Notes under the pieces: generated by a model
Database searches by the model: none
Told to the model about the DNA's origin: nothing
Seen by the model: the letters and a program-made list of their open reading frames with translations, nothing else
NCBI GenBank assembly: GCA_016929065.1
Contig: JAFGJO010000009.1
Coordinates: 1 to 64,000, forward strand
DNA length: 64,000 nt
Direction of reading: 5' to 3'
Source: Spirochaetales bacterium
GTDB lineage: Bacteria > Spirochaetota > Spirochaetia > SZUA-6 > RPPD01
Shown: positions 1-64,000 of the stretch, in pieces
How positions within the stretch are numbered: the first letter of the stretch is position 1
Layout of the letters: every line of letters starts with the position of its first letter
Position numbers and translations under genes: made by a program

Positions 1-13
1 ACGAAATTGCGCA

Positions 14-41
14 TCGAGCACTCAAGGCGTTGAGTGCTCGA
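14..41. repeat. Perfect 12-bp inverted repeat, 4-nt loop
   Basis: Arms at 14-25 and 30-41 are exact reverse complements around the loop ggcg. It lies beside a second perfect inverted repeat (53-99), both at the broken end of a transposase fragment. It may be a hairpin of an inserted element; it is not followed by a T-run, so a terminator is unlikely. Confidence 0.75.
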
Positions 42-52
42 GAGCAACTTTC

Positions 53-99
53 ATGATAAGATTTCCCTAAAGGATCAACTTTTGGGGAAATCTTATCAT
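53..99. repeat. Perfect 15-bp inverted repeat, 17-nt loop
   Basis: Arms at 53-67 and 85-99 are exact reverse complements. Its right edge (99) is exactly where the minus-strand transposase reading frame stops resembling its family, which suggests that this repeat belongs to DNA that inserted into, or recombined with, the transposase gene. Confidence 0.75.
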
Positions 100-433
100 A
101 TTCTCCAAGAAGCAGAGTGCGCTTCTGGCCGCAGGAAGGACAGAGGAAAAAACTCTTGCAGGAGAAGGGACGAAAGAAATCGTATCCGCAGTCTCCGCAC
201 ATGATGCGGGCAACTCCTTCCTGCCAGTCGCCGCATAGTTTGAAAGCATCTGCCGCGTGCTGAATTACCGGAAGACGATACTTGCCAAAGTTGTCGGCAT
301 ACTGCTCTTCATATACCGCTTCGAAGCGGGCAAAGCGTTCCCGGAACAACTGCTGAATAATGTTCTGCTGTCTGGGATGGTAGCGGTGTTGAGTCGTTCC
401 AATTTTATATGCTGAACAAGAGAGTGCTGCCAC
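99..433 (-). pseudogene. IS91-like transposase, N-terminal zinc-binding fragment
   Basis: The minus-strand frame read from about 433 encodes the N-terminal zinc-binding domain of IS91-type transposases. The text HPRQQNIIQQLFRERF is followed by a cysteine cluster CGDWQE...CGDCGYDFF...FSCKSFFLCPSCGQKRT, with at least two C-x2-C pairs. A TAG lies a few codons upstream of the first plausible start (GTG at 433), and no ribosome binding site is visible. Past position 99 the frame stays open to the window edge, but the sequence becomes palindromic and no longer looks like the family, and the catalytic tyrosine/HUH part is absent. I call it a transposase remnant; the family (IS91 group or a related zinc-binding-domain transposase) is inferred from motif pattern only. 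Confidence 0.65.
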
Positions 434-543
434 ATAGTGGTATACACCCTAATGTGGCGCGGGGCTTTCAAATAAAACCAAAAGAAGAGAAGAAAGGGGC
501 TGTACCCATTATCCAACAACCAGTCAGGCAGTTTTTACTATTA

Positions 544-1278
544 TTATTCCTTCTTCTGATATTCATATTTTATAATATAGCGAAGATCTCCCTCTTCTTT
601 ATAATACAACATTTCTGTTTGATTTCCCTGACTGTCATAATGATATTGATTAAACTTACTCGTTTTTCCCCTGAGATCCCATATTTCGGTTTTCACCAAT
701 TGTCCCGAGGAATTATATATATATTCTGCGTCCGGGCAGCCAAAAATGTCTCTGGAAATTGCTATTCTCATGTTCTTTTCATCAATGATATATTTCGAGA
801 TAAATTTTTCTGTTCCATACACATATTCCAGTCTACTTAAAACATAAATCTGTTCCACTTTACCATCAACTTCTTTTTCAAATACATCGTAGGTGTAGTA
901 GATTTCCTGAGTGAGACTGTTTTCCTTCGTGTATTTTTTGGATGAGATCTTATTTCCCCTGTCGTCATATTCTGTTACCGTTTTATCTGTAATTTCACCA
1001 GTTTCCGAATAATCGGTTCTTGTTTCAACAGTACCTTCATTTGAATATTCATAAGATGATTGTAAATATTTTTTTATGGTTTTTGTCGTTAAATAGGTTT
1101 TTATCAGTTTCCAGTCCTCATTATATTCATACGTTATCGTATCAACGGTGTCTCGATCTTTATGTTCACGTGTTTCCTTTATCAATACATAATCCGGATT
1201 ATCAGAAAAAACCGTGGCAATGGTGATGAACAGGTTCATAACAAAAATGATAAGGAATATAAGTTTTTTCATACGCAC
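544..1278 (-). CDS. Secreted YD-repeat-like protein, function unknown
   Basis: A 244-residue protein with a cleavable-looking signal peptide (MRMKKLIFLIIFVMNLFITIATVFS) and then a body rich in short Tyr/Gly/Asn-containing strands such as TEYDDRGNKIS, YIYNSSGQLV and YHYDSQGNQTE. These resemble the YD/RHS-type beta-hairpin repeats, spaced about 20-30 residues apart, so an extended beta structure outside the cytoplasm is likely. It stands alone between a transposase remnant and a repeat-rich region. Base composition is more A/T-rich than the housekeeping genes further on, consistent with an accessory gene. I do not recognise a specific family; it is not a full RHS protein because it lacks the core and the toxin tip. 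Confidence 0.6.
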   Translation of the reverse strand: MRMKKLIFLIIFVMNLFITIATVFSDNPDYVLIKETREHKDRDTVDTITYEYNEDWKLIKTYLTTKTIKKYLQSSYEYSNEGTVETRTDYSETGEITDKTVTEYDDRGNKISSKKYTKENSLTQEIYYTYDVFEKEVDGKVEQIYVLSRLEYVYGTEKFISKYIIDEKNMRIAISRDIFGCPDAEYIYNSSGQLVKTEIWDLRGKTSKFNQYHYDSQGNQTEMLYYKEEGDLRYIIKYEYQKKE

Positions 1279-1580
1279 TCCATTTTCTTCCCAATTTATA
1301 AACTACTGGGAATAATACCGCACTGTCAGTTTTTATCAATTATCAGAACATCTTTGCAGATTATGTTTTATTATTTGAGTCTAATCAAGACGTGCTTTTT
1401 TAAAAAAACGAATATTTTAAAATATCCAATACGCAGGTTGATTTTCGATAATCTGTTCTCCGACATGGCAAATGGTTTTCATCCAATCGAATACTGGTAA
1501 TAATTCTTTATAGATTTAACGCTTAGGCACAGAGAGAAAATCAGACACGGATTAACAGGATGAAGAGAAGAAGAAGTAAC

Positions 1581-1607
1581 CACGAATTGCGCGAATTACA
1601 CGAATAT
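1581..1607. repeat. Three tandem 9-nt near-repeats
   Basis: The units cacgaattg, cgcgaatta and cacgaatat follow one another at 1581, 1590 and 1599. This kind of string is common in intergenic repeats of many bacteria; no function is claimed. Confidence 0.55.
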
Positions 1608-1686
1608 GGTGTTAGAAAAGGCAACTGATATCCTGGATATTTACTGCTGGAGAGATATCAGAAGAATGAGGGGGCTCCGCCCTTCT

Positions 1687-1704
1687 TTTGACATGGATGT
1701 CAAA
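1687..1704. repeat. 8-bp inverted repeat, 2-nt spacer
   Basis: tttgacat and atgtcaaa flank gg. It is a short perfect palindrome in non-coding DNA, with no adjacent start codon to suggest an operator. Confidence 0.5.
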
Positions 1705-1840
1705 CTTCGAGCTTGTTTTGTTACAAGGCAGAAACAAGAAGAGGTAAAAGAAAGAAGCCAAAGTTAAAAAAATAGTTTAATTGTTACAGTTTGTAGTTTC
1801 TGCAATGGCTGACGAATACAGGATGTATGAGACAGCCTGT

Positions 1841-1866
1841 GTCATTCCCGCGAAAGCGGGAATCTG
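1841..1866 (+). repeat. REP-like palindrome with GAAA loop
   Basis: Stem attcccgc / gcgggaat (1844-1851 and 1856-1863) closes a gaaa tetraloop. The same repeat type is widespread between genes in many bacterial genomes. A diverged copy lies on the other strand at 52462-52487. Confidence 0.7.
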
Positions 1867-2024
1867 TCTTTAAAGATTTCATTCTTAGCTGTATCCTCAA
1901 TATCATCAATTTCTCCCCTGCCGTACCAACTATCAGCTGCACGTAAAAAAAGTGCCGGTCTGTTTTTCCATGTCCCTCGATTTCGGGATGAAATGACATT
2001 AGCCCATTCGGGTTAATGCCCGGA

Positions 2025-2043
2025 GTTTCCACTTCGTGGAAAC
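2025..2043. repeat. 8-bp inverted repeat with 3-nt loop
   Basis: gtttccac and gtggaaac surround ttc. It sits inside the degenerate minus-strand reading frame and may be another small dispersed repeat. Confidence 0.5.
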
Positions 2044-2312
2044 GTCCACAACTTACATTCCGGGCGATAAAATCAAGCCCGCTGAAATGTCCCTTTTTCG
2101 GGGCCTTCCAGGTGACTGTATCTGTTTCACTATCATAGCTAGTGCAGATAAAAAAATTTTTAAAACTGCCTATGGCAAGTTTTAAAATAATCCTTTCTCT
2201 TTTAAAGCAATAAGGATATTTTGAAACTACAAGGGATGTTGAAAAAGTACATTTTTTCTTATAAGCGGAAACAACGGTTCAATCTGACGTGGAATTATTA
2301 TAGCTTTGCCTA

Positions 2313-3224
2313 TCAGTCTCCAAACCTGACTTTGAGCAATTCATAGGTTTCTTTGTCAGCAGCACTAATTTGTTTTCCCAAATGGTCAGGCGAGAAATTG
2401 GTTCCGTCCCAATCCGTTGCTCCAACAATGAGCCTGATCATTGCAGCACGGGAGGTACTGATTGCATCGGAAATATACGGTATCTCCTCATCGCTTTTTA
2501 ATGTCTCAAGAGAACCATGCGCAATAAATGCTGCTACACGTTCATATTCATGATTTGAGATCGTCTCATTCACTGGATTACTATATTTAAAAAACACTTT
2601 ATCTTCCCGGAGGAAGTTACATGTCAGCATTCCAATTTTTATATCAATCTTGGCGAATTCCCGTCTGTTTATAGTATCATCGAAATGATTTCCGTCCATG
2701 GCACTTACGAAATATGAACGGGTCCACGAAAAGATCAGCTGATCCGGCGCAGTTCCCCATGACCAGGTACCCTCGGTATAATCACTCCCACTCCTTAAAT
2801 CCTTCCACTGCAGATATCCGTCAGATCTCAGCACATATTCTTCGGGATATTGTTTATGTCCATATTCTCCAGCTACCTGTTCGTTTTTTGTCGGCTTCCA
2901 GTTTTTTTCAAGTCCTTGAATTATTTTTTGAAACTCGGGTGTTTACTGTATTGATTTCAAGTCTGTATCAACCGGAAGCCGCTTTGCCAGAAAGTTTTTT
3001 TCTGCTTCTGCATATACCGGATCAAGCCCCAGACAAATACGTAGTTCCTCGTAAATTTCCTCTGTATCCACCCTTTGTTTTTCCTGGTACAGCAGTGTGA
3101 GCATGCAGGCAAGATTGTAATGCGGCAGGAAATTCAGACTGTCATAGACAATCGCCTGCTTGAAGGCAATGGAAGCTGTAAGATAATCTTTTTGCTGATA
3201 ATACTCGAATCCTTTTTTTTCCAA
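2313..3224 (-). pseudogene. TPR-type gene split by in-frame TAA
   Basis: Two open segments, 2946-3224 (TPR-like, MEKKGFEYYQQKDYLTASIA... with a helix pair built like a tetratricopeptide repeat) and 2313-2942, lie in the same frame and are separated only by TAA at 2943-2945. Across the stop the text reads VDTDLKSIQ-stop-TPEFQKIIQGL, which matches the usual TPR-protein phrase 'D-x-D-x-x-x-I-x-x-x-P-x-F', so one ancestral protein of about 303 residues is likely. The second half has strand-rich text (SDYTEGTWSWGT, DQLIFSWTRSYF). The first segment starts at TTG (3224) without a visible ribosome binding site, so the 5' end may be damaged as well. GTG at 2834 could start the second half alone. Decay is the simplest reading; a sequencing error is possible. 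Confidence 0.6.
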
Positions 3225-3337
3225 TCTGATGTGTTGAATTGTGTTATTTAAAGTGTATCAATTTTCAGTATACATCCCGCTGAGTAGAATTTCAATTATT
3301 CTCTGTGAATAAAGGAATTGTTTCTTCCTTGCCCCCG

Positions 3338-4150
3338 TTACCGGTTAACGATCACACACTCCTCCAGGCCGACAATACTGAATGATTCGCCCTTGAGTAT
3401 CCCCTTAATTTGTACACCTTCGCGCTTGTCCACAAGATTTTTATTCACGGTTTCCGGAATGGCTTCTTTCATTTCACAGGCCACATATTTTTTATAAATA
3501 TCGCCCGGTTCTGCCAGATCCACCCGGATGGTCGTTCCATAGCTGGTGGTGGAAGTGGTCGTCGAATGGTAATAGCCTTCTACCAATACTTCCTTATCGA
3601 TCCAGATACTGAAAAACGCATGAAAGTTCTTCAGAGGGATAGGGGTAACACCATCATAAACCCATGGGCTCGTCTCTTTATATTCCAGAGCAGCAGGCGC
3701 ATCGACGAAAACAGCATTGGTTAATTCCAGTTTCCCGGTCCAGGACATTTTCAGTGTTCCCTGTACGGCAACCAGTTCATCCTTTGCCACTTCTCTTCCG
3801 GGAGATTCGGCGAACAGCGCTGTCAAGAGTGAATCTTTGGCTTCTGTATCGGGCCGCAGCCGTAAATCTTTTTCCACCTTCTGTGTTTCCCTCATGTATG
3901 GGATATACGGATAGGCTGCAATGGTTACCTTTTTGCCATTCCATGCAAAATACGCCTCATAGAGCTGTTTTGCGGAAACAGGCTTGTCTGCACTCACTGT
4001 TGCCGGATCAAGGGTCCCGGATGGGTATAGTGTTGAAGCAGTACCGGAATTACCATTTTTTCCGGGCTGTGCTCCCTGGTCATCTCCGCACATGACAAAT
4101 GCCGGAAGCAGAACAAGTAACACAAGTATAGCGAATGTTTTGTTTTTCAC
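3338..4150 (-). CDS. Lipoprotein of unknown function
   Basis: The frame is open to 4282, but the start is best placed at the GTG at 4150, preceded by aaggagag. This gives a lipoprotein signal (KNKTFAILVLLVLLPAFVMC, then GDD) and about 270 residues in total. After a low-complexity Gly/Ser/Ala/Thr stretch follow two similar-looking modules: VSAKQLYEAYFAWNGKKVTIAAYPYIPY and later HAFFSIWIDKEVLVEGYYHS, each ending in a strand-rich part (ELVAVQGTLK, VQIKGILK). The two halves look like duplicated OB-fold-like barrels, which is inference from pattern only. It is anchored to a membrane facing outward. It lies downstream of the pectate lyase gene but is separated from it by a terminator, so it is probably transcribed independently. 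Confidence 0.65.
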   Translation of the reverse strand: MKNKTFAILVLLVLLPAFVMCGDDQGAQPGKNGNSGTASTLYPSGTLDPATVSADKPVSAKQLYEAYFAWNGKKVTIAAYPYIPYMRETQKVEKDLRLRPDTEAKDSLLTALFAESPGREVAKDELVAVQGTLKMSWTGKLELTNAVFVDAPAALEYKETSPWVYDGVTPIPLKNFHAFFSIWIDKEVLVEGYYHSTTTSTTSYGTTIRVDLAEPGDIYKKYVACEMKEAIPETVNKNLVDKREGVQIKGILKGESFSIVGLEECVIVNR

Positions 4151-4230
4151 GTTTCTCTCCTTTTGGTGTGAATTCTTTAATAATTGTAGTTCATTGTATT
4201 GAGGATTGCATATTTTTTTGACAAGGAGGG

Positions 4231-4264
4231 TTATTTTTAAAAACCGCGGCGAAGTGCCGCGGTT
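4231..4264 (-). terminator. Rho-independent terminator of the pectate lyase gene
   Basis: Read on the minus strand, a 9-bp GC-rich stem (4242-4250 with 4256-4264, 5-nt loop) is followed by a run of T. It lies directly behind the stop codon at 4283. Confidence 0.85.
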
Positions 4265-4282
4265 GAAACTCATTAAAAACAA

Positions 4283-6262
4283 TCAATACTCAAAGGCGCC
4301 CAGGTCGGGAGCTGCACCATTGTAGGATTTTGGCAGTCCCAGGCCGGCGATTTCCGGGTTGTTGTTGATCACAACTGTTCCCTTATCGATCAGGACACTG
4401 CCGGCTACAAGACGCGCAAACACGTCGGGAAGCGAACCATCAGCCTTGCGGGAGGCCTTCGCCGTTGTTTCCGCCAGGGTGTTGAAATCAGCCTGACTGA
4501 ACGCAGTAGCGACGTTGTTGGTCCAGCCTTCATCCGGATTATTCGGGATCGCATTGTTGCCCTGAATGCTCCCGGACGCAATTTCAATTCTGCCCAAGGC
4601 CACACAATTGAAGAACTCACGTTCTCCGCTCGCTGTTTCGAACATATAGTCATAGCCATTACCCCAGGCCAGACAGTTCACCAGCCGGGTGCCGCCCTTA
4701 TGGCTGTTCTGGTCGAATCCCTTAACCGAACTCGTGCGGTTGTTGTTGAAGGAAATACAGTTCCATACCTCGTGTTTTCCCTTCGATGACCCGCCGGTGC
4801 CGTTTCCGCCGAGTTTTATCCCGTTTCCGTTGCCCTGGAAGGAGCCGCCAACGACCGTAAAATTGGATGCCCGGCCCGAACCCCATGCCCAGCAATCGAT
4901 GAGGTACACGGGATAATCCGTCTCGAACAGGTCCCATGCGTCATCGGAATTATCCCATGCCCGGCAGCCGATAAACCGGTTCATGAGTCCCTGGTGCATT
5001 TTTGCCGCGAAACCGTCCGCGTTGCCGCCTTTTGCGGGCGGATCGTAATTGAGGTAGGAATCGCAGTTTATGATATCATTATAGGCGCAGTAGGAGCCGT
5101 CATTCGAGGAGATTCCCGGATGCGAATCCGAAAAATTGTGCCCGAAGCCCAGCTGAAGCCCGGTGTCGTTATTATGGTGGAAAACACAAAGTTCGATACG
5201 GTTATGGTTCCCTTCAAGTTTTATCCCATTGTCACCGGCAAAGCAGATTTCCAGACCCTTGAGGGTCCAGTAATTTCCGGTTAACAGTATCCCCCGGTTG
5301 CTGCTCGCTACTGCCTGGGCCGAGAAGTTGAACACCGGTTTTTCGCTATTATAGTTAATGATAATAATGCGGTTTGACGCACTCCCGGACTGTGACAAAA
5401 GCACTGTCTGGCCATAATAGTATGTTCCTCCCCGTACAAAGATGGTCGTCCCTGCTTCGGCGCGCGCAATCGCAGCAGTCAATGAATACAGCGGACTGGA
5501 GAGTGTCCCGGTGTTAGCATCATTTCCTGACGGTGACAGATAGATGACCGCAAGCGGCGTCTGTGAAGAACTCGATGAACTCGATGAACTCGATGAGGTT
5601 GTCGTACTGGACGAGCTTGAAGTCGTTGAGGAACTCGAACTTGCGGATGAACTCGAGGAGCCCGTGGAACTCGATGAACTTGATGAACTTGATGAACTTG
5701 ATGAACCTGACGAGCTGGATGAACTTGATGATCCGGTTCCCGGAGTAAAATAAAGGACATCGAATTTTGCCAGTTCGGTACCGTTTTTCGAGGATGCAAG
5801 TTCTATACGGGCACCTTTGGCAATGGTCACTGTGGTGAATATCTTTGTGATAAAGACATCCACACCAGCCGCCTCATCAGCGGTCCAGGAGGAGATAATG
5901 CTTCCTCCGACCGAAAGGGTCATTGGGACAGCCCCGCCCACTTCGTCGACATACACCACCTGGATGTCATAGGTTCCGGTGTCTCCGGGAAACGACTTGT
6001 ACAGTTTGCCGCTGGACGATGACAGTTTTGTCACTTTCCCAGCGGACGCGCCGGTGTAGGTGAGACTCCCAAAACCTGATTTACTCATGGATTCGGCTTC
6101 GAGTGTTACCGCTGATACAGCGCGGGATGCGGTTTCCGGATCACCCAAACCCAGGTAGGAACAACCTGCGATGAAACCGGCAAGCATTGCCATGACGGCA
6201 ATCGCCAAAACGCTGTCCCAGATCCTGAAACGATTGTTAAAAAAATCTTTTTTTCTGATCAT
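4283..6262 (-). CDS. Secreted pectate lyase, polysaccharide lyase family 9-like
   Basis: A 659-residue lipoprotein (lipobox AGC, Cys about 34). Residues about 50-170 form a carbohydrate-binding-like beta domain (VTLEAESMSKSGFG...), residues about 175-237 a serine-rich linker, and about 240-659 a right-handed beta-helix. The helix opens with YLSPSGNDANTGT and carries the family 9 region GNADGFAAKMHQG, with the lysine expected to act as base, followed by GCRAWDNSDDAWDLFE, whose aspartates fit the calcium site. Family 9 enzymes cleave polygalacturonate by beta-elimination. The start is firm: ATG with aggaggc upstream. The linker is encoded by 9-nt repeats. This suggests use of plant pectin, known for some spirochaetes. 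Exact substrate is not proven; a related beta-helix polysaccharide lyase is the alternative. Confidence 0.8.
   Translation of the reverse strand: MIRKKDFFNNRFRIWDSVLAIAVMAMLAGFIAGCSYLGLGDPETASRAVSAVTLEAESMSKSGFGSLTYTGASAGKVTKLSSSSGKLYKSFPGDTGTYDIQVVYVDEVGGAVPMTLSVGGSIISSWTADEAAGVDVFITKIFTTVTIAKGARIELASSKNGTELAKFDVLYFTPGTGSSSSSSSSGSSSSSSSSSSSSSTGSSSSSASSSSSTTSSSSSTTTSSSSSSSSSSSQTPLAVIYLSPSGNDANTGTLSSPLYSLTAAIARAEAGTTIFVRGGTYYYGQTVLLSQSGSASNRIIIINYNSEKPVFNFSAQAVASSNRGILLTGNYWTLKGLEICFAGDNGIKLEGNHNRIELCVFHHNNDTGLQLGFGHNFSDSHPGISSNDGSYCAYNDIINCDSYLNYDPPAKGGNADGFAAKMHQGLMNRFIGCRAWDNSDDAWDLFETDYPVYLIDCWAWGSGRASNFTVVGGSFQGNGNGIKLGGNGTGGSSKGKHEVWNCISFNNNRTSSVKGFDQNSHKGGTRLVNCLAWGNGYDYMFETASGEREFFNCVALGRIEIASGSIQGNNAIPNNPDEGWTNNVATAFSQADFNTLAETTAKASRKADGSLPDVFARLVAGSVLIDKGTVVINNNPEIAGLGLPKSYNGAAPDLGAFEY
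5560..5740 (-). repeat. Tandem 9-nt repeats coding for a polyserine linker
   Basis: On the plus strand the units read gaactcgat or gaacttgat, several in direct tandem (5575-5595 and 5668-5705). On the coding strand they specify only serine. Such repeats are prone to slippage, and a change of a whole unit would alter linker length without a frameshift. Confidence 0.8.
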
Positions 6263-6438
6263 ATGTGCCTCCTGAAAGTATCATGCGCCTGTTGATTTTG
6301 TTCGTCAATATAAATTTTTATAGGGGAGTGAGGGAAGGAGTGCTTTGATTATCCGCCGATTCAGGGGAGGGCGATTTGTGCCTTTTTTAATAGTCCGAAT
6401 TGCAAGTCCAACACTTCACAGACTCTTCATTCCCGATA

Positions 6439-8661
6439 TTACCGGGGTTGAGACGGCACGTGGATTACGTCCCGGGGCTTTGAGCCGTTGGGCGGGCCGA
6501 CGATGCCCCTCATCTCCATTTCCTCGATCAAACGGGCGGCCCGGTTGTAGCCGATCTTGAGCTTCCTCTGTACATAGGACGTAGAGGCTTTCCCTGCAGC
6601 AAGCACAACATCAAGCGCTTTGTTGTACATGGGATCGGAATCGCTGTTGAGAAAGGCGCTGATTTCATCGTCATCATCAATAAAAATCTCATCGTCGATG
6701 TAGTCGGGTTCGCCGTATTCCTTGACGTGGTTGACCAGATTTTCCACTTCTTCATCGGAGATATAGGTGCCCTGCATGCGGACCGGGAAGGGATCCCAGG
6801 ACGGCAGAAAGAGCATGTCTCCCTGGCCCAGCAGTTTTTCCGCGCCGACCGCATCAATGATAATTCGTGAGTCGAATTTGCCGGCTACCATAAAAGCAAT
6901 ACGGGAAGGGATGTTTGCTTTGATGAGTCCGGTGATGACATCGATCGACGGCCGTTGTGTGGCCAGCACCAGATGGATCCCCACTGCACGCGACATCGCA
7001 GCCAAACGCGCGAGGGTCGATTCAAGTTCCTTTCCGGTTGTTGCCATGAGATCGGCAAACTCGTCAATGACGATGACAATATAGGGGAGCGGCTCTGTTG
7101 CCAATGATTTTTTCTTTACTTTTTTATTGTAGGAACGGATGTCCCGTACGCACAGGGCATCAAGCAGCGAATACCTGCGTTCCATTTCCGCGATGCAGTA
7201 CTGCAAAGCCTGGAACGCCTTTTTGGGATCGGTGATAACCGGGGTCAGCAGGTGCGGGATATCGTTATAAAACTTCAACTCGACGATTTTTGGGTCGATT
7301 AAAAGCAGCCGTGCCTCTGCCGGTGATTTTCGAAACAGTATGGAAGAAATAATGGAATTGACGCAGACCGATTTCCCGGAACCGGTGGAACCGGCAATCA
7401 AAAGATGCGGCATTTGTGTCAAATCGGCAAACTGGACAACACCGGTGATATCCTTGCCCAGGGCAATCGGTATTTCAGCTTTGCTCTCCTCAAATGCCGG
7501 GTGAGACAGAATTTCCCGCAGAGAAACAATCGACCGCTTCTGGTTTGGCACTTCAATACCCACTGCCTGTTTCCCCGGAATGGGTGCAACAATGCGAACC
7601 CGCGAGGCGGCCAGCCGAAGGGCAATGTTGTCTGCAAGATTGACGATTTTCGACAGTTTCACGCCCGGCGCAGGGAGTATTTCAAACATGGTGATGACCG
7701 GGCCTTTCTGGATGCCCGTGACTTCTGCCAATATATTAAATTCTTCAAGGGTGCGTTTTAATGCCTCTGCACGATCCTGGGTTGGTTTATCGACTTTCCA
7801 GTATTCATCCTTTTTATACTCGTTGAGGACCGAATCCAGATCAATGGCATAAGTACTCCATTTCTTTTTAAAAGGCCGTTTTATGGTATCCGTGGCTGAT
7901 TCGGCACGTTTTTCGGGGATACGCGCTTTTTGCAGGGGTGATACTGATTCTTTTAATGCGATCGGTTCTGCATCAGTATTCTCATTATCATATCTGAAAA
8001 ATGATTCAACTATTTCTTTGTATTCCCGATCATCCTCATCTTTGGATTGATGTTCATTCCTGCGCGACAAACCATTGTTTTCCGGAAATTCGTCTTCATC
8101 TGCCTCCGGATCATTATGAATATCATACTCATCATTTTGTCCAATCGCTGACGAATTTGAACTGGAGTCTCCGGTATCCGGCTGGTATGTGGATTCCGGT
8201 GATTCGGCATCTTTTTTTGAAAACTGGCGGAGGATAAAATAAATGAAAGCAATCTGGATGGCCAGGTAAACAACAAGCAGCACCGTTCCCCCGGCAACTC
8301 CCAGGATAGCACGAATTCCTTCGATAAGGGGTGTTTCGGTATTGGGCTCTGAAAAAACAAGTTTCACAATGACCGCGATGGTAAAAAACGGGAACAGGGA
8401 GAGCATGAGTCCGGTAATATGTTTTTTTGAAAATCTGAATACAAAAAAGGCTGCGGCAAACAGGTATAACGGGATATAAAAAGCAGTGATTGAAAAAGAA
8501 TCGATTAAAAATTTCCCCGGTGAAGCAAGTAAAAATCTGCTTTCCAGTATGCCGGCGTTTTCGATAAATCCAAAGACAATCGAGATAAGTAACAGTGAGC
8601 CGATGACAATACAGCCGATGATCAGTAACTTCTTGATGAGATTTATTTCTTCGTGACGCAA
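6439..8661 (-). CDS. ftsK: DNA translocase FtsK/SpoIIIE
   Basis: A 740-residue protein. Residues 1-150 hold about four membrane helices, followed by a charged linker to about 290, and then the motor. Motifs seen: Walker A GSTGSGKS at about 424, Walker B VIVIDEF at about 529, and LATQRPSIDVITGLIKANIPSRIAF. The last 65 residues (MYNKALDVVLAAGKASTSYVQRKLKIGYNRAARLIEEM) are the winged-helix gamma domain that reads polar DNA motifs. FtsK pumps chromosome termini across the division septum and activates XerCD-type dimer resolution. The start is TTG at 8661, spaced normally from aggggga; the ATG nearby is in another frame. An acidic insert DEIFIDDDDE precedes the gamma domain. It is transcribed alone, divergent from the next genes. 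Confidence 0.95.
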   Translation of the reverse strand: MRHEEINLIKKLLIIGCIVIGSLLLISIVFGFIENAGILESRFLLASPGKFLIDSFSITAFYIPLYLFAAAFFVFRFSKKHITGLMLSLFPFFTIAVIVKLVFSEPNTETPLIEGIRAILGVAGGTVLLVVYLAIQIAFIYFILRQFSKKDAESPESTYQPDTGDSSSNSSAIGQNDEYDIHNDPEADEDEFPENNGLSRRNEHQSKDEDDREYKEIVESFFRYDNENTDAEPIALKESVSPLQKARIPEKRAESATDTIKRPFKKKWSTYAIDLDSVLNEYKKDEYWKVDKPTQDRAEALKRTLEEFNILAEVTGIQKGPVITMFEILPAPGVKLSKIVNLADNIALRLAASRVRIVAPIPGKQAVGIEVPNQKRSIVSLREILSHPAFEESKAEIPIALGKDITGVVQFADLTQMPHLLIAGSTGSGKSVCVNSIISSILFRKSPAEARLLLIDPKIVELKFYNDIPHLLTPVITDPKKAFQALQYCIAEMERRYSLLDALCVRDIRSYNKKVKKKSLATEPLPYIVIVIDEFADLMATTGKELESTLARLAAMSRAVGIHLVLATQRPSIDVITGLIKANIPSRIAFMVAGKFDSRIIIDAVGAEKLLGQGDMLFLPSWDPFPVRMQGTYISDEEVENLVNHVKEYGEPDYIDDEIFIDDDDEISAFLNSDSDPMYNKALDVVLAAGKASTSYVQRKLKIGYNRAARLIEEMEMRGIVGPPNGSKPRDVIHVPSQPR

Positions 8662-8754
8662 ACATTCCCCCTACAGAATATATCGGATGAACAAAGAGTT
8701 TTGTTTACAGGTTAATCCGGCAAGAGCTGCAAATCCATTTTTGGTTTGCGGGAG

Positions 8755-8783
8755 TTGTTCCCCGGCGGTTTTTATGGTATAGT
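8755..8783 (+). promoter_or_regulatory. Sigma-70-type promoter
   Basis: TTGTTC (8755-8760), 17-bp spacer and TATAGT (8778-8783) precede the gene at 8901 by about 120 bases. Confidence 0.5.
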
Positions 8784-8900
8784 ACATTTCTTGAAACTGA
8801 AATAATGAAATTCTCGAAAGACCGTGTTTTTCGAAATACCTGTATATCCCTCTTTATGTCTGATCCAATAGAATAGAGAAGAAGGAATCAAGGAGTGTTT

Positions 8901-9167
8901 ATGAATAGAACCGTAAATAATATTTTATTTGTGCTGGGGGCAACAATATTTATTTTTCTTTTAATTACGATATTGTTTTTTGCGTTGTTTATCCCCGTAG
9001 TATTGTTTTTGATACCGAATTCATCCGATCCATCGATTGGAATGCTGGTGATGGTGGTTGTTTTTGTCTTGTCAGTCGGCGGAGCCTTTATTATTTATAA
9101 TAAAGTCATCAAACTGGTCATGAATAAATTCAACCTCGAAAAGTACATTGGAAGCGGGAAAAGATAG
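8901..9167 (+). CDS. Small two-helix membrane protein, spirochaete type
   Basis: An 88-residue protein with two long hydrophobic helices (ILFVLGATIFIFLLITILFF... and MLVMVVVFVLSVGGAFIIY) and a basic tail ending LEKYIGSGKR. The start is ATG at 8901, five bases after aaggag; the GTG at 8895 overlaps the ribosome binding site and is unlikely. Similar short proteins beginning MN-K-VN-LLFILGAT and ending near 'MEKY' occur in Treponema, where some are annotated 'leader peptide processing enzyme', a name without real support. It is followed 5 bases later by the kinase-like gene, so the two probably form an operon. Function unknown. Confidence 0.7.
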   Translation: MNRTVNNILFVLGATIFIFLLITILFFALFIPVVLFLIPNSSDPSIGMLVMVVVFVLSVGGAFIIYNKVIKLVMNKFNLEKYIGSGKR

Positions 9168-9172
9168 GAATT

Positions 9173-10600
9173 ATGGGGAAAGACTCAATCGCGAACTCTG
9201 CATTTCGGCTCGAATATGCCATTCACAATGCGGTGAATATTGAAAAAATAAAAAAACTCATTGTTGTTCGGGAAGAAAAAGGATATGTGGTAGAAAAAAA
9301 TACTGTTTCAGAATGGATTTTTACCGGATATTTTACCAGGAATCAGCAGCATTTCCTGTATGGGACAACCGGGAAAGTTGTTTCACTTCGAAAAAAAATT
9401 GAGGGCAGCAGAAAGACTGCGCTGAAAGCGATGTTCACTCTTATAAAAGCCCTGCAGGTGGTTTCGCAGGATGGCTCCCGGCAGTACGAAGTGGGGCTTG
9501 ATACTATCTATTTTACCGAGACAGACGGTGTTCTGTTTCTTCCGGCTACGATTATCAGAAAACTGAAAGATACGGGTACAGAGGAGTTTCGCAGGGATTT
9601 TCATACGATCAGTAATCCGTATTTTGTAAAACAGCAGGAACGGGCTGTATACGCTGTTGAAACGCTTTTGTTTTACACTCTCACCGGTCATTACCCTTTT
9701 GTCGGAGAAACCGATGAAGACCTGCGGAACAAGATCCGAAACATGAATATTGTTTCTCCAAAGAGTTTTCTTCCAGAGATGAAACCGGATGTTGCCCGTC
9801 AGTTTGAGGTGTTCTTCAATACGAAAAATCAATGTGTTGAATCCTTGCCCCGGCTTGAAAAGACTGTCTCTCTGTGGATTGCAGAGGATGTCACGCAGAC
9901 CATTCTGCCGCAGGAACGTGAAGCAATCCTGAATGAGGCGAAGCGGCGGCAGAAAACAAGTGGAAAAACCCTGCAGCGGAAACTGTTCTGGGAGAAAAAC
10001 GGAAAAAGGATCCTGTTCGGCAGTATCGGGGCAATTCTCGGAGGAATTTTCCTGTTTATGTTTGCTTCCATTTATTTTCAGCCTCGTGAAACAAAGGGAT
10101 TTATTCCCGAAAAAGTCGTAGAAACATATTACAAAAGCATCAATTCGATGGATGCCGATCTTATAAAGGACTGCTACATTGACGGTGTCGGGGATCAGAT
10201 GGAAAAAATGCTGATGACCATTTACCCGCTGGACCGGCAAAACCTGGCTTTGTTTGGATATAATCTCGCGATTCCTGCCGATGAATGGATAGCCAATGGA
10301 AAGCCGGAACCCCGAGCTTATCAGTTTGTATTTGGAGTTGGAAATCTTGTCCTGAAAGATGAGTCAAGAGGAGATTATCCGGTGTTTTTCGCGGAATATG
10401 ATTTTTTTACCTGGGACAGGGACCCCAACAATCCCGATAACGAGCAAAACTATCAGCTGGTTTACCATGTACAGGAGAGGCTGTATCTCGCACAGGATCA
10501 GGAAGACTGGGTGATCAACCGAATCGATGAGCTTGCGCGGGATCTTGTTGAGGTGAAGGATTTCGGGAAACAACTGCTCGAGGAAAATACCGAAAAATAA
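9173..10600 (+). CDS. Membrane-anchored protein-kinase-like protein (pseudokinase)
   Basis: A 475-residue protein in three parts. Residues about 10-270 resemble a Ser/Thr kinase fold: AVYAVETLLFYTLTGHYPFVGETDEDLRNKI at about 160-190 matches the kinase C-lobe phrase 'LLYELLTGxxPFxGxT'. I see no HRD or DFG motif and no clear glycine-rich loop, so catalysis is doubtful. A single membrane helix (about 281-303) follows a basic stretch, and about 170 residues lie on the far side; that domain is compact and may be NTF2-like (VVETYYKSINSMDADLIKDCYIDG). It is co-transcribed with the small membrane protein upstream (5-base gap). It could sense outside conditions and signal inward through a dead kinase domain; this is inference. 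Confidence 0.6.
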   Translation: MGKDSIANSAFRLEYAIHNAVNIEKIKKLIVVREEKGYVVEKNTVSEWIFTGYFTRNQQHFLYGTTGKVVSLRKKIEGSRKTALKAMFTLIKALQVVSQDGSRQYEVGLDTIYFTETDGVLFLPATIIRKLKDTGTEEFRRDFHTISNPYFVKQQERAVYAVETLLFYTLTGHYPFVGETDEDLRNKIRNMNIVSPKSFLPEMKPDVARQFEVFFNTKNQCVESLPRLEKTVSLWIAEDVTQTILPQEREAILNEAKRRQKTSGKTLQRKLFWEKNGKRILFGSIGAILGGIFLFMFASIYFQPRETKGFIPEKVVETYYKSINSMDADLIKDCYIDGVGDQMEKMLMTIYPLDRQNLALFGYNLAIPADEWIANGKPEPRAYQFVFGVGNLVLKDESRGDYPVFFAEYDFFTWDRDPNNPDNEQNYQLVYHVQERLYLAQDQEDWVINRIDELARDLVEVKDFGKQLLEENTEK

Positions 10601-10655
10601 TACCAGAAATTAGTTTGCTTTTCCAAAAAAGGAGCTGTATATTAATTACTCATAA

Positions 10656-10675
10656 GTTAACGACCGTTTGGTAAC
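10656..10675. promoter_or_regulatory. Likely TetR operator
   Basis: An imperfect inverted repeat, gttaac-gaccgttt-ggtaac, with the core accgtttggt that is typical of TetR-family operators. It lies just upstream of the ATG at 10681, so binding would block initiation or translation of the repressor's own operon. Confidence 0.5.
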
Positions 10676-10680
10676 AAGAT

Positions 10681-11985
10681 ATGAGTGATTATTATTTACA
10701 GCAGCGCGAGAACATCATCAACACCGCATTTCAAGTCTGGGCAGAATCCCATTTTTCAAAAATGAGTCTGAGTCCTGTTGCAGAAGCACTCTCTCTTTCC
10801 AAAGCAGCATTATACCGGTATTTTAAAAACAAAGATGAACTGTTACAAACCATGATACAGCAGTTTTCACAGAGTATGTATCTTGCTGTAGAAGAGTTTC
10901 AGAAAACAGCGCACGCAGATACTTTGGCAGATGCGGTTGGACAGTATTACACCTTTCTTTTCAATTATTTTTTCAATCATCCGTATTATTACTCATTTGT
11001 TATTTTTTTTATTCTGCACAGAATGACAGAATTTTCAAAAAAACTGTTCAGGGAACGTGACAGAATAAACGCGTTCTTTCATCAGGTAATGGATAAGGAA
11101 ATGTATCCCCGGGATGAATACACGCGTCATATTACGACCCGGTTTATACAATTGAACGGGTTTTTTTGGACAATGCAGCTGTTTTCAAAAAAAGAATCCG
11201 GCTCACTTCCTGAATATCTTGATTTTCACAGAAAAATAAATGAGAAAGAAATGAAAAATCTGCTCCAGAAAGCAGTATTTGTTGGCTGTAACGGGTATTG
11301 TTCAATTTCTTCCGACAGCGTCATTGCATATGAAAAGATTATTAAAGAGTGTTGGATATCGCCGGAAGAGATGCTGGAGACGGACCGTATTTTTTCTGCC
11401 GTCGAAGAAGTGGTGGCAGAAGTTGGTTTTGCCGATGCCTCTGTTGAGCGGATAGCCGAACGAATCGGGATCAATAAAAGCAGTCTGTATTTTTATTTCA
11501 AGAATAAAAATGAAATGTTTTTCAAGACAATAAAACGCGAGCAGGACCATTTAATCGGCCTTATTGTTGGAAAACTTTCCCGTATCCGGTCTTTTGAAGA
11601 AAAGATGTTCGGATTTTTTATTGCACTGGTGTCGCAAATGCTCAATAAACCCTATTTAATGACAATAATTCATTGGCTGCGGAAGCAGAATATTGGAGTG
11701 AACTTTCAAAAAAAGAATATGGGAAATGTTTTCGAGCGGCTTGATTTTTTACGTGAGGGGATCGAGCAGGGGAAGTTTCACACACATAACGGGGAGCCGG
11801 GTTCGGTTCTTCTATTCATATTTTTTTTCCTGATGAATGAAATAAGATTTCTTTCAAAAAATGAAAACAATAATACAGAATATATTAAGAAAGCGTTTTC
11901 TCTTTATTGCCGGGGGATTAACCATAATAAAATGAAGAAGAATCCAATAAATATACAAGGAGTACAAAATGAGCAGGGTAACTGA
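10681..11985 (+). CDS. Tandem TetR-family repressor (two full units)
   Basis: A 434-residue protein made of two consecutive TetR-type units. The first DNA-binding head (residues about 8-55) reads NIINTAFQVWAESHF...SLSPVAEALSLSKAALYRYFKNKDELL. The second (about 230-285) reads IFSAVEEVVAEVGFADASVERIAERIGINKSSLYFYFKNKNEMFF. Each is followed by its own helical ligand/dimer domain. TetR proteins normally act as dimers of about 200 residues, so this protein is probably a covalent pseudo-dimer, or binds as a dimer of four heads. It sits at the head of the efflux operon and overlaps the next gene by 17 bases. It probably represses tolC-adaptor-pump and is released by a pump substrate. No normal ribosome binding site is seen next to the ATG; aaggagc is 47 bases away. 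Confidence 0.85.
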   Translation: MSDYYLQQRENIINTAFQVWAESHFSKMSLSPVAEALSLSKAALYRYFKNKDELLQTMIQQFSQSMYLAVEEFQKTAHADTLADAVGQYYTFLFNYFFNHPYYYSFVIFFILHRMTEFSKKLFRERDRINAFFHQVMDKEMYPRDEYTRHITTRFIQLNGFFWTMQLFSKKESGSLPEYLDFHRKINEKEMKNLLQKAVFVGCNGYCSISSDSVIAYEKIIKECWISPEEMLETDRIFSAVEEVVAEVGFADASVERIAERIGINKSSLYFYFKNKNEMFFKTIKREQDHLIGLIVGKLSRIRSFEEKMFGFFIALVSQMLNKPYLMTIIHWLRKQNIGVNFQKKNMGNVFERLDFLREGIEQGKFHTHNGEPGSVLLFIFFFLMNEIRFLSKNENNNTEYIKKAFSLYCRGINHNKMKKNPINIQGVQNEQGN

Positions 11986-13306
11986 AATAATAATATTGAT
12001 CTGTATTGTATTTTTCAGCAGTGTACATGTGTTTGCCGCCGAAGAACCCATCATGCTGGAGCTTGATGTTGCGATAAAAATGGCGATAGAAAACAATTTA
12101 CAGGTGAAATCAGCGGAAACCGATGTCAATAACAAACAGCGTTCCCGCGACAGCGTTTGGAATGAGTTTTTGCCGTCGATTTCTGCGAGTGCGTCATTAG
12201 TTCGGACAAATGATGAACCAGTTAGTTTTCCCGGATTTCCAACAAGTTCTCAATGGTCTTTAGCAACGTCAGTCGGCGCACAACTCACTCTTTCGATGAA
12301 CAATGTCCATGCAATCCGCAAGGCAATGCTCGATTATGAATCCGGGCTCACCAGCCTGGTGAAGGCCAGGAGCCTGATGAAACAGATGGTGACACAGCAG
12401 TTTTACAGTCTTCTTCTTATGCAGGAACAGTTGAAAATTGCGCAGTTTTCTTTTGAAAACGCGGCTGCACGCTTTCGGCAGGCACAGATTGATTACCGAA
12501 ACGGCCTGATTTCAGAATTCGAAATGCTGAATACTCAAGTATATTACGAGAACAGCAAGCCGGCGGTTGTCGAGATAGAAAATACACTCTCCTCTATGGA
12601 GGCGATGTTCAAACTCACCCTTGGTTTTGAACTTGTTGATACTATTGAGCTGAAAGGCAGTCTTGAGGTTGAAGTGAAAGACTACAGCGCAGATGAACTG
12701 GTCAAGAAGTACCTTAATCAGCGTTTTGATGTCATCGAAACACGCGAAGCAATTGCGTTATTGCAAAATTCAATCGATATGACCTCGGCAATGTTTTTTC
12801 CGTCGGTGACTATAGGATTTACGGTGGATCCGACCATAAACGGACCGTTTGAAAAAGACTGGTTTGACGGCGATAACTGGTCCCAGCCGAGAGGCGCATT
12901 CAGTATTTCGATTCGACAGCTGATTGATCCGCTTATTCCCAACTCAAAGACACAGCTGACGATTGCAAAGCTTGAATCACAAAAAGCATTGACGACAGAA
13001 CAGTTGACATATCTGTACAAGTCGGGAGAGTCTTCAATCCGGGAAAAAGTGAAAGTGCTTGCAAAAATCGGCAGCGGAATAAAAACAAAAGAGCTTAGTG
13101 TCCGGGTTGCAGAGCGTGCATATGCGCTTGCCCGTGAAGCATATAACGCAGGGGGAATCGACCTGCTGCAGTTGAAGGACAGCGAGCAGGAGCTGCTGCG
13201 TGCGCGCTTGACGCTGCTTCAGGAAAAATACAACTACCTAAAAGGTGTTTTGGAATTGGAATATGAACTGAACATGGACTTTTCACAGGAAGGAGAAAAC
13301 AAATGA
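11969..13306 (+). CDS. TolC-family outer membrane efflux protein
   Basis: A 445-residue protein with signal peptide (ITEIIILICIVFFSSVHVFA-like) and the two-fold repeated helical pattern of outer membrane factors, for example LDVAIKMAIENNLQVKSAETDV at the start and ARLTLLQEKYNYLKGVLELEYEL at the end. These trimers form the outer membrane channel of tripartite pumps. The start ATG at 11969 has aaggagt upstream. The gene overlaps both neighbours, 17 bases with tetR and 4 with the adaptor gene, which indicates translational coupling. In Borrelia the matching part is BesC. Substrate cannot be read from sequence. Confidence 0.9.
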   Translation: MSRVTEIIILICIVFFSSVHVFAAEEPIMLELDVAIKMAIENNLQVKSAETDVNNKQRSRDSVWNEFLPSISASASLVRTNDEPVSFPGFPTSSQWSLATSVGAQLTLSMNNVHAIRKAMLDYESGLTSLVKARSLMKQMVTQQFYSLLLMQEQLKIAQFSFENAAARFRQAQIDYRNGLISEFEMLNTQVYYENSKPAVVEIENTLSSMEAMFKLTLGFELVDTIELKGSLEVEVKDYSADELVKKYLNQRFDVIETREAIALLQNSIDMTSAMFFPSVTIGFTVDPTINGPFEKDWFDGDNWSQPRGAFSISIRQLIDPLIPNSKTQLTIAKLESQKALTTEQLTYLYKSGESSIREKVKVLAKIGSGIKTKELSVRVAERAYALAREAYNAGGIDLLQLKDSEQELLRARLTLLQEKYNYLKGVLELEYELNMDFSQEGENK

Positions 13307-14307
13307 GTCGAATACAGAATAGCGGAAAAATAGTAACCGGAATATTAATAATTATTTCTGCTGTGTTGTTTGCAGGGTGTATGCCATCGGCGCCGCAAAA
13401 GCAGGAACAGGTATTTGCAGTGAATGTCATGCCCGCAACCAGCGGAGAACTCATTGATTATCTTGAGGTGAATGGCGATATTGAAGCCACCTCGAATATT
13501 GATGTGTTTGCCGACAAAGCAGGGGAAATCATCGGGATAAATGTAAGTCTGGGGCAGTATGTCTTGGCCGGACAGACCATCGCATTTGTTGATGCATCGC
13601 GCCCCGGACAAAGCTATATCCCGAATCCTGTGCGGGCGCCGATATCCGGCACCATCACCTCACTGCCAATCCGCATTGGAGCGACGATTTCCATGGCTTC
13701 ACCTATTGCAAAAATCTCGCGGACCAATGATCTGATCATTACTACCAACGTTGCAGAGCGTTTTGTCGCACGCATGAAAACCGGGCTCACTGCCCAGGTG
13801 TGGCTTGAAGCATATCCCGATGAAGCATTTACGGCAAAGGTAACCGAAGTGAGTCCGGTCATTGATCCGGTGACCCGCTCACTGGCGGTAAAACTTGCCT
13901 TCACCGGCAAAACAGACAAGATAAAGACCGGAATGTTTGCCGAGGTAAGGATTATTACCGAGACGAAGCAGAATGTGATTAAAATCCCCTTTGTGGCAGT
14001 TGTACGTGTGGATGACAAATCGTTTGTTTTTGTTGCAAAGGAAGGGCAGCCGGAAGAAAAACCAGCCGAGCCCGAAAAACTATCAGATGCGAAGGCAGAT
14101 ACCCATATCATGGGTATTGCAGAGAAACGGGAAGTCAAAACGGGTCTCGTTGTGGACAACAAGGTCGAGATAAAAGCCGGGCTCCAGGCCGGTGAAAAAG
14201 TGATCATTCAGGGACAGAAATCGCTCGACGATCAGTCAAAGATAAGAATTATTGAAGAGTCTCCCGGTATTCCAGAGAAGGATGAAATCGGTGGAGGTGC
14301 CAGGTGA
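13303..14307 (+). CDS. RND efflux adaptor lipoprotein lacking the helical hairpin
   Basis: A 334-residue lipoprotein (AVLFAGCMPS). The first lipoyl half (DVFADKAGEIIGINVSLGQYV) is joined to the second (VRAPISGTITSLPIRIGATI) by only about 20 residues, whereas AcrA-type adaptors have a 60-100-residue coiled-coil hairpin there. Beta-barrel and membrane-proximal parts follow (LTAQVWLEAYPDEAFTAKVTEVSPVID). A charged low-complexity loop (PEEKPAEPEKLSDAK) sits near residue 255. This minimal form matches BesA of Borrelia burgdorferi, known to lack the hairpin. It bridges the RND pump and the TolC-like channel. It overlaps the pump gene by 4 bases (GTGA). Confidence 0.88.
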   Translation: MSRIQNSGKIVTGILIIISAVLFAGCMPSAPQKQEQVFAVNVMPATSGELIDYLEVNGDIEATSNIDVFADKAGEIIGINVSLGQYVLAGQTIAFVDASRPGQSYIPNPVRAPISGTITSLPIRIGATISMASPIAKISRTNDLIITTNVAERFVARMKTGLTAQVWLEAYPDEAFTAKVTEVSPVIDPVTRSLAVKLAFTGKTDKIKTGMFAEVRIITETKQNVIKIPFVAVVRVDDKSFVFVAKEGQPEEKPAEPEKLSDAKADTHIMGIAEKREVKTGLVVDNKVEIKAGLQAGEKVIIQGQKSLDDQSKIRIIEESPGIPEKDEIGGGAR

Positions 14308-17300
14308 GCATGGTCAGAACCGTCGTCAACCGCCCGACGACAATGGCGGTTATTTTTTCCTTGCTGGTCATATTTGGGGCATTCACTGCATTAAATCTCG
14401 CGGTTGACCTTATCCCCGATATCAATTTCCCGATGCTTGTTGTATTTTCAAGTTATTCAGGTGCCGGGCCCGAACAGGTTGAAAAGACCATCACCCGGCC
14501 CCTGGAAGCCCAGTTGTCGAACGTGAGTAACCTTACCCAGATTTCCTCGACATCATCGGAAGGTTCCACGATGATCATTCTGGAGTTTACCTATGGAACA
14601 AATATGGCCGAGGCGGCAAATGATGTCCGCGACCGTTTGGAATTTGTCAAACAGATTATGCCGGATGAAGCCACAACGCCGATGATTTTCAAGTTCGATC
14701 CTTCAATTATTCCCATTTTACGGCTGAAAATATCCGGGAACAAGAGTCCGGAAGATTTGCGGGAAATTGCCGAGGATTTTATCCAGCCGCGTCTCGAACA
14801 GGTGGATGGAGTTGCGATCGCTTCGGTTTCCGGTGGCCGGGAACGTGTTGTGCGGGTGGATATACCGCAGAGCCGGCTCGAGGCGTATAACATTGGAATC
14901 ACCCAGATCCGCGGAGCGCTGATGGCAAACAATCTTCAGATTTCGGCCGGGAGTATATCCGAGGGAGGCATGAATTATCTTGTCCGTTCATCGGGTGAGT
15001 TCGTAAATATTGAAGAGATAAAGAATACAATTGTCACCTTCAAGGGAACGCCCCCGTCGCCCATGAATCCAGCCGGGGATATGGTGGGGATTCGGCTGCG
15101 TGACATTGCCAATGTTGCGGACGGGTACAAGGCTGTTGATACGGCTATTTTTATTAATGGAGAACCCGGGGTATTTGTTACAGTGCAGAAACAGAGCGGG
15201 AAAAACTCCGTACAGGTTGCAGACCGGGTTCTTTCGCGTTTGGAAGATATTAAAAAAAGTCTTCCGGTTGGTGTTGAGGTTGGAATCGCTGCTGATACAA
15301 CAACCATCATCAAGCGGTCCTTGAGTGAAGTATCCTCTTCTGCCCTGATGGGATTATTCCTGGCGGTATTTATTTTATTTGTATTTCTCCGCAGCCGCAA
15401 CTCGACGCTCGTTATCTTTTTCTCCATACCGATTTCTCTGATCATCACCTTGATGATCATGTATTTCTTTAATTTTACCCTCAATCTGCTTACGCTTGCG
15501 GGTCTTGCCCTCGGAATTGGAATGCTCGTCGACAACAGTATTGTTGTCCTGGAAAATATTTACCGGTACCGCGAAAAGGGAGCAAAGCTGCATACATCGG
15601 CAATACTGGGAACCCAGGAAATGATGGTGCCGATTATTGCTTCGACACTCACGACGATTTGTGTGTTTCTGCCGCTGGCCTTGTTTCGAAATCAGCTTGA
15701 GTTTATGGGAGAGATGTTTTCGGGACTCGCGTTTACCATTGTCATTTCGCTTTCGACATCTCTGGTGGTTGCGATTTTTCTCGTGCCGGTGCTTGCTGGA
15801 AAATATTTCCCCATTACCACCCGGCTGGAAACCGTTCTCCCGCCCCGTATTGCACGGATTGATAATGTCATGAACCGGTTTTTTAATAATCTTGAAAACT
15901 TTTACAAAAAGATCCTCTCATGGGTAATGATCCACAAGAAGATTGTTCTCCTCAGTGTTTCAGCTTTGTTTATCGGAAGTTGTGCATTAATCCCGGTGGC
16001 CGGATTTGAGCTCATGCCTACTCAGGATCAGGATGCGGTGAACATCACCATGGATCTGCCGGTCGGGACAAGCATTGAGACCACAGAGAAATTGCTGTTC
16101 CAGATGGAAAAGGTTATAAAGGAGGAATTGACATCGTATAAGGATATTATTCTTATTGCCGGACAGGGAGGCATGTTTTCATTCGGCGGGGGAGGAACCT
16201 CCAACAAGGGAAGCATCACCATCAATCTGCCTGTTTATTCACAGCGGAAAGAAGACTTCAAGACTGTCCAGGCAAAATTGAGAAAACATTTTGGTGATTT
16301 TCCCGGCGCAACCTTTTCATTCCGCTCCGGCGGGGGTGGCGGGTTCGGCAGTACGTCGCCGATTGTAATCACCTTCAAGTCGGAAGACCGTGAAATGGCA
16401 AAAGATACCGGCAACAAGGTACTCACGATTCTGAAAGAGAAAGTGCCGGAAGCAACAGAACCGGTATTCAATCTTCAGGAAGGATTGCCCGAGGTGAAGC
16501 TCATTATTGACCGTGAAAAGGTCTATTCGCTGGGTTTGAATATGGCATCGGTGGGTACTGAGTTGAAGGCGAATATTGACGGCGTGGCAGCGGGAAAGTA
16601 CCGGTCGGCCGGTTCAGAGATGGATATCTTCCTTATTCTGGAAGAACGAAGCCGCAACCAGCGTCTGGATCTGGACAAGATTTTTGTCTTGAATCCTCAG
16701 GGACAAAAAATAAAGGTTTCAAGCTTTGCCAAATACGGACCCGATGAAGGCCCTGTGACCATCAGCCGGGAAAACCAGTCGCGGTATCTGCGGATTACCG
16801 CCGGGGTTGCGCCGGGCGCAAGCGTTACTACAATCATTCCCAAAATTCAGCAGTTTGTTGCGGAGGAAATCCCGCCGAATGACAAACTGTTGATTGAATA
16901 CGGCGGTGATTTTGAGGATATTCTGAAATACATTCCAATTTTGATGGGAATAGTGCTGATTTCCCTGCTGCTTGTGTACGGGGTCATGGCATCATTGTTT
17001 GAATCGTTTCTTGATCCGTTTCTGGTGATGTTTACCATTCCACTAACCATGATTGGTGTTGTGGGAATACATCTTGCAATGGGTGAGATTATGAGTATTT
17101 TCACCATTGTTGGACTTGTCATGCTTCTTGGTATTGTAGTTAATAACGGGATTGTCCTTGTTGACTATACCAACCTCATGCGAAAACGGGGAATGTCCAT
17201 CCGCGAGGCGTGTATCGAAGCGGGGAAAAACCGTCTGCGGCCGATTCTTATGACGACGCTGACCACAATTCTTGGACTTCTGCCTGTGGCCTTTATAAAA

Positions 17301-17513
17301 AGTGAAGGATCCAGTCTTATTCAACCGCTGGGAAAAACCGTTGTCGGGGGATTGTTCGTCAGTACACTGATGACCCTCTTTGTCATCCCGGCACTCTATG
17401 AGATTTTCAACCGGTGGAGCGACAAACGCAAGGAAAAGAAACAGAAAAAGCACGAAGCAATGATGGCAATCCGTGTGCAGAGGCTGCGGGAACGGAAGGA
17501 GGCAGGTGTATGA
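14304..17513 (+). CDS. RND multidrug efflux pump
   Basis: A 1069-residue inner membrane transporter with 12 predicted helices and two large periplasmic loops. Hallmarks: the N terminus VVNRPTTMAVIFSLLVIFGAF, PDINFPMLVVFSSYSGAGPEQVE, and helix 4 with LALGIGMLVDNSIVVLENIYR, where the charged aspartate carries protons. The C-terminal half has the matching MLLGIVVNNGIVLVDYTNLMR, where the aspartate is replaced by Asn. A glycine-rich loop (GGMFSFGGGGTSN, SGGGGGFGSTSP) is unusual and resembles those of spirochaetal and Bacteroidota pumps. GTG at 14304 is preferred because ggagg is 6 bases upstream; ATG at 14310 is the alternative. It is BesB-like; the drug or lipid exported is unknown. Confidence 0.92.
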   Translation: MSMVRTVVNRPTTMAVIFSLLVIFGAFTALNLAVDLIPDINFPMLVVFSSYSGAGPEQVEKTITRPLEAQLSNVSNLTQISSTSSEGSTMIILEFTYGTNMAEAANDVRDRLEFVKQIMPDEATTPMIFKFDPSIIPILRLKISGNKSPEDLREIAEDFIQPRLEQVDGVAIASVSGGRERVVRVDIPQSRLEAYNIGITQIRGALMANNLQISAGSISEGGMNYLVRSSGEFVNIEEIKNTIVTFKGTPPSPMNPAGDMVGIRLRDIANVADGYKAVDTAIFINGEPGVFVTVQKQSGKNSVQVADRVLSRLEDIKKSLPVGVEVGIAADTTTIIKRSLSEVSSSALMGLFLAVFILFVFLRSRNSTLVIFFSIPISLIITLMIMYFFNFTLNLLTLAGLALGIGMLVDNSIVVLENIYRYREKGAKLHTSAILGTQEMMVPIIASTLTTICVFLPLALFRNQLEFMGEMFSGLAFTIVISLSTSLVVAIFLVPVLAGKYFPITTRLETVLPPRIARIDNVMNRFFNNLENFYKKILSWVMIHKKIVLLSVSALFIGSCALIPVAGFELMPTQDQDAVNITMDLPVGTSIETTEKLLFQMEKVIKEELTSYKDIILIAGQGGMFSFGGGGTSNKGSITINLPVYSQRKEDFKTVQAKLRKHFGDFPGATFSFRSGGGGGFGSTSPIVITFKSEDREMAKDTGNKVLTILKEKVPEATEPVFNLQEGLPEVKLIIDREKVYSLGLNMASVGTELKANIDGVAAGKYRSAGSEMDIFLILEERSRNQRLDLDKIFVLNPQGQKIKVSSFAKYGPDEGPVTISRENQSRYLRITAGVAPGASVTTIIPKIQQFVAEEIPPNDKLLIEYGGDFEDILKYIPILMGIVLISLLLVYGVMASLFESFLDPFLVMFTIPLTMIGVVGIHLAMGEIMSIFTIVGLVMLLGIVVNNGIVLVDYTNLMRKRGMSIREACIEAGKNRLRPILMTTLTTILGLLPVAFIKSEGSSLIQPLGKTVVGGLFVSTLMTLFVIPALYEIFNRWSDKRKEKKQKKHEAMMAIRVQRLRERKEAGV

Positions 17514-17800
17514 ATCTGCGAGTTGAAATAACAGGGAACCGCTCTGTTCAGGAAGATCTCTTTGAAATGCTTGAAAAGAAAAAGCTTTCATCCCATTATA
17601 CATTGATTACAGAGGCATTGGGGAACGGAAACTCCGGGCCCCGGCGGGGCGACGCGATCTGGCCCGAAGAAAATTTTGTGGTTGTCATTTATTGTGATAA
17701 AGCAACGGCAAAAGAAATACGTGCAATTGTTGACAGCGTGAAGGAACACTTTCCGGATGAAGGATTGAAAATGTTTGCCGTTAAAACAGAAGTTATTTGA
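17510..17800 (+). CDS. PG0541-type transporter-associated protein
   Basis: A 96-residue cytoplasmic protein overlapping the pump gene (ATGA), with ggaggc before the ATG. Its ferredoxin-like, PII-like pattern (RVEITGN..., ENFVVVIYCDKATAKEIRAIVDSVKE, EGLKMFAVKTEVI) matches the small protein that often follows RND pump genes, annotated 'PG0541 transporter-associated protein'. The role is unknown; a sensor or regulatory subunit of the pump is a reasonable guess. Last gene of the operon. Confidence 0.7.
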   Translation: MNLRVEITGNRSVQEDLFEMLEKKKLSSHYTLITEALGNGNSGPRRGDAIWPEENFVVVIYCDKATAKEIRAIVDSVKEHFPDEGLKMFAVKTEVI

Positions 17801-17821
17801 ATTTATTATTTTTATGCTTTT

Positions 17822-17857
17822 GGGACGTATGAACAATTGTGTCATACGTTCCTTTTT
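17822..17857 (+). terminator. Rho-independent terminator of the efflux operon
   Basis: Stem gggacgtatga with tcatacgttcc (one bulged T), 10-nt loop, then ttttt at 17853-17857. It also lies three bases from the end of the convergent gene. Confidence 0.85.
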
Positions 17858-17859
17858 AT

Positions 17860-18372
17860 TTATGGCTTATGAATTTCCGCAAGCGGAATGGTTCGCAGAC
17901 AGTATATCCCGGTAAAACAATCCTGATGTACATTATACCGGAGCCGGTAATCGCCGTAGTCCCTGCCTTCCGGCAGCACGGCACACTCCATATCGATCAT
18001 TGCGACGGTGACCGCGACAGCCTGGAATTCAACAAGGAAGGATTTTGTATCGTTGGGATCAAACCGCACATAGTGGTCATTTCCATGCCCGTACATCGGT
18101 TGTTTTGTGGTCAGATTGAACACCCGTTTGCTCCAGGTCTTTTCACAGGAATCGTTTTCAAAGCCGGTTACGTGTGAACAATTCAGTGTTAAAGAGTGTG
18201 AGATATCAATGGGTACCATAAAGGTGTGGTTGTACCGGTTTTGCAGGATGTACTCAAGAGTAATACTTGATCCGCTGTGCGACGGCAGTACGCTGAATTT
18301 ATTGAATGTAAAGGTAAAAAAATAACCGGAATCAACAATCTGATATAAAAAACTGTTTTCTATTGCAGCCAT
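17860..18372 (-). CDS. Hypothetical protein, beta-rich, not recognised
   Basis: A 170-residue protein without signal peptide or membrane helix. It has alternating strands and several cysteines (LNCSHVTGFENDSCEKTW, MIDMECAV, VHQDCFTGIYC). Its middle resembles 'GNDHYVRFDPNDTKSFLVEFQ'. It may belong to a small spirochaetal family but I cannot name it. It is convergent with the efflux operon, shares the terminator zone, and lies just downstream of the SPOR-protein gene on the same strand, though 61 bases separate them. Confidence 0.55.
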   Translation of the reverse strand: MAAIENSFLYQIVDSGYFFTFTFNKFSVLPSHSGSSITLEYILQNRYNHTFMVPIDISHSLTLNCSHVTGFENDSCEKTWSKRVFNLTTKQPMYGHGNDHYVRFDPNDTKSFLVEFQAVAVTVAMIDMECAVLPEGRDYGDYRLRYNVHQDCFTGIYCLRTIPLAEIHKP

Positions 18373-18433
18373 ACTTTCATTGTATCACACACGCTGTTAC
18401 TCTGCAATATTTGGTATTGGATTGCCTGCTGCC

Positions 18434-19111
18434 CTAGGGTTTATAGGTAATATAACTGGTTTCCATTCCGTTGATTTCCTTGATCCAGGCGAGGAATTTC
18501 TGTGCTTCGGTTTTGGTTGCATAGGGACCAATTAATACGGTGTAGAATTGACTGCCTTTGACTGTTTCCGAGAAAATGCGGCCGCCGAGCCCGTTTTCTA
18601 CAAGTATTTCATTGTTCGCATCGGCATTGCTTTTATGTCTGAACGCACCGGTTTGTATATAATATGAATTTTTCTGTGCGGTAACCGGCGGGGTTGTGGG
18701 GGCTGTTTTTTTTACTGTTTGCGGAGTGGTGACGGTTTTTTTCATGGGTTCGGTGGTTTTTGTTTCATAGCGTACCGGCTCTGTTTTTGCTGCATCTTCC
18801 TTTCCTGACGATTCGATTATCGGCTTTGACTGTTCCTGTTCACCGAGCATTCTGGTGTCTTTTTTATAATATCCGTTGGAAGTTGTATTGTCCGGCTCCT
18901 GCATTCCCGGCAATGGAACATTTTTCATTGTATGTTCGAATGGATCGCCTGGGTTTGTATATGTATTTCTTATATCATCCACCGGCAGTTCTGCAGAAGC
19001 GGTGGTCACCGCTCCTCCGGGAGTTTTCGCGTTCAATAGCCATATTCCGCCCAGAATAACGACAAGAAATAAAAGTGAAATAGATAAAATAACCCACAAT
19101 ATTTTGTTCAT
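18434..19111 (-). CDS. SPOR-domain membrane protein
   Basis: A 225-residue protein: an N-terminal membrane helix (ILWVILSISLLFLVVILGGIWLL), a long Pro/Thr/Lys-rich linker, and a C-terminal SPOR domain at about 148-225 (YYIQTGAFRHKSNADANNEILVENG...FYTVLIGPYATKTEAQKFL). SPOR domains bind denuded glycan strands of peptidoglycan at division sites, so this may be a division or cell-wall protein. It is the last gene of the minus-strand group fliS-flgN-polA-coaE, 13 bases after coaE. Confidence 0.85.
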   Translation of the reverse strand: MNKILWVILSISLLFLVVILGGIWLLNAKTPGGAVTTASAELPVDDIRNTYTNPGDPFEHTMKNVPLPGMQEPDNTTSNGYYKKDTRMLGEQEQSKPIIESSGKEDAAKTEPVRYETKTTEPMKKTVTTPQTVKKTAPTTPPVTAQKNSYYIQTGAFRHKSNADANNEILVENGLGGRIFSETVKGSQFYTVLIGPYATKTEAQKFLAWIKEINGMETSYITYKP

Positions 19112-19124
19112 AAACCAACACCTT

Positions 19125-19706
19125 TTAAAAGTCCGAAGACAGATTTTTCATTATATTCTCTAACTGTACCGCACAAGCAATTTCATCAAAGCGGTTGTCT
19201 ACGTTATATATATCGACATTCCCCGTGGTTTTATTAGAGAGTATTTTCAATTGCGATAAAAACCGCTTTATTATTTCACAGAAATCCAGCCTGTCCCTCT
19301 TTTTTGCACGGAATATTCGCTGGATCAGCGGTGACCGGACGATGATAACTGCATCGCAGAGGGAATCCAGTTTCATGGGAAATAATAACGCGGCATTGAT
19401 TACGGCATTTTTATAAAGAAGGATCTGCTGTTTTATTAATTCAGTCATTTCCGGATGGAGGAGCCTTTCAAGTGCCTGCCGTTTTTTTTTATCCGCGAAG
19501 ACAATCCGTCCCAGCTTCCGGCGGTTTATTGAGCCGTCCGCATCGGTAATTTTTTGGCCAAAAGAGGCAATAACTTCCCGGCTTTTTTGTGAGAGGACTT
19601 CATGGCCAATTGTATCGACATCAATCTCGGTAAAATTCCGTGCTGCAATCAGGCGGGTGATAATGTTTTTGCCGGAACAATATTTTCCTGTTACGCCGAT
19701 GACCAT
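19125..19706 (-). CDS. coaE: Dephospho-CoA kinase
   Basis: A 193-residue enzyme of the last step of coenzyme A synthesis, phosphorylating dephospho-CoA with ATP. It shows a modified P-loop (GVTGKYCSGKN instead of the usual TGGIGSGKS), the DVDTIGHEVL substrate motif, RRKLGRIVFADKKKRQALERLLHPEM, and the lid-like RAKKRDRL. The sequence is diverged, as in Treponema. It follows polA by 21 bases and precedes the SPOR gene by 13, in one operon. Confidence 0.85.
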   Translation of the reverse strand: MVIGVTGKYCSGKNIITRLIAARNFTEIDVDTIGHEVLSQKSREVIASFGQKITDADGSINRRKLGRIVFADKKKRQALERLLHPEMTELIKQQILLYKNAVINAALLFPMKLDSLCDAVIIVRSPLIQRIFRAKKRDRLDFCEIIKRFLSQLKILSNKTTGNVDIYNVDNRFDEIACAVQLENIMKNLSSDF

Positions 19707-19727
19707 AATAATTCCTCTGCAGACAAT

Positions 19728-22460
19728 CTAATGGATGCTTCCCCAGCTTTCTCCGGCCTCAATATTGACCCGGAGCGGGACAGCCAGGTGTACTGCTTTT
19801 TCCATGATGTTTTTTACCGCTGTCATGACCGTCTTTGTTTCTTTTTTTGGGGATTCGAGGATGAGTTCGTCATGAACCTGTAAAAGAAGTTTGCTTGCAT
19901 AATCGTGACTGGTCAAATGATTATGGATTTTTATCATGGCAAGCTTGACGATATCAGCGGCACTTCCCTGAATTGTTGTATTAAAGGCAATCCGTTCACC
20001 GCTGTTGCGCTCTGTCCTGTTCGCACTGTTAATGGTACGAACTGTCCGTTTTCTGCCCATAAGGGTCGTTACGAATCCTTTTTTTACTGCATCTGCGATG
20101 ACAATATCGCGGAATTTCTGAACACCGGTGTACCGCAGAAAATATTCATCGATAAAACTGTCTGCTTCGGTTCTGCTTATCTTGAAATCGCGGGCAAGGC
20201 GGAACGCACTCATGCCGTAGACAACGCCAAAGTTGACGGTTTTTCCCATCTGGCGTTCATTCGGCTGCACATCATCAATATCCTTGTGAAAGATAATTGA
20301 GGCGGTGAGTGCATGAACATCAGTCCCTTCTAAAAATGCTTTGGTCAGCAATGGGTCTTTTGACAGATGAGCAAGCACGACAAGTTCAATCTGGGAGTAA
20401 TCCGCGCTGATAAACAGTGAATCTTCTCCCGGAACGAATGCCGCGCGGATTCGTCTGCCTTCGTCGGCCCGTACGGGTATATTTTGCAGATTGGGATTGT
20501 TGCTGGAAAGCCGGCCGGTTGCGGTTCCTGTCTGCATATACTGGGTATGAATTTTGCCGGTGTCGGGATTGATGATTTTCGGCAATGTATCAAGATAGGT
20601 GTTTTTCAGTTTTGACAGGGAGCGGTGCTCGACGATCATGGGAGGAATCTCATCATCACATGTAAGGAGGAGCTGTTCAAGGACCTGGTTGTCAGTTGAA
20701 AAGCCGGTTTTTGTTTTCTTTACCGGCGGGAGATTCCGTTCAGTAAAGAGTACTTCCTGCAGCTGTTTGGGAGAATTGATATTGAACTCATGGCCGGCGG
20801 CCTTGTAAATATCTTCCTCAATTTCCTTTAACCGCGTTTCAAAAACCGAACCCTGTTCCTTGAGTTTTTCGGGGAGCACCCGGATTCCCGCCAATTCCAT
20901 TTCCGCAAGAATAGCCAGAACCGGCATTTCGATCTCGTGAAATATGGTATCAAGACCCTCTTTCTCCAGGAGCGGGAGGAAATGGCGATACAGCTGAAAC
21001 GTAATATCAGCATCTTCTGCAGCATAGTCTGTTGCCTGCTGAAGGTCTGCGTGTGACAGGTTGAACAGGCTTCCTTTTGCAATGATATCCGAATATTTTA
21101 TGGTCTTGAATGAAAGATATTTTTCTGCAAGGACATCCATGCTGAATGACCGCTGGCCTTCGCTGTCCAGAAGCCATGCGGCAATCATGGTATCAAACAT
21201 TTTGTTTTTTATGACCGCACCTGCCCGCTTCATCACCTTGTAGTCGTATTTGATATTTTGTCCAATCAACAGTATCTCCGGGTCCTGAAACACGGGCGCC
21301 AGGATTGAAAGGACGGTTTCCAGCGTGAGGCAGTTTATGCCTTCAGACTGAATGGGGATGTACCAGGCTTTGTTTTTATCCAGTGCGACAGAAATCCCGA
21401 TTATTTCGGCTTCCATTTCATGGATGCTGTCTGTTTCAGTATCAAAGGCAAAATACTTCCGGTCCTGGATAGTTTTAACTATTGCTGCCAACTCCTGCTG
21501 GTCTGTAATTGCCTGATAGGTCCCCTCTGCGGTCGAGGGGAGAGGAGCGCTGGATTCTTCCACTTCAGCGATTTCAGGAGTAGAGGGGGCCTTGTTTGAT
21601 TTGAAAGTCTGAACAATTGATTTCATCCCCTGTTTCTCAAAAAGCGGCAATGCCGCAGAAACGTCGAGCCGCTCGATGGAGAATGAATCGAGTGCTGCGG
21701 GCAGTGGTACCTCGCAGGCAAGCGTAACAAGTTCCCGGCTCAAAAATGCATTTTCTTTTCCTGCGGCCAGTTTTGTCTGCGTGGCAGCCTTGATCGAATC
21801 GATGTGTACATAAATGTTTTCAAGGGTTCCGTGTTCCTCAAGCAGTTTTACCGCTGTTTTTGGTCCGATGCCGGTAACACCGGGAATATTGTCTGATTGA
21901 TCACCGGTCAGGGCCAGATAATCGATCATCTGATGCGGATGAACACCGATTTTCTCGAACACCTTCGCGCTGTCCCAGATTTCATATCCCGACTGTTTGG
22001 AAGAAGACCGCATGACGAGGACATTGGTATTTACCAGCTGCAGGACATCCTTGTCACGGGAAACAATTCTGCATCCAATCCCTGCTTTTGCACCCTCCAC
22101 TGCCAGAGCAGCGATACAGTCATCTGCCTCGAATCCCTCAACCCGCAGAAATGGCATGTGCATGGCAGAAAGAATTTCTTCGATCACACCGATCTGCGCA
22201 TGCAGTTCATCAGGTGTTTTATCACGGTGAGCTTTGTAGAGAGGATATTTTTCATGCCGGAAAGTTTTAGTTTTGGAATCCAGAACGATGACACAATCTG
22301 AGGGATTATATTCACGCAAAAATTCAAACAGGGTCCTGAAAAAGCCGAATACTGCCTGGGAATTGTTCCCTTCAGGATTATAAAGAGGCCTGTTGATAAA
22401 TGCGAAATAAGATTGATAGATGACACCGTATCCATCGATGACATGCAGTGTTTTTGTCAT
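19728..22460 (-). CDS. polA: DNA polymerase I
   Basis: A 910-residue repair and Okazaki-fragment polymerase. The 5'-nuclease domain (1-290) has GYGVIYQSYFAFINRP and EGFEADDCIAALA plus the helix-hairpin-helix TGIGPKTAVKLLEEHG. The 3'-5' exonuclease (about 330-510) keeps the metal ligands in FAFDTETDSI, IGQNIKYDY and YAAEDADITF, so proofreading seems active, unlike in several relatives. The polymerase (about 520-910) has SADYSQIELVVLAHLS, RQMGKTVNFGVVYGMSAF and LLLQVHDELILE. It overlaps the stop of the flgN gene by 4 bases. Confidence 0.97.
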   Translation of the reverse strand: MTKTLHVIDGYGVIYQSYFAFINRPLYNPEGNNSQAVFGFFRTLFEFLREYNPSDCVIVLDSKTKTFRHEKYPLYKAHRDKTPDELHAQIGVIEEILSAMHMPFLRVEGFEADDCIAALAVEGAKAGIGCRIVSRDKDVLQLVNTNVLVMRSSSKQSGYEIWDSAKVFEKIGVHPHQMIDYLALTGDQSDNIPGVTGIGPKTAVKLLEEHGTLENIYVHIDSIKAATQTKLAAGKENAFLSRELVTLACEVPLPAALDSFSIERLDVSAALPLFEKQGMKSIVQTFKSNKAPSTPEIAEVEESSAPLPSTAEGTYQAITDQQELAAIVKTIQDRKYFAFDTETDSIHEMEAEIIGISVALDKNKAWYIPIQSEGINCLTLETVLSILAPVFQDPEILLIGQNIKYDYKVMKRAGAVIKNKMFDTMIAAWLLDSEGQRSFSMDVLAEKYLSFKTIKYSDIIAKGSLFNLSHADLQQATDYAAEDADITFQLYRHFLPLLEKEGLDTIFHEIEMPVLAILAEMELAGIRVLPEKLKEQGSVFETRLKEIEEDIYKAAGHEFNINSPKQLQEVLFTERNLPPVKKTKTGFSTDNQVLEQLLLTCDDEIPPMIVEHRSLSKLKNTYLDTLPKIINPDTGKIHTQYMQTGTATGRLSSNNPNLQNIPVRADEGRRIRAAFVPGEDSLFISADYSQIELVVLAHLSKDPLLTKAFLEGTDVHALTASIIFHKDIDDVQPNERQMGKTVNFGVVYGMSAFRLARDFKISRTEADSFIDEYFLRYTGVQKFRDIVIADAVKKGFVTTLMGRKRTVRTINSANRTERNSGERIAFNTTIQGSAADIVKLAMIKIHNHLTSHDYASKLLLQVHDELILESPKKETKTVMTAVKNIMEKAVHLAVPLRVNIEAGESWGSIH

Positions 22461-22894
22461 GAGCTGATATCAATAAACTGCGGATCGTCATTTGTCGGGG
22501 ACAAATATCCGCCCTTTGCCTTTATTTTTTTTTGAACTTCCGCCATTTTTATTTTTAAATTCTGCATCCGTTCCTTTAAAAGCTGTCGGTTTTGTTTGTT
22601 TATGTCAAGTGCCTTTTCGAGCAGAGCGGTGATTTCTCCTTCAAAGGCAAGCAATTCTGAATCCTCATTTGCATCGCTGTTCATATTTGCGAACTGCTGT
22701 ATTGTCCTGTGGCTGCCTGAAATTTTATCAGTGAATACACGTTCGAGCGAGGTATAGTATTCTATTTTTTCCTGATCACCTGATTCTATTGCTTCTGCAG
22801 CCTGCTGGAGCAGATGAATATAGTCTTCGATATTGTTTTTCTGCTGATGCAGCAAATGCTGATACTCTTTTTTAATTGCCAGTTCTTGGCTCAT
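22457..22894 (-). CDS. FlgN-like flagellar export chaperone
   Basis: A 145-residue, almost wholly helical protein (KKEYQHLLHQQKNNIEDYIHLLQQAAEAIESGDQEKIEYYTSLE) with the length and charge of FlgN-type chaperones, which hold hook-filament junction proteins before export. The assignment rests on its place between fliS and polA and on its helical pattern, not on a sharp motif. It begins with ATG at 22894 and overlaps polA by ATGA. Confidence 0.55.
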   Translation of the reverse strand: MSQELAIKKEYQHLLHQQKNNIEDYIHLLQQAAEAIESGDQEKIEYYTSLERVFTDKISGSHRTIQQFANMNSDANEDSELLAFEGEITALLEKALDINKQNRQLLKERMQNLKIKMAEVQKKIKAKGGYLSPTNDDPQFIDISS

Positions 22895-22926
22895 GAGCAG
22901 GTTCCTGTGTAAAAAGTTTACAATAA

Positions 22927-23355
22927 CTATCCTGCAATATTAATACTCGGCGAGGCGGAATTGCCTGTATCTGTCTGTGTTTTTGCCGCTGCTTCTGCCC
23001 ACGCATTTCTGAGTTCACTCAGGTGTTTTTTTATTTCGGAGAGGGTTTTTTCATTTTTTTCAATATTTGCCTCGACAAGACGTTTATTCATATATACGTA
23101 CAGACTAAACAGATTTTTGGCGATTTGCTCGCCTTTTTCGAAATCCAGAGAAACCATAAGCTCGGTAATGATATCCTGCACTTTAATTATTGAATTACTT
23201 GCTTTTTCGTATCCCGAGTGTTTTTTCCCAATTTCTTCGATTGCCAGATTCATATGTTTTATGGCGCCGTCATAAAGCATAATGATCAGCTTTCCGGGGG
23301 TAGCTGTTTTTATCTGTATTTCTTTATATGAATTTGTCGGATTCTGCGTGTTCAC
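22927..23355 (-). CDS. fliS: Flagellin export chaperone FliS
   Basis: A 142-residue chaperone that binds the C terminus of flagellin and prevents early polymerisation. The family start YKEIQIKTATPGKLIIMLYDGAIKHMNLA is clear, and the C-terminal helices (LYVYMNKRLVEANIEKNEKTLSEIKKHLSELRNAW) fit. The start codon is GTG at 23355 with ggaggc upstream. A sigma-28-like promoter lies about 45 bases upstream. It heads the group fliS-flgN-polA-coaE-SPOR. Confidence 0.92.
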   Translation of the reverse strand: MNTQNPTNSYKEIQIKTATPGKLIIMLYDGAIKHMNLAIEEIGKKHSGYEKASNSIIKVQDIITELMVSLDFEKGEQIAKNLFSLYVYMNKRLVEANIEKNEKTLSEIKKHLSELRNAWAEAAAKTQTDTGNSASPSINIAG

Positions 23356-23399
23356 TGTTTGCCTCCCTAAAAAATATGCAGGTTACACCCGTATCTATT

Positions 23400-23427
23400 G
23401 TATCGGCTGAATATTCCATCAACTTGA
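23400..23427 (-). promoter_or_regulatory. Sigma-28 (FliA) type promoter of fliS
   Basis: On the minus strand, tcaagttg (23420-23427, 6 of 8 to TAAAGTTT), a 12-bp spacer, and gccgatac (23400-23407, 7 of 8 to GCCGATAA). The spacer is one base longer than the usual 11. Placement just upstream of fliS fits flagellar late-gene control. Confidence 0.6.
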
Positions 23428-23511
23428 GATTTTCTGTCATTAATCCTTATGCATTTTGGCCAAATTATCAATAGGCTGTTTGGCATAAATTTGATTTTTA
23501 ATTTTTTTGCA

Positions 23512-25800
23512 TTATTTTGCGTTTTCCATCAGTGTGGATACCGGCACAATCTCGTACCCCTTGTTTATCAGTGCATTAATCAGGATATCAAGATACTGAA
23601 ACAGGTAATCTTCGCGGTCGTTTACTTCTACTCCGAGTTCAACCGGAATAATAGATCCCGGCTGTTTCAAAGAAATAATGCGTTCAATCAGTTTTGAAGC
23701 ATTCATATAGCTTTTTGAACCGATTGCTGCCTCTGACCGGGAAACCCAGTCGAGTGAATCAACATCCCTTCCGACATAAGAATAATTCATTTCACGGGAT
23801 GCGTCAATGATCGTGGAATTCACGATATAATACGGGGCATGCCAAATCAGGGCAAGTTCTTTGCCGGTAGCCTGAAAATAGTCATCCTCATTACGTGCCA
23901 GGCCCTTTTTAATAAAATCCGTGTCTATATTTAACCGTGCATCGGTCATATTGAAGTTTGCATAAAACAGAGAGCCAACCTCATGTCCAGAATCCGCAAT
24001 TTCCTTTACCGCGTCCGGATACCGACGGATAAACTCTCCATTCACGAAAAAAGTACACCGTATGTTGTAATCATTCAGTATATTCAATACTGTGGATAAA
24101 CCCTCGGTTGATTCAATCGCGTTGAACACCAGTGCCACTTCGCGTTGGCGGATTCGTGAACCGTGATTGAAGAGGGTAAAATCAATCTCGCCCTCCTGGA
24201 CCGGATAATTCTCATATTGATAGTCCTGATGAGGAAACAGGGGATAGGTATTAAGGCCTTTCAGGTCACGGATCATTACGATATTTTTGTATTTCCCCTG
24301 GTCAATATCCTGTAAGAAAGCACGATACTTGTCGGACGTTGTTTTTAATTCCTGCACTGCAAAATTTCCCTGCTGTTTCCATGCATTTTCTGTCTGCGGG
24401 GTTGCATATGCTTTGCCGTCAATTTGTGTAAGAATTGTGGTGTTGTCGGCAGCAAATCCTGATTTCTCTCCCGGCTGGGAAACAGTGAGAAGGGAGGTCG
24501 TTTTGCTGCTGATAGTGTACAATTCAACGGTTTTTTGACCGGCAATAATAATTTCATTAGATGATTTCCAGATCGCATGAACCGGATTGACGCCGGGAAC
24601 CGATATTTCTTTTTTCCATGAACTGTATTGGTAAATATCAATGCCTGTGCTGCGGACAAGCAATGCCTTTTGACCGTCATCCGACAATACGATATCTTTA
24701 ACTTCCTGGTCCTGTGTCTGTGTAAATCCCTGGATTTCTTGATCTTTCGGGACCTGAATGCGGAAAACATTGTATGTTTTTTTGCCTTTTGCGATTCCTT
24801 CTGCAAGAAGGGTGAGCTTGTCATCCAAAGACCATACGACCTTTTTTAATGTAGTATTTCGGGGAAGGTACAGAAAGGGAAGTGAATGTACCGCGTCTTC
24901 TGAAATAAAATCCTGAGGTTTTAATTGAAGCAGCATGATGTTCTGCTGGGATTTTTTGAACAGTATTTTTGTCCCGTCCGGAGAAATCCAGAACTGATCA
25001 ATGTTTGATTCAAAACGAAACGGAATTTTACCGGCAATCACACCCAGTTTGACAAATCCGGAATACAGGGCACGGGTAAACAATTCGGTGCTTTGAATTT
25101 TATAAACAAGCGAATCCGAAACAAGAAACAGGTTTCCGAACATGTCCCATTGGATATTCGACAATAGGCCGTCTGCAAAATTTCTGTAGGTTTCTGCCAT
25201 AACCCGGTTTTTTTCAAGCTGATCTATCGAGTAATAATAGAGCTTTGAATCCTTGCTGTAGATAAGGTTTTTTGAGTTCGGCGCCCAGCTCACCGGCTGA
25301 TTCTGCAATGACAGGGGAATCTTGTCGGAAACAATAAATTCCTTTTGCTGTGTCATGTCATAAATCATTAACTTTCCGAATGCCTCGGAGACCGGTTTGT
25401 GATACACAAGATACTTTCCATTCGGAGATGTTTTTACCGGGACGATTTTGCCCTTTTCAACCTCATAACCGTGAATAAATGAAGGAAATAATGAGACCGG
25501 GGTAAATTTTGTCAGAGATGCATCACTCCGGAAAACCCCAAACCTGTTTTGGATCTGCAGTTCATTTGTTCCGCTCAGGTAAAGAATTTCTGTCGGGAAG
25601 AAGGTCAATTGCGATATTTTTTTTGTGGCAATATCGGAAACGAACAGGGTTTTATACGTTCCATATCCGGGAGATTCGGACAGGGAGGTGAAAAGTAGAT
25701 TCTGGTCATTGTTCATACCGAGTTCGGTAAACTCAATTTGAGCTCCTGCCTGAATAGAAAAAATTAAAAGCATTATTGTCACAATCAATTGGAAACGCAT
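23512..25800 (-). CDS. Secreted beta-propeller protein with degenerate polysaccharide-deacetylase domain
   Basis: A 762-residue protein with a signal peptide (RFQLIVTIMLLIFSIQAGA). Residues about 25-540 are TolB/WD40-like propeller repeats (FVSDIATKKISQLTFFPTE, PVSWAPNSKNLIYSKDSKLYY, IDQFWISPDGTKILFKKS). Residues about 552-762 have a NodB deacetylase fold: VALVFNAIESTEGLSTVLNILNDYNIRCTFFVNGEFIRRYPDAVKEIADSGHEVGS. The catalytic Asp-Asp of motif 1 reads Asn-Ala and the metal-binding H-x3-H is missing (LFYANFNM), so it is probably not an active deacetylase; a glycan-binding role is possible. The gene starts ATG at 25800. It stands alone on the minus strand. Confidence 0.75.
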   Translation of the reverse strand: MRFQLIVTIMLLIFSIQAGAQIEFTELGMNNDQNLLFTSLSESPGYGTYKTLFVSDIATKKISQLTFFPTEILYLSGTNELQIQNRFGVFRSDASLTKFTPVSLFPSFIHGYEVEKGKIVPVKTSPNGKYLVYHKPVSEAFGKLMIYDMTQQKEFIVSDKIPLSLQNQPVSWAPNSKNLIYSKDSKLYYYSIDQLEKNRVMAETYRNFADGLLSNIQWDMFGNLFLVSDSLVYKIQSTELFTRALYSGFVKLGVIAGKIPFRFESNIDQFWISPDGTKILFKKSQQNIMLLQLKPQDFISEDAVHSLPFLYLPRNTTLKKVVWSLDDKLTLLAEGIAKGKKTYNVFRIQVPKDQEIQGFTQTQDQEVKDIVLSDDGQKALLVRSTGIDIYQYSSWKKEISVPGVNPVHAIWKSSNEIIIAGQKTVELYTISSKTTSLLTVSQPGEKSGFAADNTTILTQIDGKAYATPQTENAWKQQGNFAVQELKTTSDKYRAFLQDIDQGKYKNIVMIRDLKGLNTYPLFPHQDYQYENYPVQEGEIDFTLFNHGSRIRQREVALVFNAIESTEGLSTVLNILNDYNIRCTFFVNGEFIRRYPDAVKEIADSGHEVGSLFYANFNMTDARLNIDTDFIKKGLARNEDDYFQATGKELALIWHAPYYIVNSTIIDASREMNYSYVGRDVDSLDWVSRSEAAIGSKSYMNASKLIERIISLKQPGSIIPVELGVEVNDREDYLFQYLDILINALINKGYEIVPVSTLMENAK

Positions 25801-25918
25801 GAAATTACCTCGTTGTGCCTGTTTGTCTCTATTTTCGGCACCGTCTGATATAATTATAGTCTAAAAATACAGTGAAATCATCAGGAGAATACAGGAATAC
25901 ACGGAGAGTTTTTTATTA

Positions 25919-26152
25919 TTATTTCAGCTGAAGAAAAAAATTGATTTCTGCCTCAATTTTTTCCAGACGTTTTTCAAGTTTATTCAGCTGACGAAGCTGC
26001 CATCGGGATTGTACTTTACCCAGGTCTGCAAAAGACTTGTCAATGATATCACTCATTTCGCGGTTTTGGTGCCGGTTACCGCAGAATGGGCAGAATCTGA
26101 ATTCACAGTTGAGAACATTACCGCATTGTTTACAAAAGGTCACGGTTTTCAT
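25919..26152 (-). CDS. Zinc-ribbon protein with coiled-coil tail
   Basis: A 77-residue protein with two C-x2-C pairs (TFCKQCGNVL and RFCPFCGNRH), forming a zinc ribbon, and a helical tail LRQLNKLEKRLEKIEAEINFFL, probably a coiled coil. Function unknown. No ribosome binding site is seen before the ATG; instead a perfect 20-bp palindrome lies at 26162-26181, which may control it. Confidence 0.65.
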   Translation of the reverse strand: MKTVTFCKQCGNVLNCEFRFCPFCGNRHQNREMSDIIDKSFADLGKVQSRWQLRQLNKLEKRLEKIEAEINFFLQLK

Positions 26153-26161
26153 ACTAGAAAA

Positions 26162-26181
26162 GTATATATCCGGATATATAC
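26162..26181. promoter_or_regulatory. Perfect 20-bp palindrome before the zinc-ribbon gene
   Basis: gtatatatcc followed by ggatatatac, no spacer. It ends 9 bases before the ATG at 26152. It may be an operator or an RNA hairpin that hides the start; the alternative is an A/T-rich chance palindrome. Confidence 0.45.
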
Positions 26182-26202
26182 AATTTCAAATTTATCGCAG
26201 GT

Positions 26203-26236
26203 AAAAAAAAGACTGCCCGAAATATGTCGGGCAGTC
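26203..26236 (-). terminator. Rho-independent terminator of enolase
   Basis: Perfect 10-bp stem (26211-26220 with 26227-26236), 6-nt loop, then a run of eight T on the minus strand (26203-26210). Confidence 0.92.
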
Positions 26237-26258
26237 CATCAATTGTTTTACAACCGGT

Positions 26259-27667
<1,409 letters not shown>

Positions 27668-27818
27668 TTGTAAAAATTTCGCTGTATTATTTAAAAGCCA
27701 ACCTGATGTTTCAGTTATTGTTATAAAATCATAATATGGAAGTAAATGAACAGAATGTCAAGTAGAAGCAAGGATAATTCAGTTGTCTGCATTGCTTGGC
27801 AGATATAATTCCTGGAAG

Positions 27819-28700
27819 TCATTGGAGTTGCGCAAGTTTTTCTTCAAGGACCGTCTGTAAAAAGATTTTATTGCGAGTGTCATTTCTTTCTGTTATCAGC
27901 CCAAAACCGGGATCTTTTTGTCCTGCCTGATTTTGTGCCAAACGACGGGCTGCTGCTATATATCCATCCAGATGATATATTTCCTGGATGAGCTCATCGC
28001 AGGTTTTGTACTCGATTTTCCCGACTGATTGGGCGATTCTGTATCCCTGTACTATGGCAGAGAGACTGTCCATTTCGACATCGACAGATATATTTTCCAG
28101 ATTCGTTTTGACAAAGCGAACAATTTCATCAGATTTTAATCTGTTTTTTTGATACTGTACCTGGTCAAGGAGCAAAAAGAGTGCGCAGCCGATACTGATT
28201 TCTTCTGAATACTGTTTATACTGCAATCGTCTGTATTGATAGTATTTTTCTATATCGAACCGGGTGTATGGCTCGGCAAGCAGAGCTGTTATTTTTTCAT
28301 CAATCAATGTTTCAAGAACAAGAATATTTTTTTCACTGTTTCCGTATTGCACAATTTCAAATGCTTTTTCCTTTTGATTTTTCACGAGATATATTTGTGT
28401 TAATTGTTCTATTGCAGTGTCATGATGCGGATTTCCCGCAAGTATTAATTTGCTTGTTTTCTCAATTTTATCATAACTTTTCTGCTCTGTATAAATCTGC
28501 AGTTTCATTTCAAGTGCACTGATGTCTTCCGGAAAGAGGACAAGAATCTCATCCAGAGCATGATCTGCGTCAGCATACTGCTTTTCTGCGAGGAGATCAG
28601 TCGCGTGAAGTAACAACTCTGCAGCTTTTTCTCCCCTGCTTTGGCACGCAGGGAAAAACAGTCCCAGACTTATTATACTGATCAAAAACATTTTTTTCAT
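27819..28700 (-). CDS. TPR-containing lipoprotein
   Basis: A 293-residue lipoprotein. The frame is open further upstream, but ATG at 28700 gives the proper signal (KKMFLISIISLGLFFPAC) and aaggaaa as a ribosome binding site. Residues about 25-150 form tetratricopeptide-type helix pairs (LLAEKQYADADHALDEILVLFPEDISALEMKLQIY). The rest is helical, without recognised domain. It is probably an outer- or inner-membrane-anchored scaffold in the periplasm. Function unknown. Confidence 0.7.
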   Translation of the reverse strand: MKKMFLISIISLGLFFPACQSRGEKAAELLLHATDLLAEKQYADADHALDEILVLFPEDISALEMKLQIYTEQKSYDKIEKTSKLILAGNPHHDTAIEQLTQIYLVKNQKEKAFEIVQYGNSEKNILVLETLIDEKITALLAEPYTRFDIEKYYQYRRLQYKQYSEEISIGCALFLLLDQVQYQKNRLKSDEIVRFVKTNLENISVDVEMDSLSAIVQGYRIAQSVGKIEYKTCDELIQEIYHLDGYIAAARRLAQNQAGQKDPGFGLITERNDTRNKIFLQTVLEEKLAQLQ

Positions 28701-28849
28701 CGCTGCTTTCCTTTGGTACCCTGTCATGGTGAATTGAATAATAAAACAAAACCATTTATTGGCTATTGTCAAAATTATAGAGCATAATCCTGTATAAATC
28801 AAAAATAAGTAATTTTAGTTTTTTTAATACTCAATTTTGTGAATTTTAC

Positions 28850-28879
28850 GTGACAATTTCGACCCTTCTGGAGTATACT
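28850..28879 (+). promoter_or_regulatory. Sigma-70-type promoter
   Basis: gtgaca (28850-28855), 18-bp spacer, tatact (28874-28879), 26 bases before the ATG at 28906. Confidence 0.6.
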
Positions 28880-28905
28880 TTTTAAAAAGGGAAAAGGAGA
28901 AAAAA

Positions 28906-29349
28906 ATGGCGAAAAGAGCAGTTAAAATAACAACTGAAAATGTATCCAAAAGTGTTCCGCTGAATATTCTGCGGATACCCATCGGGATTTTCTTTTTTAT
29001 TCTGGGATTATGCGGTGTGATCCGGACGATCGATGAAGGGCCGTTTTCACTTGCCCCCGGATCGTCATATGGCGTGCTGGAGATTTTGTTCGGGATCGCC
29101 GAGATTGCAGCGGGAGTGATTATTCTGGCTGGTCTGATTACGATACTGTCCAGAAAAACAATGAAGCTGGTAAGCCTGCTTGTTCTGGTTTTCTGGCTTT
29201 CGAGAATAGCGGTTTCAAAATTTGTGTTTGGGCTGGCCCGGATAAATAACGGTGCAGATTTTACCATTTGGCTTTTGGTTCTTGCTGCAGAGGCAATCAT
29301 TGCCGCCGCACTCTATATATTTTACCGGAGTTATCCCTCGAATACATAA
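28906..29349 (+). CDS. Four-helix membrane protein, function unknown
   Basis: A 147-residue integral membrane protein with four predicted helices (LRIPIGIFFFILGLCGVI, LEILFGIAEIAAGVIILAGLI, KLVSLLVLVFWLSRIAVS, IWLLVLAAEAIIAAALYIFY). The glycine and small-residue pattern of the helices resembles small bundle proteins. aaaaggag precedes the ATG. It lies 35 bases upstream of the acyl-activating enzyme and may be co-transcribed with it. Confidence 0.7.
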   Translation: MAKRAVKITTENVSKSVPLNILRIPIGIFFFILGLCGVIRTIDEGPFSLAPGSSYGVLEILFGIAEIAAGVIILAGLITILSRKTMKLVSLLVLVFWLSRIAVSKFVFGLARINNGADFTIWLLVLAAEAIIAAALYIFYRSYPSNT

Positions 29350-29384
29350 TCGAAAATCAGGATGTTCCAGAGAGGAGATAACAT

Positions 29385-30896
29385 ATGATTCTTCATCATG
29401 AATTTATTAAATCTGCAAAGAAGTTTCTAAAAAAAACCGCAATCCTGGACAGGACGACCGGGGGCGATGTTCCGTATGAAAAGGCCCTTATTGCAGCGTT
29501 TATTTTAATGAAAAAATTTCAAAAAATAGAGGAACCGTATATCGGAATAATGGTCCCAACATCAGCAGGCGCAATCCTTTCGGTGATCGCAACACTGTTT
29601 TTGAAAAAAGCACCGGTAATGATTAATTATTCAACAGGTGCGGAAAAAAATGCGAAGTACGCGCAGGAGAAATGCAATTTCAAAACAATAATCACTTCAC
29701 GGGCACTGCTCGAAAAAGTGAATTGCCCGGTTGTTCCCGGCATGATCTGTCTTGAAGATATCATGAAAAGCGTGACTCTTTTTGATAAAATCGGGGCGCT
29801 TTTAAAATCGCGAAAATCCGCTGAGGCGATCATCAACCGGCTGCCAAAGGCAGATGAGGAAGATCTTGTTGTCATCCTGTTTACCAGCGGCAGTGAAAAA
29901 GATCCCAAGGGGGTCATGCTCTGTCACCGGAATATCTCGTCAAATCTTGAGGATGCGAAAGCGGTGCTGCCGATTTCCGATGATGATATACTGATGTCCA
30001 TGCTTCCTTTGTTTCACGTGTTCGGGTATACCGTTGATTTGTGGCTGCCGCTTCACATGGGGATGACGGCAGTGACGTACGCGAATCCGCTTGAATACAA
30101 GCGGGTTGCCAGTATTATAAAAAAAGATAAACCCACGGTTATGGCGAGTACGCCTGCCTTTTTTGCGGGATATTTAAGAGAATCCGAAAAAGGCGATTTT
30201 GAATCCTTGCGTATTGCTGTGCCCGGAGCGGACAAGGCGCCGGAATGGCTCAGGAATGCATACAAGGAAATGCATGGGATTGACCTTCTTGAAGGATATG
30301 GATGCACCGAAACCAGCCCGGTTATTTCGGTAAACACCCTCGATAATTTCAGGCCGGGGAGTATTGGAAAACCGTTCCCGAGCGTGAGGGTGAAAATAGT
30401 TGACCCGGAGAGCGGCAAGGAAGTTGCGCAGGGTAAAGAGGGCAAGATACTGGTATCCGGGGATTTGGTCATGAAGGGATATCTTGATCCGGTAGAAACG
30501 GCAAATGTTCTAAAAGATGGTTGGTATGATACCGGTGATATAGGATTGATTGATAAAGACGGATTTTTATGGCACAAAGGCCGCTACAAGCGGTTTATCA
30601 AGATCGGCGGGGAGATGGTCTCACTTGTCAATACCGAAATTGTCCTTGAATCTGTCTTGCCCTCCGGTACGGAATGCTGTGTGGTTCATATCGATGACAA
30701 GGTAAAGGGTGCCCGGATCGTTGCTGCGGTCTCGGTAGAAATTGATGAGGAGGCCATAAGGAAGCAAATAGCGAAGGATTTGCCGGCCATTGCAGTCCCG
30801 AAGACATTTATCGTTCTGGACGAGATTCCAAAAATGTCGAGCGGAAAAGCGGATTTCAGGACCGTGACAAGGATTGTGCAGGAAAAATTGGCATAA
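29385..30896 (+). CDS. AMP-forming acyl-ACP/CoA synthetase
   Basis: A 503-residue member of the acyl-adenylate superfamily. Core motifs: the AMP-binding loop VVILFTSGSEKDPKGVMLCHRN, EGYGCTETSPV, and WYDTGDIGLIDKDGFLWHKGR, with the C-terminal lysine in PKMSSGKADF. The layout resembles the synthetase half of Aas (acyl-ACP synthetase), without the acyltransferase half. It probably activates fatty acids for membrane lipid recycling. Whether the acceptor is ACP or CoA is not decided by sequence. ATG at 29385 after gagaggag. Confidence 0.85.
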   Translation: MILHHEFIKSAKKFLKKTAILDRTTGGDVPYEKALIAAFILMKKFQKIEEPYIGIMVPTSAGAILSVIATLFLKKAPVMINYSTGAEKNAKYAQEKCNFKTIITSRALLEKVNCPVVPGMICLEDIMKSVTLFDKIGALLKSRKSAEAIINRLPKADEEDLVVILFTSGSEKDPKGVMLCHRNISSNLEDAKAVLPISDDDILMSMLPLFHVFGYTVDLWLPLHMGMTAVTYANPLEYKRVASIIKKDKPTVMASTPAFFAGYLRESEKGDFESLRIAVPGADKAPEWLRNAYKEMHGIDLLEGYGCTETSPVISVNTLDNFRPGSIGKPFPSVRVKIVDPESGKEVAQGKEGKILVSGDLVMKGYLDPVETANVLKDGWYDTGDIGLIDKDGFLWHKGRYKRFIKIGGEMVSLVNTEIVLESVLPSGTECCVVHIDDKVKGARIVAAVSVEIDEEAIRKQIAKDLPAIAVPKTFIVLDEIPKMSSGKADFRTVTRIVQEKLA

Positions 30897-30919
30897 GCAT
30901 TTTAATTCAGTCTGGTCGT

Positions 30920-30963
30920 AGTCCCGGGAGTCTTGATATCCGCAAGTTTTTCGGGACTTTTTT
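30920..30963 (+). terminator. Probable rho-independent terminator
   Basis: agtcccg (30920-30926) pairs with cgggact (30952-30958), followed by a T-run. The loop is long (25 nt), so stability is moderate. Confidence 0.55.
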
Positions 30964-31015
30964 ATTGTTTTTCTCTTTTATTTCATTGAGTATTTTTCAA
31001 TGAGAGGAGAATAAC

Positions 31016-32107
31016 ATGATAAAAAAAGTGTATTTCGTCTTTATTCTATTGACTCCGTTTATTATTGGCTCGGAAACAAAACCCAACAACATAGTCCTGC
31101 CTCCCGGATTCAGTATTTCCATTTTTGCAAAAAATATTTATGGTGCCCGCCAATTGACCACGGGTCCGGGCAACAGTCTGTATATAGGGACCAGGGGTGA
31201 TGGGGTTTATGCAGTGTTCGATGACAATAAAGATTTTATTGCAGACCGGACTGTAAAAATACTTGAAAAACTGAACGCCCCAAATGGAGTTCTGTATCAT
31301 GATGGTTTTTTATTTGTTGCGGAAATCCACCGTGTGACACGTTACTCTGTAAAAAACAACGGACTGCCTGATGTAAAAAGTATGAAGGTCATCAATGATT
31401 CATTTTCCCATGACAGGCGTCATGGCTATAAATATATCAAGCTCGGGCCGGATAATAAACTGTACATTCCTGTTGGTGTACCCTGTAATGTCTGTCAGAA
31501 TTCTGATGAACGCTATGGAACAATCATGAGAATGAATCTGGACGGGAGCGCGCTTGAAATTTATGCACGAGGGATACGTAACTCGGTGGGATTCGATTTT
31601 CATCCGGATACAGGGCAGCTCTGGTTCACCGATAATGGAAGAGACAGTATGGGAGATGATATTCCCCCGGATGAACTCAATCATGCCCCTGTGAAAGATA
31701 TGCACTTTGGGTTTCCGTTTATACACGGAGCCCTGGTACGTGATCCTGATTTCTGGAAAAAAGCCCCGGCTGTCGATATGATTCCACCGGCACAGGAACT
31801 GGGGCCGCATGTTGCGGCGCTTGGTATGACGTTTTACAGGGGCAGTCAATTCCCTGCAAAATATGCGGGCAGTATTTTTATTGCTGAACATGGATCATGG
31901 AACAGGTCAGTGCCGATCGGTTACCGGATCAGTCTGGTGACGCTGAGTCAAAACAGGGCTGCTTCCTATGCGGTTTTCGTGGAAGGATGGCTTGAGGGAA
32001 GATCGGCGTGGGGCAGGCCGGTCGATATTCTTGAATATTATGACGGCTCACTAATCGTCTCCGATGATACGGGAAACGCACTGTATAGAATAAGGTATTC
32101 TTTGTAA
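31016..32107 (+). CDS. Secreted PQQ-dependent sugar dehydrogenase-like propeller
   Basis: A 363-residue protein with a signal peptide (KKVYFVFILLTPFIIGS). Its six-bladed propeller has the family phrases IVLPPGFSISIFAKNIYGARQLTTGPGNSLYIGTR, the paired cysteines PCNVC, and NSVGFDFHPDTGQLWFTDNGRD...DDIPPDELNH. It is of the soluble glucose / L-sorbosone dehydrogenase type, which oxidises sugars with pyrroloquinoline quinone. No PQQ synthesis genes are in view, so apo-function or scavenged PQQ are both possible. Short ribosome binding site gagagg before ATG. Confidence 0.8.
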   Translation: MIKKVYFVFILLTPFIIGSETKPNNIVLPPGFSISIFAKNIYGARQLTTGPGNSLYIGTRGDGVYAVFDDNKDFIADRTVKILEKLNAPNGVLYHDGFLFVAEIHRVTRYSVKNNGLPDVKSMKVINDSFSHDRRHGYKYIKLGPDNKLYIPVGVPCNVCQNSDERYGTIMRMNLDGSALEIYARGIRNSVGFDFHPDTGQLWFTDNGRDSMGDDIPPDELNHAPVKDMHFGFPFIHGALVRDPDFWKKAPAVDMIPPAQELGPHVAALGMTFYRGSQFPAKYAGSIFIAEHGSWNRSVPIGYRISLVTLSQNRAASYAVFVEGWLEGRSAWGRPVDILEYYDGSLIVSDDTGNALYRIRYSL

Positions 32108-32160
32108 GTAAAAAATCAAAAAAGGTTGTGGTAGGATTTTTAAAAATATCTATACTTACA

Positions 32161-33870
32161 ATGAGGAAAAACAGCAATATGAATGTATTGAATCCAAGCG
32201 AAGTTTTGCTCATTGATGATAATCCTGTTATATTTGCTGACTTGCGGGACATCTGCAAAGACCAGCATGATATACAGCTCTGGTATGCTTCCAACTCGCT
32301 TGAGACATTTCAAATGCTTATCCAGAAAAAAATAGACGTGATTCTGCTCAATGAAGCACTCCACTCAATCTCAAGTATTGAATTTACGAAAATACTGAAT
32401 GAAATGATTCCCGATGTGCCCATTATTTTTATTCAAAAAAACCAGCTGGAAAAATCTCCCCGTTTGGATGACGGAATCCATGGGAGCGTTGCTCTTCCCC
32501 TTCAAAAGGAACCGGTTCTGGCGACCCTTCGGCAGGTAGTGCGCAGAGATCACACGGAAGTCAAAGAGTCTGACCTGTTTGAACGGCTCAGCCTCTCTGA
32601 ATTCAAGCTGCGTGAAAAAATGCTCATTATGCGGACAACCCTGGATATTTTGAGTCATGATACCAAAAACATGTTTATCAAAATTTTTTCGATTCTGGAT
32701 GAACTTCCGGTCAATGAATCCATAAACCAGCTCAATGACTATATTCATGAACTGTATGAGGGAATTTCCGAGGCATTGGGGTATATTGGTGCAAAAAAAA
32801 GAATTACACCGCTTTTGAACATGCTGAATTCAATCAAAATTGGCGTAGAGCAGATTCCTTTGCCAACGCATCCCCGTATTAAAATGGAATTCAGCTCGCG
32901 GAAACTTTTTTACATAGAAACAACGCGGCTGTTTAAAAATGTCATTCTTAATATAGTGGATAATGCCCTCAAATATTCACCACCGGATACAACAGTGATG
33001 CTGACGTTGAAGAGAATGTTTGACACTATTCAAATTCAAATCACAGACCGTGGAATCGGCATTCCTCAGGCTGAAAAAAAACGAGTATTCAGGCGCAGCT
33101 ATCGCTCCACCTTATCGACCGACATTGAGGGGACCGGACAGGGGTTGTGGATTTCATACAATATAATAAAGGATGAGGGCGGAACGATTTCGATCGAAGA
33201 CAATCCTGCCGGTGGAACAGTATTTGTAATAGAGATCCCGGCCTGTAAAATTGCATCACTCGAACAGGGAATATTCAGGCTGTCTCAGTGGTATGGACTT
33301 TCATCGGATGTAATTGAAAAAAAGATGAAAGTGATGCAGACGATTATTCAGCTTGAGTTCCCCAAACCGGATTTTGACATTGATTCAGTGGTCTTTGCAA
33401 ATCTCCTTGATCACCTGCGTAATGAAAAACGGCTCAAGGAACGGGAAAAGTATCTGGTAAAGCTGCGGTCATATCTCAATAAAAATCCGGACGGGAAATC
33501 TGTTCTCATTGCCGATGATTCACTGTTTGTACACTATACGATTGCTCCAATTCTGGTGGATCACGGATTCCGCATTGTCGATTATGCATTTAACGGTGAG
33601 GAAGCAGTGACCCTGTTCAAAATACTTTCGCCCGATATCGCGATTTTTGATATTACGATGCCGGTAAAATCCGGAATTGAAGCAGCAAAAGAGATTTGCA
33701 GTCATTCAGGAAGGGTAAAGATATTGTTTCTGACTGCTCTGGCAGCCCATGAACCGGTTATTGCCGACATACAGAGGCTATTTGAAAATTTCAGATATAA
33801 AGTGATGGGAAAACCCATTAACAGGGAAATACTCATTGAAAATATGCTCTCGCTTCTGGGTGAAAAGTAA
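32161..33870 (+). CDS. Hybrid histidine kinase with pseudo-receiver head and receiver tail
   Basis: About 569 residues. The head (1-130) is receiver-like (SEVLLIDDNPVIFADL...IDVILLNEALHS...VPIIFIQKN), but the phosphoacceptor aspartate is Asn, so it should not be phosphorylated. Next comes an atypical phosphoacceptor helix with DILSHDTKNMF (His likely), then an ATPase domain with NIVDNALKYS, DRGIGIP and GTGQGLWIS. The tail (about 440-569) is a full receiver: VLIADDSLFVHYTI, IAIFDITMPVKSG (Asp acceptor), and a C-terminal lysine in GKPIN. Cytoplasmic, no membrane segment. Start uncertain: ATG at 32161 or 32179; GTG at 32128 is less likely. Signal and output unknown. Confidence 0.8.
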   Translation: MRKNSNMNVLNPSEVLLIDDNPVIFADLRDICKDQHDIQLWYASNSLETFQMLIQKKIDVILLNEALHSISSIEFTKILNEMIPDVPIIFIQKNQLEKSPRLDDGIHGSVALPLQKEPVLATLRQVVRRDHTEVKESDLFERLSLSEFKLREKMLIMRTTLDILSHDTKNMFIKIFSILDELPVNESINQLNDYIHELYEGISEALGYIGAKKRITPLLNMLNSIKIGVEQIPLPTHPRIKMEFSSRKLFYIETTRLFKNVILNIVDNALKYSPPDTTVMLTLKRMFDTIQIQITDRGIGIPQAEKKRVFRRSYRSTLSTDIEGTGQGLWISYNIIKDEGGTISIEDNPAGGTVFVIEIPACKIASLEQGIFRLSQWYGLSSDVIEKKMKVMQTIIQLEFPKPDFDIDSVVFANLLDHLRNEKRLKEREKYLVKLRSYLNKNPDGKSVLIADDSLFVHYTIAPILVDHGFRIVDYAFNGEEAVTLFKILSPDIAIFDITMPVKSGIEAAKEICSHSGRVKILFLTALAAHEPVIADIQRLFENFRYKVMGKPINREILIENMLSLLGEK

Positions 33871-33885
33871 ATTCAGGCTATCCTT

Positions 33886-35127
33886 TCAGATGCAAAAGTG
33901 TCCCTGTTGTATAATCTGAACTTGTTTATTGTCACGGGTGCTGGCCGAAACATCCATGACAGGGGAGCCAAGCATAATATCGATATGAATTTGGCTTTCA
34001 TTGAATCCGGCTTTTGCTTTTGTATGTGAGTCCCAGTTTCTGCTATCGGGAAGACATTCCTGATATGCAGATCCAATTGCGATATGACTCTCGGCATTCT
34101 CATCATACAGTAAATCATGAAATACCAGATTTGAACAGGCGACTGATGAAGAGCTGTCCACCAGTGCAATTTCACCGGCATAAGCATTCTGCTTCTCTGC
34201 AAAAACGATTTCCCTGAGTTCGGTAATCCCGTGACTGCCTTCAAGAGAAATAATCGAACCATTTTCAAACCGTGCCGATACTTTTTCAATATAGAGGTTT
34301 TTATACGTCACCGGTCTGGTCGCTTCAAAATGTCCGTTCAGGGTATGAAAATCCGGAGCGGTAAATACTTCTTCTGTCGGGATGTTCGGATAAAAAACAA
34401 TTCCATCAGCACTTACCGATGATCCTCCCAGCCACACGGCCCGGGGATGCAGCCCTGCTGTCAGACGGGTAAGCGGTGAAGAAAAAGCGAGTGAGGATAT
34501 GCCGAGCGTATTCAGGGTTTTTTTTCGTTTTGAAAGCACCGCAAGGTGATGGCTCCAGGCTGCGGCAGGGTCATCCTGATCCACTTTGCATATATTAAAA
34601 ATATTCTGCCACAGCAGGGAGACTGCTTCTGTTTCATCCATATGGGGAAAAACTGTCCTGGCGCGGCCCGTTGTGGCGGCTGAAACCACACACCAGCGAA
34701 TGGCATTTTTCTGGACTGCTTTTTGAAAAAAGTTTAATTTATGCGCCCGTGAAAGAAATACCTTTCCAAGACGTGATGCCGGTATGTTTTCAAATCCCTT
34801 TACTTCCTCCCTGTCTGCAATTGAGATAAATACCCCTTTGTATTGCAGCACTTCTTCGTAGGCCTGTTTCATGCTTTCAGAGACAAAATCAAGAGATTTT
34901 TCATCACCGAATAACAGCTGTGACTTCTGCAGTTTTTCGTCCTGGTAAAGAATATTGACAAAAAAAGCACCCCTGCGGTATGCCTCCTCGGCCAGAATAC
35001 AGACAAAATCCCTGTGGACAGTAAGTGCAGAAATCAACACATAGTCTCCGCGCTGAAGATTTATTCCAAGAGAAATGATCAACCGGGCATAATTCTCGAG
35101 AAGGGAAGAAAATCGCGAGTTATTCAT
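33886..35127 (-). CDS. Aminopeptidase T-like, peptidase family M29
   Basis: About 413 residues, the usual size of the thermophilic-type metallo-aminopeptidases of family M29. ATG at 35127 is the start (longer upstream frame is not supported). Metal ligands fit PNIPTEEVFTAPD (Glu), AGEIALVDSSS (Glu), HIAIGSAYQE (His), and HIDIMLGSPV (His, Asp). It removes N-terminal residues from peptides in the cytoplasm. It follows the M20 peptidase gene on the same strand by 85 bases; both may serve peptide use. Confidence 0.85.
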   Translation of the reverse strand: MNNSRFSSLLENYARLIISLGINLQRGDYVLISALTVHRDFVCILAEEAYRRGAFFVNILYQDEKLQKSQLLFGDEKSLDFVSESMKQAYEEVLQYKGVFISIADREEVKGFENIPASRLGKVFLSRAHKLNFFQKAVQKNAIRWCVVSAATTGRARTVFPHMDETEAVSLLWQNIFNICKVDQDDPAAAWSHHLAVLSKRKKTLNTLGISSLAFSSPLTRLTAGLHPRAVWLGGSSVSADGIVFYPNIPTEEVFTAPDFHTLNGHFEATRPVTYKNLYIEKVSARFENGSIISLEGSHGITELREIVFAEKQNAYAGEIALVDSSSSVACSNLVFHDLLYDENAESHIAIGSAYQECLPDSRNWDSHTKAKAGFNESQIHIDIMLGSPVMDVSASTRDNKQVQIIQQGHFCI

Positions 35128-35212
35128 ATAAGACACACCGGGAATGAATTGAAAATCATGTAATGATGTTCGGCACCTTGGCGGATAACATCGATACCGA
35201 ATTTGACAAAAA

Positions 35213-36586
35213 TTACATATTGTCCGAGAGATGTGTCTTGTTGAAAAATATTTCCGGTAGTTTATAAAAATAATTACAGGAAAGTTCAAGGCTTTTCACC
35301 GAGATGCGTTCATTCTTTCCATGAAGGCGCCGTGCATATTCAGAGAGGGTGAGTTCGTCATGAAAAAGTGAGAAACCGTAGACAATTGTCCCTTTTTTTC
35401 TGAAAAAACGGCCGTCGGTCACGCTGCCGATAAAAAACGGAACCGGACAGGCAAGCGGGTATACCGCGCCGATCAGTTCACAGGTGGCCTGATACAATGG
35501 AGTATCCAGCGGCGAGGTGTTTGAGGGAAAGTATTCCAGAATTTCTATCTCAAACTGCTTTGCAATATTGCCAAGGGCCCGGGTGAGCTCGGCCAGGACT
35601 GTTTCGACAGTCTGTCCGGGAAGAATTCTGATATCAAGCTCTATACTACCATGGTCGGGAATGATGTTTATTTTTTTTCCCACTTCAACGACATTCGGCG
35701 ATATGGTCATTTGGGAAGCTGCATGAAGAAAACGCGCAGTCCCCTCATCGGTTTGGGCAAGATGTTTGATGGATTTCATCAGGGTTGCTTTTTTAGTCAG
35801 TTTTTGCTGTTCCTTTTTCGGCAGGTGCAGGGCCGCAACCATATCACAGTACTCACGGGTGAGCTCAAGTTTTGGTTTGTAGGATGAGAGCCGCTGAAGG
35901 GCCTCCCCGATGACATATGCAGTATTATGCGTATTATACGGAAGGCTGCCGTGGCCGGCTTCTCCTTTTACCTGAATACGGGTCCATGCAATGCCCTTTT
36001 CTCCAGTTGTAATTGTAATATTTTGTTCGTTGGTATTGTTTAGAAAAAATCCTCCCAACTCGGTAATCATGTAGTCTGATTTTATCTTGTCCCAATGATG
36101 TTCGGTCAGCCAGCGTGCGCCGAGTCTTCCGGATGCTTCCTCGTCTGCAACCGCGAGAAATAGAAGATCACCCGGAAAATTCTTTTTTTCCTGGGCGAGC
36201 ATGGCAAACGCAACAGCCTGTGACGCAGTGGTGTTCAGCATGTCAACAGCACCCCGCCCCCAGACAAATCCGCCCCGCAGATCTCCGCCGAAAGGATCAA
36301 CACTCCATTGCGATTCATTAGCCGGAACAACATCCATATGATTCATGAAACAGAGGGTGGGTGCTCCGGGGTCGGTTCCGGGAATTCGTGCGAGCAGATT
36401 TGCCCTTCCCGGGTGTGCTTCAAGGATTTCGCTTTTTATCCCATGGTCATTAAAAAATCTGCGGAGTGTTTTTGCGGATTTAATTTCCTGTCCAGAGTCA
36501 GGATGTCCGGTATTGACGCATTTATTGCGTATCAGTTCCTGCAGCAGTGGGACAAGTTTTTCTTCGGTAATTGATGAATTTGACAT
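35213..36586 (-). CDS. M20-family peptidase (carboxypeptidase-type)
   Basis: A 457-residue zinc peptidase. The metal ligands are in LCFMNHMDVVP (His), WGRGAVDMLNT (Asp), VADEEASGRLGA (Glu pair), and the late SLFHDEL/HGKNERI. A lid domain lies between, with the phrase EAGHGSLPYNTHN typical of the family's dimerisation part. It belongs to the ArgE/DapE/carboxypeptidase group, but substrate cannot be chosen from sequence. Cytoplasmic; no signal peptide. The start is ATG at 36586. Confidence 0.85.
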   Translation of the reverse strand: MSNSSITEEKLVPLLQELIRNKCVNTGHPDSGQEIKSAKTLRRFFNDHGIKSEILEAHPGRANLLARIPGTDPGAPTLCFMNHMDVVPANESQWSVDPFGGDLRGGFVWGRGAVDMLNTTASQAVAFAMLAQEKKNFPGDLLFLAVADEEASGRLGARWLTEHHWDKIKSDYMITELGGFFLNNTNEQNITITTGEKGIAWTRIQVKGEAGHGSLPYNTHNTAYVIGEALQRLSSYKPKLELTREYCDMVAALHLPKKEQQKLTKKATLMKSIKHLAQTDEGTARFLHAASQMTISPNVVEVGKKINIIPDHGSIELDIRILPGQTVETVLAELTRALGNIAKQFEIEILEYFPSNTSPLDTPLYQATCELIGAVYPLACPVPFFIGSVTDGRFFRKKGTIVYGFSLFHDELTLSEYARRLHGKNERISVKSLELSCNYFYKLPEIFFNKTHLSDNM

Positions 36587-36639
36587 ATCTGTAATGTACT
36601 CCCTCTCTGTAACACAAACAAGTATATGCAGGATATGAA

Positions 36640-36924
36640 TCAGTATTCAATACGAAAACGGGAATACATCCCCGAAAACGCAGCCTTTTGGATTGAGAGG
36701 TCTCGGACATATGCCCCGGGAGGCCCTTTCTTTAACCAGGCAAGCAATTGATCAATTTCTGCGGATTGACCCTCTGCAACAACCCGCACTGAGCCGTCAA
36801 TTAAATTTTCAACGAATCCTGTCACCCCAAGCCGCTGGGCATATTGCTGAGTTGAATAGCGAAATCCTACTCCCTGCACTCTGCCGCTGACGATAACTGT
36901 AATGGCATTTTTTTCCGGCTGCAT
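36640..36924 (-). CDS. acyP: Acylphosphatase
   Basis: A 94-residue enzyme with the family signature [20 protein letters not shown] (active-site Arg) and [17 protein letters not shown] (active-site Asn). It hydrolyses carboxyl-phosphate mixed anhydrides such as acetyl phosphate. Its position next to two response regulators (18 bases from one) is interesting because acetyl phosphate can phosphorylate receivers, but this link is inference. Confidence 0.95.
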
Positions 36925-36942
36925 AAAAATACTTCTGGAATT

Positions 36943-37296
36943 TTATGATTTTATTTCCTGATCGATTATTGTTTCAAGTTCTGTATAATCAAACGGTTTG
37001 TAGAGCACCTTGAAAGGAATGGGGATATTCGGCTGGAGAAAGCCGCTGGTAATGATTATTTTCTTGTCGGTGCAGTATTTTTGGAGGAATCGGATCCAGT
37101 AATCTCCTCCAAGCAAATCCATCCGATAATCGGTGACGATAAGATTTACGTCATGGTCCAGCAGCTGTTTTAAAGCGCCCACACCATCAGAAGCAACAAT
37201 AACATTGTAGCCCTTCTGTTTCAGATAATCCCTGATCGTCAGGCGGATTGAATCCTCATCTTCGACAATCAAGATTAAAGGAGAGCTTTTTGTCAC
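36943..37296 (-). CDS. Single-domain response regulator
   Basis: A 117-residue receiver: LILIVEDEDSIRLTI (acidic pocket), NLIVTDYRMDLLGGDYW (phosphoacceptor Asp), IITSG (Thr/Ser), and YKPFDYTEL (Lys). No output domain, so it probably acts like CheY by protein contact. It overlaps the stop of the upstream regulator gene by 4 bases (GTGA), which ties the two in one operon. Confidence 0.9.
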   Translation of the reverse strand: MTKSSPLILIVEDEDSIRLTIRDYLKQKGYNVIVASDGVGALKQLLDHDVNLIVTDYRMDLLGGDYWIRFLQKYCTDKKIIITSGFLQPNIPIPFKVLYKPFDYTELETIIDQEIKS

Positions 37297-37913
37297 GCTT
37301 TTTCTCCTGTATGCTGTGCAAGCAGTTCCCTGATAGTAGTAATCAGATTTTCAAGTTCCAGCGGCTTGGCAAAAAAAGCATCTGCCCCGTTTTGCAGAAT
37401 TGAGTTTTTTTCATTTGGGTCATCCAGGCCGGTAATTGCGATAATTGACGGTGTTTCATAATCACCATCGCTTTTTAATTTCTGGCACAGTTTGTGGCCG
37501 TCGATACCAGGCAGATCAATATCCAGCAGGATTATTCCGGGAGACCATTCTGAAATCATTTGGCCTGCTTCAAAACCGTCGTATGCCTGCAGGACATTAT
37601 GCTCCGGAAGTTTCTTTTCAAGAAACCGCTTCAGCAGGTCATTGATGTCACGATCATCATCTACAACAAGAATGGTGTTCCATGCAAGTTGTTCTCCGTT
37701 CATGGTTTCGAGCTCCTCGGGAATCCGCATTCCCCTGGAGTTCAAAAAGTCAATGAGGTCATCTGTGTACACGCGATATTGACCGCCCGGGGTCATAAAG
37801 GCTTTGAGGTGCCCGTTTTTTATCCAGTTGATTGCTGTCTGATTGACAACACCGCATATATTTGCTACTTCAAGTGCCGAGAAGATCTTGATTTTTTTTC
37901 CGTTTTTCGCCAT
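37293..37913 (-). CDS. Response regulator with MerR/excisionase-like DNA-binding head
   Basis: A 206-residue protein with an unusual order. A MerR-like helix-turn-helix is first (about 5-65: FSALEVANICGVVNQTAINWIKNGHLKAFMTPGGQYRVYTDDLIDFL), and the receiver is second (about 78-200: TILVVDDDRDINDLL, IILLDIDLPGIDGHKL, FFAKPLELENL). Typical regulators have the DNA-binding domain last. It likely binds DNA when phosphorylated; the target is unknown. A similar arrangement is known from deltaproteobacterial and spirochaetal regulators. aaagg lies before the ATG. Confidence 0.85.
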   Translation of the reverse strand: MAKNGKKIKIFSALEVANICGVVNQTAINWIKNGHLKAFMTPGGQYRVYTDDLIDFLNSRGMRIPEELETMNGEQLAWNTILVVDDDRDINDLLKRFLEKKLPEHNVLQAYDGFEAGQMISEWSPGIILLDIDLPGIDGHKLCQKLKSDGDYETPSIIAITGLDDPNEKNSILQNGADAFFAKPLELENLITTIRELLAQHTGEKA

Positions 37914-37992
37914 GAGTAATACCTTTCTTCAAAAACAGTACTTTTCTTAATTTTCCCAATTATCTATAATAATTATATTCTTTTCATATGAT

Positions 37993-38670
37993 ATGTCAAT
38001 GTTGAATTTCTATAATGCAGTAAAAGATTACCGCTTTTTAAAAAATAATCAATACTCCGAAAAAAGTGCATTGGCGCTTGTCGGGGACAGGTACCGGCTG
38101 ACACGGGTTCAGCGTAATTGCCTACTGCGCGGCGTGGTTGAGAAGGAAAAAATACAACAGCGCAGGGAAAAACTGGTACAGCCGGATATGCTTGCTTGCT
38201 GCCGCCTGGGAATTGACTGGCTGAATGTGATCATCACCATCGAGGCATATATCAAAGGGGTTCCGCTTTTTCTTGCGGATGATCACGTTTTACGGGACTG
38301 TGCTGCAGTTCACGGGAGTTATCGGCGGTCTGACATCTCGGAAAAGGTGATCCGGGGGGTTTTGCAGGCTGTCATACAGGTTCAGCCCGGCTTTGTTGAG
38401 GCAGTCATTGATGAACCGGTCTCGTTTTCCGGAAAAATGAAGCACGATTTACAGGAAACGATTGCTGCAATGAGGGTCGAGTTTCCCACAGTGGTAACAC
38501 TCGCCAAATCAGCTGATTTTATTTTAAAGAAATTTGATGGAATCGTTGCCTCATCAGACTCAGTCGTCATGGATGCTGCTGCCGGACTTGTTGATCTTCC
38601 GCGGTTTGTTCTGTCCAATATGTTTTCATTTCGGCCGCCAGTGCTGGATGAAATCATTTTTAAAAAATAA
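37993..38670 (+). CDS. DUF434 / DUF5616 family protein
   Basis: A 225-residue protein. The N-terminal 60 residues (NFYNAVKDYRFLKNNQYSEKSALALVGDRYRLTRVQRNCLLRG) match the DUF434 pattern, and the C-terminal part (RLGIDWLNVIITIEAYIKGVPLFLADDHVLRD...) matches the PIN-like DUF5616 region with several acidic residues (ADDH, SSDSVVMD). These pairings are known mostly from archaea and scattered bacteria, and the role is not established; the acidic residues would suit a nuclease but this is a guess. No ribosome binding site is clear, and ATG at 37993 or 37999 may start it. It is divergent from the regulator genes. Confidence 0.65.
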   Translation: MSMLNFYNAVKDYRFLKNNQYSEKSALALVGDRYRLTRVQRNCLLRGVVEKEKIQQRREKLVQPDMLACCRLGIDWLNVIITIEAYIKGVPLFLADDHVLRDCAAVHGSYRRSDISEKVIRGVLQAVIQVQPGFVEAVIDEPVSFSGKMKHDLQETIAAMRVEFPTVVTLAKSADFILKKFDGIVASSDSVVMDAAAGLVDLPRFVLSNMFSFRPPVLDEIIFKK

Positions 38671-39279
38671 TCATGTAATATCTATGTCCGATGCCATAAC
38701 TTTTTTAATAACCGGGTATGCAAACCCTCTTCGCAGCAGTTTCTGTATCAATTTTTCCTGTGTGAAAGAAGCGGTTCTGCTGATTTTTTGCAGATATGCA
38801 CGGCATTGGTCCTGTTCGGTTTCTGCCGGGTATGTCTCGGCGAGTACCGTATTGATTATGTCACGGTGAACACCCTTTGAATATAGTTCCTGCTTTAGTC
38901 TGGATCGGCCAAAGCCTGTTTTACGAAGCCGTGATTGAACCCATTGTCGTGCAAATTCAGTATCATCAAGCCATGAATATTTATATAAATAATTCACGGT
39001 ATAATCGATTGATGTTTGTGGAAATCCCCGGAGCACCAGTTTTTGCCGAATTTCTTTTTCCGAATGTACTCTCAGAGCCAAAAGACGAAGGCCCCTTTGT
39101 AACGTCTCGTTATTTTCCTGTTTTTGAACAAGGTTGAGGTATTTTTTTTCTGTTATTTCATCGTCTTCATGAAGGGATTCTTCGAGGATGATTTCTTTGA
39201 ATAGAACCAGTGATGTGTTGTTGGAAAAAGTACAAAGAATCTTTCCTCCCTTTCCCAAAGGTTTCAGGGAGGAAAGCAT
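38671..39279 (-). CDS. recX: Regulatory protein RecX
   Basis: About 202 residues. The three-helix repeats of RecX are visible (LRLLALRVHSEKEIRQKLVLRGF, WLDDTEFARQWVQSRLRKTGFGRSRLKQELYSKGV, KLIQKLLRRGFAYPVIKKVM). It curbs RecA filament growth. ATG at 39279 is chosen because a longer frame would overlap rpsI; no recA is in this window. It lies 16 bases after rpsI. Confidence 0.85.
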   Translation of the reverse strand: MLSSLKPLGKGGKILCTFSNNTSLVLFKEIILEESLHEDDEITEKKYLNLVQKQENNETLQRGLRLLALRVHSEKEIRQKLVLRGFPQTSIDYTVNYLYKYSWLDDTEFARQWVQSRLRKTGFGRSRLKQELYSKGVHRDIINTVLAETYPAETEQDQCRAYLQKISRTASFTQEKLIQKLLRRGFAYPVIKKVMASDIDIT

Positions 39280-39295
39280 AATTGGAAAGTTTGTG

Positions 39296-39688
39296 TTAAC
39301 GTTTGGAGAACTGGAATCGTTTTCTTGCACCAGCTCTGCCGAATTTCTTTCTTTCAACCATTCTCGGATCACGGGTGAGCATGCCGCTTGCCCGCAATGA
39401 TGCTGTATTTGACGCATCATAGGCAGCAAGAGCGCGTGCAATGCCGTGCCGAATGGCATCAGCCTGTCCGCTTGTGCCGCCACCGGTCACTTTGACCATG
39501 ATATCAAATTTATTGGCATTGCTTGTTATATCAAGAGGTTCGATAATAGTAAGGCGATGGATACGATCCGGAAAATATATGTCCAGTGCACGTTTGTTTA
39601 CAGATATCTCGCCTTTTCCATCACGGAGAATCACGCGTGCAATCGATGTTTTTCTTCTTCCAACACATTGTGCAAGATTTTTTGTCAC
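39296..39688 (-). CDS. rpsI: 30S ribosomal protein S9
   Basis: A 130-residue protein with the S9 signature VTGGGTSGQADAIRHGIARAL and the basic C terminus GRAGARKRFQFSKR that reaches the P-site. The start is GTG at 39688 with aaaggag upstream. Encoded directly after rplM (11-base gap), the near-universal L13-S9 pair. Confidence 0.98.
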   Translation of the reverse strand: MTKNLAQCVGRRKTSIARVILRDGKGEISVNKRALDIYFPDRIHRLTIIEPLDITSNANKFDIMVKVTGGGTSGQADAIRHGIARALAAYDASNTASLRASGMLTRDPRMVERKKFGRAGARKRFQFSKR

Positions 39689-39699
39689 AGCCGACTCCT

Positions 39700-40128
39700 T
39701 TATACGGTCAATACTTCTGGTTTTTGTGCCAGATGAGGATGTTGACTACCGGCATATACCTTTACGTTTCTGAAACAGTCTCTTCCCAGGGGGCCTTTGG
39801 GAAGCATTCCTTTAATGGCCTGTTCAACAGGGAAGGTGGGTTTTCTGGCGATCACTTTGGCGAAGGTTTGAGATTTCATCCCGCCGGGATAGCCGGTATG
39901 CCGATGATACATTTTATTCTGGTATTTGTTGCCGGACACACGAATTTTTTCCGCATTGATGACGATTACTTTGTCACCGAAATCAAGATGCGGAGAAAAA
40001 ATAGCCTTGTTCTTCCCGCGGATAACATTTGCTACCTTTACGGCAAGACGGCCGAGTGTTTGCCCATCTGCATCAATAATATACCAGTTTTCTTTTACGT
40101 TTTTTGGTTTTGTCCAAATTGTCTTCAT
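39700..40128 (-). CDS. rplM: 50S ribosomal protein L13
   Basis: 142 residues from MKTIWTKPKN; the upstream extension of the frame is not part of the protein. Core motifs: WYIIDADGQTLGRLAVKVANVIRGKNK, DFGDKVIVINAEKI, and GMLPKGPLGRDCFRNVKVYAGSQHPH. aggaaat precedes the ATG. First gene of the L13-S9 operon. Confidence 0.97.
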   Translation of the reverse strand: MKTIWTKPKNVKENWYIIDADGQTLGRLAVKVANVIRGKNKAIFSPHLDFGDKVIVINAEKIRVSGNKYQNKMYHRHTGYPGGMKSQTFAKVIARKPTFPVEQAIKGMLPKGPLGRDCFRNVKVYAGSQHPHLAQKPEVLTV

Positions 40129-40224
40129 AATATATTTCCTGCTTAAAAAAGATACAAGGAGGGACATAATTACATATATGGCACTCCTTGTCAAGTAGAG
40201 GAATTTAACTATTTTCTAAAAAAA

Positions 40225-40467
40225 TTATTTCTTTTCCTCTTCTGAGGCCTGCGCTTTTTCTTCTTTTTTCGCTTCGATTTTGTCTTTAATATCAACGATA
40301 CCAATGAAAAATGCGATTAATCCGATAAGCCCGGCCAAAATTGGACCGCCGCCCTTTAAAAATTCGATGACCTGGCTGCTCCAGTTTAATCCCATAGGAA
40401 AATCGAATGGCAATACTGCCCATACTCCAAAAGCCATTAAGAGAAGGCCAATTATTAATGCAATCAT
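40225..40467 (-). CDS. Small two-helix membrane protein with charged tail
   Basis: An 80-residue protein: two hydrophobic stretches (IALIIGLLLMAFGVWAVL; ILAGLIGLIAFFIGIVDI) and a Lys/Glu-rich C-terminal tail. The ggggg before the ATG is a weak ribosome binding site. Small proteins of this kind are common in spirochaetes; function is unknown. Single gene between rplM and ferredoxin. Confidence 0.6.
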   Translation of the reverse strand: MIALIIGLLLMAFGVWAVLPFDFPMGLNWSSQVIEFLKGGGPILAGLIGLIAFFIGIVDIKDKIEAKKEEKAQASEEEKK

Positions 40468-40723
40468 AGTATACCCCCAAAATTTTGGTAATGATTCTCT
40501 TAATGCAACAATAGCTATTTTTTTAAATATGTCAACTCCCTACAGTCAAAGTTTACTGAAAAACAGACAATTCCGGCCATGCATTAAGTTGAAAACCGTA
40601 AAACCACACAATTTGGTATAGCAGGGAGTGTAATTTAACTTGAACACAGGGTAAAATTATATTAATTTAGGAAGAGTAAAGCGGTTTTAATAAAGCCTGA
40701 AAATCAATAAAAAGGAGTACCTG

Positions 40724-40909
40724 ATGAAAGTAAAGATTGATGCAGATCTCTGCACAGGGTGCGCTCTTTGTACTGACAGTGTTCCTGAAGTATTTCAGAT
40801 GGTTGGGGATCTCGCGGAAGTAATTACTCCGGTGGTGCCTGCTGATCAGGAAAATGCAGTCAAGGAGAGCGTTTCGGATTGTCCTGCAGAAGCAATTATT
40901 ATTGAATAA
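40724..40909 (+). CDS. Single-cluster ferredoxin
   Basis: A 61-residue protein with C-x2-C-x2-C (CTGCALC) and a later CP (SDCPAEAIII). This fits one [4Fe-4S] or [3Fe-4S] cluster of the Thermotoga/Desulfovibrio type. It carries electrons in the cytoplasm. aaaaggag precedes the ATG. No redox partner is encoded nearby. Confidence 0.93.
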   Translation: MKVKIDADLCTGCALCTDSVPEVFQMVGDLAEVITPVVPADQENAVKESVSDCPAEAIIIE

Positions 40910-40951
40910 TTGCCGGTGACTATTCTGCCAGTTTTGGTGCAGATAATTTGT

Positions 40952-41014
40952 TCATGCCGATATTTTCCGGCATTTTATTGTCCATTCAGCGTTCACCGCG
41001 GATGGACTTTTTTT
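40952..41014 (+). terminator. Hairpin pair after ferredoxin, probable terminator
   Basis: Two small hairpins: atgccg/cggcat near 40953-40972, then gtccat (40980-40985) with atggac (41002-41007) followed by seven T. The second is the better terminator. Confidence 0.55.
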
Positions 41015-41810
41015 ATAGCACACCGGGTGATTTATCAAGCATTGTAAAAAAATTGTCTCTTACCTGATCGATTAAATCCTGTATGGCAATTTTTTTTTGC
41101 TTTGCAATAAAATCATACGTGTTTGTAATAAGGTTCGGATGATTCGGTGTGCCCCGGAATGGAACAGGGCTGAGGAACGGGGCATCGGTCTCAACCAGCA
41201 GACGGGCCAAAGGCACTGCCTGGAGGGCATCACAAAGATTTTGGGCATTGTTATAGGTGATGTTCCCGGCAAATGATATAAACAGGCCCAGATCGAGTAT
41301 TTTTTCGGCTGCTTGTTTGTCTGAACCAAAACAATGGAGTACTCCCCGTATTTTTCCCCTGAATTCGCCAAGCATGGAAGTCAGGAGTTTATCCGCGTTG
41401 CGGGAGTGAATGATGACTGGCAGGTTGAATTCGAGCGCTGCCTGCAGATGCAGTAAAAACAGTTTTTGCTGTTCCTCCGACGTGCCGTAATTCCAGTAGA
41501 AATCGAGACCTGTTTCTCCCAGTGCATGGATTCTCTCATCCTGTGCCCACCCGGCAAGTTCTGTCCGGGCTGTTGTTTCCCAGTCCGGCTGTGTTACCCA
41601 ATGAGGACTAAAGCCGAATGAGAGATAGATCCCCGGAATATTTTTTTTTAATATACACCGTTCTTTCATATGAAGATGATCGGTCCCGATCTCCAGAGCT
41701 GCTGAAAGACCGGCCTGAAACGCTGACTGCAGATCATTTACCGCGTTGGGATTTCTTTTTTGCATCTCGATAAAGTGAAAATGTGAATCAACATAGTCTG
41801 ATATCATCAA
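41013..41810 (-). CDS. TatD-family metal-dependent hydrolase
   Basis: A 265-residue amidohydrolase-fold protein. Metal ligands: DSHFHF (His pair), ALGETGLDF (Glu), VIIHSRNA (His), VLHCFG (His), and LLVETDAPFL (Asp). TatD proteins are 3'-5' exonucleases acting on DNA and RNA. It is transcribed alone, convergent with ferredoxin. Confidence 0.92.
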   Translation of the reverse strand: MMISDYVDSHFHFIEMQKRNPNAVNDLQSAFQAGLSAALEIGTDHLHMKERCILKKNIPGIYLSFGFSPHWVTQPDWETTARTELAGWAQDERIHALGETGLDFYWNYGTSEEQQKLFLLHLQAALEFNLPVIIHSRNADKLLTSMLGEFRGKIRGVLHCFGSDKQAAEKILDLGLFISFAGNITYNNAQNLCDALQAVPLARLLVETDAPFLSPVPFRGTPNHPNLITNTYDFIAKQKKIAIQDLIDQVRDNFFTMLDKSPGVL

Positions 41811-41886
41811 TATACTATGACGTGATCATCCAGGATTGTTCAAGGGGTGTATCCGAGATGTTAATGTAATGATACAATGGCATTTC

Positions 41887-43596
41887 ATGAAAAAAAAGAT
41901 TCTATATTTTATAATTTGCCTGCTGTTTCTCTTGAATTGCGTTTCTGCCTCCAGCGAACAGTTGTGGCGGTTCATCACTGGCGGCCGTATCCGGTCATAT
42001 CCGGCCATCGCACAGGATGGAACCGTTTATCTGCTTTCCGATGACCGTTTTCTCTATTCACTCACCGCGAAAGGCGAACAAAAATGGCGGTTTTTCCTTG
42101 AAGAGCGGCTGGGAGATTGTTTTACGATTGGACAGGACTCAACGCTGTATATCGGCTATAAGTCGGGGGAACTGTTCGCCCTGCATGGATACGGAAAGAA
42201 AATATGGGGATTCAACACCGGGCAGACAATTATGTATTCGCCTGTTCAGCGAAGAGACGGCACCCTCCTTTTGGTGACAGAAGAAGGGACCCTTTTTGCC
42301 ATTTCTCATACAGGAATACTAAAATGGAAATATGAACTCGATTCAGCTCCTTCATCCAGCCCGGTGCTTGATACTGACGGTACCCTGTATGTTCCGCTCA
42401 AAGAAGGATCACTTTTGGCACTCGAGAGCTGGGGTGAAAAAAAATGGCAGATTCCTGTCACCGGAGCGCCGACCACCCCGGCAATTGCACAGGATGGAAC
42501 CATTTATATAGGAACAGACAAGGGCCTGTTTTATGCCATTTCACCGCTTCCAAAAATACGGTGGACTATCAGCGGGTCATCCTCATTTTTATCCGGGGTT
42601 ATCGGTGAAGACAATACCATATACACGCCGACACGGAACGGAATTGTATATGCAATTCTTCCGAATGGAGAAATAAAGTGGACTGTACCTTTAAAAGGCA
42701 GTATTCCCGGTACCTGTGCGGTCGGTGAGAACGGAACAGTATATGCGGGAACCAACGCGAGTATTGTCTATGGAATTGATCCTCTCGGCCGGATTCAGTG
42801 GGAAATACCGATAAAAGGGGAAATAACCAATATTGTGCTTTCACCTTTAAAAATACTGTATGTGGGGTCGAGCGATTGGACACTGTACGCGTTTGAAGCG
42901 GAAAAACCGGCCAAAAGCCCCTGGCCCCTTTATTTACATGATGCACGTCACAGCGGGCGGTCTGCCCGGTACTATGCGTTTTCAACTATCGAGTCGCATT
43001 ATAAGGACAATTTTGACTTTATGTATCTGAAAACACTTATTCAATCAGGAGATCCGGAGCTGATTGAAGAGGCATTGAATGAGATAGAAGACAGAATCAA
43101 TAAAAATGAAGTCAAAGCATCCCGGCAGTATATTTTTTATTTGCTGGAAAAGATTGCAGGCTTTGGAATAACCGAAGATGATTTTTATACAAATTATCCC
43201 TTCCGGGGGTATTCGCAGCTTCGGGAAAAGGCGTGTGTGCTGTATACTGAGGTCGGAGGACTGGAGGCATCTTTACTGCTTCTGCGTGTATTCAAAAATG
43301 AGAAGGATATCCGGATGCGGTCAGTGGCCATGCACTGTCTTGGTTTGTTAAAGAGTGATCCTGACGGATCCATATCAAACATGATTGCTGCTGCACTCCA
43401 GACTGATGCGGTGGTCAACTCTTCGTCTGTTTCATTTGCTGCGCAGGCTGTTTCCACGTTAAAAAGCATCGCCGAATACCAGGGGGCGCTTACCCGGGAC
43501 GGATTACGGGCGTTGTTGACAATCGCCAGGGGGAAATACGGTGCAGAGGCAAAAACGAAGGCGTGGGAAGTCCTGAATATATTGGGAAAAAAATAA
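41887..43596 (+). CDS. Secreted PQQ-like beta-propeller protein with HEAT-like tail
   Basis: 569 residues from ATG at 41887, with a signal sequence (KKKILYFIICLLFLLNCVSA). Residues about 25-370 contain eight or so blades of the PQQ-binding-like propeller (AIAQDGTVYLLSDDRFLYSLTAKGEQKWRF, PVLDTDGTLYVPLKEGSLLALESWGEKKW), similar to BamB-type repeats. Residues about 380-569 are helical pairs suggestive of HEAT repeats (ELIEEALNEIEDRI, RSVAMHCLGLLK). The lack of catalytic residues and the repeat layout suggest a scaffold or envelope protein. The next gene is the P83/100 homologue 163 bases downstream; the two may be linked. Confidence 0.75.
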   Translation: MKKKILYFIICLLFLLNCVSASSEQLWRFITGGRIRSYPAIAQDGTVYLLSDDRFLYSLTAKGEQKWRFFLEERLGDCFTIGQDSTLYIGYKSGELFALHGYGKKIWGFNTGQTIMYSPVQRRDGTLLLVTEEGTLFAISHTGILKWKYELDSAPSSSPVLDTDGTLYVPLKEGSLLALESWGEKKWQIPVTGAPTTPAIAQDGTIYIGTDKGLFYAISPLPKIRWTISGSSSFLSGVIGEDNTIYTPTRNGIVYAILPNGEIKWTVPLKGSIPGTCAVGENGTVYAGTNASIVYGIDPLGRIQWEIPIKGEITNIVLSPLKILYVGSSDWTLYAFEAEKPAKSPWPLYLHDARHSGRSARYYAFSTIESHYKDNFDFMYLKTLIQSGDPELIEEALNEIEDRINKNEVKASRQYIFYLLEKIAGFGITEDDFYTNYPFRGYSQLREKACVLYTEVGGLEASLLLLRVFKNEKDIRMRSVAMHCLGLLKSDPDGSISNMIAAALQTDAVVNSSSVSFAAQAVSTLKSIAEYQGALTRDGLRALLTIARGKYGAEAKTKAWEVLNILGKK

Positions 43597-43759
43597 TCAC
43601 AGATTGCAATCAAATATTGAATGTTATCGGTTCTGGCATTACAATTGAAAGAGTACAGGAAAAGACATATGAGCATGAAGACCCAATAAACATGATGTAC
43701 GGGAGAACGTTCTTGCTGCTGTTTGTAATGGTAAAAACAGAAGAAGGAGTGACAAGATT

Positions 43760-45295
43760 ATGCGAAAAGGTATTATTTTTTTTCTGATTTGTCTGACAGT
43801 GGCATTTCCATTGTTTTCGGACATTGGGGTAGACCGAGAAGAATTGAAAAAGGCAAAAGATATTGAATTTACCAATTATACCGGGCCGTATGACCGAATT
43901 GACACATTCGAGGAAATTCGTGGTATTGGAGTACAGCTGGGAAGAAACATTTCCAAAGCTTCAACCCGGACGACATATTTTGGATTGTATTCCATAATTC
44001 ATGTCTATACACCGGATGATACATCAGGGAAACTGGATGCGGATATCTTTGTCATAGAATCGGGCGCCGGGATAGACCATATCCGGAATGTCAGAACCGT
44101 GATTGCCGGCTATCTGCAGGAGGCATACGGATATACATACGATGATGCATTTCTTCTTGCCCGGTTTATCACCCTGTATAACGCGGTGTTCCGCGGCAAT
44201 GTAGCGTATTTTAGCGAAGCGTATAAATCCGCAGTCATGAAATATCTTTCTTCATCCGATGCAGGCCTTGCAACCGTCTGGAGTGAGTGGCCTGGAAAAA
44301 CCAAAATGCTTATTCCTTTGAGTGAAGGTTTCGAGAAGGGGAAGTTAAGTTCGCTCGACACCGGGGAACTTACCGAAGAAGAGGTAAAGGACACACTCAG
44401 ACGCGAGAAAGACAAGGGTATTGATGACCGGAAAGACATGGTGGATCTGCAGGAGAAGCAGCTGGAGGAAAAAGAAAAGGATTTGCAGAAAGACAAACAG
44501 GACCTTGCAGAAGACAAACAAAAGCTCGAAGAAGACAAAAAACAGCTGGATGAAACAAAGAAAACAGACGGGACCACCACCGATAGTAAAAAGCAGGAAG
44601 AAGATATTGCGAAGCGTGAAGATGAGATTAAAAAACAGGAAGAAGATATTGCCAAACGTGAAGATACCATAAAAAAGGATGAAGACAATCTGCAAAAAGA
44701 CCGGGATGAAATTGCCCGGGATGAGCGTACTGTTGAAGAAGAGCGAAAGACAACCGCGACAGATTCAACTACTTCGCTTCAGACAACAGAAACGGTGGTA
44801 ACCGAAAAGGGTATTTTTTTAAAGGTTCAGGATGGCGCGGAAAATGACCGTGGTGAACTGTATCTGTATAATTTCAAGGATGATGCTCTTGAATCCCGCT
44901 CCGAGAATGTGTATATCAAGAACCGGAGGGTGTTGATGTATAACAATTTTCTGCTCGCGATTGCCGAACCGGCAGGGAGCGATATTTCGTATTTGATGCT
45001 GATTAACGCCAAAACACTGACGGTCGACAAGCAGAGTGAAACAGAAATCTACAATGGGGCGATCCTGACCACCCAGGGAAGTGCCGTTTATACTGTCGTG
45101 AAAAAAGGAAGTTCCTATTTTATTGGTAAATTTGATAATACTCTGGCCATGACACATCAATCAGGCCAGGAAGTAAATCCGAATACCGCAATCGTCATTC
45201 AGGGGTCATTTTTATATGTTCAGACGAGAAGTGGTGAAATCCTGCGGTTGAATATTACCGATCTGAAAACCCAAGATACTGCAACAGTGAATTAA
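43760..45295 (+). CDS. P83/100-family surface protein
   Basis: A 511-residue protein with signal peptide (KGIIFFLICLTVAFPLFS). The N-terminal 200 residues start DIGVDREELKKAKDIEFTNYTGPYDRIDTFEEIRGIG, a form I know from the P83/100 antigen family of Borrelia and Treponema. The middle (about 215-345) is a Lys/Glu/Asp-rich coiled coil with repeats. The C-terminal part is beta-rich (ENVYIKNRRVLMYNNFLLAIAEPAG). In Borrelia this is an immunodominant, probably periplasmic or surface-linked protein of unknown role. Its presence supports a spirochaete origin. Confidence 0.85.
   Translation: MRKGIIFFLICLTVAFPLFSDIGVDREELKKAKDIEFTNYTGPYDRIDTFEEIRGIGVQLGRNISKASTRTTYFGLYSIIHVYTPDDTSGKLDADIFVIESGAGIDHIRNVRTVIAGYLQEAYGYTYDDAFLLARFITLYNAVFRGNVAYFSEAYKSAVMKYLSSSDAGLATVWSEWPGKTKMLIPLSEGFEKGKLSSLDTGELTEEEVKDTLRREKDKGIDDRKDMVDLQEKQLEEKEKDLQKDKQDLAEDKQKLEEDKKQLDETKKTDGTTTDSKKQEEDIAKREDEIKKQEEDIAKREDTIKKDEDNLQKDRDEIARDERTVEEERKTTATDSTTSLQTTETVVTEKGIFLKVQDGAENDRGELYLYNFKDDALESRSENVYIKNRRVLMYNNFLLAIAEPAGSDISYLMLINAKTLTVDKQSETEIYNGAILTTQGSAVYTVVKKGSSYFIGKFDNTLAMTHQSGQEVNPNTAIVIQGSFLYVQTRSGEILRLNITDLKTQDTATVN
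44588..44671 (+). repeat. Two 42-nt near-repeats in the coiled coil
   Basis: Units 44588-44629 and 44630-44671 encode KKQEEDIAKREDEI and KKQEEDIAKREDTI, two heptads each. They probably arose by tandem duplication inside the coiled-coil part of the P83/100 homologue. Confidence 0.8.
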
Positions 45296-45322
45296 TTGCA
45301 GGGTGAGTTTACATGATTTTCC

Positions 45323-45353
45323 GGCGCTGGATACTGAATTCAGCGCCTTTTTT
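45323..45353 (+). terminator. Rho-independent terminator after the P83/100 gene
   Basis: ggcgctg (45323-45329) pairs with cagcgcc (45341-45347) around an 11-nt loop, followed by tttttt. Confidence 0.88.
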
Positions 45354-45428
45354 ATTGAAGATATATTGGCAATGCAGTTGTAAACTTACTATGCTTTTAT
45401 TACATCCTTTCACCGGGTAAAGGGGAGT

Positions 45429-47504
45429 ATGGCATTTGAAAAAATAACAGTGCTTGTCGTTGATGACGATGAGGATGATTTTATTATAATCCGCGAATTG
45501 CTTTCTGCAAATCTTTCGGTTACCTATCAGACCGTATGGGCAGATTCCTACAGCAAAGGGATCAAGACACTGTCCTCGCAGGATTTTGATGTCTGTCTGT
45601 GTGACTACCGGCTCGGCGAAAAAAATGGAATAGAATTCATTCAGGCTGCCACGGCAATTCTTCATCATGTTCCTGTAATTTTACTGACTGGCATGAGTGC
45701 AGAGTTCATTGATATTGAAGCACTTCGGGCCGGTGCAGCCGATTATTTGCAGAAAAATCAGCTGGATGCGCAAGTTCTCGAACGCTCCATTCGATATGCC
45801 CGGGAGCGAAAAAGGATAGACGATGAATTGTATAATGAAAAAGAACAGATACTGGTCACCCTTGAATCAATCGGCGAAGCGGTTATCACCGCAAATAGAC
45901 AAAAGGAAATAATCCATATAAACCGGATCGGCGAAGAGCTGTTGGGAATGCGTTTTGAGGAATTAAAGGGAAAGCAGTTTAATGAAGTAATTCAATTCTA
46001 TAATGAGATCACAGAAGTTCCCGTGATTGATGTGCTGTCCGATGCAATGTTCAATAATATAATAGTCCGGTTTAATGACAATTATGTCTTTACCAACAGG
46101 GGTGGACAGTCATTTGCCATTGAAGCCACTGTTTCACCGGTGCATAACCGCAACAATGAGGTCATCGGCGGGATTGCAGTTATTCTGGATGTCAGCAGAA
46201 CGAGGGAATTGTCAAAAAAAATATCCTATCAGGCGACCCATGATGCACTTACCGGACTGATCAACCGAGTGAGTTTTGAATCAGTCTGCAGAAGGATGCT
46301 CGCAAACGAGGAAGAAGCTGGAGAAAACAATATTCTGCTGTATATGGATCTGGACGGGTTTAAAATCATTAACGACACATGTGGTCATCTGGCAGGGGAT
46401 CAATTGCTTCGCAGCATTCCGGAACTGTTTACGAAGCATATTCGGCAGACAGATATCTGTGCACGGCTGGGCGGTGACGAGTTTGGCATTGTCCTGTGGC
46501 GGTGTTCACTTGAAAAAGCCCTTCCCATTGCCGAAGCAATTTGTGAGGAAATTAAAAAATATCAATTCACCTGGTTTGAAAGGGTCTTTTCGATCGGGAT
46601 CAGTATCGGGATAACTGCAATTAATACACTCGAGGCAGATTCTGTGGACGACCTGGTGAGTCAGGCGGATGAGGCATGTTATGTTGCAAAAAACAAGGGC
46701 GGGAATGCCTGTCACGTGTTTTCCGGGAAGGATCCGAAAATTACCGGAATGTACGGGAACAGGAGTTTTGCACTGACGCTTAATGAGGCACTTCAAAAAA
46801 ATGAGCTGCTGTTGTTTTATCAGCCGATTGTGCCGGCACAGGAAGCCGATACCAGTCAGCGAATTGAACTGCTGGTACGGATCAATGATACAAACGGGAA
46901 TCTGGTAATGCCCGGATCTTTCCTTCCGGCCGCATCCCGGTATAAATTATTGACCGCCCTTGATAAAAAAGTCATCGAAACATTTTTTCTTTATGTTTAT
47001 GAGCATGATTTACAGAGTAAACAACAGTGTTATAATATCAATATTTCCGGACCGACACTGCACGATGTGAGTTTTTTCAGTTTTCTTAAAGAATTGCTTG
47101 CAAAATATTCCATTGACCCTCGCGGGATCTGTTTTGAGATCATGGAAACTGCGGCAATAGACTATTTCAAGACGACAATTGAATTTATCCAAAAATTGAA
47201 ACAGCTGGGATGCGAGTTTGCGATTGATGATTTTGGTTCGGGTGTGGCGACATTTTCCTATATAAAACTGCTTCCGATCGATTATATAAAAATAGACCAG
47301 ACATTCGTTCAAAATTGTGTATCAAATGAGGTTGATGAGGCGATTATTGAATCAATTCACCGGATTGCCCGGCTTCTCCACATCAAAACGGTCGCTGAAG
47401 GGGTAGAAAACCGGGAAGTGTATGACAAAGTAAAGTCATTGGGGATCGATTATATTCAGGGTTTTTTTATTGCCAAACCGGCATCTTTGGGGTACACTGT
47501 ATGA
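45429..47504 (+). CDS. Receiver-PAS-GGDEF-EAL protein (cyclic-di-GMP turnover)
   Basis: A 691-residue cytoplasmic regulator. Receiver at 1-125 (VLVVDDDEDDFI, DVCLCDYRLGEKNG, LQKNQ), PAS at about 135-260, GGDEF at about 270-440 with an intact RLGGDEFG active site, and EAL at about 445-690. The EAL motif reads ELLVR; other catalytic residues seem present (NISGPTL, CFEIMET, IDDFGSG, DYIKIDQTF, DYIQGFF). It could make or degrade c-di-GMP; which prevails is not decided by sequence. aaaggggag precedes the ATG. It overlaps the lone receiver gene by 4 bases (ATGA). Confidence 0.9.
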   Translation: MAFEKITVLVVDDDEDDFIIIRELLSANLSVTYQTVWADSYSKGIKTLSSQDFDVCLCDYRLGEKNGIEFIQAATAILHHVPVILLTGMSAEFIDIEALRAGAADYLQKNQLDAQVLERSIRYARERKRIDDELYNEKEQILVTLESIGEAVITANRQKEIIHINRIGEELLGMRFEELKGKQFNEVIQFYNEITEVPVIDVLSDAMFNNIIVRFNDNYVFTNRGGQSFAIEATVSPVHNRNNEVIGGIAVILDVSRTRELSKKISYQATHDALTGLINRVSFESVCRRMLANEEEAGENNILLYMDLDGFKIINDTCGHLAGDQLLRSIPELFTKHIRQTDICARLGGDEFGIVLWRCSLEKALPIAEAICEEIKKYQFTWFERVFSIGISIGITAINTLEADSVDDLVSQADEACYVAKNKGGNACHVFSGKDPKITGMYGNRSFALTLNEALQKNELLLFYQPIVPAQEADTSQRIELLVRINDTNGNLVMPGSFLPAASRYKLLTALDKKVIETFFLYVYEHDLQSKQQCYNINISGPTLHDVSFFSFLKELLAKYSIDPRGICFEIMETAAIDYFKTTIEFIQKLKQLGCEFAIDDFGSGVATFSYIKLLPIDYIKIDQTFVQNCVSNEVDEAIIESIHRIARLLHIKTVAEGVENREVYDKVKSLGIDYIQGFFIAKPASLGYTV

Positions 47505-47974
47505 AGAGGGATTTTGTGTTCATGGATGACCAGAAAAAAGCGATAGTTATACTTGTTGCCGATGATGATGCAGATGACAGGTTGTTGATCAAGGAAGCGT
47601 TTGAAGAAGCGCGGTTATTAAACCCGATTCATTTTGTTGAGGACGGAGAAGAACTCTTTGACTATTTGAAACGGCGAAAAAAATACACCGATATGCGGGA
47701 CAAGCCGATGCCGGGGCTTTTGCTTCTGGACCTGAACATGCCCAAGAAAAACGGATTTGAAGCCCTTAAGGAGATTAAATCCGATGAATCACTGCGGCAG
47801 CTTCCCATTGTTGTTTTTACCACCTCAAAAATAGAAGAAGATATTTACCGCTCCTATAATCTGGGGGTTAACTCTTTTATTACAAAACCGGTGACCTTCC
47901 AGTCGCTTGTGTCGGTAATGGAAACGCTGGCGCATTACTGGTTTGAAATTGTCGAATTACCGGGTGTAAAATAA
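47501..47974 (+). CDS. Rcp1-type response regulator
   Basis: A 157-residue lone receiver of the kind seen with cyanobacterial phytochromes: VILVADDDADDRLLIKEAFEEARL, LLLLDLNMPKKNGFEAL (Asp acceptor), VVFTTS, and SFITKPVTF (Lys). It has a long loop after strand 3. ATGA overlap with the upstream gene suggests coupled translation. The likely kinase is the REC-histidine kinase encoded divergently next to it; this is inference. ATG at 47522 is an alternative start. Confidence 0.88.
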   Translation: MKRDFVFMDDQKKAIVILVADDDADDRLLIKEAFEEARLLNPIHFVEDGEELFDYLKRRKKYTDMRDKPMPGLLLLDLNMPKKNGFEALKEIKSDESLRQLPIVVFTTSKIEEDIYRSYNLGVNSFITKPVTFQSLVSVMETLAHYWFEIVELPGVK

Positions 47975-47976
47975 TT

Positions 47977-49041
47977 CTATTGGTTTTTTATCGGAATTCT
48001 GATCCGGTAACAGGTGCCGTTTTTATTTTCCAGAAATATTTTTCCACCAAGTTGTTCTTCTGCAAGAATAACAACAAGGAACATTCCGAGTGTTTCAGAT
48101 TTATGCGGATCAAAGTCTTTCGGCAGACCAGCCCCGTTATCCTGAAACACAAGATCTCCCTCATTGTTGTTTATTTTTGTGTAGGTAATGCTGATTTCGG
48201 GATTTTCGGAAAATGATTCCGGAAATGCATATTTTAACGCGTTGGAGAGCAGCTCATTGATGATCAGTCCGCATGGAACTGCACGGTCTATACCAAAGAC
48301 AAGTTCTTTTACACTGATTTTCAGCGTCACCTTGTCCCGTTCAATTTTGTAAGTGTTAAACAGGTCTGATGCAAGACTTTCGATGTATTCTGAAAAATTA
48401 ATGTGATTAAAATCATCCGTATGGTACAGCTTCTCATGAATCATTGCGATTGTGCGTATTCGGTTCTGGCTTTCCTTGAACATCATCAGGTCCTGGTTGT
48501 CGAGGATATACCGTGACTGGAGATTTAAAAGGCTTGAAATCACCTGCAGATTGTTTTTTACACGGTGATGGATTTCCTTGAGCAGTATTTCCTTTTCTTT
48601 TAACGAAGATTTTATCATCTCCTCGGTCTTTTTTCTTTCCACAGAATAACTGATAACACGTGCCAGCAGATTCCCGGAAATTTCGCCTTTGACCAGATAA
48701 TCCTGAGCGCCTTCTTTGACTGCAAGAATTCCGAGCGTCTTGTCATTCAGGCCGGTGAGGACAACAATGGGTACAGTTTCGTCGGCATTAAGAATCTTTT
48801 TCAAGGTTTCAAGTCCGTGACTGTCCGGCAGGTTGAGGTCCATCAGGATAATGTCAAAAACGGATTTTTTCATTTTTTCGAGTGCATCTTCCAGTTTTGT
48901 TGAAGTGTCAAGATTAAACCGGAAATCGACAGTATCGGTCAGCATCGATTTTATGATAAAGATATCATCATCATCATCTTCAATCATCAGAATCTGGTAA
49001 ATTTCGGGAATCGGCTGTTGCTTGAAGTTGTTTGTTTCCAT
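47977..49041 (-). CDS. Receiver-histidine kinase (HisKA_2 type)
   Basis: A 354-residue protein. Receiver at about 15-130 (ILMIEDDDDDIFII, DIILMDLNLPDSHG, YLVKGE), then a HisKA_2-type helix (EKEILLKEIHHRVKNNLQVISSLLNLQS; His in the middle), then the ATPase (NELLSNALKYAFPE, FQDNGAGLP, TLGMFLVVILAEEQLGG). This N-terminal-receiver order makes a soluble kinase that is itself controlled by phosphorylation. The gene is convergent with the REC-only gene, with a two-base gap, and divergent from the HD-GYP gene. Confidence 0.9.
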   Translation of the reverse strand: METNNFKQQPIPEIYQILMIEDDDDDIFIIKSMLTDTVDFRFNLDTSTKLEDALEKMKKSVFDIILMDLNLPDSHGLETLKKILNADETVPIVVLTGLNDKTLGILAVKEGAQDYLVKGEISGNLLARVISYSVERKKTEEMIKSSLKEKEILLKEIHHRVKNNLQVISSLLNLQSRYILDNQDLMMFKESQNRIRTIAMIHEKLYHTDDFNHINFSEYIESLASDLFNTYKIERDKVTLKISVKELVFGIDRAVPCGLIINELLSNALKYAFPESFSENPEISITYTKINNNEGDLVFQDNGAGLPKDFDPHKSETLGMFLVVILAEEQLGGKIFLENKNGTCYRIRIPIKNQ

Positions 49042-49189
49042 ATCCTATTTTTATCTTACTCCAAAATCGGATAATTTGCGAGTATTTTATCACAGCGGTC
49101 AGCCAAAATTATATAATCTGCCCACCTGGTTGTTTTGCTTTTTTCAATGGCATCCCGGACCACGTTATTTTTCTGTACATATATTCTCC

Positions 49190-49217
49190 TTTACAATATT
49201 TTTAAATAAATTATAAT
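49190..49217 (+). promoter_or_regulatory. Sigma-70-type promoter of the HD-GYP gene
   Basis: TTTACA (49190-49195), 16-bp spacer, TATAAT (49212-49217), 70 bases before the ATG at 49287. Confidence 0.6.
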
Positions 49218-49286
49218 CAAGGATGAATACATAAAAATAAACCGGCAATGAGCCGGAACAACATTTTTTGAAATACAGGGAGAACA

Positions 49287-50510
49287 ATGACAGCCGGAAA
49301 ACAGCAGTTGAAACATCTGATACAGCTTGATTGTGAGTTGAACAGGGTAAAAGATCTTGACATTCTCCTTGAGCGCATTCTCTTTGAAGCGCGAAAAATG
49401 GTGGGTGCCGATGCGGGATCCATTTATGTTATGGAAGAGGGGAAACTGGCGATAAAATATGCCCAGAATGATTCCATTCAGGCGAGCCTTCCCAAAGGGC
49501 AAAAACTGATTTATTCCCTGTTCACGATAGATATTAACACAAAGAGTATTTCGGGGTATGTAGCAGCCACTGGCGCAGTTATAAACATTCCCGATGTGTA
49601 TACAATTCCTGATTCTGCACCCTATTCATATGACTCGACCTATGACAAAATCTCGGGATACTCGTCAAAATCAATGCTTGCGATTCCTCTCAAGGCAAAT
49701 ACCGGAAAAATACTGGGTGTGATTCAGGTCATTAATTCGAAAGACAAGGAAGGAAATATAGTACCGTTTACAAATGATGATGAGCTTTTTGTGACGCATT
49801 TTGCGGATAATGCGACTGTTGCACTTGAAAGAGCACAAATGACCCGTACAATTATCCTGCGGATGATCAGGATGGCGGAACTGCGCGATCCCAAGGAAAC
49901 CGGGATGCATGTTAACCGTGTTGCAGGTTATTCTGTTGAGCTGTATGAAGCATACGCACGAAAAAAGGCAATTCCGGAAAGTGAAATCCAGCGCAACAGG
50001 GATATCCTGCGCATGGCGGCAATGCTGCATGATGTCGGCAAAGTTGCAATTTCCGATTCAATTTTAAAAAAGCCGGGACGGTTTACTCCTGAAGAATTCG
50101 AGATTATGAAGGGACATACGTTTTTGGGAGCACAGCTGTTTACCGGTAATGAACAGTCGGATTTTGACGAGATCGCCAAAACAATTGCCCTGACACACCA
50201 TGAAAAATGGAACGGGGAAGGGTATCCCGGATATTTTGAGGGGATGAAGCCGCCGGAGAATATACATGAGAACCGTGGTTTAAGCGGGATGGATATTCCC
50301 CTTTTCGGCCGTATTGTATCCATTGCCGATGTATACGATGCACTGATTTCAAAACGGGTATATAAAGATGAATGGCCGGAAGAGCAGGTTCTCACTGAAA
50401 TCGAAAAAATGTCAGGTTCGAGCTTTGATCCTGAACTGGTGGATATTTTTTTTGAGATTCTGCCCATGTTGAAGCATATCGCCAGCAGGTATCAGGAAGA
50501 GGAAGAATAA
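49287..50510 (+). CDS. GAF-HD-GYP cyclic-di-GMP phosphodiesterase
   Basis: A 407-residue protein. GAF at about 20-185 (ARKMVGADAGSIYVMEEGKL), then HD-GYP at about 190-400: LRMAAMLHDVGKVAISDSILKKPGRFT, MKGHTFLGAQLF, LTHHEKWNGEGYPG, and SIADVYDALISKRVYK. All family residues look present, so it should break down c-di-GMP to pGpG or GMP. The GAF may bind a small ligand. agggag lies before the ATG. It precedes the PilZ-like gene by 26 bases and may be in one operon with it. Confidence 0.92.
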   Translation: MTAGKQQLKHLIQLDCELNRVKDLDILLERILFEARKMVGADAGSIYVMEEGKLAIKYAQNDSIQASLPKGQKLIYSLFTIDINTKSISGYVAATGAVINIPDVYTIPDSAPYSYDSTYDKISGYSSKSMLAIPLKANTGKILGVIQVINSKDKEGNIVPFTNDDELFVTHFADNATVALERAQMTRTIILRMIRMAELRDPKETGMHVNRVAGYSVELYEAYARKKAIPESEIQRNRDILRMAAMLHDVGKVAISDSILKKPGRFTPEEFEIMKGHTFLGAQLFTGNEQSDFDEIAKTIALTHHEKWNGEGYPGYFEGMKPPENIHENRGLSGMDIPLFGRIVSIADVYDALISKRVYKDEWPEEQVLTEIEKMSGSSFDPELVDIFFEILPMLKHIASRYQEEEE

Positions 50511-50536
50511 CCCACTCTCAATGGAGGCAACCACTT

Positions 50537-51355
50537 ATGCCGGAGCAGCCTTTCGCTCCAACAGTTAAAGTCTATTTTGTTGAACCCGTACAGACGATTG
50601 CAGTCGTCATAAATTTACTCATAAAAATGAACTTTGAGGTTTATTCGGTATCGCGAACTGACAGGGATAAACTTCTTCATATCCTCAATCAAAATAAACG
50701 GAATGTTGTTTATTTTTGTCTCCTGAATGAAAAGGATGCACCTGAATGTGTGAAATACCTGGAGGCAATTCAAAAGTCAGGAGATATCAACACCCAGATT
50801 GGTGTGTTTGTTTCATCGATCATCGGTTATGCAATACGGAAGGTTTTTTTAAGCCAGGGGGTGGCGACCATTGATCTGCAGCATTTGAAATCAAAACCTG
50901 TGGAAACCTTAAAGAAAGTATTGTTATATTTTGATGCCCGGGAAAAAAGGGCCTATGTCCGGGCCAGGGCTTTGGGAGTATGTCAGGCTTTTTTTACGAT
51001 AAAAAATCTTTCCGATCCGCTGAAAGCAGATATCATTGATATCTCTGTCTATGCGTTCACATGTAAAATCAGACAGGATGAAAAGCTCTTTTTTTCACAT
51101 AAAGAATACATTCAGGAAGTCACACTGTTGCTGCGCGGGAGACGAATCAGGATTTCAGCTCGTCTGATGGGTTTTGATAAAGCAAATCCGGATATTGCTA
51201 TTTTCCTGATATGTTCGACTAAAATTGTGAAAAATCAGCTTGAGTATCATCAGGTATTGCCTTCTGATGTCAAGCATGTTCTCTATGACTATATTGAATA
51301 CTATCTCAAGGAAGATATTAAGTTGCAGCTGCAGAAAATATCAACTGATAGCTGA
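50537..51355 (+). CDS. Receiver-like protein with PilZ-like C-terminal domain
   Basis: A 272-residue protein. Residues 1-135 have an alpha/beta fold like a receiver (TVKVYFVEPVQTIAVVINLLIKMNFEVYSV), but the phosphoacceptor position is not an aspartate (VVYFCLLNEKD). Residues about 145-265 resemble PilZ (KRAYVRARALG..., KADIIDISVYAFTCKI), with an R-rich start and a D-x-S-x-x-A/G element, which would bind c-di-GMP. The match is diverged, so binding should be tested. It follows the HD-GYP gene by 26 bases. Confidence 0.6.
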   Translation: MPEQPFAPTVKVYFVEPVQTIAVVINLLIKMNFEVYSVSRTDRDKLLHILNQNKRNVVYFCLLNEKDAPECVKYLEAIQKSGDINTQIGVFVSSIIGYAIRKVFLSQGVATIDLQHLKSKPVETLKKVLLYFDAREKRAYVRARALGVCQAFFTIKNLSDPLKADIIDISVYAFTCKIRQDEKLFFSHKEYIQEVTLLLRGRRIRISARLMGFDKANPDIAIFLICSTKIVKNQLEYHQVLPSDVKHVLYDYIEYYLKEDIKLQLQKISTDS

Positions 51356-51419
51356 TAATTTGCCGAAAAGAATGTATAATTATTTCAGTGGATGTGGTTT
51401 TTTAGTGGGAGGATATTTT

Positions 51420-51911
51420 ATGTTAAAAAAAGGCCTTTTTAGTCTGTGCTGCACGATTGTTATTCTGCTCTCCGGCTGTCAGGATCAGTCTTTTGATCCG
51501 GCTACATTTCAGCTTGATGAATCCCTGTTTACATCTGAAAAATCCCAGAGTGAAATGAATCAAAAAGCGCAGGATGAATATAAACGGGCAGAAAAGAATT
51601 TAAACCGGATGGTTAAGACTATCATTGAGAAATACAGTAATAATACTGATGTGGTGGATAATTTACAGAAGGCTCAGGATGCCTGGAAGCAATACCGGGA
51701 ATTTCATATGAAGAGTATTTTCCCCGGTCCGACCTATGTATGGGGTTCTGCGTACAGCATGTCATATTATATTGAGATGTCCAGAGTCACCTGGCTGCGT
51801 GCCCGCGAGTTATATAAATGGGTTTCCCCTGGAAAAGCGGGAGAAACATATCCCGATCAATGGCACGGCAGTTATGGAATGTACAGGCAAGTACCTGCCG
51901 GGGAAAAATAA
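51420..51911 (+). CDS. LprI/DUF1311-like lipoprotein
   Basis: 163 residues from ATG at 51420, with gggagga upstream. Lipobox LLSGC. The body has the DUF1311 pattern: MNQKAQDEYKRAEKNLNRMVKTIIEKY and LQKAQDAWKQYREFH. In Mycobacterium, LprI inhibits lysozyme; this has not been shown for most members. Probably an envelope protein. Its stop codon abuts the convergent gene. Confidence 0.75.
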   Translation: MLKKGLFSLCCTIVILLSGCQDQSFDPATFQLDESLFTSEKSQSEMNQKAQDEYKRAEKNLNRMVKTIIEKYSNNTDVVDNLQKAQDAWKQYREFHMKSIFPGPTYVWGSAYSMSYYIEMSRVTWLRARELYKWVSPGKAGETYPDQWHGSYGMYRQVPAGEK

Positions 51912-52394
51912 TCAGTATTTATACCCGAATTTTCGAAGCAGATCGCGACGATCTTTTTTATCGGTTTCTGACTCGATTCCTTTTGGGGAAGAACCGTCAA
52001 TCACTCCGATAATTCCCCGACCCTGGGCAGTTTGCATGACAATGATTTCAAGCGGATTGGCGGTGGCACAGAAAATATGTACAACTTCCTGGCAGAGTTT
52101 AATTTGTGTGAGGACGTTTATAGGAAAGGCATTTTTCAGTATGAGGAAAAAAGTGTGTCCGGCTCCCACTTTGGCGGCATTGGCCGCTGCGGTTTTTACC
52201 AGCTCCGGATTGTTTCCCTCGGTACGGACAAGACAGGGGCCGGAAGCTTCACAAAATGCAAGGCCAAACAGCGCCTGCGGTACTGAAGAAATCACAATTT
52301 CTGAAATATCCTCGACTGTTTTAATAAAATGCGACTGACCGACAATTATATTGCATCCTTCGGGAATCGCGATGCTGATTGATTTGGTTTCCAT
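51912..52394 (-). CDS. Adenosine-specific-kinase family protein
   Basis: A 160-residue protein of the family annotated 'adenosine-specific kinase' (found chiefly in archaea and some thermophiles). Family text: IIVGQSHFIKTVEDISE, LAFCEASGPCLVRTEGN, AAKVGAGHTFFLILKNAFPINVLTQIK, EVVHIFCATANPLEIIV, and QGRGIIGVIDGSSPKGIE. Physiological role is not well established. Convergent with the LprI-like gene, zero gap. Single gene. Confidence 0.88.
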   Translation of the reverse strand: METKSISIAIPEGCNIIVGQSHFIKTVEDISEIVISSVPQALFGLAFCEASGPCLVRTEGNNPELVKTAAANAAKVGAGHTFFLILKNAFPINVLTQIKLCQEVVHIFCATANPLEIIVMQTAQGRGIIGVIDGSSPKGIESETDKKDRRDLLRKFGYKY

Positions 52395-52461
52395 GGGGCC
52401 TCCTGTTTGTCATTCCAAAATTTGATCGGGGAATTTATTATGGCAATACTGTCATTTTAAA

Positions 52462-52487
52462 CAGATTTTCGCTTTCGTAGGAATGAC
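52462..52487 (-). repeat. Diverged copy of the REP-like palindrome
   Basis: Reverse-strand sequence matches the repeat at 1841-1866 at 22 of 26 positions; the stem has decayed on one side. It sits in the loop and right arm of a 12-bp inverted repeat (52445-52456 with 52482-52493). Confidence 0.65.
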
Positions 52488-52561
52488 AGTATTTGACAAA
52501 GAACACATGTATCGAAAAATAATGTTCTATTCATCATATGGACAATTTGTCAGCAACGTAT

Positions 52562-54259
52562 TTATCCCCTGATTAAATCCAGGTTCACTTCGACGGCAAT
52601 ACAGGGCATGACTATATTCCAGGCTTCGAGTATTTCCGGATGTATTTCACCCATAAGCCCGACCTCTTTGTTCCCAAAAATGATCCGGGCAGAGCGGCCG
52701 CCTATAAACCGGGGGTCCTCAAGTGGTGCGAGTGTGTATTCTTTTCCCATATAAAAAAACAGGCCGGAAACAAGAGCGCTTGCCTCATTAAACCCGACTT
52801 CACTCTCGGCAACCAAAAAAGCAAGATGATTTTCTGTTTTTGAGCCGTAATTCTCTGTACTGTCTTTTCGTGCAATTTTACCTGATTCGAAGATCCGGTG
52901 CGGATATACCGCATTCGCCGAAACCGATTCTGACATCAGCAGATTGGGAAGGATGGAATTGCGTACAATTTCATAGTTCTCGGTCATGGGGTTGAGGATT
53001 TCAATGACGTCTGTACCGGGGATTTTCATTTTCTCGATAAAATCCTTTTTTGAACCCAGGTAGTTGTATATCATTTCCTGAAATCCAAGGCCGGTCATTA
53101 TTTCCCGTGCCTTTCGGGAAAACTCTTCCTGCGGACTCAGGCGGCCGACGGTAAAGTCCTTCGGCATGACCGGGGTAAACGCCTTGAGCCCCTTGCCCAT
53201 GACGATTTCTTCGATGATATCGACCGGATGCATAAAATCATTTCGAAACTCCGGGGGAGCGAGAATAATGGAGTTTTTGTCAATTCGAACCGGATTGCCC
53301 ATCCGTTCAATCGCTTTTGCCGCCTCATCGACTGATATAACGTCTCCGAGCAGCTTTATTGCATCCTCAATATTCAGTTGTATTTCTTTCTGGAAATAAA
53401 ACGGAGTGGTAATCTCTTTTCCATAGGGAGTATCATACGGGTATACCACCGTGACCGGTTCGATGCTGTACCCCGCATCTGCGAGATCACAGGCAACAAC
53501 CGAACAGGCGAGAAGCAGCGTGTCGATATCAGTCCCGGTCAGTTCCACAAACAGTTTTTCATCTCCCACTTTAACCGCCCCGAGTTTTGCACTGTTGATG
53601 ATCGGCGGAAAACTCAACACCTCACCGTTCGCATCTGTTAAAAACGGATAACGGGGAAAATCTTTCACAATCAAACCAAATTCAATCCCCTTTGGATGCT
53701 GTTCACAGATTTCCCGCAGCGACAATTCCCTGTCGAACTCCAGCGGGACAAACATTGTTTTGTCGGGATCTGCAGCTGAATACTGGATGGGATATGATAT
53801 AATATTTTCCCGATACACTCCCATTGCAATGGTTTTTCGTTTGCTGCCGTAATTGCCGCAGAGTTTTTCCTGGGACTGAATGAGATCGATCAGATGCGCA
53901 TCATCGATTTTCGGCCCGGTTGCCACGAATGCTGCAATAAAAGGGCGGATGTTTTTCAGATTTTTATCAACGATGATTTTCTTTTTTTCGTTTTTCTGCT
54001 GTTTTGCCTGTGTTGAGAAAAAACCGTATGCTTTTCTTTTTTCGCCGCGGTAACAGGCGAGCTGGCGCGCGAGTCCCATCGTCGACCATAAGTCGGGGCG
54101 GTTGGTGTCATTGAGTTCTATTTTTAACACGCCGGAAGCGTCATCGATTTCATCAAGCTCGCCTTTTGCGCATTCCAGTATGTCGACCAGTTCATCAGGG
54201 GTAAGTTTTTTCCCGACCTGGGAGTAAAATATATCTCTGTTTACTTCAATTTTTGGCAC
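52562..54259 (-). CDS. pheT: Phenylalanyl-tRNA synthetase beta chain, archaeal type
   Basis: A 565-residue subunit of the short archaeal/eukaryal form, clearly shorter than the usual bacterial chain of about 790. It begins MPKIEVNRDIFYSQVGKKLTPDELVDILECAKGELDEID, which replaces the bacterial tRNA-binding domain. Later phrases: ELNDTNRPDLWSTMGLARQLACYRG, the B5 domain region with EEIVMGKGLKAF, and HLAFLVAESEVGFNEASALV. With PheS it charges tRNA-Phe. Two bases separate it from pheS. Spirochaetes are known to carry this type. Confidence 0.96.
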   Translation of the reverse strand: MPKIEVNRDIFYSQVGKKLTPDELVDILECAKGELDEIDDASGVLKIELNDTNRPDLWSTMGLARQLACYRGEKRKAYGFFSTQAKQQKNEKKKIIVDKNLKNIRPFIAAFVATGPKIDDAHLIDLIQSQEKLCGNYGSKRKTIAMGVYRENIISYPIQYSAADPDKTMFVPLEFDRELSLREICEQHPKGIEFGLIVKDFPRYPFLTDANGEVLSFPPIINSAKLGAVKVGDEKLFVELTGTDIDTLLLACSVVACDLADAGYSIEPVTVVYPYDTPYGKEITTPFYFQKEIQLNIEDAIKLLGDVISVDEAAKAIERMGNPVRIDKNSIILAPPEFRNDFMHPVDIIEEIVMGKGLKAFTPVMPKDFTVGRLSPQEEFSRKAREIMTGLGFQEMIYNYLGSKKDFIEKMKIPGTDVIEILNPMTENYEIVRNSILPNLLMSESVSANAVYPHRIFESGKIARKDSTENYGSKTENHLAFLVAESEVGFNEASALVSGLFFYMGKEYTLAPLEDPRFIGGRSARIIFGNKEVGLMGEIHPEILEAWNIVMPCIAVEVNLDLIRG

Positions 54260-54262
54260 AAT

Positions 54263-55810
54263 CTAACTCCTTCTGCGTAAACGAACTTCTTCAATATCAA
54301 AAGAAAAAAGATCACGGAGATCTTTCAGTCCCAGCGACATGAGCGCCATCCGGTCGATCCCGAGGCCCCATGCCAGTACCGGTACATCTATCCCGAGCGG
54401 TTTGGTGACCTCGGGCCGGAAAATACCGGCTCCGCCGAGTTCAAACCAGCCGAGGATTGGATGTTTGATATGGACCTCCACCGAGGGTTCGGTGAACGGG
54501 AAATAGGCAGGAACATATTTTACTTCTTTTGCGCCGGCGACTTCTTCGGCAAACATTTTCAGCAAACCAAGTAGCGTTTTAAGGTTGACGCTGTCGCCCA
54601 GAACAATTCCTTCCGTCTGGTAGAAGTCGGCAAGATGGGTTGCATCGACCTTGTCGTAACGGAAACAGCGGGCAACGCCAAAATATTTTCCCGGTATTTT
54701 GGCAGTCGTCAGTGCTTTTGCGGACAGTACGGTTCCCTGACTGCGGAGAATCAGTTTTTTTGTAAAATTGCGGTCAAATTTATAGCACCAGCCACGGCTG
54801 CCTGTTTTCCAGCCATTTTCATGGGTTGAAGCGACATTTGAAAGGAACGGCTCATCAATTTCTTTTGCATGGGTTGGTTCTTTTATATAGTACACATCAT
54901 GGATGTCCCGCGCGGGGTGAAACTGCGGCATAAACAATGCATCAGAGTTCCAGAACTCAGTCTCCACCAGTGGGCCGTCATACTCTTCGAATCCCAGCGA
55001 GGTCAGCTGGTCTTTGAGTTTGTCAAGAAAATCGACATAGGGAGACTTGCGGCCCAGCAGCACGCGTACCGGAGCAGTATTGATATTGTAGCTGCGGAAT
55101 CCCTTTTTTCGCCAATCACCGCTACGGATGATATCCGGAGTCAATGTTCCAATCTCATCACCGGTGAGGCCACTGTCTTTTAATGCCGCGACGGTTGCCG
55201 GATATGTATTGGTAAAGGCATATTCCACCACATCCCGTTCGGACATTTTCAAAATACCGGAGGCAGCACCGCGTTTTTTTCCGTGTTCTTTTGCTGCTGC
55301 AACAAGACCGGCAGGAAGTTCATCTTCCACAACACTTTCCTTTTGTGCACAGAACTCAAGAAGATCCTTAATCGGAGTGATGACCGCAAGTTTTGCTATA
55401 TCCCTGATGACGGCCTTTTTGGCTTCGTTCATTTCCAGAACACCGTTTTTTGAGAGAAGCCCGAAGGCTGAACCGACATCCTTGTTTTCAAGTCCGAGCT
55501 TGCTGGCAATTTCCGGCAGCGAAAGCTCTTTCTCTTTTTCGATGAGCGAAACAATCCGTTCTTCCGGGGTCCCCTTCTGTCGGTAATCATGGCCAAGCCC
55601 GGTGAGTGTATAGGAAATGACCGTTCTCCGGCTTTTTTCCTTGAGAATATTTTTTTGTTCAAGCCAGCTGATGGCCTGATTGCTTTGCCCAATGTTATAC
55701 TGCAGTTTATCCATTAATAAGGCCGAGGTAATGAGCGTATTCTGCCCAAATGACAAAAGCACTTTTACTTCGAGCGGATGGAGTGTTGAAATAATACTGG
55801 CTGTGTCCAT
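54263..55810 (-). CDS. pheS: Phenylalanyl-tRNA synthetase alpha chain, archaeal type
   Basis: 515 residues from ATG at 55810, after ggaagt. The N-terminal 170 residues form winged-helix modules (LHPLEVKVLLSFGQNTLITSALLMDKL, SLPEIASKLGLENKDVGSAFGLL), as in archaeal and eukaryal chains and not in bacterial PheS. Class II motifs follow: GFEEYDGPLVETEFWNSDALFMPQFHPARD (motif 1-2 region), FRYDKVDATHLADFYQTEGIV, and GLGIDRMALMSLGLKDLRDLF (motif 3). It activates phenylalanine. Longer upstream reading is not supported. Confidence 0.96.
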   Translation of the reverse strand: MDTASIISTLHPLEVKVLLSFGQNTLITSALLMDKLQYNIGQSNQAISWLEQKNILKEKSRRTVISYTLTGLGHDYRQKGTPEERIVSLIEKEKELSLPEIASKLGLENKDVGSAFGLLSKNGVLEMNEAKKAVIRDIAKLAVITPIKDLLEFCAQKESVVEDELPAGLVAAAKEHGKKRGAASGILKMSERDVVEYAFTNTYPATVAALKDSGLTGDEIGTLTPDIIRSGDWRKKGFRSYNINTAPVRVLLGRKSPYVDFLDKLKDQLTSLGFEEYDGPLVETEFWNSDALFMPQFHPARDIHDVYYIKEPTHAKEIDEPFLSNVASTHENGWKTGSRGWCYKFDRNFTKKLILRSQGTVLSAKALTTAKIPGKYFGVARCFRYDKVDATHLADFYQTEGIVLGDSVNLKTLLGLLKMFAEEVAGAKEVKYVPAYFPFTEPSVEVHIKHPILGWFELGGAGIFRPEVTKPLGIDVPVLAWGLGIDRMALMSLGLKDLRDLFSFDIEEVRLRRRS

Positions 55811-55923
55811 AGTTACTTCCAATCCTTGTGATTTCTGTTTAGTAAAACCTTGCGGGAACTCATGATCAATAAAAAGAAAGAACAAGATTCATTATTCTAT
55901 ATAAAGCACATTCACTCTGCTTT

Positions 55924-56181
55924 TTATAAATCATCAAATTCGCGGTGTGCCGATTTCTGTACTTCTTCGTAGCGAGCACCTTCATCGATTAAAAGCGATA
56001 TTTTTTCCCAGGTTTTTTTGTCCATACTAAAGCCTTCCTTGAGCGCGGTGGACGGATCAACAGGTTTTTTCAGGTTTCCCTTGATAAAAAAACCGACACC
56101 TTTGTCAAAGACAACTTTTTTTCCGGAAATCTCGCATTTTCCTTCAACTGGATCATCGAGGAGTACCATTATAATGTTCAT
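55924..56181 (-). CDS. Small hypothetical protein
   Basis: An 85-residue protein with aaggag eight bases before the ATG, so it is probably translated. Composition is charged and mixed: a strand-rich first half (MVLLDDPVEGKCEISGKKVVFDKGVGFFIKG) and a helical end (KKTWEKISLLIDEGARYEEVQKSAHREFDDL). Not recognised. It lies between valS and pheS on the same strand. Confidence 0.55.
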   Translation of the reverse strand: MNIIMVLLDDPVEGKCEISGKKVVFDKGVGFFIKGNLKKPVDPSTALKEGFSMDKKTWEKISLLIDEGARYEEVQKSAHREFDDL

Positions 56182-56268
56182 GCCCGGCTCTCCTTGTTGT
56201 ATTAAATGAAGCCCGTATCGAATGAAAGTACCTGTCGACCGGGACCCGATTCAAACGTACCACAGCAC

Positions 56269-59200
56269 CTAAACATTTTCAAGCGCTTTCAAATTTTCCA
56301 GCACTGTCGCCAGTTGGAGCCTGTAATCAGCGAGTTTGTTTCGCTGAACCTGTACCACATCGGCGGGAGCGCGGTCGACAAAACTTTTGTTATCGAGTTT
56401 CTTTTTTACAAAATCGATTTCTTTTTCAATTTTCTCTTTTTCCCCGCTTAATCGCAGCTTCTCCTTTGCATTGTCAATGATATCATGAATAAAAATGGTG
56501 ATGTCTCCGAATATTTGTATTGCGTCTCCCTGTTTGCGGACAGCTTCCGAATCAAAAAGCAGAGACTTTAATCCTGCCAGAGTTTCGATGAGTTTTTGAT
56601 TGTCTTTCAAAATCGCTGCGGTTTTGTCCGGGAGTTTAAGGGTCACCGAAATTTCATCACGGGGCCCAAGCTGCCGTTCTGCGCGGATTTCACGGATTCC
56701 CCGAATTATTGACTGCATTGTTTGGAATGATTCCCGGACAACGGTATTTTCAAAATCAGTCAACGGTGCAGGCCAGGATGCAGAGATCACGCTGCTGCTT
56801 GCTGAACATTGAAGGATTGTGCCGATTGAGCGGTTCGGGACAATATCTCCCAGAAGCTGCCACAGATATTCTGTAATAAAGGGGACAAAGGGATGCAGAA
56901 GCCTGAGTGTCTGGTCCAGAACAAAGGCGAGTGTTGCATATGCGGCTTCGGCATTTGACGACTTTCCTGAAACTCTTGGTTTGATCGCTTCCAGATACCA
57001 GTCGCAGAATGATCCCCAGAAGAAATCCCGTATTGCATTCAGTGCAGAGCTTGGATTGTAATCCTCCAGGCCCTTTTGTGTTTCCTTTATTGCGAAGGAA
57101 AGTTCGCCTAAAATCCATGAATCCTCCAGATTCAGCTGTGTCGGCATGGGGATATTTTCTGTACGTGAGGCGAGATTGATAAAGGCAAAACGGGCTGAGT
57201 TCCACAATTTGGTGCAGAAACTGCGGCCGATTTCAAACCGTTCGCTGAACGGTTTTGCCTGCGGGAGATCGGGTAATGTACCCAATACGTCAAATTCCTT
57301 TCCGCACGCAGCCTTGTCCTGCGATCCATCGGGTTGTTTTCCGCAGACATAACTGAAGATCGTTGAACCGTGGACCGTGTTCCCCAGGTCGTTGGCAAAG
57401 CCGCATGACGGGCAGACGGCGGTCACTGGAAGACGGATATCCTGTGTACCGGTCTGCATGTCGCAGAGCACATAGCGCATGGCATCGGTCCCGTAGGATT
57501 CAATAATGTCGACAGGGTCAATCCCGTTTCCCTTGGATTTGCTCATCCGCACGCCCTTGCCGTCCAGAATGTTTGCGTGAATAAACACATCGGTAAACGG
57601 GATGTCGCCAAGACAGTACAACCCGGCAAGGACCATCCGGGCAACCCAGAGGGTAATAATGTCGCGTGCAGTGACCAGACAGCTTCCCGGGTAGTAGTAG
57701 TCAAGACAGTCGACATTCCCGTTTACTTCTCCCAGGGGGGCCTGGCCGGGTTCAAGCGGTGCAGTGGCAGGGTTTGGCCAGCCGAGGGTGGAGAAAGGCC
57801 AGAGCGCCGATGAAAACCAGGTATCCAGAACATCGTTGTCCTGTAGAAAACCGTTTTTTTCACATATGTCAATTAATTCAGGGATATCCTCCAGCAGACA
57901 GATATCAATCCAGTAGGTTTCATCTGTATTTCCCCTGATTTCAGGAAAAGCGGGGAGGCTGCTCCCCCTGACGATTACCCGCTGTTCCGATTCGGTCCCG
58001 CGGATGGTGACAAGGAGCACTTCGTTGTCCCTGAACCGGGCAGCAAGGAGTGTTCCCAGCGCTGCAAACACCGGTTCTTTTTCAAGGTCGGCTTTCGAAA
58101 GTTCTTTGGCCCATACCGGAATGCGGTGCCCCCACCACAATTGCCGCGAGATCGGCCAGTCGCGTTTTTCGGACAGCCAGTCAAGATAGGTTTTTGTGTA
58201 CCGTTCGGGGTGTATGTTTACCCGCTTGCCTGTCACCGCGTCCATGGCCGCCTGGACCAGCCCTGGTGCCGTAAATTCCTTGTTTGTGCCCCGGCCCATG
58301 ACAATGCCGCCTTCCACATCGCCCATATGCACAAACCACTGATCCGACAAATACGGTTCAACTGGTGTTTTGCTTCGGTCGGAGTGCCCGATTTCAACCT
58401 CTCGGTCTTCTGTTTTTGGAAGGAGATTTAATTTTTTCAAATCTTCGACAACTTTATTGCGTGCTTTAAACCGGTCAAGGTTCTGATAGGGGCCGGCAGA
58501 TTCGTTGAGGGTCCCGTCGGGATTCAGAATATTGATGATGCCGATATGGTCGCGGTGACGTGTCCAAACCGCGTAGTCGTTGTGATCGTGTGCCGGGGTA
58601 ATTTTTACACACCCCGAGCCGAGTTCCGGTTTTGCCCATTCGTCGGTGATCAGGGGAATGGGGCGGTCGAGAAGCGGGAGATTGACCATCCGGCCGTCAC
58701 GCGCCATATCTCTGAGCAGGATCAGCGAGGGAAGGAGGGTGGTTGCACGGCTGTTCAATTCCTCAAGTTTTAATTCCAGTTCCGGAGTGGGGGCGGCTCT
58801 CAATTCCGCTTTGATTTCTTCGATATATTTTTTCAGGGCAGTTTCGGGATCGGGATGCACGGCCACCGCGGTGTCGCCGAGCATTGTTTCCGGCCGGGTC
58901 GTTGCCACACTGACATATTCAGGTTCACCCTTTTTCGGATTGATCACCGGATACAGCAGGTGCCAGAAATGCCCCTGAATGGTCTCGTAGTACATTTCAT
59001 CGTCCGAGATGGTTGTCCGAAGGAACGGGTCCCAGTTCACCAGCCGCTTCCCCCGGAAAATGAGACCGTCTGCAAACATTTTAAAGAAGGCATGCCGAAC
59101 CGCGCGCGCGCAGATTTTGTCCATGGTGAAACGCTGACGGTCCCAGTCGCAGCTGCATCCCATTCTTTGCTGCTGTTCGATAATCCGCGTCTGGTACTGG

Positions 59201-59571
59201 TCTTTCCACTGCCATATTTTATTGATGAGGCCTTCACGGCCGATGTCGTGCCGGGTAATTCCTTCAAGTTCTTTGAGCCGTTTTTCCACGACAGCCTGAG
59301 TCGCAATCCCGGCATGGTCGGTTCCGGGCATCCAGAGCGTGTTATGACCCATCATGCGGTGCCAGCGGATCAAAAGGTCCTGCATGACATTATCCATCGC
59401 ATGCCCCATGTGCAGGGCGCCGGTGACATTGGGAAGCGGCATCATGATGACATACCGATCATTTTTTTTCCGGGAATCAGGCTGGGCATGGAATGCCCGG
59501 GTTTTCATCCAGTTTTCGGAGATGGATTTTTCAATCTCAAGAGAATTATACGTTTTCGGCAGTTCTTTCAT
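56269..59571 (-). CDS. valS: Valyl-tRNA synthetase with zinc-ribbon insert
   Basis: An 1100-residue class I enzyme, longer than the typical 880-960. HIGH motif: PLPNVTGALHMGHAMDN; KMSKS motif: VRMSKSKGNGIDP; editing domain with TTRPETMLGDTAVAVHP. An insert at residues about 720-757 (57302-57414) holds CPSCG and two further cysteines (YVCGKQ, AACGKEF), a zinc-ribbon-like loop between the catalytic core and the anticodon-binding domain. The C-terminal arm (EKEIDFVKKKLDNKSFVDRAPADVV) is the usual coiled coil. ATG at 59571 with aaggaac upstream. Confidence 0.96.
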   Translation of the reverse strand: MKELPKTYNSLEIEKSISENWMKTRAFHAQPDSRKKNDRYVIMMPLPNVTGALHMGHAMDNVMQDLLIRWHRMMGHNTLWMPGTDHAGIATQAVVEKRLKELEGITRHDIGREGLINKIWQWKDQYQTRIIEQQQRMGCSCDWDRQRFTMDKICARAVRHAFFKMFADGLIFRGKRLVNWDPFLRTTISDDEMYYETIQGHFWHLLYPVINPKKGEPEYVSVATTRPETMLGDTAVAVHPDPETALKKYIEEIKAELRAAPTPELELKLEELNSRATTLLPSLILLRDMARDGRMVNLPLLDRPIPLITDEWAKPELGSGCVKITPAHDHNDYAVWTRHRDHIGIINILNPDGTLNESAGPYQNLDRFKARNKVVEDLKKLNLLPKTEDREVEIGHSDRSKTPVEPYLSDQWFVHMGDVEGGIVMGRGTNKEFTAPGLVQAAMDAVTGKRVNIHPERYTKTYLDWLSEKRDWPISRQLWWGHRIPVWAKELSKADLEKEPVFAALGTLLAARFRDNEVLLVTIRGTESEQRVIVRGSSLPAFPEIRGNTDETYWIDICLLEDIPELIDICEKNGFLQDNDVLDTWFSSALWPFSTLGWPNPATAPLEPGQAPLGEVNGNVDCLDYYYPGSCLVTARDIITLWVARMVLAGLYCLGDIPFTDVFIHANILDGKGVRMSKSKGNGIDPVDIIESYGTDAMRYVLCDMQTGTQDIRLPVTAVCPSCGFANDLGNTVHGSTIFSYVCGKQPDGSQDKAACGKEFDVLGTLPDLPQAKPFSERFEIGRSFCTKLWNSARFAFINLASRTENIPMPTQLNLEDSWILGELSFAIKETQKGLEDYNPSSALNAIRDFFWGSFCDWYLEAIKPRVSGKSSNAEAAYATLAFVLDQTLRLLHPFVPFITEYLWQLLGDIVPNRSIGTILQCSASSSVISASWPAPLTDFENTVVRESFQTMQSIIRGIREIRAERQLGPRDEISVTLKLPDKTAAILKDNQKLIETLAGLKSLLFDSEAVRKQGDAIQIFGDITIFIHDIIDNAKEKLRLSGEKEKIEKEIDFVKKKLDNKSFVDRAPADVVQVQRNKLADYRLQLATVLENLKALENV

Positions 59572-59710
59572 TTTCTGTTCCTTCTGTATATACTTGTATC
59601 CAGCAGACTGATAAATTGTAGATTGTGTTTCAAAATAACCGATTTTTCAGCACGGCTCAAGACATTTTTCCATATTTAACAGGGAATAGATGCATTGCCA
59701 TGTCAAAGTA

Positions 59711-59739
59711 TTGCCGTTTTTAAACAATTTTTATATATT
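59711..59739 (+). promoter_or_regulatory. Sigma-70-type promoter
   Basis: TTGCCG (59711-59716), 17-bp spacer, TATATT (59734-59739), about 70 bases before the ATG at 59810. Confidence 0.55.
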
Positions 59740-59809
59740 ATGAACAAATCGTAACAGAATAGATTGATTTTACAGGAAATATTACGTCGCGAAACCAAGG
59801 AGAACGATA

Positions 59810-60061
59810 ATGCCTACATATGAATATGAATGCACTGCCTGCGGGCACCGGTTTGAAGCGTTCCAGCGTATGACCGACAAACCTCTTTCAAAGTGTCCTG
59901 AATGCAAAAAGCCGGTCAAACGGCTGATTAGTGCAGGGCTCGGCATTATTTTCAAGGGAAGCGGTTTTTACTCTACCGACAATAAAAAATCCTCCTCTGC
60001 CGGCAGTACCTCTGCAACAAAAAAGGATTCAGGAAAAAAAGACAGCAAGGTTACAGCCTAA
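59810..60061 (+). CDS. FmdB-family zinc-ribbon protein
   Basis: An 83-residue protein with the family start MPTYEYECTACGHRFEAFQRM and a second pair CPECKKP, together one zinc ribbon, followed by the usual GIIFKGSGFYSTDN and a Ser/Lys-rich tail. Regulatory role is assumed, not known. Its stop overlaps the end of thiI on the other strand by 4 bases. aaggagaa lies before the ATG. Confidence 0.93.
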   Translation: MPTYEYECTACGHRFEAFQRMTDKPLSKCPECKKPVKRLISAGLGIIFKGSGFYSTDNKKSSSAGSTSATKKDSGKKDSKVTA

Positions 60062-61221
60062 CTTCGAATTAATAGCTCAGCATCCCCGACCGCCTTCTGA
60101 ATCAGTTCATTGGTTTGTAATGAATGAAAATCATCTATAATCTCATCATACTTTGGCTTTATGAGCGGATGATCAGGGGCAAAAATGGTACAGCAGTCAT
60201 CGAAGGGCTGGGTCGAGATATCAAAGGTACCGAATTTCCGCGCTTTGAGAATAATTTCTTCCTTGTCCATTCCAATCAATGGACGGAAGACAGGCAAAGC
60301 GGAAAAACTTCCGGTAAAGCGCAGACTCTCCGGGGTTTGACTTGCAACCTGTCCCAGGCATTCTCCGGTGATCAGCGACGTGGCATGAATCCGCTCTGCC
60401 AGAAGATTTGCAATTTTCATCATATGTGCGCGTGAAAACAGGGTGATTGCTTTTACCGGTGCATGTTGGGCAATACACACCTGAATTTCACTGAAGTTGA
60501 CTCCATAGAGCTTGAAGGAAGGAATATACGTTCCAAGGACTTCTGCAAGCTGTTTCACCTTGTCTTTTGCTTTTTCGGAAGTATACGGGGGGGTGTGAAA
60601 ATAAACTGCATCCACATACAGCCCCCGCTTTGCCATGAGCAGTCCTGCCACCGGTGAATCGATACCTCCGGAGAGCAGCAGCAGGCTGCGGCCATTACAT
60701 CCTGCGGGCAGTCCCCGAAGCCCGGGAAAGGTCTCTCCGTACATATACACCTGTTCCCGCACTTCAATGGAGAGTGTCCAGTCCGGATTTTTCACATCCA
60801 CGGTGAACTCGGGAAATGCGGTGCAGATACCAGCACCTGTTTTGCAGGCGATTTCATATGAGGATAGCGGAAAGCTTTTATCGGTCCGGCGCGCTTCTAT
60901 TTTGAATGTTCGTCCGGGATTGTTTTTTCTGTAGTTGCCTGCAAGCTGGATTGCAATCTCCTGTATTATATCAATGTTTTTCTGGCACGGTGTCGCTTTG
61001 CTGAAACCGACAAGGCCGAACACTGTGGAAAGAGCATGTTCAACCTGACGGGTATACTCTTTCTGCGTGTACAGGTATACACGGCCGGGTTTGTGGTCAA
61101 TGCGGGCAGGAATGTCCTTGAGTTTTGCGAGGATATTTTTTCGCAGCTGTTTTTCAAAAAGTTTCCGGTTTTCGCCTTTCAGCGAAATTTCACCGTATTT
61201 TATCAGATACATGCTTTCCAT
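60058..61221 (-). CDS. thiI: tRNA 4-thiouridine synthetase ThiI
   Basis: A 387-residue enzyme, in the short form without the C-terminal rhodanese domain. N-terminal THUMP-containing part (YLIKYGEISLKGENRKLFEKQLRKNI), then the PP-loop domain with LLLLSGGIDSPVAGLLMAKRG. It adenylates uridine 8 of tRNA so that sulfur can be added; without rhodanese, sulfur must come directly from a desulfurase. The cysteine desulfurase gene lies five bases upstream on the same strand, which fits that. Whether it also serves thiamine synthesis cannot be told. Confidence 0.95.
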   Translation of the reverse strand: MESMYLIKYGEISLKGENRKLFEKQLRKNILAKLKDIPARIDHKPGRVYLYTQKEYTRQVEHALSTVFGLVGFSKATPCQKNIDIIQEIAIQLAGNYRKNNPGRTFKIEARRTDKSFPLSSYEIACKTGAGICTAFPEFTVDVKNPDWTLSIEVREQVYMYGETFPGLRGLPAGCNGRSLLLLSGGIDSPVAGLLMAKRGLYVDAVYFHTPPYTSEKAKDKVKQLAEVLGTYIPSFKLYGVNFSEIQVCIAQHAPVKAITLFSRAHMMKIANLLAERIHATSLITGECLGQVASQTPESLRFTGSFSALPVFRPLIGMDKEEIILKARKFGTFDISTQPFDDCCTIFAPDHPLIKPKYDEIIDDFHSLQTNELIQKAVGDAELLIRS

Positions 61222-61226
61222 CAGGA

Positions 61227-62468
61227 TTATTTACTCCGTATCGAAGAACTTTTTTTCCCCGGCTGCCGGATTCTTTTGGCCAGATGCAGGTGCAGGGGAA
61301 CAATCTTCTGCAATGTACTGGTAAATGAATGCAGCTCCTGTACTGTTGTTTCGGGCCCGATTGAAATGCGTATTGCCGATTCAGCGGTTGTACTGTCAAT
61401 GTTCATGGCAAGAAGTACCCGCCGTTGTTTTTTTCTGGATTTCAGATTGCATGCCGATCCCGCTGACACGGCAATTCCGTGTTCATCCAGGCTGCGGACA
61501 ATGACCTCACTGGGGACAGGGACAATTGCCAGGGAGAGGATATAGGGAGAATACAGTGACTGCAGCGAAGGTTTCCGTGATGCAGGGACGAGAACGACCT
61601 CATCAATGCGGGAGAGCTGTGTGATGACCATATCCATCATGCTCCGCGCTTTTCTGAGGTTGTCCTCGAGATTTGTGATGCGTTTTTTTGCGGTTCTGGC
61701 GAAAAAACAGATTGCGTTCAAATTTTCCGTGCCGGGCCGTCTTTTATTTTCCTGCCCACCGCCGCAGTATAAAAAATCTATTGCTGTTTTTTTCTTGAGC
61801 AGAAGTGCACCGACGCCTTTTGGACCGCCTGTTTTATGGGCTGAGAGTGCAGCGGAATCCGCTCCCAAATCCCGGAACGAAAACCACAATTTACCAAAAG
61901 CCTGAACCGCATCGGTGTGGACATGTATGGTTGTGCTGTGTTGTGCTGCCCATTGTTTTACTGCGGACACAATTTCTTTTACCGGCTGTATTGCTCCGGT
62001 TTCATTGTTGACCAGCATGCAGAAGACTGCGACGGTGCGGGGCGTACACAGGGAGATGACTGCCTTGGGCTGTATAATACCGGAGGAATCCGCTGCGGCA
62101 ACAAAAACATCGAAGCCTGTTTTTGAGAGTGTTTCAGCCGGCTCCCAAAGCGAGGCATGCTCTATGCCACTGATAATGATCTGCGGCCGTTCCTCTCGTG
62201 CCGGTGAAAATAGATGCTTTTTCAAAAAAGAGAATGCAATCATGTTATTTGCTTCGGTTGCGCCACTGGTAAAGATCACTTCTTCCGGTGAGGCATCAGT
62301 GCATTCCCCAATGAGCCGCCGGGCATCAGAGAGGGCCTTTTCTGCCTCACTTCCGTATGTGTGAATCGAGGACGGGTTTCCAAACAAATGAGCGGACTGC
62401 TGGAGTTCTTTCTGCATGGAAAACAAGGGAGGAGATGTACTTGCCCAATCAAGGTAAATCTTTGCCAT
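61227..62468 (-). CDS. Cysteine desulfurase (NifS/IscS-like)
   Basis: A 413-residue PLP enzyme. Motifs: IYLDWASTSPP, FTSGATEANNMIAFSFL, HVHTDAVQAFGKL, SAHKTGGPKGVGALLL (PLP lysine in HKT-GGP), RRPGTENLNAICFFA, and SAGSACNLKSRKKQ (active-site cysteine). It makes persulfide from cysteine. Immediately upstream of thiI (five-base gap), so probably the sulfur donor for it, similar to the NifZ/IscS-ThiI pairs of Gram-positive bacteria. It is a group close to NifS. Confidence 0.94.
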   Translation of the reverse strand: MAKIYLDWASTSPPLFSMQKELQQSAHLFGNPSSIHTYGSEAEKALSDARRLIGECTDASPEEVIFTSGATEANNMIAFSFLKKHLFSPAREERPQIIISGIEHASLWEPAETLSKTGFDVFVAAADSSGIIQPKAVISLCTPRTVAVFCMLVNNETGAIQPVKEIVSAVKQWAAQHSTTIHVHTDAVQAFGKLWFSFRDLGADSAALSAHKTGGPKGVGALLLKKKTAIDFLYCGGGQENKRRPGTENLNAICFFARTAKKRITNLEDNLRKARSMMDMVITQLSRIDEVVLVPASRKPSLQSLYSPYILSLAIVPVPSEVIVRSLDEHGIAVSAGSACNLKSRKKQRRVLLAMNIDSTTAESAIRISIGPETTVQELHSFTSTLQKIVPLHLHLAKRIRQPGKKSSSIRSK

Positions 62469-62601
62469 ATGGATGTATTAATATACGGAAAAGGATTTTA
62501 TCTTGCAAGTTGATTCCCCGGTTATTTTATTTTTCCAATCGGGAAAAATAGCGGCTGCTCACTTGAAAAAAAATGACAATCGGATTATTCTATTTATATA
62601 T

Positions 62602-62946
62602 ATGAAAAAGACAATGTCCTGTGAGGAAATTTTGAATTTGTTTGCCCAGAAACTGAAGGTATGTGGGCATCCCATGCGGCTGCAGCTGCTCATCGCGATT
62701 GCGCAGGGAGAAAGTTCCTGCGTTACCGAACTGTGGCGTTGTCTGGGGCAGTCACAGCCGGTGGTATCCCAGCATCTGGCGGTATTAAAAGATCAGAACA
62801 TTGTTGATTCAAAGATTGAAAAAAACAAACGGATTTACACGATTGTGGATCCCTTTATTCGTGAAATAATTTCCCTGATGTTGAAAGATGAGTTGCTCAA
62901 GGACAAGGAACTGCCGGGCTCAAAAATACCCTGTAACGAGAAATAA
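62602..62946 (+). CDS. ArsR-family transcriptional regulator
   Basis: About 114 residues from ATG at 62602; upstream reading is not supported. Winged helix: LFAQKLKVCGHPMRLQLLIAIAQ, TELWRCLGQSQPVVSQHLAVLKDQNIV. Three cysteines (KVCGHP, SSCVTE, WRC) could bind a metal or act as thiol sensors, an idea supported by its setting among sulfur-transfer genes. Divergent from the desulfurase gene (134 bases between starts) and ends one base before the convergent larE. Target unknown. Confidence 0.8.
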   Translation: MKKTMSCEEILNLFAQKLKVCGHPMRLQLLIAIAQGESSCVTELWRCLGQSQPVVSQHLAVLKDQNIVDSKIEKNKRIYTIVDPFIREIISLMLKDELLKDKELPGSKIPCNEK

Positions 62947-62947
62947 A

Positions 62948-63787
62948 TCATTCCCTGAAAACATTCATGCTTCCCGTTCTGTAACCTTTTGGATCGATTT
63001 CTATTTCTGTATAACCGAACCCCAGCAATTTTGTAACAATTTCATCTGCGCGGGATAATGCTTCCGGTACTTTATCCAATGCGACTTCGATTCTGGCCTT
63101 GTGATCATAGTGGCGGACACGGCATTGACGAAATCCAAGTTCTTTCAGATATTCTTCCGATTTTTCTATTCGGGCCAATGCTTCCGGTGTGATGTCAACA
63201 TAGTACTGGAAACGGGATGTCAGGCAGGCATAGGCCGGTTTGTTCCATGTGGGAAGATCAAAATGATGCGAAAGTTCGCGGATATCCTCTTTTGACAGTC
63301 CCGCTTCTTTTAAAGGCGAACATATCCCGAGCTCCCTGATTGCTTTTCGTCCGGGGCGATAATCATGATCATCATCAATATTCGATCCTTCAACGACCAT
63401 TTGATACCCTTCTGTTTTTGCAATAGCCGTAAGAGTTGAAAACAGCCCATGCTTGCAGTAATAGCAGCGGTCTGGTGTGTTTCCCTGTTTATTGATGGTT
63501 TCAACCTCGTCGGTTGTGATAAGGCGGTGAGGAATTGAGTGCTTTTTTGTAAAATTGATTGTCTCCTCCAGTTCACTTTTCGGGAATGTGGGAGAGCAGG
63601 CGGTAACAGCCAAAACACTGTCTTTCCCCAGCGACTGGAGGGCGGTGAACAACAGAAATGTTGAATCCACCCCGCCAGAAAATGCCACAACCAACGAATT
63701 TATTTTTTTTAAATTGTCAGAGAGCATTGTGTATTTTGTCTGGAGAAGCTGGTTCACATTCACCCCGAAATATTGATTGTCTTGCAT
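62948..63787 (-). CDS. larE: ATP-dependent sacrificial sulfur transferase LarE
   Basis: 279 residues if begun at the ATG at 63787 (63844 and 63727 are alternatives; no ribosome binding site settles it). PP-loop: LVVAFSGGVDSTFLLFTA. Also DRCYYCKHGLF and YACLTSRFQYY, the latter with the conserved sulfur-donating cysteine; CYYC may hold an iron-sulfur cluster as in some members. LarE adds sulfur to pyridine biscarboxylate mononucleotide for the nickel-pincer cofactor. larB and larC are not in view, so another use of the sulfur transferase is possible. Confidence 0.88.
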   Translation of the reverse strand: MQDNQYFGVNVNQLLQTKYTMLSDNLKKINSLVVAFSGGVDSTFLLFTALQSLGKDSVLAVTACSPTFPKSELEETINFTKKHSIPHRLITTDEVETINKQGNTPDRCYYCKHGLFSTLTAIAKTEGYQMVVEGSNIDDDHDYRPGRKAIRELGICSPLKEAGLSKEDIRELSHHFDLPTWNKPAYACLTSRFQYYVDITPEALARIEKSEEYLKELGFRQCRVRHYDHKARIEVALDKVPEALSRADEIVTKLLGFGYTEIEIDPKGYRTGSMNVFRE

Positions 63788-63891
63788 TAAGATATGTGTA
63801 GAGAAGAAATCGGTCAAGAAGAAACAAAAAGAACGCTTATTCATTCATTGAATTTGTTCTGGAAAAAAAAGCAAAAAAAAAATATTTTTTC

Positions 63892-63919
63892 TTGACGGGA
63901 AGGAAAATAATGTTAGAAT
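63892..63919 (+). promoter_or_regulatory. Sigma-70-type promoter of the gene at window end
   Basis: TTGACG (63892-63897), 16-bp spacer, TAGAAT (63914-63919), about 70 bases before the ATG at 63991. Confidence 0.6.
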
Positions 63920-63990
63920 TTAGCGTATTATTACTCCCAATTATAGGTATTATAAACGGGATGTAAAAAAAATAATTTAGGAGGAAGGAT

Positions 63991-64000
63991 ATGGCTATTG
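63991..64000 (+). CDS. Start of a truncated gene (MAI...)
   Basis: ATG GCT ATT follows a strong ribosome binding site (ggaggaagg) and the promoter at 63892. Only three codons are in the window; the product cannot be told. Confidence 0.5.

Follow-up and report, generated by a model that had tools for sequence, protein, structure and literature searches.

The explanation that we favor, and judge reasonably probable, is that the conserved duty of a predicted sigma-28 promoter in this spirochaete DNA would be the expression of fliS, and that a FliT-like chaperone gene, polA, coaE and a SPOR-domain gene would form, behind that promoter, an old spirochaete operon. DNA polymerase I would probably be produced through translational coupling, from transcripts that start upstream: these could come from the sigma-28 promoter and, by read-through of the gene for a polysaccharide deacetylase-domain protein (PDA), from a sigma-70-like promoter lying about 2.8 kb ahead of fliS. 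The sigma-28 promoter would add to the expression of polA and coaE and is unlikely to be its sole source. The motif, its conservation, the gene order, the overlap at the polA start, the missing Shine-Dalgarno (SD) match and the lack of a clear promoter before polA are features of the sequence itself.

The window is a stretch of 64,000 nucleotides from a Spirochaetales bacterium, and the features considered here lie on its - strand (Table 1). An earlier note on this DNA described the run from fliS through polA, coaE and the SPOR gene as tight, and this is borne out by gaps of 32 nt (fliS to chaperone gene), -4 nt (to polA), 21 nt (to coaE) and 13 nt (to the SPOR gene). The same-strand run begins further upstream than fliS, with a zinc-ribbon-like ORF and then PDA.

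Table 1. Genes and predicted signals around fliS and polA, in the order of the - strand.
Feature	Position	Strand	Evidence or remark
Strong terminator	26210..26237	-	after enolase gene (27554-26259), upstream of run
Sigma-70-like promoter (predicted), TTGAAA-17-TATACT	26161..26189	-	score 12.5, 99.994 percentile of - strand positions
Small zinc-ribbon-like ORF	25919..26152	-	weak match below cut-off; upstream of PDA
PDA, C-terminal polysaccharide deacetylase domain	23512..25800	-	PF01522, residues 551-676; upstream of fliS
Sigma-28-type promoter (predicted)	23400..23427	-	motif; kept before fliS in relatives
fliS, flagellin export chaperone	22927..23355	-	PF02561, 135.4 bits (cut-off 26.7)
Small export-chaperone-like gene (FliT-like by position)	22457..22894	-	PF05130 below cut-off
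ATGA overlap, chaperone stop/polA start	22457..22460	-	no SD of at least 4 nt before polA
polA, DNA polymerase I	19728..22460	-	PF00476, PF02739, PF01367, PF01612 over cut-off
coaE, dephospho-CoA kinase	19125..19706	-	PF01121, 102.9 bits, over cut-off
SPOR-domain protein	18434..19111	-	PF05036, 46.7 bits, over cut-off

The gene between fliS and polA had been called flgN, which it probably is not. FlgN was the only family that it matched in a Pfam scan at E 0.001, with 23.6 bits against a cut-off of 30.5, and its place after fliS suggests FliT, by analogy with the fliDST order. A FliT-like identity is more likely than FlgN because another FlgN-like gene in the same genome (G000:C23:3402, locus L282; 26 bits, also below the cut-off) precedes flgK- and flgL-like ORFs. 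In most of the loci that we read, the chaperone protein ends in a C-terminal tail of the (V/I)DI type.

The arrangement is not peculiar to this genome. FliS is present in 192 of 248 genomes of the class, from which we used 80 fliS loci, hand-picked from the stronger matches and the whole order. In 54 of these (40 genera, 23 families), which we call linked, polA lies on the same strand at most 650 nt behind fliS; in eight it is 650-2600 nt off, 13 show no polA over a distance of 3 kb or more, and in five polA or the stretch is cut. Among the linked loci, coaE accompanies the pair in 48, the SPOR gene in 44 and PDA in 50. The same order recurs in many named relatives, mainly Spirochaetales and Spirochaetaceae MAGs; in a Leptospiraceae MAG, at locus L260, polA was not matched within 6 kb of fliS. 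Even in genomes without a FliS match, coaE still stands behind polA in 17 of the 19 loci found among the matches listed (L151-L166, L181-L183), a set that leaves 36 of the 56 FliS-less genomes outside and is not purely non-flagellated, as G011, G056 and five genomes of f16 g27 have FliA. FliA over the cut-off with no FliS match at E 0.001 was seen in G011, G056, G142 (family f2) and genomes of f16 g27 such as G013, G039 and G058. The run from fliS to the SPOR gene is thus a predicted operon that is old and widespread among spirochaetes. A literature search, mostly outside subscription journals, found no paper about a link between fliS and polA.

How polA itself might be read is suggested by its start. 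In the window the polA start codon shares an ATGA with the chaperone stop codon, and the SD match before it extends over 3 nt only. Because the polA start overlaps the chaperone stop, polA is probably translationally coupled. The overlap, with the frame open over 270 nt, was found in 34 of 52 linked loci from 14 families (36 with the frame open over 90 nt); three of the 34 (L086, L090 and L093) are doubtful by eye, so that 31 is the safe number. Loci with no clear start codon were dropped from these and the following counts (L077 and L089 among the 54 linked loci, L155 among the 19 without FliS). An SD of at least 4 nt precedes only 3 of the 34 overlapped polA genes; it is found at 76 of 80 fliS starts, at 16 of 18 polA genes in FliS-less genomes and at 7 of 22 split polA genes, those located apart from fliS. 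Both this measure and the promoter scores given below are built on E. coli frequencies, applied here to spirochaete DNA.

We considered whether polA might instead have an internal promoter of its own, of a kind or strength that our scan missed, in which case the sigma-28 transcript would carry little weight. The earlier note proposed looking for such a promoter within the chaperone gene, and in the window the search lends it little support: on the - strand within that gene there is no sigma-70-type site with 9/12 matches, and the best candidate of the weight matrix, TTGACA-17-CAGCTT at 22608-22580, scores 8.2. The matrix also picks out TTAATA-17-TAAACT at the end of fliS. Compared with polA coding sequence, the 80 nt preceding polA in the linked relatives have no sigma-70 excess (p 0.27), and the wider windows have a slight one (120 nt, p 0.069; 200 nt, z 0.50 versus 0.00 inside polA). 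This slight excess and the TTGACA candidate speak for an internal promoter, as do the 16-18 linked loci that lack the overlap, where a promoter before polA is often present (mean z 1.37 in the 80-nt scan, 6/18 above 1.5). In contrast, the overlapped loci, to which the window belongs, are at background (mean z 0.12, 4/34 above 1.5; inside polA 0.30, 10/106), and their missing SD does not fit a separate transcript of either kind, leadered or leaderless. An internal promoter therefore strikes us as doubtful, and polA in the window seems to possess neither a clear promoter nor a clear ribosome-binding site of its own.

The split polA genes present a different picture in the same 80-nt scan, with a mean z of 2.01 (14/22 above 1.5; genomes without FliS, 0.76, 4/18). 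The difference between split and overlapped loci has p 4.2e-6 by locus and p 0.0046 with one value per family, the latter mattering more because the loci share ancestry. Among the split loci, 15 of 22 have a TANNNT box 11-14 nt ahead of the ATG, most commonly at 12 nt; so do 1 of 34 overlapped loci, 5 of 18 linked loci without overlap and 2 of 18 loci without FliS. Split genes in which such a -10-like box sits some 12 nt ahead of the ATG include L099, L100, L112, L138, L142, L167 and L169, as well as L170, L172, L175, L176, L178, L179 and L184. Because the box sits at this distance from the ATG, a leaderless sigma-70-type transcript of polA is likely in the split loci. Leaderless mRNAs are reported to be common in Leptospira (PMC5243855), and the -10 box of the split loci would likewise fit a start at or near the ATG; unlike the Leptospira cases described there, ours belong to another class, concern the polA of relatives and not that of the window, and are predicted from sequence.

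Transcripts reaching fliS and polA may also begin well upstream. The sigma-70-like site at 26189-26161 precedes the zinc-ribbon-like ORF and PDA, and from 26161 to 22401 the - strand has no strong terminator; the interval 26260-22401 contains a single strong one, upstream of the site, and two weak terminator-like sites (24662-24642 and 23391-23379) lie on the way. Read-through from this site into the fliS-polA run is possible and, like FliA binding, transcript extent, coupling and all other transcription discussed here, is something that we infer. Because this promoter may read through, sigma-28 control of polA and coaE is probably not exclusive. The 200 nt before PDA in 30 named relatives carry little sigma-70 signal (mean z 0.29). 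None of 31 gaps between PDA and fliS contains a terminator, a weak test because shuffled sequences likewise give only 0.5%.

A separate conserved element, TTTNNTGAA-N15-TGCCGANNAT, stands before PDA in relatives (for example L208, L212, L217, L225, L227 and L285-L304). Exact matches occur in 25 of the 248 class genomes, compared with 4 for the backward control; 19 of these 25 share contig and strand with fliS and precede it by 2.3-2.5 kb. The element resembles a sigma-28 box with a different -35 part and seems nearly unique in each genome. In the window, 25840-25800 contains TGCCGAAAAT, and the -35 part is absent.

These upstream signals bear on the idea that polA and coaE transcripts come mainly or solely from the sigma-28 promoter, so that control by FliA and FlgM would reach DNA repair and coenzyme A synthesis. 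Such an arrangement would fit the lack of a clear promoter in the stretch from the sigma-28 site to polA, as well as the pre-PDA element of relatives, whose -10-like box is TGCCGA and not of the sigma-70 type. Against it stand the sigma-70-like site at 26189-26161 and the persistence of the linkage in genomes that we presume to be Borrelia (family f24; this name, like Treponema for family f29, was assigned by us on the basis of size, FliA and gene order). In six such genomes (0.9-1.2 Mb) polA follows close behind fliS, and the three that we read closely have a small ORF between the two, with an ATGA overlap with polA; in the same three a CheY-like ORF, recognized by eye, overlaps fliS. FliA was matched at E 1e-50 in 171 of 248 genomes, none of them from f24, and Borrelia is known to lack sigma-28 (PMC11607428). 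Sigma-28 as the cause of the linkage was accordingly rejected: it does not hold the genes together, because presumed Borrelia without FliA keep fliS, the chaperone gene and polA in order, overlap included. Sole flagellar control would also be risky, because coaE is expected to be essential. We thus regard the main-or-only role as unlikely. Of the claim that sigma-28 drives fliS and, through it, polA and coaE, a likely link stands, given the tight run and the lack of a clear internal promoter; sigma-28 as the only driver is unlikely.

A bolder version, which we consider improbable, holds that in linked spirochaetes polA and coaE are chiefly under the flagellar checkpoint, and that lineages that left this arrangement acquired a leaderless sigma-70 promoter for polA. 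If it were true, FliA freed by FlgM would drive polA and coaE through fliS and the coupled start, and completion of the flagellar base would raise repair and coenzyme A capacity. The comparison with Treponema proposed in the earlier note gave a mixed answer: in f29, taken as Treponema, polA is away from fliS in all four fliS loci (L108, L116, L133 and L136, loci taken around fliS), and the two are close together in the polA locus L171 and in loci of named Treponema sp. MAGs, e.g. L224, L249, L266 and L270.

We return to the favored explanation, in which the conserved duty of the sigma-28 promoter would be fliS. The site comprises a -35 box TCAAG (23427-23423), 15 nt and a -10 box GCCGATAC (23407-23400, - strand), followed by an SD, GGGAGG (23369-23364), and the GTG start of fliS at 23355. 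The sigma-28 consensus has a TAAA-like -35 box and a -10 box GCCGATAA at the right spacing, and the site agrees with it in both boxes and in spacing. It is the sole match to TMAAG-N15-GYCGATA in the window with no mismatch; with up to two mismatches there are 26 matches, and 15.1 in shuffles. TMAAG-N15-GCCGATA has two exact matches in the 3.49 Mb genome (69 contigs), the fliS site among them, and 50 with up to one mismatch (29 for the backward control). Because simple arithmetic with equal base frequencies predicts about 0.8 exact matches per genome, the letters alone are not beyond chance; what goes beyond chance is the place and conservation of the motif. The genome encodes one FliA over the cut-off (TIGR02479, 286.2 bits versus 189.6) and has five Flagellin_N matches. 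Comparable scores are reached by sites ahead of the C23 FlgN-like gene (C23:3277, 11.1) and in the ORF before fliD (C65:62964, 12.1); no site above 10.5 was found upstream of the flagellin genes, the best, at 10.0, preceding the first of them.

Across the class, 43 of the 80 loci have a sigma-28 motif in the 160 nt preceding fliS, against 2.4% of shuffles (first-order Markov samples), by a score and threshold set by hand after the window and two relatives were known; leaving out the two loci known beforehand gives 41/78. The other 37 loci fall below the threshold. Control windows exceed it in 0/62 cases before polA, in 1/62 in fliS, and in 5/62, 0/59 and 0/59 in three windows inside polA. The 43 motif-bearing loci span 35 of 63 genera and 21 of 32 families, the spacing being N15 in 34, N14 in seven and N16 in two, and in an alignment of 38 sequences the columns immediately ahead of the -35 box, which the score does not use, follow an A/T pattern. 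The motif is present in 28 of the 54 linked loci and in 9 of the 13 with no polA within at least 3 kb. It thus tracks fliS, not polA, and since fliS often retains it where polA has left, this too argues against sigma-28 as what holds the genes together. Because the genome has FliA and the motif recurs in relatives, the site at 23427-23400 very probably serves fliS as a sigma-28 promoter, as the earlier note had proposed. That the motif arose by chance, with fliS transcribed from elsewhere, is highly improbable and was rejected: two exact matches in a genome expected to hold about 0.8 would allow it, but strand and distance are right ahead of a flagellar gene, the spacing is identical in both family members, and 43/80 loci versus 2.4% of shuffles is an enrichment across the class.

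We also considered a tandem arrangement in which a sigma-70 box accompanies the sigma-28 box, because TTGAAA-16-TAGATT in two family members and TTGATA about 43 nt upstream in the window were noticed by eye; it was dropped because the class alignment shows nothing constant at that place. In G042 (L111 and L180; 94% complete) no FliA was found at E 1e-50, yet a sigma-28-like box stands before fliS; polA has moved away in this genome, and coaE and the SPOR gene are still behind fliS.

That polA and a coenzyme A gene occur in a predicted flagellar chaperone operon across some 23 families suggests one of two things: a durable connection between flagellum building and housekeeping, or genes locked in by translational coupling. 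Comparing linked with split species would offer a natural experiment on the breaking of such a lock, in which the split polA carries a promoter positioned to give a leaderless transcript. Mutants of fliA, fliS or the chaperone gene may, in linked species, affect polA and coaE by polarity.

The closest known counterpart is found in Treponema denticola, where fliDST are late flagellar genes under sigma-28 (FliA, SigD). A mapped sigma-28 promoter of this species has TTAA and CCGATAA (PMC9481697). The window site is like the fliDST and flaB2 promoters in its -35 TNAA, its spacing of about 15-16 nt and its -10 GYCGATA. As in T. denticola, the site lies before a late flagellar gene in a genome with FliA. 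In contrast to fliDST, the predicted operon in the window runs into polA and coaE, and fliD lies elsewhere, on C65. Housekeeping genes can become trapped in flagellar and other operons through translational coupling, and the ATGA overlap, the missing SD and the short gaps of the window run are of this kind; unlike such trapped genes, the spirochaete run has been kept over about 23 families.
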